From Alphaproteobacteria bacterium (GTDB lineage: Bacteria > Pseudomonadota > Alphaproteobacteria > Sphingomonadales > Sphingomonadaceae): a DNA stretch of 18,024 bases. Within the stretch, counting starts at the first letter, position 1. Every line of letters begins with the position of its first letter. The notes under the pieces are model-generated. The model did not search any database. It was not told where the DNA came from and was given only the letters and a program-made list of their open reading frames with translations. The DNA is taken from positions 1 to 18,024 of the forward strand of contig JAQGLD010000005.1 of NCBI GenBank assembly GCA_028293055.1, written 5' to 3'. The translations under genes were made by a program, and so were the position numbers. Below are positions 1 through 18,024 of this stretch, piece by piece.

Positions 1-2
1 AG

Positions 3-740
3 GACCATGTCAGCCCCGAGGAATGGCAGGCCCGTTTGGACCTGGCCGCCGCCTACCGGCTGGTGGCGCTGTTCGGCTGGGACGACCTGATCTTCACCCA
101 CATCAGCATGAAGATCCCGGGCACCGAACACTTCCTCATCAACCCCTACGGGCTGATGTTCGAGGAGGTGACCGCCTCCAGCCTGGTCAAGGTCGACATG
201 AACGGCCTTCCAGTCGAGCCGACTCCGTTCATCACCAATCCGGCCGGATTCACCATCCATTCGGCGATCCACATGGGCCGCGAGGATGCGCAGGCGGTGA
301 TGCATCTTCACACTCCGCACGGACAGGCGGTAGCGGCCCATGCCGACGGTCTGCTGCCGCTGACCCAGACCGCGATGCTGATCCGCGGCGAACTCGCCTA
401 TCACGATTATGAGGGCGTCGCGGTCGATCTCGGAGAGCGCGAGCGGCTGGTCGCCGACCTCGGCGACAAGCAGGCGATGCTGCTTCGCAACCACGGCACG
501 CTGGCGGTGGGCGAGAGCGTCGGCGAGTGCTTCCTGAAGATCTATTTCCTCGAGCGCGCGTGCGAGGCCCAGATCCTAGCTTTGTCCGCCGGGCGGTCCG
601 CGATGAACAATCCGCCGCAGGGATCGCCGGAAATCACCGCCGAGCAGGGCCGGGTCGGACTCAAGCTCGCCGCCAGGATGCTCGCCTGGCCCGCGCTGAT
701 GCGCAAGGCCTACCGGCTCGACCCGGGCTTCGCGAGCTAA
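3..740 (+). CDS. Class II aldolase/adducin family protein (5' end outside window)
   Basis: Zinc-dependent fold of the fuculose-phosphate aldolase/adducin type; reaction and substrate not identifiable here. The frame is open from base 3 with family-like sequence (SPEEWQARLDLAAAYR) before the first possible start, a TTG at 36, so the true start lies upstream and the gene is partial. Counting from that TTG, the putative metal ligands are His90 and His92 (in HLHTPHG) and His153 (in RNHGT). The segment where classical class II aldolases carry the catalytic acid reads GFTIHSAIH, with no obvious Glu, which fits the adducin-like branch of uncertain function rather than a proven aldolase. The C-terminus is complete. 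The TAA stop (738-740) overlaps the TAG stop (737-739, minus) of the convergent MFS gene. Family assignment is firm; role is not. Confidence 0.9.
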   Translation, partial: DHVSPEEWQARLDLAAAYRLVALFGWDDLIFTHISMKIPGTEHFLINPYGLMFEEVTASSLVKVDMNGLPVEPTPFITNPAGFTIHSAIHMGREDAQAVMHLHTPHGQAVAAHADGLLPLTQTAMLIRGELAYHDYEGVAVDLGERERLVADLGDKQAMLLRNHGTLAVGESVGECFLKIYFLERACEAQILALSAGRSAMNNPPQGSPEITAEQGRVGLKLAARMLAWPALMRKAYRLDPGFAS

Positions 741-2023
741 CCGCCCCGATACCAATCCCGCTTCAGGGTGCGGCTGGCGATCAGTAGCAGGATCGTCGCG
801 ATCGCATAGAAACCGAGACCGTAGCTGATCGAGTAAAGCAGCGAATCCGCGCCATGCGCCGCCTTCATCCGGTCGGACACATAGCCGAGGAACGGCACTC
901 CGAAGCCGATTCCGATCAAATTGTTGATGAACAGGAAGCAGGCGGAGGCGGTCGAGCGCATCGCCGGCGGCACGATATGCTGGATCGCCGCCGTAACCGG
1001 CCCGAGCCAGGCGAGGGTCAAGGCAGTCGGCACCAGGAACAGGAAGAAGGCAGCGCTCCTGATCGGCATCGACAGGCCGGCGAGGATGAACGGAGCCGCG
1101 ATCGCCCATGCGAGCGCAGGCACCAGGGCATAAGCCCCGGGCCGGGCGCGCCCTGCGCGGTCGCTGATCCAGCCGCCGAGCCACACGCCGGCCACTCCGC
1201 CGATCAGCACGATCGTGCCGTAGAAGACCGAGGCTTCGATCAGGCTCATCTTGTAGCTTCGCACGAACAAAGAGGGGAGCCAGGCGAACAGTCCGTAGCC
1301 CATGATCGAGCTGCACGCCGCCCCCAGCGAGAGCAGCCAGAAGCTCGGCTTCGAAAGCAGCAAGGCGAGCGTGCGCCTCAGCGGCGGAGGAGCGACGCCG
1401 CTAGCGCCGGAATCATGTCCCCCGCGAACCGGTTCCTTGATTCCGAACGCCACCAGCGGGACGATCAGCAGGCCTGCGAAGCCGACCACCATGAACGCGC
1501 TGCGCCAGTTGACCGCTTGGGCGATCCACCCGCCGAGATAGAGGCCGATCGCCGATCCGATTGGGATTCCGAACGAGAAGAAGGCCAAGGCCCGCGCCCT
1601 CTGCTCGGGGGGGAAATAGTCGGCGATCAGCGAATAGGACGGTGCGACACCTCCGGCCTCGCCGACTCCGACGCCCATGCGGGCGAGGAACAGTTGCGGA
1701 AAATTGCGGGTGAAGCCGCACAAAGCGGTGAACAGGCTCCACAGGCCGAGGCTGATCGCGATGATCCTGACCCGGCTGCCGCGGTCGGCGAGCCAGGCGA
1801 TCGGGATTCCAAGACCCGTATAGAAAAGCGCGAAGGCGAGGCCGATCATCAGTCCGATCTGGGTGTCGCTGATCCCGAGCTCGGCCTTGATCGGCACCGC
1901 CAGCACGCCGACGATCTGCCGGTCGATGAAGTTGAAGATGTAGGCGAGGAGCAGGATGACCAGCACCCTGCCCCCGCCCGTCGTCCTTGCTTCGGCCAAG
2001 GCCGGGGGAGTGTCGCCGGTCAT
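737..2023 (-). CDS. MFS transporter, spinster-like
   Basis: Inner-membrane secondary transporter of the major facilitator superfamily, 428 residues, with about 12 hydrophobic segments. The N-terminal half carries FNFIDRQIVG in the first membrane helix, the loop 2-3 signature WLADRGSR, and GVGEAGGVAPSYSLIADYF, all typical of the spinster-like MFS group common in sphingomonads. Substrate is unknown. I chose ATG at 2023; a GTG directly before it at 2026 is an equally possible start, and both sit behind a purine-rich GGGGGGAA. It lies 27 bases after the TonB-dependent receptor stop and is probably the last gene of that operon, so it may move the compound, or a product, across the inner membrane after the receptor has brought it through the outer one. 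Confidence 0.92.
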   Translation of the reverse strand: MTGDTPPALAEARTTGGGRVLVILLLAYIFNFIDRQIVGVLAVPIKAELGISDTQIGLMIGLAFALFYTGLGIPIAWLADRGSRVRIIAISLGLWSLFTALCGFTRNFPQLFLARMGVGVGEAGGVAPSYSLIADYFPPEQRARALAFFSFGIPIGSAIGLYLGGWIAQAVNWRSAFMVVGFAGLLIVPLVAFGIKEPVRGGHDSGASGVAPPPLRRTLALLLSKPSFWLLSLGAACSSIMGYGLFAWLPSLFVRSYKMSLIEASVFYGTIVLIGGVAGVWLGGWISDRAGRARPGAYALVPALAWAIAAPFILAGLSMPIRSAAFFLFLVPTALTLAWLGPVTAAIQHIVPPAMRSTASACFLFINNLIGIGFGVPFLGYVSDRMKAAHGADSLLYSISYGLGFYAIATILLLIASRTLKRDWYRGG

Positions 2024-2050
2024 CACTTCCCCCCGCCTCCCACAGCCGTC

Positions 2051-4447
<2,397 letters not shown>

Positions 4448-4461
4448 GGATGGTCTCCTGT

Positions 4462-5298
4462 TCAATTCGTTGCTTGGGTTTCGCGTACGCGCGGCAGGGT
4501 CGCCGCAAAGTCTCGGACGGTCCGGTTGAAGAGCTCGGGCTGCTCGATATGCGGCGAATGGCCCGACCGATCGAAGGCGACGGCGTGCGCATTCGGAAGC
4601 GCAGCGACGAGATGATCCGCGGTGTCGGCGCCGTAGAGGTGGCTGTTGGTGCCGTGGACGATCAATGTCGGCTGCCGGATCAAAGGCAGGAGCGGCCGGA
4701 AATCCTCGGCGACGAGCGATGCCCAGGTGGCGCCGATCTCCGCGGGATCGTTGCGCGCGAATGCCTCGCCGGCCCAGGCCCGCAAGGATTCGCGATCCTC
4801 GCCTTCGGGCTGGGCGAAGATCGCAGCCCCGGCGCTTTGCGCGAAGCTTTTGAAATCGCAGCGGATCGCATCGGCACGGGCCGAGCAATGCTCCTGCGAC
4901 AGGCCGAGCGACCAATCCTCGTCGTTGAGCACCCTTGGGGTCATGTCGATGACGATCGCCGCGGAGAATCGATCACCGGCGGGGCCGGTCAGCACATGCC
5001 AGAGCACCGATGCTCCGAGCGACCAGCCGATCCCGATCGCGTCCCGGACATCGAGCGCCTCGAGCAATTCCTCGATATCGGCCGCCATGCGGCGGACCGT
5101 CGCGGCCTGCGAACCGCTGCGCGATTCGCCGTGGCCGCGCAGATCCACCGAGATGATTCTGAAATCCGCTTCGAGCTCGGACTGGGCGGCGAAGAAGCTG
5201 CGATTCGCCATCAGGCCGTGGAGCAGGACCAGCGCCCTGCCTTCGCCATCGTCGGCGAAAGCGATGCGCGCGCCATCCGATGTTTCGAACTGCCCCAA
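4462..5298 (-). CDS. Alpha/beta hydrolase
   Basis: Cytoplasmic alpha/beta-fold hydrolase of 278 residues, without a signal peptide. It shows the oxyanion-side LLHGLM motif (about 25-30), the nucleophile elbow GWSLG with Ser93, and the catalytic His247 in SGHSPHIEQPE. The usual acid position reads HGTNSHLYG (215-223), so Asn218 stands where many relatives have Asp; Asp225 could serve instead. The start is TTG at 5298: the preceding in-frame codon is a TGA stop and GGGGAGG lies six bases upstream, so no earlier start is possible. It is the first gene of an operon with the TonB receptor (14-base gap) and the MFS permease, and probably cleaves an ester, lactone or C-C bond of the imported compound. 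Substrate is unknown. Confidence 0.9.
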   Translation of the reverse strand: MGQFETSDGARIAFADDGEGRALVLLHGLMANRSFFAAQSELEADFRIISVDLRGHGESRSGSQAATVRRMAADIEELLEALDVRDAIGIGWSLGASVLWHVLTGPAGDRFSAAIVIDMTPRVLNDEDWSLGLSQEHCSARADAIRCDFKSFAQSAGAAIFAQPEGEDRESLRAWAGEAFARNDPAEIGATWASLVAEDFRPLLPLIRQPTLIVHGTNSHLYGADTADHLVAALPNAHAVAFDRSGHSPHIEQPELFNRTVRDFAATLPRVRETQATN

Positions 5299-5364
5299 TC
5301 AACGCCTCCCCGCGCCCGCTCCCTCGACGGAAGTCTATTCAGCGCCCTTGATGGCTTTGGCTGA

Positions 5365-5404
5365 AAGTTGAGTCAATGTTCAAGTTGACAGGTGATTCAA
5401 CTTG
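5365..5404. promoter_or_regulatory. Operator-like repeat upstream of the hydrolase-receptor-MFS operon
   Basis: A perfect 8-base inverted repeat, CAAGTTGA (5381-5388) and TCAACTTG (5397-5404), is separated by eight bases. A third copy of the half-site, AAGTTGA (5365-5371), lies in direct orientation 17 bases before the left arm, and both direct copies are followed seven bases later by TTC. The array is 66 bases or more upstream of the TTG start of the alpha/beta hydrolase, the place expected for the control of that operon. Half-sites of this size suit a dimeric regulator, but none is encoded in the window and no convincing -10 box could be fixed. Confidence 0.45.
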
Positions 5405-5571
5405 GTGTGGCGGGGTTGCGCGGGAGCAACACTCCCCGGCCGCCGGGAGGCGCGCGCCCTTTCTTGGGAGATGCGGAATATGGGGCGCGCCTACGCCCTG
5501 TCACACGTGCCTGCCGCCAATTACTCAAGCCGCGGGAAGGCGATCAGGCCCGGCGCACCGGCACCGGAGCC

Positions 5572-6009
5572 TCAAGATTTCGGCGCCGGCGCCACGCTCA
5601 GATTGTCGATCTCGGCGAAACTGCCGTCGCCGCAGCGGATGCGGACCGCACCGAAGCGCTTGATCGGTGTGAACCGGGCGCTCACTTGGCGGGTGACCAT
5701 GGGGGCGTCGGCCGCGGCATTGCCGTCGGTGCGGACGAGGACCTGCTGGGTGACCTCGCCATATTTCTCGACCGGCCCCAGGTTCAGGGCCGGTTCGATT
5801 CCATCGGCCACCCTCACCTTGCCGCTGACGACCAGAACGCGCTTCTTCGGGTCGCCGCCACGAAAGCGTGGTACCAGTTCGATCGAGGCGCGCCAGTCGC
5901 CGCCGCTGCTGCCGCGACAGGTGGAATAGACCGGCTCGTCGACCGGTACGACGCAGCCGGCAGTGGACGCAGCCAGCATCAGGGGCAGCAACACGCGAAA
6001 CGATTTCAT
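5572..6009 (-). CDS. Small lipoprotein of unknown function
   Basis: A 145-residue protein that I do not recognise. The start is set at ATG 6009 because this places a lipoprotein signal at the very N-terminus: positively charged MKSFR, a hydrophobic stretch, then STAGC with Cys19 as the lipidated residue. A GTG at 6045 would add twelve residues and bury the signal. The mature part has Cys31 and Cys126, which could form a disulphide, and the pattern of a small beta-rich domain; no catalytic motif is seen. It is probably anchored to the inner leaflet of the outer membrane or to the periplasmic face of the inner membrane. It stands alone: 156 bases separate it from the upstream gene and 273 from the downstream one. 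On its strand TACAAT (6079-6084) could be a -10 box, without a good -35 partner. Confidence 0.75.
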   Translation of the reverse strand: MKSFRVLLPLMLAASTAGCVVPVDEPVYSTCRGSSGGDWRASIELVPRFRGGDPKKRVLVVSGKVRVADGIEPALNLGPVEKYGEVTQQVLVRTDGNAAADAPMVTRQVSARFTPIKRFGAVRIRCGDGSFAEIDNLSVAPAPKS

Positions 6010-6165
6010 GGCCGCCCCATAGCTTGTCGTTTCGCGCTCCGCCACGCCCGATGGCCATCGCGCGTCTCACCCGACAAAATTGTAATCTGTCTTGGTCCGT
6101 TCCGTTCCAGGCCGAAAGCCGCCGAGGCGAGCGTGGCCGGGCCTGCCGCAGGAGCGACGATAAGT

Positions 6166-6387
6166 CTATTTTCCCTTCGAGAGCAGCCGGCGGCGCTCAG
6201 ACCGGGCTTTCCTGGCGAGCGGGTGGTCCGGATGGCGGGCGATGAACAGGTCGTAGGCCGCGACGCTGGCCTTGGCGCGAGCGGCGGAAAGCTCCTCCTG
6301 GATCGCGATATTGCCATCGCGCGCCGGCGGTACCGGACTAGCCGGCATCGCAGTGCCGAGCAGGCCTGCCGCGACAAGACCCAACAT
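6166..6387 (-). CDS. Small exported protein in the metalloprotease operon
   Basis: A 73-residue protein that I do not recognise. The ATG at 6387 is supported by AAAGGAG seven bases upstream. The N-terminus (MLGLVAAGLLGTAMPASPVPP) is a signal peptide with likely cleavage after AMPA or nearby. The mature part of about 55 residues is charged and helix-forming, with a segment AAYDLFIARHPDHPLARKAR that resembles one TPR-like helix pair, and a very basic tail (RRRLLSKGK). The start lies 31 bases after the stop of the metalloprotease gene on the same strand, so the two are probably cotranscribed. It is too short, and of the wrong predicted secondary structure, for the known serralysin inhibitor family (Inh), which is a beta-barrel of about 100 residues. 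Function unknown. Confidence 0.75.
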   Translation of the reverse strand: MLGLVAAGLLGTAMPASPVPPARDGNIAIQEELSAARAKASVAAYDLFIARHPDHPLARKARSERRRLLSKGK

Positions 6388-6418
6388 CACTTCGCTCCTT
6401 TGCGGCCACATGCAGCGC

Positions 6419-9400
6419 CTAGACGATGAAGACCGAGGGATCGATCGTCGTCTGGTGGGCGATGATGATTTCGAAATCGGGCACCGCATCCGCATTGACA
6501 TCGCCGAAGATGTGCAGGTTCCCGTCGATCACTTCGCCGCGCAGCTCGCCGCCGGCGCCGCTGAACGCGGCCGAACCGATCCAGTGAAAGCCTTCGTCGC
6601 CAGGCGTGCGGGTGTCGGCATCGAGCGCCGACAGGTCGATGCGGTCGGTCCCGTTCTGGAAATCGTCGATCGTATCGGCCTGGCCCGGGGCGCTGTCGGT
6701 CACCGCCGCCCAGCGAAACGTGTCGGCCCCGCCATTGCCGGTGAGATGGTTGACCGCCTGGTTCGCGATCAGAGTGTCGCCTGCCGCGCCGCCGATCGCG
6801 TTCTCGATCAGCGAATGGGGATCATTATTGTAAAGCAACGCATTGGCGACATTGCCGCGCGCCATATGGCCAAGACCGAGATTGGCGAGCTGGATCTGCG
6901 AGGTGGTCGTCCACTCGCCGGGACGAAGGTCGATCGTCACCGGGTTGCCGTAATTGGACAGGTCGTACGTATCGTTGCCGCCGCCGTCCCAGATCGTCAT
7001 GAAGACGCGGTTCGCGCCAGGCATTCCCTGGCCGACGCCATTGATCGACATCTGCCCGGTAGTCGTGCTCCAGCTGTAGACGGTGTCGCCGGCATTCGTG
7101 GTGAAATCGGCGCCGTACATGCGCTGCAGCGCGGCGATGTCGTACATCATGTAGGTCTGAGGATAGCCAAACGTCTCGTTGCGATAGCCGTCGAGCGAGG
7201 CGCCCGGAAACGACCGATAGGTCATTACCGAATATTCGAGCGAGTCCCGGTCGGGGCTTAGGGCGAACGGAAATTCGTGGCCGTGCTTGAGGCCGAGGGC
7301 GTGGCCGGTCTCGTGGATGATCGAGACATAGGCGTAATTGCCGAGCACCGGATTGCTGTACTTGCTGCCCGAGAAGCGGAACCAGGCGTCGCCGCCGATC
7401 GGATCGCCGAAGCCGCCGCTGGGGCTGGTCGTCGGATAGAAGGCGTAGGCCGTCGTGAGGTCGGTCTTGTCGCTCATGCCGTAACGGATCACCGCGCTTC
7501 CGCGATTGCTGGTCAGCTCGGAGAAGCTGAGGTCGGTCAGTGCCGACAGGTTGGCGAAATTGGTCCGAGCTGTCGCTTGCTGGGCGATATTGAACGCATG
7601 GAACGTCGCGATCTCGCTGTTCGCCGGATAATCCGGATAGTCGCTCGTGCTCGTCGGGAAACTGTAGGTCAGAGCCGTCTGCGGCCATTGCGCGCCGCTG
7701 ATCAGCGCCTCGATATTCTCTTCCTGGATCTGCGCTGCGCTGACCGCGGGCCCGATGCTGACCTGAAGATCGTAGCTGCCGTGCGTGGTCGTCTCCGGAT
7801 GATCCGGATCCTTGAAGGCCTCGACGGTGAAGGTGTAGGTGCCGCTCGTCTGCGCTCGAAAGGCGAGCATCGAATCCGTCGTATGAGGATCCTGGGCGTA
7901 GGCGCCGTTCGGGTCCGAGCCCGGATCGTCGAAGCCGGGATCGTCGTCCTGGGCGACCTGCGCCCCGCCCGGGGCGTAGACTGTGACCAGCGCATCCACG
8001 CCGCCTGCCGGGCTGTGATCGACATCGAGGATGAGCCGCTCGCCGGCGTTCAGCGTGATCGTGTAATAATCGACGTCGGAAGGAGTCGCGATATTCGCCC
8101 GGATCGTCGCCGACGGCAAAGTCGGGTCGACCAGGTCAGGATTGTTCGCGACTCCGAACAGGCCGCGGTCGATCGCCTGGGCGGAACTGGTCGAGTCATT
8201 GGGCTCGATCTCCGCGATCACTGGAGTCGTCGGCACCGGCACCACGATAAGCTGCGAATTGGCCATTCCGATCGTGTAGCCGGTCGTGACCCTCGCATTG
8301 ATCGCCATGTCGGCGACTCCGTCGCCGTTCACATCGGCCTCGATCAGCCAGACGCTGCCGCCGGAGCTGGTCGCTCGAAGCTCCCCAGCGGCGCCGCTGA
8401 ACGCGTTGGCGCCGACGAAGGTGAAGCTCTCCTTGGCATCGGTCAGGCTGTTCGCGTCGATCGAGCCGAGGTCGATGACATCGCCGACCGCGAAATCGGT
8501 AATGAAATCCTTGGCTGTCGAAGTCGATTCGGCGACCGAGTGGTAGAGAAAGGTGTCGTTGCCGCCATTGCCGGTCAGCGTGTCGGCGCCGAGGCCGCCG
8601 AAGATGATGTCTGCCCCCTGGCCGCCGATCAGGCCGTCGCTGCCGGCGCCGGAAAGGATCCGATAGGCGCCATCGGTTTCGGCATGGCCGTCGAAAAAGA
8701 CGGTTTCGTCCGCTCCGAGCGATACGCCGTTGATGTCGAGCCGCGCGCCGGCGGCGACATTGCCGTCCGCCATGGTGATCGCATAGTCGAAGCCGTCCGG
8801 GGCGATGACCCCGGTAAATTCGTTGGTGTGGCCCGAGAGCAAGGCGAGCACCTCGACATTGGTCAGGCTGGCATTGTCGAAATAGACCGAATTGTTCGGA
8901 TGGAACGGGGCGTCGGCATACCATCCGCGAAGCGCTACCGTATCCACCCCGCCGCCGCCGTCGATCCGGTCGGCGCCGGTCAGATTGTCGTCTGCCCCGA
9001 AGAAGAACCCGTCGGACCCGGCGCCCCCGGTATAGGCGTCGGTTCCGGTCCCGGCGTAGATCCGGAAATTCCCGTCGCTTTCGGCGGCGCCATTGAACGT
9101 CACACTTTCGTTCGACTGGAGGCCGGTCGAGATCAAAGTCAGGGTCTGGCCAGCGGCGACATTGGTGTCGTTGGTCGTGATATTGTAGCTGTAGCGATTG
9201 CCGGCGGTGTCGCCGAAGCTGGCGTTGCCGCCCGAAAGCAGCAGGAATACCTCTGCGTTGCGCAGGTCGCCGAGGGCAAGCCCCGCCGAATAGTCGCCCT
9301 GGATGGCGATGGTATCCGAGCCGGCCCCGCCATCGACCGAATCCGCGCCGCTGAGCGCAGCGCCGAAATAGAAGCCGTCATCGCCGTCGAGGCCGCTGGC

Positions 9401-9493
9401 GGTGTCGTCCCCGCCGCTCTGCAGCAGGAAAGTGTCGTTGCCATTCGTCCCCGCGAACGAATCCGGCCCCGTGCCGCCAGTATAGCTACCCAC
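6419..9493 (-). CDS. Large RTX metalloprotease, M10B serralysin-like, with PPC domain
   Basis: Secreted zinc protease of 1024 residues. The catalytic domain (about 585-890) has HETGHALGLKH with zinc ligands His727, His731 and His737, catalytic Glu728, and the Met-turn SVMTY (Met757, Tyr759) of serralysins. Before it lie two copies of a roughly 120-residue RTX-like unit (about 45-165 and 166-290), a first RTX/serralysin C-terminal-like module (about 285-415) and a pre-peptidase C-terminal (PPC) domain (about 427-580). A second RTX/M10_C module closes the protein (about 890-1024), ending IDPSVFIV, an acidic residue plus hydrophobic tail as in type I secretion signals. There is no Sec signal or propeptide. 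Start: GTG at 9493, an in-frame TGA lies two codons upstream, and AAGGA is nine bases away. Typical serralysins are about half this length. The divergent type I exporter is the likely secretion route. Confidence 0.93.
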   Translation of the reverse strand: MGSYTGGTGPDSFAGTNGNDTFLLQSGGDDTASGLDGDDGFYFGAALSGADSVDGGAGSDTIAIQGDYSAGLALGDLRNAEVFLLLSGGNASFGDTAGNRYSYNITTNDTNVAAGQTLTLISTGLQSNESVTFNGAAESDGNFRIYAGTGTDAYTGGAGSDGFFFGADDNLTGADRIDGGGGVDTVALRGWYADAPFHPNNSVYFDNASLTNVEVLALLSGHTNEFTGVIAPDGFDYAITMADGNVAAGARLDINGVSLGADETVFFDGHAETDGAYRILSGAGSDGLIGGQGADIIFGGLGADTLTGNGGNDTFLYHSVAESTSTAKDFITDFAVGDVIDLGSIDANSLTDAKESFTFVGANAFSGAAGELRATSSGGSVWLIEADVNGDGVADMAINARVTTGYTIGMANSQLIVVPVPTTPVIAEIEPNDSTSSAQAIDRGLFGVANNPDLVDPTLPSATIRANIATPSDVDYYTITLNAGERLILDVDHSPAGGVDALVTVYAPGGAQVAQDDDPGFDDPGSDPNGAYAQDPHTTDSMLAFRAQTSGTYTFTVEAFKDPDHPETTTHGSYDLQVSIGPAVSAAQIQEENIEALISGAQWPQTALTYSFPTSTSDYPDYPANSEIATFHAFNIAQQATARTNFANLSALTDLSFSELTSNRGSAVIRYGMSDKTDLTTAYAFYPTTSPSGGFGDPIGGDAWFRFSGSKYSNPVLGNYAYVSIIHETGHALGLKHGHEFPFALSPDRDSLEYSVMTYRSFPGASLDGYRNETFGYPQTYMMYDIAALQRMYGADFTTNAGDTVYSWSTTTGQMSINGVGQGMPGANRVFMTIWDGGGNDTYDLSNYGNPVTIDLRPGEWTTTSQIQLANLGLGHMARGNVANALLYNNDPHSLIENAIGGAAGDTLIANQAVNHLTGNGGADTFRWAAVTDSAPGQADTIDDFQNGTDRIDLSALDADTRTPGDEGFHWIGSAAFSGAGGELRGEVIDGNLHIFGDVNADAVPDFEIIIAHQTTIDPSVFIV

Positions 9494-9764
9494 CTGATGT
9501 CATCCTTCCGACGCGCTCAGCGGCTTCATCTATCTGAAAAAACACAATTCTTCAAATAGCCGGGTGAATTATTATTAATGGAATGCCGCTCCCCGAGGGT
9601 GGAAATGGTCCGCTTCAGCGGCTAGGAGGAGCGCCGCGCGACCGGCCGGTGTCTGGGCGCGACGGACGGCGAAAGCCCGCTTTTTGGACTGGGAACCATA
9701 TCCTAGTCTTTTGAAGGAGGTGGCGTTAAAGCCGCTGACGGCGGGCAGGGTAAACGGAAACAAT
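9494..9764. promoter_or_regulatory. Divergent control region between protease and exporter operons
   Basis: This 271-base gap separates two head-to-head operons. It contains an AT-rich island (about 9535-9580) in otherwise GC-rich DNA. Rightward, TATTAT (9570-9575) could be a -10 box with TTCTTC 16 bases upstream. Leftward, the same island offers TTGAAG followed after 17 bases by TAGATG, a weak match. Near the exporter gene a strong AAGGAGG (9714-9720) has no start codon at a suitable distance, since an in-frame GTG overlaps its last base. No regulator-binding site could be named. Boxes are pattern calls only. Confidence 0.4.
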
Positions 9765-11177
9765 ATGCGTAATATTGCACGAGCGCTCTCACTGGCGCTG
9801 CCGCTCTCTCTATATGCGACAGGCGCGCTCGCACAGTCGGCTCCGCCCAGCCTGCCCGCGCCCTCGTCCGATCCGCTGCAGATCGACATTTCGAAGGATC
9901 CCATCCTTCTGCTCGCGCGGGAAGAAGCGCCGCGCCAGCTGTTCAATGCCACTATTGCCGCTGCGGTGGAACATCATCCCGCAACCCAGGAAGCCATCGC
10001 GCTCACCGCGCAGGCCGGCTCGGTGATCGACGAGGCGATCGAGCGGCGGATGCCTTCGGTCGATGTCAATGTGACCTCCTATCGAGTGATCGCGAGGGAT
10101 TTCTCGAACGACCCCAACAACATCATCGAGCGGTCCCGGGCCAGCCAGCGCACCGACGCGTCGCTCCAGATCAACCAGAACATCCTCGATTTCGGCGCCA
10201 GCGGCAGCCGGGTCAATTCGGCACGGGCGCGCTTCCGCTCCGCCGCCGCCGACGCCGAAGGCAATGCCGAGCAGACCGCGATGAACGGAATCTCGGCGTG
10301 GTACGATGTGTTCGCCTATCGCGCGCTGGTCACCCTCAGCGAAGCCTTCGTCAAGAACCAGCAGGAGCTGCGCGAGGCGGTTGCCGAACGGATCCGCCAG
10401 GGCGTCTCGGCGCAGGGCGATACCGCTCGGGTCGATTCCTATCTCGCTTCGGCCCAGACCCGATTGGCCTCCTTCCGCCGCCAGCTGTCCAGCGCAGAGG
10501 CGCGGCTGTCCGAGCTGACCGGAACGCCGCCACCGGCCCAGGTGCTGCAGCCGCCCGCGCCGCTGATGCCGACCATGACCCAGGACGCGGTTGCGATGGC
10601 CTCGATGCGCGGCTCGGCCTCGCGTTCCGCCCAGGCGCTCGCTGACTCCGCCCGCCAGGAGGCGCGCGCCTCGCGGGCCGACCGCCTGCCGCAGATCGGG
10701 GTCGGCATCGATGCCGGCCGCTACGGCGTGTTCGAGAACGCAACCGACTTCGACATTCGCGGGCTGGTGACGATGCGCCAGCATCTGTTCGGCGGAACCG
10801 AGGCGCGGTTGGCCCAGGCCCAGGCCAAGGCCCGCTCCGCAGACGCGCATGCCGCCCGAATCCGCGAGGAATCCGCCCGCGATGCCTCGATTGCCTGGTC
10901 GGACGTGCGTGCGCTGGAGGAGCAGCTCACGGCGATGGAGGCGAGCTACATCGCCTCGCGGCGCTCGCGCGATGTGCTGATCGAGCGGTTCATCAATTCA
11001 CGCGGCGACCTGTTCGACGTTGTCCAGTCCGAAAGCTCCTATTTCGAGACCGCAACCTCCTATATACAGGCCCTGACGCAGCTCGGCGCAGCGCGTTATA
11101 TTTTGCTCGCCCGCATGGGCCAGCTTCTGCCCACCTTGGGCATCGAACCAGAGAAAGTTGGTGGTCGCAGTGAGTAG
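9765..11177 (+). CDS. TolC-family outer-membrane protein of a type I secretion system
   Basis: Outer-membrane channel component, 470 residues. The chosen ATG at 9765 puts a clear Sec signal peptide at the N-terminus (MRNIARALSLALPL, cleavage after GALA). In-frame TTG (9711) and GTG (9720) starts exist but would mask it, although the ribosome site before ATG is weak. The mature protein has two long helical repeats with TolC-type features: FNATIAAAVEHHPATQEA near the start, LDFGASGSRVNSARARF, then the second half with FGGTEARLAQAQAKARSADAH and a C-terminal segment GDLFDVVQSESSYFETATSY. It overlaps the following ABC transporter gene by several bases, so the two are translationally coupled. In the complex it docks with the HlyD-like adaptor to carry the substrate across the outer membrane in one step. 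Confidence 0.92.
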   Translation: MRNIARALSLALPLSLYATGALAQSAPPSLPAPSSDPLQIDISKDPILLLAREEAPRQLFNATIAAAVEHHPATQEAIALTAQAGSVIDEAIERRMPSVDVNVTSYRVIARDFSNDPNNIIERSRASQRTDASLQINQNILDFGASGSRVNSARARFRSAAADAEGNAEQTAMNGISAWYDVFAYRALVTLSEAFVKNQQELREAVAERIRQGVSAQGDTARVDSYLASAQTRLASFRRQLSSAEARLSELTGTPPPAQVLQPPAPLMPTMTQDAVAMASMRGSASRSAQALADSARQEARASRADRLPQIGVGIDAGRYGVFENATDFDIRGLVTMRQHLFGGTEARLAQAQAKARSADAHAARIREESARDASIAWSDVRALEEQLTAMEASYIASRRSRDVLIERFINSRGDLFDVVQSESSYFETATSYIQALTQLGAARYILLARMGQLLPTLGIEPEKVGGRSE

Positions 11178-12897
11178 CGAACCCTTCATCCGCGTCCCCA
11201 AGCCGCGCTTCGCGGCCTGGCTGATGGAGCCGATGCGGCGCAATCGGCCGATCTACCTCAAGGTCGCGATGGCGGCGGTGATGATCAACCTGTTCGGGCT
11301 GGTGACCTCTTTGTTCACGATGACGGTCTATGACCGGGTCGTTCCGAACAATGCCACTTCGTCGCTGGTCGCCTTGACCATCGGCTTCGTCATCGTCGTC
11401 GTCTTCGACTTCATCCTGAAGCTGGTGCGCGCCTATTTCGTAGACGTCGCCGGCGCCTCGATCGACAAGGAGATCGGCTCGACCCTTTTCCAGCGGCTGC
11501 TGTCGATTCGGCTCGAGCTCAAGAAGGGCTCGACCGGAACCCTGACCGGCCTGATGCGCGAGCTCGAGGCGCTTCGCGACTTCTTCGCCTCGGCGACGAT
11601 GACCGCGATCGTCGACCTGCCCTTCATCTTCCTGACCCTCGCCCTGGTCGCGATCATCGGCGGCAAGGTCGTGTTCGTGCCGCTGGCGATGATCCCGCTG
11701 GTCGTGCTCGTCGGCCTGCTCACCCAGCCGGCGATGGACCGGCTCTCCGCCCGCTCGATGGGGGAGAGCCTGGCCAAGCAGTCGGTGCTGATCGAGGCGA
11801 TCGGCGGCCTCGAGACGGTCAAGGCGACCGGTGCCGGTGGCCTGCTCGCCAAGCGCTGGGAACGCGCGGTCGACCTGCAGAGCCAGAGCTCGATGCGCCA
11901 GCGCCTCATCTCGAGCATCGGAGTTACGGTCGCAACCTCGGCCGGCACGGTCTCCTATGCCGGAGTGGTCATCGTCGGTGTGTCGCTGATCGCCAATCAG
12001 GAGATGACGATGGGCGGGCTCGTCGCCTGCTCGATTCTCGCCGGCCGTGCGATCGCTCCGCTCGCCCAGATTTCCAGCCTGCTGACTCGGATGACCCAGA
12101 CGCGCACCGCCTATCGGCAGCTCAACGAGCTGATGGAGATGCCCCCCGAGGGTCCCGTCGGAGAGGGGCTCAAGGTTCGCGAGCTCAAGGGCCGAATCGA
12201 GTTCCGCAACGTCAGCTTCCGCTATCCCGGGGCGCCCGAAAAGACGCTCGACGCGGTCAGCTTCACCATCGAACCCGGCGAGCGGGTCGCCTTGCTCGGT
12301 CGGGTCGGGTCCGGCAAGTCGACCATCCTGCGCCTGATCCTCGGCCTCTATCCGCCCGAAGAAGGCGTGATCCTGCTCGACGGCACCGACATCCGGCAGC
12401 TCGATATCACCGAGCTTCGCCGCCACCTCGGAGTCGCGCTGCAGGAGAGCGTGCTGCTCACCGGCTCGGTACGCGAGAATATCGCGCTCGGCCGGGATCA
12501 TGTGAACGACGAGGAATTGCTTCGCGCCGCGGAGCTGTCCGGCACGCACGGCTTCATCGGCCAGATCGCCAATGGATACGATCTCAGGCTCGCGGATCGC
12601 GGCGAAGGCCTGTCCGGCGGCCAGCGCCAGTCGATCGCCCTCGCCCGCGCCCTCGCGGGGCGGCCTCCGGTCATGCTGTTCGACGAGCCGTCGAGCGCGA
12701 TGGATCCGCAGAGCGAGACGGCTTTGATCCAGCGCCTCCACCAGGAAATGGCCGGGCGGACCATGGTTCTCGTCACCCACCGACCGCCGCTCCTGCAGCT
12801 GGTCACCCGGATCCTGCTCGTCGACGCCGGCAAGATCGTCCAGGACGGTCCCCGCGATGAAGTCCTGAAACAGATTACGCGTCCGCGAGCAGCCTGA
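11170..12897 (+). CDS. Type I secretion ABC transporter (permease-ATPase)
   Basis: Inner-membrane exporter with fused membrane and ATPase domains, about 575 residues. Six membrane segments lie in about 30-300. The ATPase has Walker A GRVGSGKST (377-385), signature LSGGQ (481-485), Walker B VMLFDE (491-496) and the H-loop THR. The membrane part (INLFGLVTSLFTMTVYDRVVPNN, DFFASATMTAIVDLPF) is closest to the LssB/LapB group of type I exporters. That group normally has an extra N-terminal C39-like domain of about 120 residues; here it is absent, giving a PrtD-like length. The start is uncertain: GTG at 11170 follows GGTGG at good spacing and overlaps the tolC-like stop by eight bases, but GTG 11161 or TTG 11158 are possible. 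The HlyD-like gene begins four bases after its stop. Confidence 0.93.
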   Translation: MSSEPFIRVPKPRFAAWLMEPMRRNRPIYLKVAMAAVMINLFGLVTSLFTMTVYDRVVPNNATSSLVALTIGFVIVVVFDFILKLVRAYFVDVAGASIDKEIGSTLFQRLLSIRLELKKGSTGTLTGLMRELEALRDFFASATMTAIVDLPFIFLTLALVAIIGGKVVFVPLAMIPLVVLVGLLTQPAMDRLSARSMGESLAKQSVLIEAIGGLETVKATGAGGLLAKRWERAVDLQSQSSMRQRLISSIGVTVATSAGTVSYAGVVIVGVSLIANQEMTMGGLVACSILAGRAIAPLAQISSLLTRMTQTRTAYRQLNELMEMPPEGPVGEGLKVRELKGRIEFRNVSFRYPGAPEKTLDAVSFTIEPGERVALLGRVGSGKSTILRLILGLYPPEEGVILLDGTDIRQLDITELRRHLGVALQESVLLTGSVRENIALGRDHVNDEELLRAAELSGTHGFIGQIANGYDLRLADRGEGLSGGQRQSIALARALAGRPPVMLFDEPSSAMDPQSETALIQRLHQEMAGRTMVLVTHRPPLLQLVTRILLVDAGKIVQDGPRDEVLKQITRPRAA

Positions 12898-12901
12898 AAT
12901 C

Positions 12902-14206
12902 ATGAACGAACACACCCATATCGAGGACCTTGCCGGCCGCATTCGGCCGCGCACCGCGTCCAACGTGCTGCTCTGGATCATCGCAGCTTTCTTCGCCTTG
13001 TTCGTCATCTGGGCGACCTTCACCAAGCTCGACCGCAGCGTCCGCGGCCAGGGCCGGGTCATCGCCAGCTCGAAGATGCAGGTCATCTCGAACCTCGAGG
13101 GCGGGATCGTCAGCGCGATCATGGTCCGCACCGGCCAGACGGTTAACAAGGGCCAGGAGCTGCTCAGGCTCGACACCACCCAGTCCGGTTCCGAGCTCGG
13201 CACCGGAGAAGCGTCGGTCGATGCGCTCAGGGCCAAGGTCGGCCGGCTGCAGGCGGAAATGGCGGGCCGCGAGCCCTCCTTCCCGGCCGCCACCTCGCCC
13301 GAGCTAGCCCGCCAGATCTCGGTCGAGCGCTCGCTCCACGCGGCCAAGATCGCCGAATTGTCGAGCGTGACCAGCGCCGGCCTCGCACGCGTCGCCCAGG
13401 CCTCCGAGGCGGTGCAGGAAGCGGAATCGACCTACCAGGCGCGAGTCGCCGCGCGCGACGCCAAGCTCGCCCAGGTGCGGATCATCCGCCCGCTCGTGGA
13501 GCGCGGGATCGAGCCGCGCATGTCGCTGATCCAGGCGCAGAGCGACTATGACGTCGCGGTCAAGGAAACCGAGGGTGCGGCAGCGACGCTGCAGCGCGCG
13601 CGCGCCGGGGTAAACGAAGCCCGCGCTGCGATGGCGCAGCAGCGCCAGACCTGGATGTCGCAGGCCGGCGCCGAGCTCACCGCCGCCCAGGCCGAGATGG
13701 GCGCGCGGTCCCAGACCCTGCCCGCGCTTCAGGAGAAGGTGGCGCGCACCGAAGTGCGGGCGCCGCTCGCCGGACGAATCAATCGGGTGTTAGTCACGAC
13801 GGTCGGCAGCGCAGTGCCCCCGGGCGCTCCGATGATCGAGATCGTCCCCTCGCACGAGGCGCTTCTGGTCGAAGCGATGGTCAAGCCGGCGGACATCGCC
13901 TTTGTCCGCATGGGCCAGCGTGCCCGGGTCAGCATCACCGCCTACGATCCTTCAGTCTATGGCTCGCTGCACGGCAATGTCGTCGCGATCTCGCCCGATG
14001 CGACCGTCAACGAGAAGACCGGCGAATCCTATTATATCGTCCAGGTGCGGACGGATTCCACCTCGCTCAAGGACCATTACGGCCACCCGCTGCCGATCGG
14101 CACCGGAATGGTCGCCGATGTCAGCCTGCTCGGCGAGAAGAGGACTATCCTCCAGTACATCCTGACCCCGATCACTCGGATCACCGAGACCGCCTTCCGC
14201 GAATAG
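12902..14206 (+). CDS. HlyD-family membrane-fusion (adaptor) protein of a type I secretion system
   Basis: Periplasmic adaptor anchored in the inner membrane, 434 residues. A short cytoplasmic tail is followed by one membrane helix (about 21-42, LLWIIAAFFALFVIW), the first half of the lipoyl-like domain (GRVIASSKMQVISNLEGGIV, GQTVNKGQELLRLD), a long alpha-helical hairpin (about 100-290, rich in Ala, Gln, Glu and Arg), the second lipoyl half (RTEVRAPLAGRINRV) and a beta-barrel region ending in the family-typical arginine-rich tail (ITRITETAFRE). It is the third and last gene of the exporter operon; the ATG is four bases after the ABC-gene stop. With its two neighbours it makes a complete tripartite type I machine, most likely serving the divergent RTX protease. 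Confidence 0.95.
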   Translation: MNEHTHIEDLAGRIRPRTASNVLLWIIAAFFALFVIWATFTKLDRSVRGQGRVIASSKMQVISNLEGGIVSAIMVRTGQTVNKGQELLRLDTTQSGSELGTGEASVDALRAKVGRLQAEMAGREPSFPAATSPELARQISVERSLHAAKIAELSSVTSAGLARVAQASEAVQEAESTYQARVAARDAKLAQVRIIRPLVERGIEPRMSLIQAQSDYDVAVKETEGAAATLQRARAGVNEARAAMAQQRQTWMSQAGAELTAAQAEMGARSQTLPALQEKVARTEVRAPLAGRINRVLVTTVGSAVPPGAPMIEIVPSHEALLVEAMVKPADIAFVRMGQRARVSITAYDPSVYGSLHGNVVAISPDATVNEKTGESYYIVQVRTDSTSLKDHYGHPLPIGTGMVADVSLLGEKRTILQYILTPITRITETAFRE

Positions 14207-14260
14207 GAGCGCCCTGCCCGCGCGGCCGGCGGCAGTGGCATTGCGACACGATCCGCGACT

Positions 14261-14293
14261 CGGCCGCAGCGCTTCGATGAAGGGCTGCGGCCG
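14261..14293. terminator. Perfect 10-bp hairpin between convergent exporter and cyclase genes
   Basis: CGGCCGCAGC (14261-14270) and GCTGCGGCCG (14284-14293) pair perfectly. The loop can extend the stem with CTTC/GAAG after a G-G mismatch, leaving GAT at the tip. It lies 55 bases after the HlyD-like stop and 172 bases after the cyclase stop on the other strand. No T-tract follows in either direction, so it is not a standard rho-independent terminator; it may protect mRNA 3' ends or support rho-dependent ending. The remaining part of the gap (14207-14464) holds no gene I can support. Confidence 0.4.
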
Positions 14294-14464
14294 AGGCTCG
14301 TCGCCCGACCTATTGGGCCGCTTCTTTGAGCGTGCCGTTTTTCCGCGTAATCGGAGGCCGGCGATTGCCGTCCAGCTCATCGCCCTTGGAGCTCGCGCGG
14401 CTGGTGCCGCCTCCACTCTCCGGTGGACAGGCCGCTCCTCGACTTGGAATCGAGAGGACGGACT

Positions 14465-16390
14465 TTAGCTGTTGGCGCCGCTCGCCTTGCGCACGAAATG
14501 GCCTGCGGAGACCGCCCGCAGCAGAGCGTTGCGATAGTCGCGCTCGGCCGCCGGGTCCTGCCACCCGTTGGCCGGCCAATTGTCGATCAGCGCGCCGAGT
14601 CTGCGCGTGTCGAGAATGGAGCTGGCCGGCGCGCAGTCGGCGATCCGCCGAAATTCCTCGGCGACATCGGACCGCGACCGGTCGAGGGCGACATACCAGT
14701 CGGCCGCCTGCAGCCCCTTGCGAGTCTCGGCGAGGACCGGCTCGGCCACCCGGCCGCTGAGCGCGCGGCGCGCGAGCGAGCGAGGCATTCCGCCGAGAAT
14801 GAACTGTTCGGCGGGGACTCGCAGGCAGAATTCGACAAGAGCGCGATCTGCGGTCGGATCGCGAAAGTCGAGGCCCCACCCGGCCAGCATGCCCTTGTTG
14901 TGATTGCCCGGATCGTAGCGGCGAAGCGCCGCGAGCCTGATCTCGGCCGAGCCCTGGCGCGGGCCCAATTTGGTGTCGAGCCCACGCGCCCTGGCGCGGT
15001 CCTCCAAGCCCTGCTCGAGCTCGGGATTGACGCAGCTGTCCGCGATCAGGTCCTGCGGCCGCCGCTTGAATGCCTTGAGCATGGCCTTCCAGGCGCCGCG
15101 TGACAGATGCGGCCCGATCACCGAGCCGGCGATTCGCGCCGCCGTCCAGCCATTGCGGTGGAGCCCCATGGCGAGCGGCAGCAGCTTGAGCCAGCGGCCG
15201 CTCCCGAACAGCTGGGGAAGCCACTCGACGCCCGCATAGCTGAGGCTGAGGTTGCCGGCCTGTCCGGTCAGCATCACCGCGAGCCGGCGTGCCCTGGCTT
15301 CGTCATTGATCCCGTCCCACCAGCTCATATTGGCGAGGTTGGTGACCGGTCGTTCGTAGAGGAAGAAATGGCGATCGAGCGAAGCCGCCGGCGAGCGATC
15401 CTCGGCCGTGACGGCGACATGCTCGATATTCGAATATAGCGCGGCGGTCGCCGACGCTAGCCCGCTCTCGTCGGCGAAAGAGCCAGCCCGCTCGATCAGG
15501 CCGGCGCCCTTGGCCGGAACCGAGGTGAAGGCGACGACCCGGCCCGAACGCGCCGCCATCAGACGGGCAGCGGAGGCACAGACGGCATTGCTGTCGAGGC
15601 CACCGCTGAGATGCGCGCCGACGTCCGATCCGACACCACGCAGCCGGCGGGCGACCGCGAGATCGAGCTTCTCACGGAGCGCTTCGACATAGGCGTCGTT
15701 CGAGCCGAGCTGGAGCGGGTCGAGCCGCGGCTGCCAATAAGGCTGGGATCGCAGCCCGTTCCGGTCGACGATGCAGACATGACCCGGCTCGACCCGGCTG
15801 ATTCCTTCGAAGAAGGTCTCGGGGCCGGTCTGCGGCATCAGCACGAGGAAATCCGCGTTCGAGGCCGGGTTCGGCGCGTAGGGTACCTCTGCCAGCGCGT
15901 GCAGGCCCTTGGGCATAGAGGCAAAGGCGAAGAAGCCCTCCCCCTGGTGGTAATGGAGCGGCCGCTGGCCGAGGAAGTCGCGTGCGAGCAGCAGCCGCTG
16001 CCGATCGCGATCCCACAGAGCAAGCGCGAAATCGCCGATCAGCCGCCCGACAAAATCGTCGCCCCACGCCTCGGCCGCGCGCAGGATCAGTGCGGCATCG
16101 CAAAGCAGGGCGCCCGTGCCCAGGCCGAGATCGGAGCACAGGGACTCGCGATTGTCGATCCGCGCATCCGCGACCAGCACGAGCCGTCCTTCGGCGCCAA
16201 CCACCGGCCCGCGATCGTAGGAGTCTTCCGGCAGCATCTTCCAGAGCGCCCGGCCCAGCGCGATGGCGCCGTCGACATGCTCGGCGGGCTTGTCCTTCGA
16301 ATAGATCGACTGGCCGCGCAGCATCCGCGCGCAATTCTCGCCGACGTCGCTGCCGCCGTCGAAACGCCAGAAACCGGACAATGCGGTCAT
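14465..16390 (-). CDS. Asparagine-synthetase-like lasso-peptide cyclase (C protein)
   Basis: A 641-residue protein with asparagine synthetase B architecture: N-terminal glutaminase-like domain (about 1-200) and C-terminal ATP-pyrophosphatase domain with SGGLDS (262-267). The N-terminus reads MTALSG where true AsnB enzymes have MCGI, so the nucleophilic Cys2 is missing and glutamine cannot be used as amide donor. This is the pattern of lasso macrolactam synthetases, which adenylate an Asp or Glu side chain of the precursor and close it onto the core N-terminus. ATG at 16390 opens the gene. It is divergent from the kinase gene, 190 bases apart. The lasso assignment rests on the missing Cys2 plus the adjacent kinase and precursor; the generic label asparagine synthase-related protein is certain. 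Confidence 0.85.
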   Translation of the reverse strand: MTALSGFWRFDGGSDVGENCARMLRGQSIYSKDKPAEHVDGAIALGRALWKMLPEDSYDRGPVVGAEGRLVLVADARIDNRESLCSDLGLGTGALLCDAALILRAAEAWGDDFVGRLIGDFALALWDRDRQRLLLARDFLGQRPLHYHQGEGFFAFASMPKGLHALAEVPYAPNPASNADFLVLMPQTGPETFFEGISRVEPGHVCIVDRNGLRSQPYWQPRLDPLQLGSNDAYVEALREKLDLAVARRLRGVGSDVGAHLSGGLDSNAVCASAARLMAARSGRVVAFTSVPAKGAGLIERAGSFADESGLASATAALYSNIEHVAVTAEDRSPAASLDRHFFLYERPVTNLANMSWWDGINDEARARRLAVMLTGQAGNLSLSYAGVEWLPQLFGSGRWLKLLPLAMGLHRNGWTAARIAGSVIGPHLSRGAWKAMLKAFKRRPQDLIADSCVNPELEQGLEDRARARGLDTKLGPRQGSAEIRLAALRRYDPGNHNKGMLAGWGLDFRDPTADRALVEFCLRVPAEQFILGGMPRSLARRALSGRVAEPVLAETRKGLQAADWYVALDRSRSDVAEEFRRIADCAPASSILDTRRLGALIDNWPANGWQDPAAERDYRNALLRAVSAGHFVRKASGANS

Positions 16391-16450
16391 TGTCGTGGGG
16401 CTGTCGACGCCGAATCGGCCGCGCGGCTCGGATAAAGCGCAGCTCCGCAG

Positions 16451-16480
16451 ATTATCGGGCGATTTCCGGCCAAGTCACAA
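16451..16480 (-). promoter_or_regulatory. Candidate promoter of the cyclase gene
   Basis: On the minus strand, TTGTGA (16475-16480) and GATAAT (16451-16456) are separated by 18 bases and lie about 60 bases before the cyclase ATG. The -10 box matches the consensus at five of six positions and the -35 box at four. The 16391-16580 gap also has to drive the kinase gene rightward, but I saw no convincing box pair for it. Confidence 0.4.
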
Positions 16481-16580
16481 TTCCCTTTCCTTGGCGCGGG
16501 ACCTATCGGATGCATATGGCCTTATCAATGCCGCCGCCCCCCGGCCGAGCGGCGAATCCGCAAAGACTCGCGAGTTTGGT

Positions 16581-17561
16581 GTGAACATAAGAACGAAGAC
16601 TATCGGGGAAGCCGGCCTGAGCCGCCGTTACAGGCTGTTCGGGCTGAGCCTGGATTCGTCCATGGAATTGCCCGAACTGCGCCCCGACGAGCGACCGCCG
16701 GCCCTTGCGGACGTGACCATTCGCAGGGCCCCGCTCCCCGAGCCGCGGCACCCGCTGACTGCGATCGGGGAATTCGTCGAACTTTCGCCGAGCGAGTTCC
16801 GCCTTACTGTGCCCGATGTCGCGCGCTTTTTCGTGCGCGACGGGCGGGAAGTGTTCGTCGAAGCCCTGCCCGGCGCGGCCGACACGGATCTCCGCGCCTA
16901 TCTGCTCGGCTCGGTGCTCGGAGCATTGGTCCATCAGGCCGGCCTGCTTCCGCTCCACGCCAGCGCGGTCGCCAGGGGCGATCAGGCCGCCGCCTTTCTC
17001 GGGGCGTCGGGGGCGGGCAAATCGACGATCGCGCATCGGCTGAGCGGCAGGGGCTTCGATCTGCTCTCCGACGATGTCTGCGTCGTCCATGCCGGCGGAA
17101 CCGGCGATGGCGCGGAGGCGGCGGCGACCGCCCTGGTCTGGCCGGGCATCCGCCAGTTCAAGCTGTGGGACAGCTCGCTGGCCGCCGCAGGCGAGAGCAA
17201 GGCGGGCCTTTCGCCGGTGCTGATGCGCGAGGACAAATTCCTGCTCCCGGCCAGCGGGCTCGCCGATGATCGTCCCCACCGGCTCGGCCTCCTCTATGTC
17301 CTCGGGCGGAGCGAGGGGACCGAAAGCCGCTTCGCCGAGCTGACCGGCCTGCAGGCGGTCAACGCTCTGGTTTCGAACACTTATCGCGGGCTCGCTTTGA
17401 ACGGGATGGGCAGGAGCGCGTGGCATTTCCGGCGCTGCACCGAACTTGCGCGCGAATGTCGAATTTTTACCTTTGCCATGGCATGGGGATTCGAACGGGC
17501 GGAGACGGCCTATGCGACGATCGAAGCCCATATGCTCGAGCAGTTCGCGCGCGGAACATAG
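16581..17561 (+). CDS. HPr-kinase-like protein, putative lasso-peptide tailoring kinase
   Basis: A 326-residue protein of the HPr kinase/phosphorylase-like family. It has the P-loop GASGAGKST (141-149), the preceding conserved His in LPLHASAV (His126), and SDD (163-165) as the Walker B-like acidic site. It lacks the N-terminal domain of classical HprK, and no phosphotransferase genes are near, so HPr itself is an unlikely substrate. Kinases of this kind in lasso clusters phosphorylate the C-terminal Ser of the precursor (established for the paeninodin system); the adjacent precursor ends in Ser. Start: GTG at 16581, just before the conserved YRLFGLSLDSSMELPEL region. The frame is open up to 16395, but that would leave almost no space for the divergent promoter and its sequence is not family-like. 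The precursor follows 112 bases downstream. Confidence 0.85.
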   Translation: MNIRTKTIGEAGLSRRYRLFGLSLDSSMELPELRPDERPPALADVTIRRAPLPEPRHPLTAIGEFVELSPSEFRLTVPDVARFFVRDGREVFVEALPGAADTDLRAYLLGSVLGALVHQAGLLPLHASAVARGDQAAAFLGASGAGKSTIAHRLSGRGFDLLSDDVCVVHAGGTGDGAEAAATALVWPGIRQFKLWDSSLAAAGESKAGLSPVLMREDKFLLPASGLADDRPHRLGLLYVLGRSEGTESRFAELTGLQAVNALVSNTYRGLALNGMGRSAWHFRRCTELARECRIFTFAMAWGFERAETAYATIEAHMLEQFARGT

Positions 17562-17603
17562 GTCTCGGCTATGGCGTTCATGGAGTGTGGCGACTGTTTT
17601 GGT

Positions 17604-17633
17604 TTGACAGATTCCTGAGAATCGCCCTATTGA
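17604..17633 (+). promoter_or_regulatory. Candidate promoter of the lasso precursor gene
   Basis: A perfect -35 box TTGACA (17604-17609) is followed after 18 bases by TATTGA (17628-17633), a weaker -10. The ATG of the precursor is 40 bases further on. A small inverted repeat, GATTC-CTGA-GAATC (17610-17623), fills the spacer, where a bound repressor would block polymerase. This would let the precursor be transcribed separately from, and more strongly than, the kinase. Confidence 0.4.
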
Positions 17634-17673
17634 GGGGCAACTCTTTCAATTTGCACGCAAGGGGAAGTATACC

Positions 17674-17829
17674 ATGAGAGAAGATCAGGGCATTGAGCGC
17701 GGCGCCCAGACGAGCGCTGACACTCGCCTGCAGTGGGTCAAGCCGGAAGTGCGTCGCATGTCGGCGGGCGATGCCGAGAGCGGCTTCCCGGGCAGCCAGA
17801 CGGACGCTCCGTTCGTTACAACTTCCTGA
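17674..17829 (+). CDS. Putative lasso-peptide precursor (51 residues)
   Basis: Short gene directly after the kinase, started by ATG behind AAGGGGA. The leader contains W21-V-K-P24-E-V26, matching the YxxPxL element that lasso recognition (RRE) proteins bind, followed by RRMSAGDAE. The predicted core is GFPGSQTDAPFVTTS (37-51): Gly1 to Asp8 would give an eight-membered ring; a core starting at Ser36 would give Ser1 to Asp9. The residue two before Gly37 is Glu35, not the usual Thr. The last residue is Ser51, the site expected for phosphorylation by the neighbouring kinase. A divergent lasso cyclase, a kinase upstream and a terminator 26 bases downstream support this as a real gene. It shares no recognised protein domain; the call rests on motifs and context. 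Confidence 0.78.
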   Translation: MREDQGIERGAQTSADTRLQWVKPEVRRMSAGDAESGFPGSQTDAPFVTTS

Positions 17830-17855
17830 TTTAGATCAGCGAGTTCGAAAAGAAG

Positions 17856-17887
17856 GGCCGCTCCAACCTGGTTGGAGCGGCCTTTTT
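17856..17887 (+). terminator. Strong rho-independent terminator after the precursor gene
   Basis: GGCCGCTCCAACC (17856-17868) and GGTTGGAGCGGCC (17870-17882) form a perfect 13-bp stem around a single T, so the tip opens to a short loop, and TTTTT follows. The stem extends by A-T pairs into the flanking AAG and TTT. A purine-rich AAAAGAA on the left side could also let it work in the other direction. It closes the precursor transcript 26 bases after the stop codon. Confidence 0.9.
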
Positions 17888-18024
17888 CGTGCGGACCGTG
17901 GCATTGGATAGGCCGCCCCACACCTCAATTCCCGGACGCTCGCAACCGGCCCGTCCCAAGCGTCTCCCCAGCAGGTGGCACCTTGTCCAACCTGAGAGAC
18001 TTCTGTCCCGCCGATCCATTCGCC
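17888..18024. other. Window end, no supported gene
   Basis: No start codon with a ribosome site, RNA gene or repeat is visible. On the minus strand a frame is open from the window edge to a TGA at 17925-17927 (last residues GRLRASGN), which could be the end of a convergent gene, but its third-position GC is not clearly coding. The lasso B1/B2 genes, if linked, would have to begin beyond this point. Confidence 0.3.

Follow-up and report, generated by a model that had tools for sequence, protein, structure and literature searches.

A candidate precursor gene for a kinase-type lasso peptide in a soil-type bacterium

Genes and features of the locus

The window analyzed here spans all 18,024 bases of contig C352, which belongs to a MAG of 3.6 Mb in 644 contigs that is 82% complete with 4.4% contamination. 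The following genes and features are located in the window.

3-740, + strand: class II aldolase
737-2023, - strand: MFS transporter
2051-4915, - strand: TonB-dependent receptor, start uncertain
4462-5298, - strand: alpha/beta hydrolase
6419-9493, - strand: RTX protein with serralysin-like metallopeptidase and M10_C domains
9684-11177, + strand: TolC-like outer-membrane channel, possible exporter
11158-12897, + strand: ABC transporter of type I secretion, possible exporter, above the TIGR03375 cut-off
12902-14206, + strand: HlyD-type adaptor of a type I secretion system, possible exporter
14465-16390, - strand: homologue of lasso cyclase C with an asparagine-synthetase fold, without Cys2 and with SGGLDS kept
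16581-17561, + strand: HPr-kinase-like lasso kinase K; the frame is open from 16395, with GTG at 16581 as the probable start
17674-17829, + strand: putative precursor gene A, 51 aa and a stop codon at 17827-17829
17674-17778, + strand: leader of A, codons 1-35
17734-17751, + strand: leader motif W-V-K-P-E-V, residues 21-26, predicted B1 docking site
17764-17778, + strand: leader end A-G-D-A-E, with Ala34 at -2 and Glu35 at -1
17779-17826, + strand: favoured core of A, codons 36-51
17803-17805, + strand: Asp44, predicted to close the ring, at position 9 of the core, or at 8 with a core that begins at Gly37
17824-17826, + strand: C-terminal Ser51, predicted phosphorylation site, based on conservation and an inferred role
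about 17851-17887, + strand: intrinsic terminator 3' of A, a hairpin followed by a T run

The frame of A is translated as MREDQGIERGAQTSADTRLQWVKPEVRRMSAGDAESGFPGSQTDAPFVTTS, and the ribosome-site-like stretch AAGGGGAAG is seen just 5' of its ATG. A sits between the kinase gene, which ends 112 bp upstream, and the strong terminator, whose hairpin has a folding energy of -30.5 kcal/mol (z -5.4) and was not equalled in stability by any of 200 shuffled sequences. Because this strong hairpin and the T run lie downstream, the transcription unit very probably ends 3' of A. The end of the window is 195 bp from the end of A.

The original prediction proposed a search with the 51-residue sequence. Among about 5.8 billion proteins, 17 homologues besides the query were found (E 4e-21 to 1e-9, 66-92% identical), which supports the frame as a real gene. 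All of them come from metagenomic or genomic contigs, and none of the 17 has a functional name. The same protein as A is also encoded on a 135,983-base metagenome contig. Neither a Pfam nor an NCBIfam family matched the 51-mer. The alignment of the query and its 17 homologues contains 20 invariant columns, including W21, P24, V26, A31-G40, D44, A45, V48, T50 and S51. Thus the stretch AGDAESGFPG is kept in all homologues, together with Trp and Pro of the leader motif, the core Asp and the C-terminal Ser, while the N-terminal half of the leader and core residues 42-43 are variable. Asp44 is the sole acidic residue C-terminal to Glu35. The core is almost unchanged in metagenomes; therefore, the peptide is not unique to the source genome.

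The putative kinase K follows the pattern H-x14-G-x2-G-x-G-K-S...D-D. Residues H126, G141, G144, G146, K147, S148 and D165 (the second D) are invariant among K and eight relatives. In the available part of PMC10368454, the tested lasso kinase BsfK has H148-G163-G166-G168-K169-S170-D187, and the spacing of the active-site residues in K is the same. The score of K is below the NCBIfam cut-off, as is that of the kinase in the complete cluster of G002, a genome of the same genus. A PDB sequence search with K gave nothing convincing.

The gene of C is divergent from K and lies about 1.3 kb from A. Its product starts with Met-Thr and thus has no Cys2. The best NCBIfam model is that of the lasso cyclase (NF033535), with 265.8 bits against a cut-off of 525; the cyclase of the complete G002 cluster is also below its cut-off. 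A PDB sequence search with C matched only hydroxyamidotransferase and AsnB. Named relatives of C are found on Tistrella mobilis pTM1 and on Azospirillum plasmids with an annotated lasso B2. The search of a plasmid collection with C returned 247 records, of which four regions were examined. In Tistrella pTM3, the best plasmid match to C, a motif search revealed no precursor-like frame.

These observations agree with the original description of the locus, which had combined a W-x-x-P-x-V leader motif, one Asp at ring distance (position 9 or 8, invariant in 18/18) and a C-terminal Ser (18/18) with an HPr-kinase-like gene immediately upstream and a Cys2-less asparagine-synthetase homologue nearby. 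Homologues without the Asp and the final Ser would have spoken against it; both residues are retained in the close homologues, and in the wider set described below an acidic residue at ring distance is present in all 120 and the final Ser in 118.

The wider precursor family and the register of the core

With the query A1, a match at E 0.01 was obtained in ten of 60 related genomes, the query's own included. Twelve stretches from nine other genomes were examined for precursor frames. All 13 frames in these stretches contain W-x-x-P-x-[V/L/M] and end in Ser. In each, the Trp is followed 13 residues later by an Ala, and an acidic residue comes 8 or 9 residues past the position following this Ala. 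The match on contig C5 of G002, with three internal stops, and the match in G071, with one stop, were left out of the relatives. Scans of contigs with the kinase and with A1 each returned 97 pattern matches, none of which was confirmed as a relative.

The search with the wider alignment A2 matched 152 proteins, and the counts given here cover the best 120 of these 152. Ala is present at -2 in 120/120 and the leader Trp in 120/120; Trp and Pro of the leader motif are invariant in the 20 sequences of A2. As the A2 profile holds W, P and this Ala invariant, the counts of those three are partly built in, and the fairly independent evidence comes only from the ring acid, the first core residue and the last residue. 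Residue -1 is Glu in 114, Gln in 4, Arg in 1 and Lys in 1. The first core residue is Ala in 74, Ser in 32, Thr in 4 and another residue in 10. Asp or Glu occupies core position 8 or 9 in 120/120, and both positions in 10. The C-terminal residue is Ser in 118/120 and Pro in the remaining two, which are the Tistrella pair. When these relatives are reduced to 87 distinct cores, the acid at position 8 or 9 is seen in 87/87 and the final Ser in 85/87, and other acidic residues in the core are rare.

A core starting directly after A-E gives 8- or 9-membered rings, with Ala or Ser first in 106 of the best 120 of 152 relatives. On this basis the 16-mer SGFPGSQTDAPFVTTS is preferred as the core of A, with a predicted ring between Ser1 and Asp9; it is better supported than the 15-mer starting at Gly37. 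The original prediction allowed 15 or 16 residues, so the longer form is kept here and the shorter one is less supported. The tail of A contains one bulky residue, Phe47, and a plug is for this reason not obvious. The commonest relatives among the matches listed, ..NDGGPVGNARS, are likewise poor in bulky tail residues.

No Pfam or NCBIfam model matched the precursors of the A family, and annotation by family models consequently overlooks them. The 152 matched proteins, 120 of them listed, enlarge the set of unannotated lasso precursors. In the accessible portion of the open literature on kinase, penultimate-residue and orphan or in-trans lasso peptides, a scope that takes in few subscription papers, the family is not described. 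The papers compared, as far as their text was available, are PMC10368454, PMC9266682, PMC13381572, PMC5067487, PMC12670498 and PMC13352647. A literature search for lasso peptides with RTX or type I secretion, or in Allosphingosinicella, gave no relevant match.

Processing genes elsewhere in the genome and RTX neighbours

B1 and B2 genes are absent from the 18,024-base window. Their presence in the genome was essential to the original prediction, and candidates for both are found on other contigs of the MAG. PqqD proteins over the PF05402 cut-off are encoded on C188 and C409. For the C188 protein the best NCBIfam model is lasso_PqqD_Bac, with 62.3 bits, which is below the cut-off of 80; the B1 proteins of G002 (46.7) and G021 (65.6), used for comparison, are also below it. 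An N gene (NTP_transf_5) directly follows B1 on C188. The reading of the C188 PqqD as a PQQ-operon gene was dropped in view of the lasso-type B1 match and this adjoining N gene. The C409 protein is an HPr-rel-A PqqD, above the cut-off of that model. PF13471 matches are located on C313 and C364, both above the lasso B2 cut-off. Thus A, C, K, B1, N and B2 are all present in the MAG, on separate contigs. The separation of B1 and B2 from A could reflect either action in trans or a break in the assembly, two cases that look the same in MAG data.

On C313 (L036), the C-terminal part of a B protein exceeds the lasso B2 cut-off and is followed by an asparagine-synthetase-type cyclase; no precursor was identified there. 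On C364 (L038), the genes around B2 are of polysaccharide type; its neighbours are an ABC transporter on one side and, on the other, an asparagine synthase that exceeds the TIGR01536 cut-off. Given these polysaccharide-type genes and the different synthetase, the C364 B2 may serve something other than A.

G002 has a complete cluster: about 5 kb of one strand holds B2, K, B1, C, N and A, and an ABC gene lies on the opposite strand. Its C is 51% identical to that of the window, and the kinases are related. B2 of G002 is above the cut-offs of PF13471 and NF033537 (66.8 against 33 for the latter), and its N matches PF14907. B1 and C are best matched by lasso_PqqD_Bac and the lasso cyclase model, respectively, each below the cut-off.

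Gene content was compared among 25 precursor-bearing stretches, which include G002-type loci, plasmids and complete genomes from the family search. Several of them are cut by contig ends, and genes were called by codon usage. C is present in 16 stretches, K in 11, B1 in 8 and B2 in 5; both B1 and B2 occur in 5 and neither in 17. Precursors are present in at least 8 of 397 complete genomes (17 first-look candidates were scored per genome). The A family can be regarded as a large set of putative lasso precursors whose processing enzymes are often encoded elsewhere in the genome.

G021, assembled as one contig, contains A genes at 611,100, 698,678 and 2,600,736. It has a single B2 at 2,612,384, a single PqqD (B1) at 2,614,702 and a single C at 2,612,788 with 949 bits, the next synthetase reaching 177 bits. 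Within about 9 kb of the first two A genes there is no C, K, B1 or B2. These two have modest genome E-values (5.6e-6 and 1.8e-5), and both fit the pattern including the final Ser. Three scattered precursors against a single B1-B2-C locus suggest that the precursors of G021 are matured in trans. Trans-maturation can be tested directly in one-contig genomes of this kind, in which orphan precursors accompany a lone B1-B2-C locus. G018, which is 95% complete, contains A and C and has no PF13471 or PF05402 match; this can be explained either by missing contigs or by a different route.

RTX-like genes are seen in 10 of the 25 stretches and HlyD in 4. RTX genes, sometimes with type I ABC or HlyD genes, lie beside precursors in G250 (L060 and L061), G017 (L030), G021 (L064), G312 (L056), G002 (L024), G003 (L034) and G018 (L031), as well as at 6419-14206 of the window. 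G250 has three A genes, each directly after an RTX gene. In G017, two RTX genes are followed by A, B1, C, ABC and HlyD, all on one strand. In four genomes, 5 of 9 A genes are less than 500 bp from an RTX gene, where 0.10 would be expected (P 2e-8, or 5e-5 if the G250 trio is counted as one). Both P values are too favourable, because two of these genomes, G017 and G250, were chosen after the pattern had been seen. The RTX model, made from a pair of sequences, responds mainly to the shared secretion-type C-terminal region. The adjacency could reflect a shared exporter, co-regulation or hitch-hiking. These recurring RTX and type I neighbours are a first lead on the export and role of phosphorylated lasso peptides.

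Two candidates for leader removal were dropped. The TIGR03375 match of the window ABC transporter starts at profile position 133 and includes no N-terminal peptidase-like part, as C39-type removal would need. As for the RTX metallopeptidase, HExxH is absent from 7 of the 14 RTX proteins examined.

It can be speculated, with somewhat less than even odds, that A-G-x-A-E precursors constitute a dispersed lasso system. In such a system, one B1-B2 set per genome, often with the sole lasso cyclase, would mature scattered precursors, many of them beside RTX and type I exporters, and the products would be phosphorylated companions of type I secreted proteins.

Several plasmids and stretches show other arrangements. 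Tistrella mobilis pTM1 (L043, 7920-11293) contains C, an HPr kinase, PqqD and a 48-residue A-like precursor ending in Pro-Pro-Pro, so that the kinase adjoins a precursor without a C-terminal Ser to modify. This region is flanked by a divergent penicillin-acylase-family gene and, downstream, by a sigma/FecR/TonB-receptor set. The Azospirillum candidate precursor ends in Gly. Azospirillum plasmids (L040 and L042) carry lasso-type C, K, B1 and B2 with a 2OG-Fe(II) oxygenase or aspartyl beta-hydroxylase, a methyltransferase and tail-fibre-like genes. In L029 and L026, a precursor and a cyclase adjoin an N gene, which encodes a nucleotidyltransferase, and a gene resembling those of 2OG-Fe(II) oxygenases; neither stretch shows a kinase.

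Proposed pathway, known systems and alternative readings

Based on these features, positions 17674-17829 very probably encode the precursor of a kinase-type lasso peptide (probability about 0.86); we infer all the chemical steps from sequence. B1 would bind the W-x-x-P-x-V part of the leader, a role expected for W-V-K-P-E-V from the available parts of PMC10368454 and PMC13381572. K would phosphorylate the precursor, most likely at the C-terminal Ser; the phosphate on Ser51 is predicted by analogy with paeninodin-type kinases. B2 would cut after Glu35, and C would activate the side chain of Asp44 with ATP and join it to the new N-terminus, Ser36, giving a 9-membered ring with the tail threaded. 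Export of the product may run through a type I secretion exporter. Unless the assembly has split one cluster, B1 (with its N gene) and B2 would work in trans from the other contigs.

As described in the available parts of PMC9266682 and PMC10368454, systems with HPr-like lasso kinases have the His, the P-loop Lys and the paired Asp, separate B1 and B2, and a W/YxxP leader motif. A proteobacterial A-B1-B2-C-K-D arrangement is already noted in the accessible text of PMC5067487. The present system resembles paeninodin and SyanA/SyanK of Sphingobium yanoikuyae, in which the C-terminal Ser is phosphorylated, in its HPr-like kinase, separate candidate B1 and B2 genes, W/YxxP leader and precursor ending in Ser. 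Compared with paeninodin and SyanA by their descriptions rather than by their precursor sequences, A differs in having Ala34 at -2 and Glu at -1 instead of Thr at -2. Unlike in those clusters, C is transcribed divergently from K and A, the candidate B1 and B2 genes lie apart from A, and type I exporter genes (ABC, HlyD and TolC) and an RTX gene adjoin. The locus would work like a paeninodin-type system and is filed as a variant, because Thr is not found at -2 and B1 and B2 are linked to A only tentatively.

According to the accessible part of PMC10368454, BsfA of Bradymonas sediminis has Ile at -2, its leader removal was tested, and its cluster includes a kinase and an N gene. Ile or Val at -2 is also reported there in Sphingomonadales, and precursors with Ile, Val or Ala at -2 are cited as predicted by Kretsch et al. 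2023, so Ala at this position may not be new as such. A and K share with BsfA and BsfK the kinase motif spacing, a residue other than Thr at -2, and a kinase with an N gene. They differ in that BsfK modifies Ser3 and BsfA ends in Asp, whereas A has Ala at -2 and its conserved candidate site is the C-terminal Ser. The invariant Ala at -2 offers a natural test of how B1 and B2 read that position.

The same lasso system could be read with the leader ending at Ser36 and the core GFPGSQTDAPFVTTS, 15 residues with a ring between Gly1 and Asp8. Known lasso peptides most often begin with Gly, and the 8-membered ring is usual. Gly37 is also invariant in 18/18 close homologues. In the wider family, however, A-E is followed by Ala or Ser in 106 of the best 120 of 152 relatives, and one position further on 66 have Asn and 36 have Gly, so that a start one residue later yields 7- or 8-membered rings mostly led by Asn. 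Moreover, the Tistrella precursor has G-A-A-G-P-F-L-D directly after A-Q, corresponding to an 8-membered ring with Gly1 in the register preferred for A. The 15-mer is thus unlikely. The short tail with its one bulky residue, and the similar tails of the commonest relatives listed, would suit a branched cyclic peptide in which the isopeptide ring is formed and the tail is unthreaded; this is quite improbable, as the relatives of C and B2 belong to lasso families.

A kinase, a separate leader-binding protein (RRE), an N gene and an aromatic-xxP leader are shared with the linear polyphosphorylated peptides (LPP; LppA/K/B/S/D/N) of Bacillota, as given in the available part of PMC13381572, and 9 of the 25 precursor stretches have no cyclase. 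A linear phosphopeptide without a lasso ring is nevertheless very improbable for A. LPP clusters dispense with a cyclase and rely on an SpI-type peptidase, whereas a cyclase homologue with intact SGGLDS lies 1.3 kb from A and 16 of the 25 stretches contain one; an acid occupies core position 8 or 9 in 120/120 (best 120 of 152); and the LPP leader pattern YxxPxVLxHQxIxFETxxS is absent from A. The lack of B1 and B2 in the window and the dispersal of synthesis genes in many relatives could also indicate a decayed locus, with a precursor left after the loss of B1 and B2. Decay is the least probable of these readings and hardly to be expected: none of A, K and C is disrupted, 17 metagenomic sequences conserve A closely, and B1, N and B2 are found elsewhere in the MAG. 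For the preferred 16-mer lasso peptide, the computed [M+H]+ is 1580.72, or 1660.69 with one phosphate.
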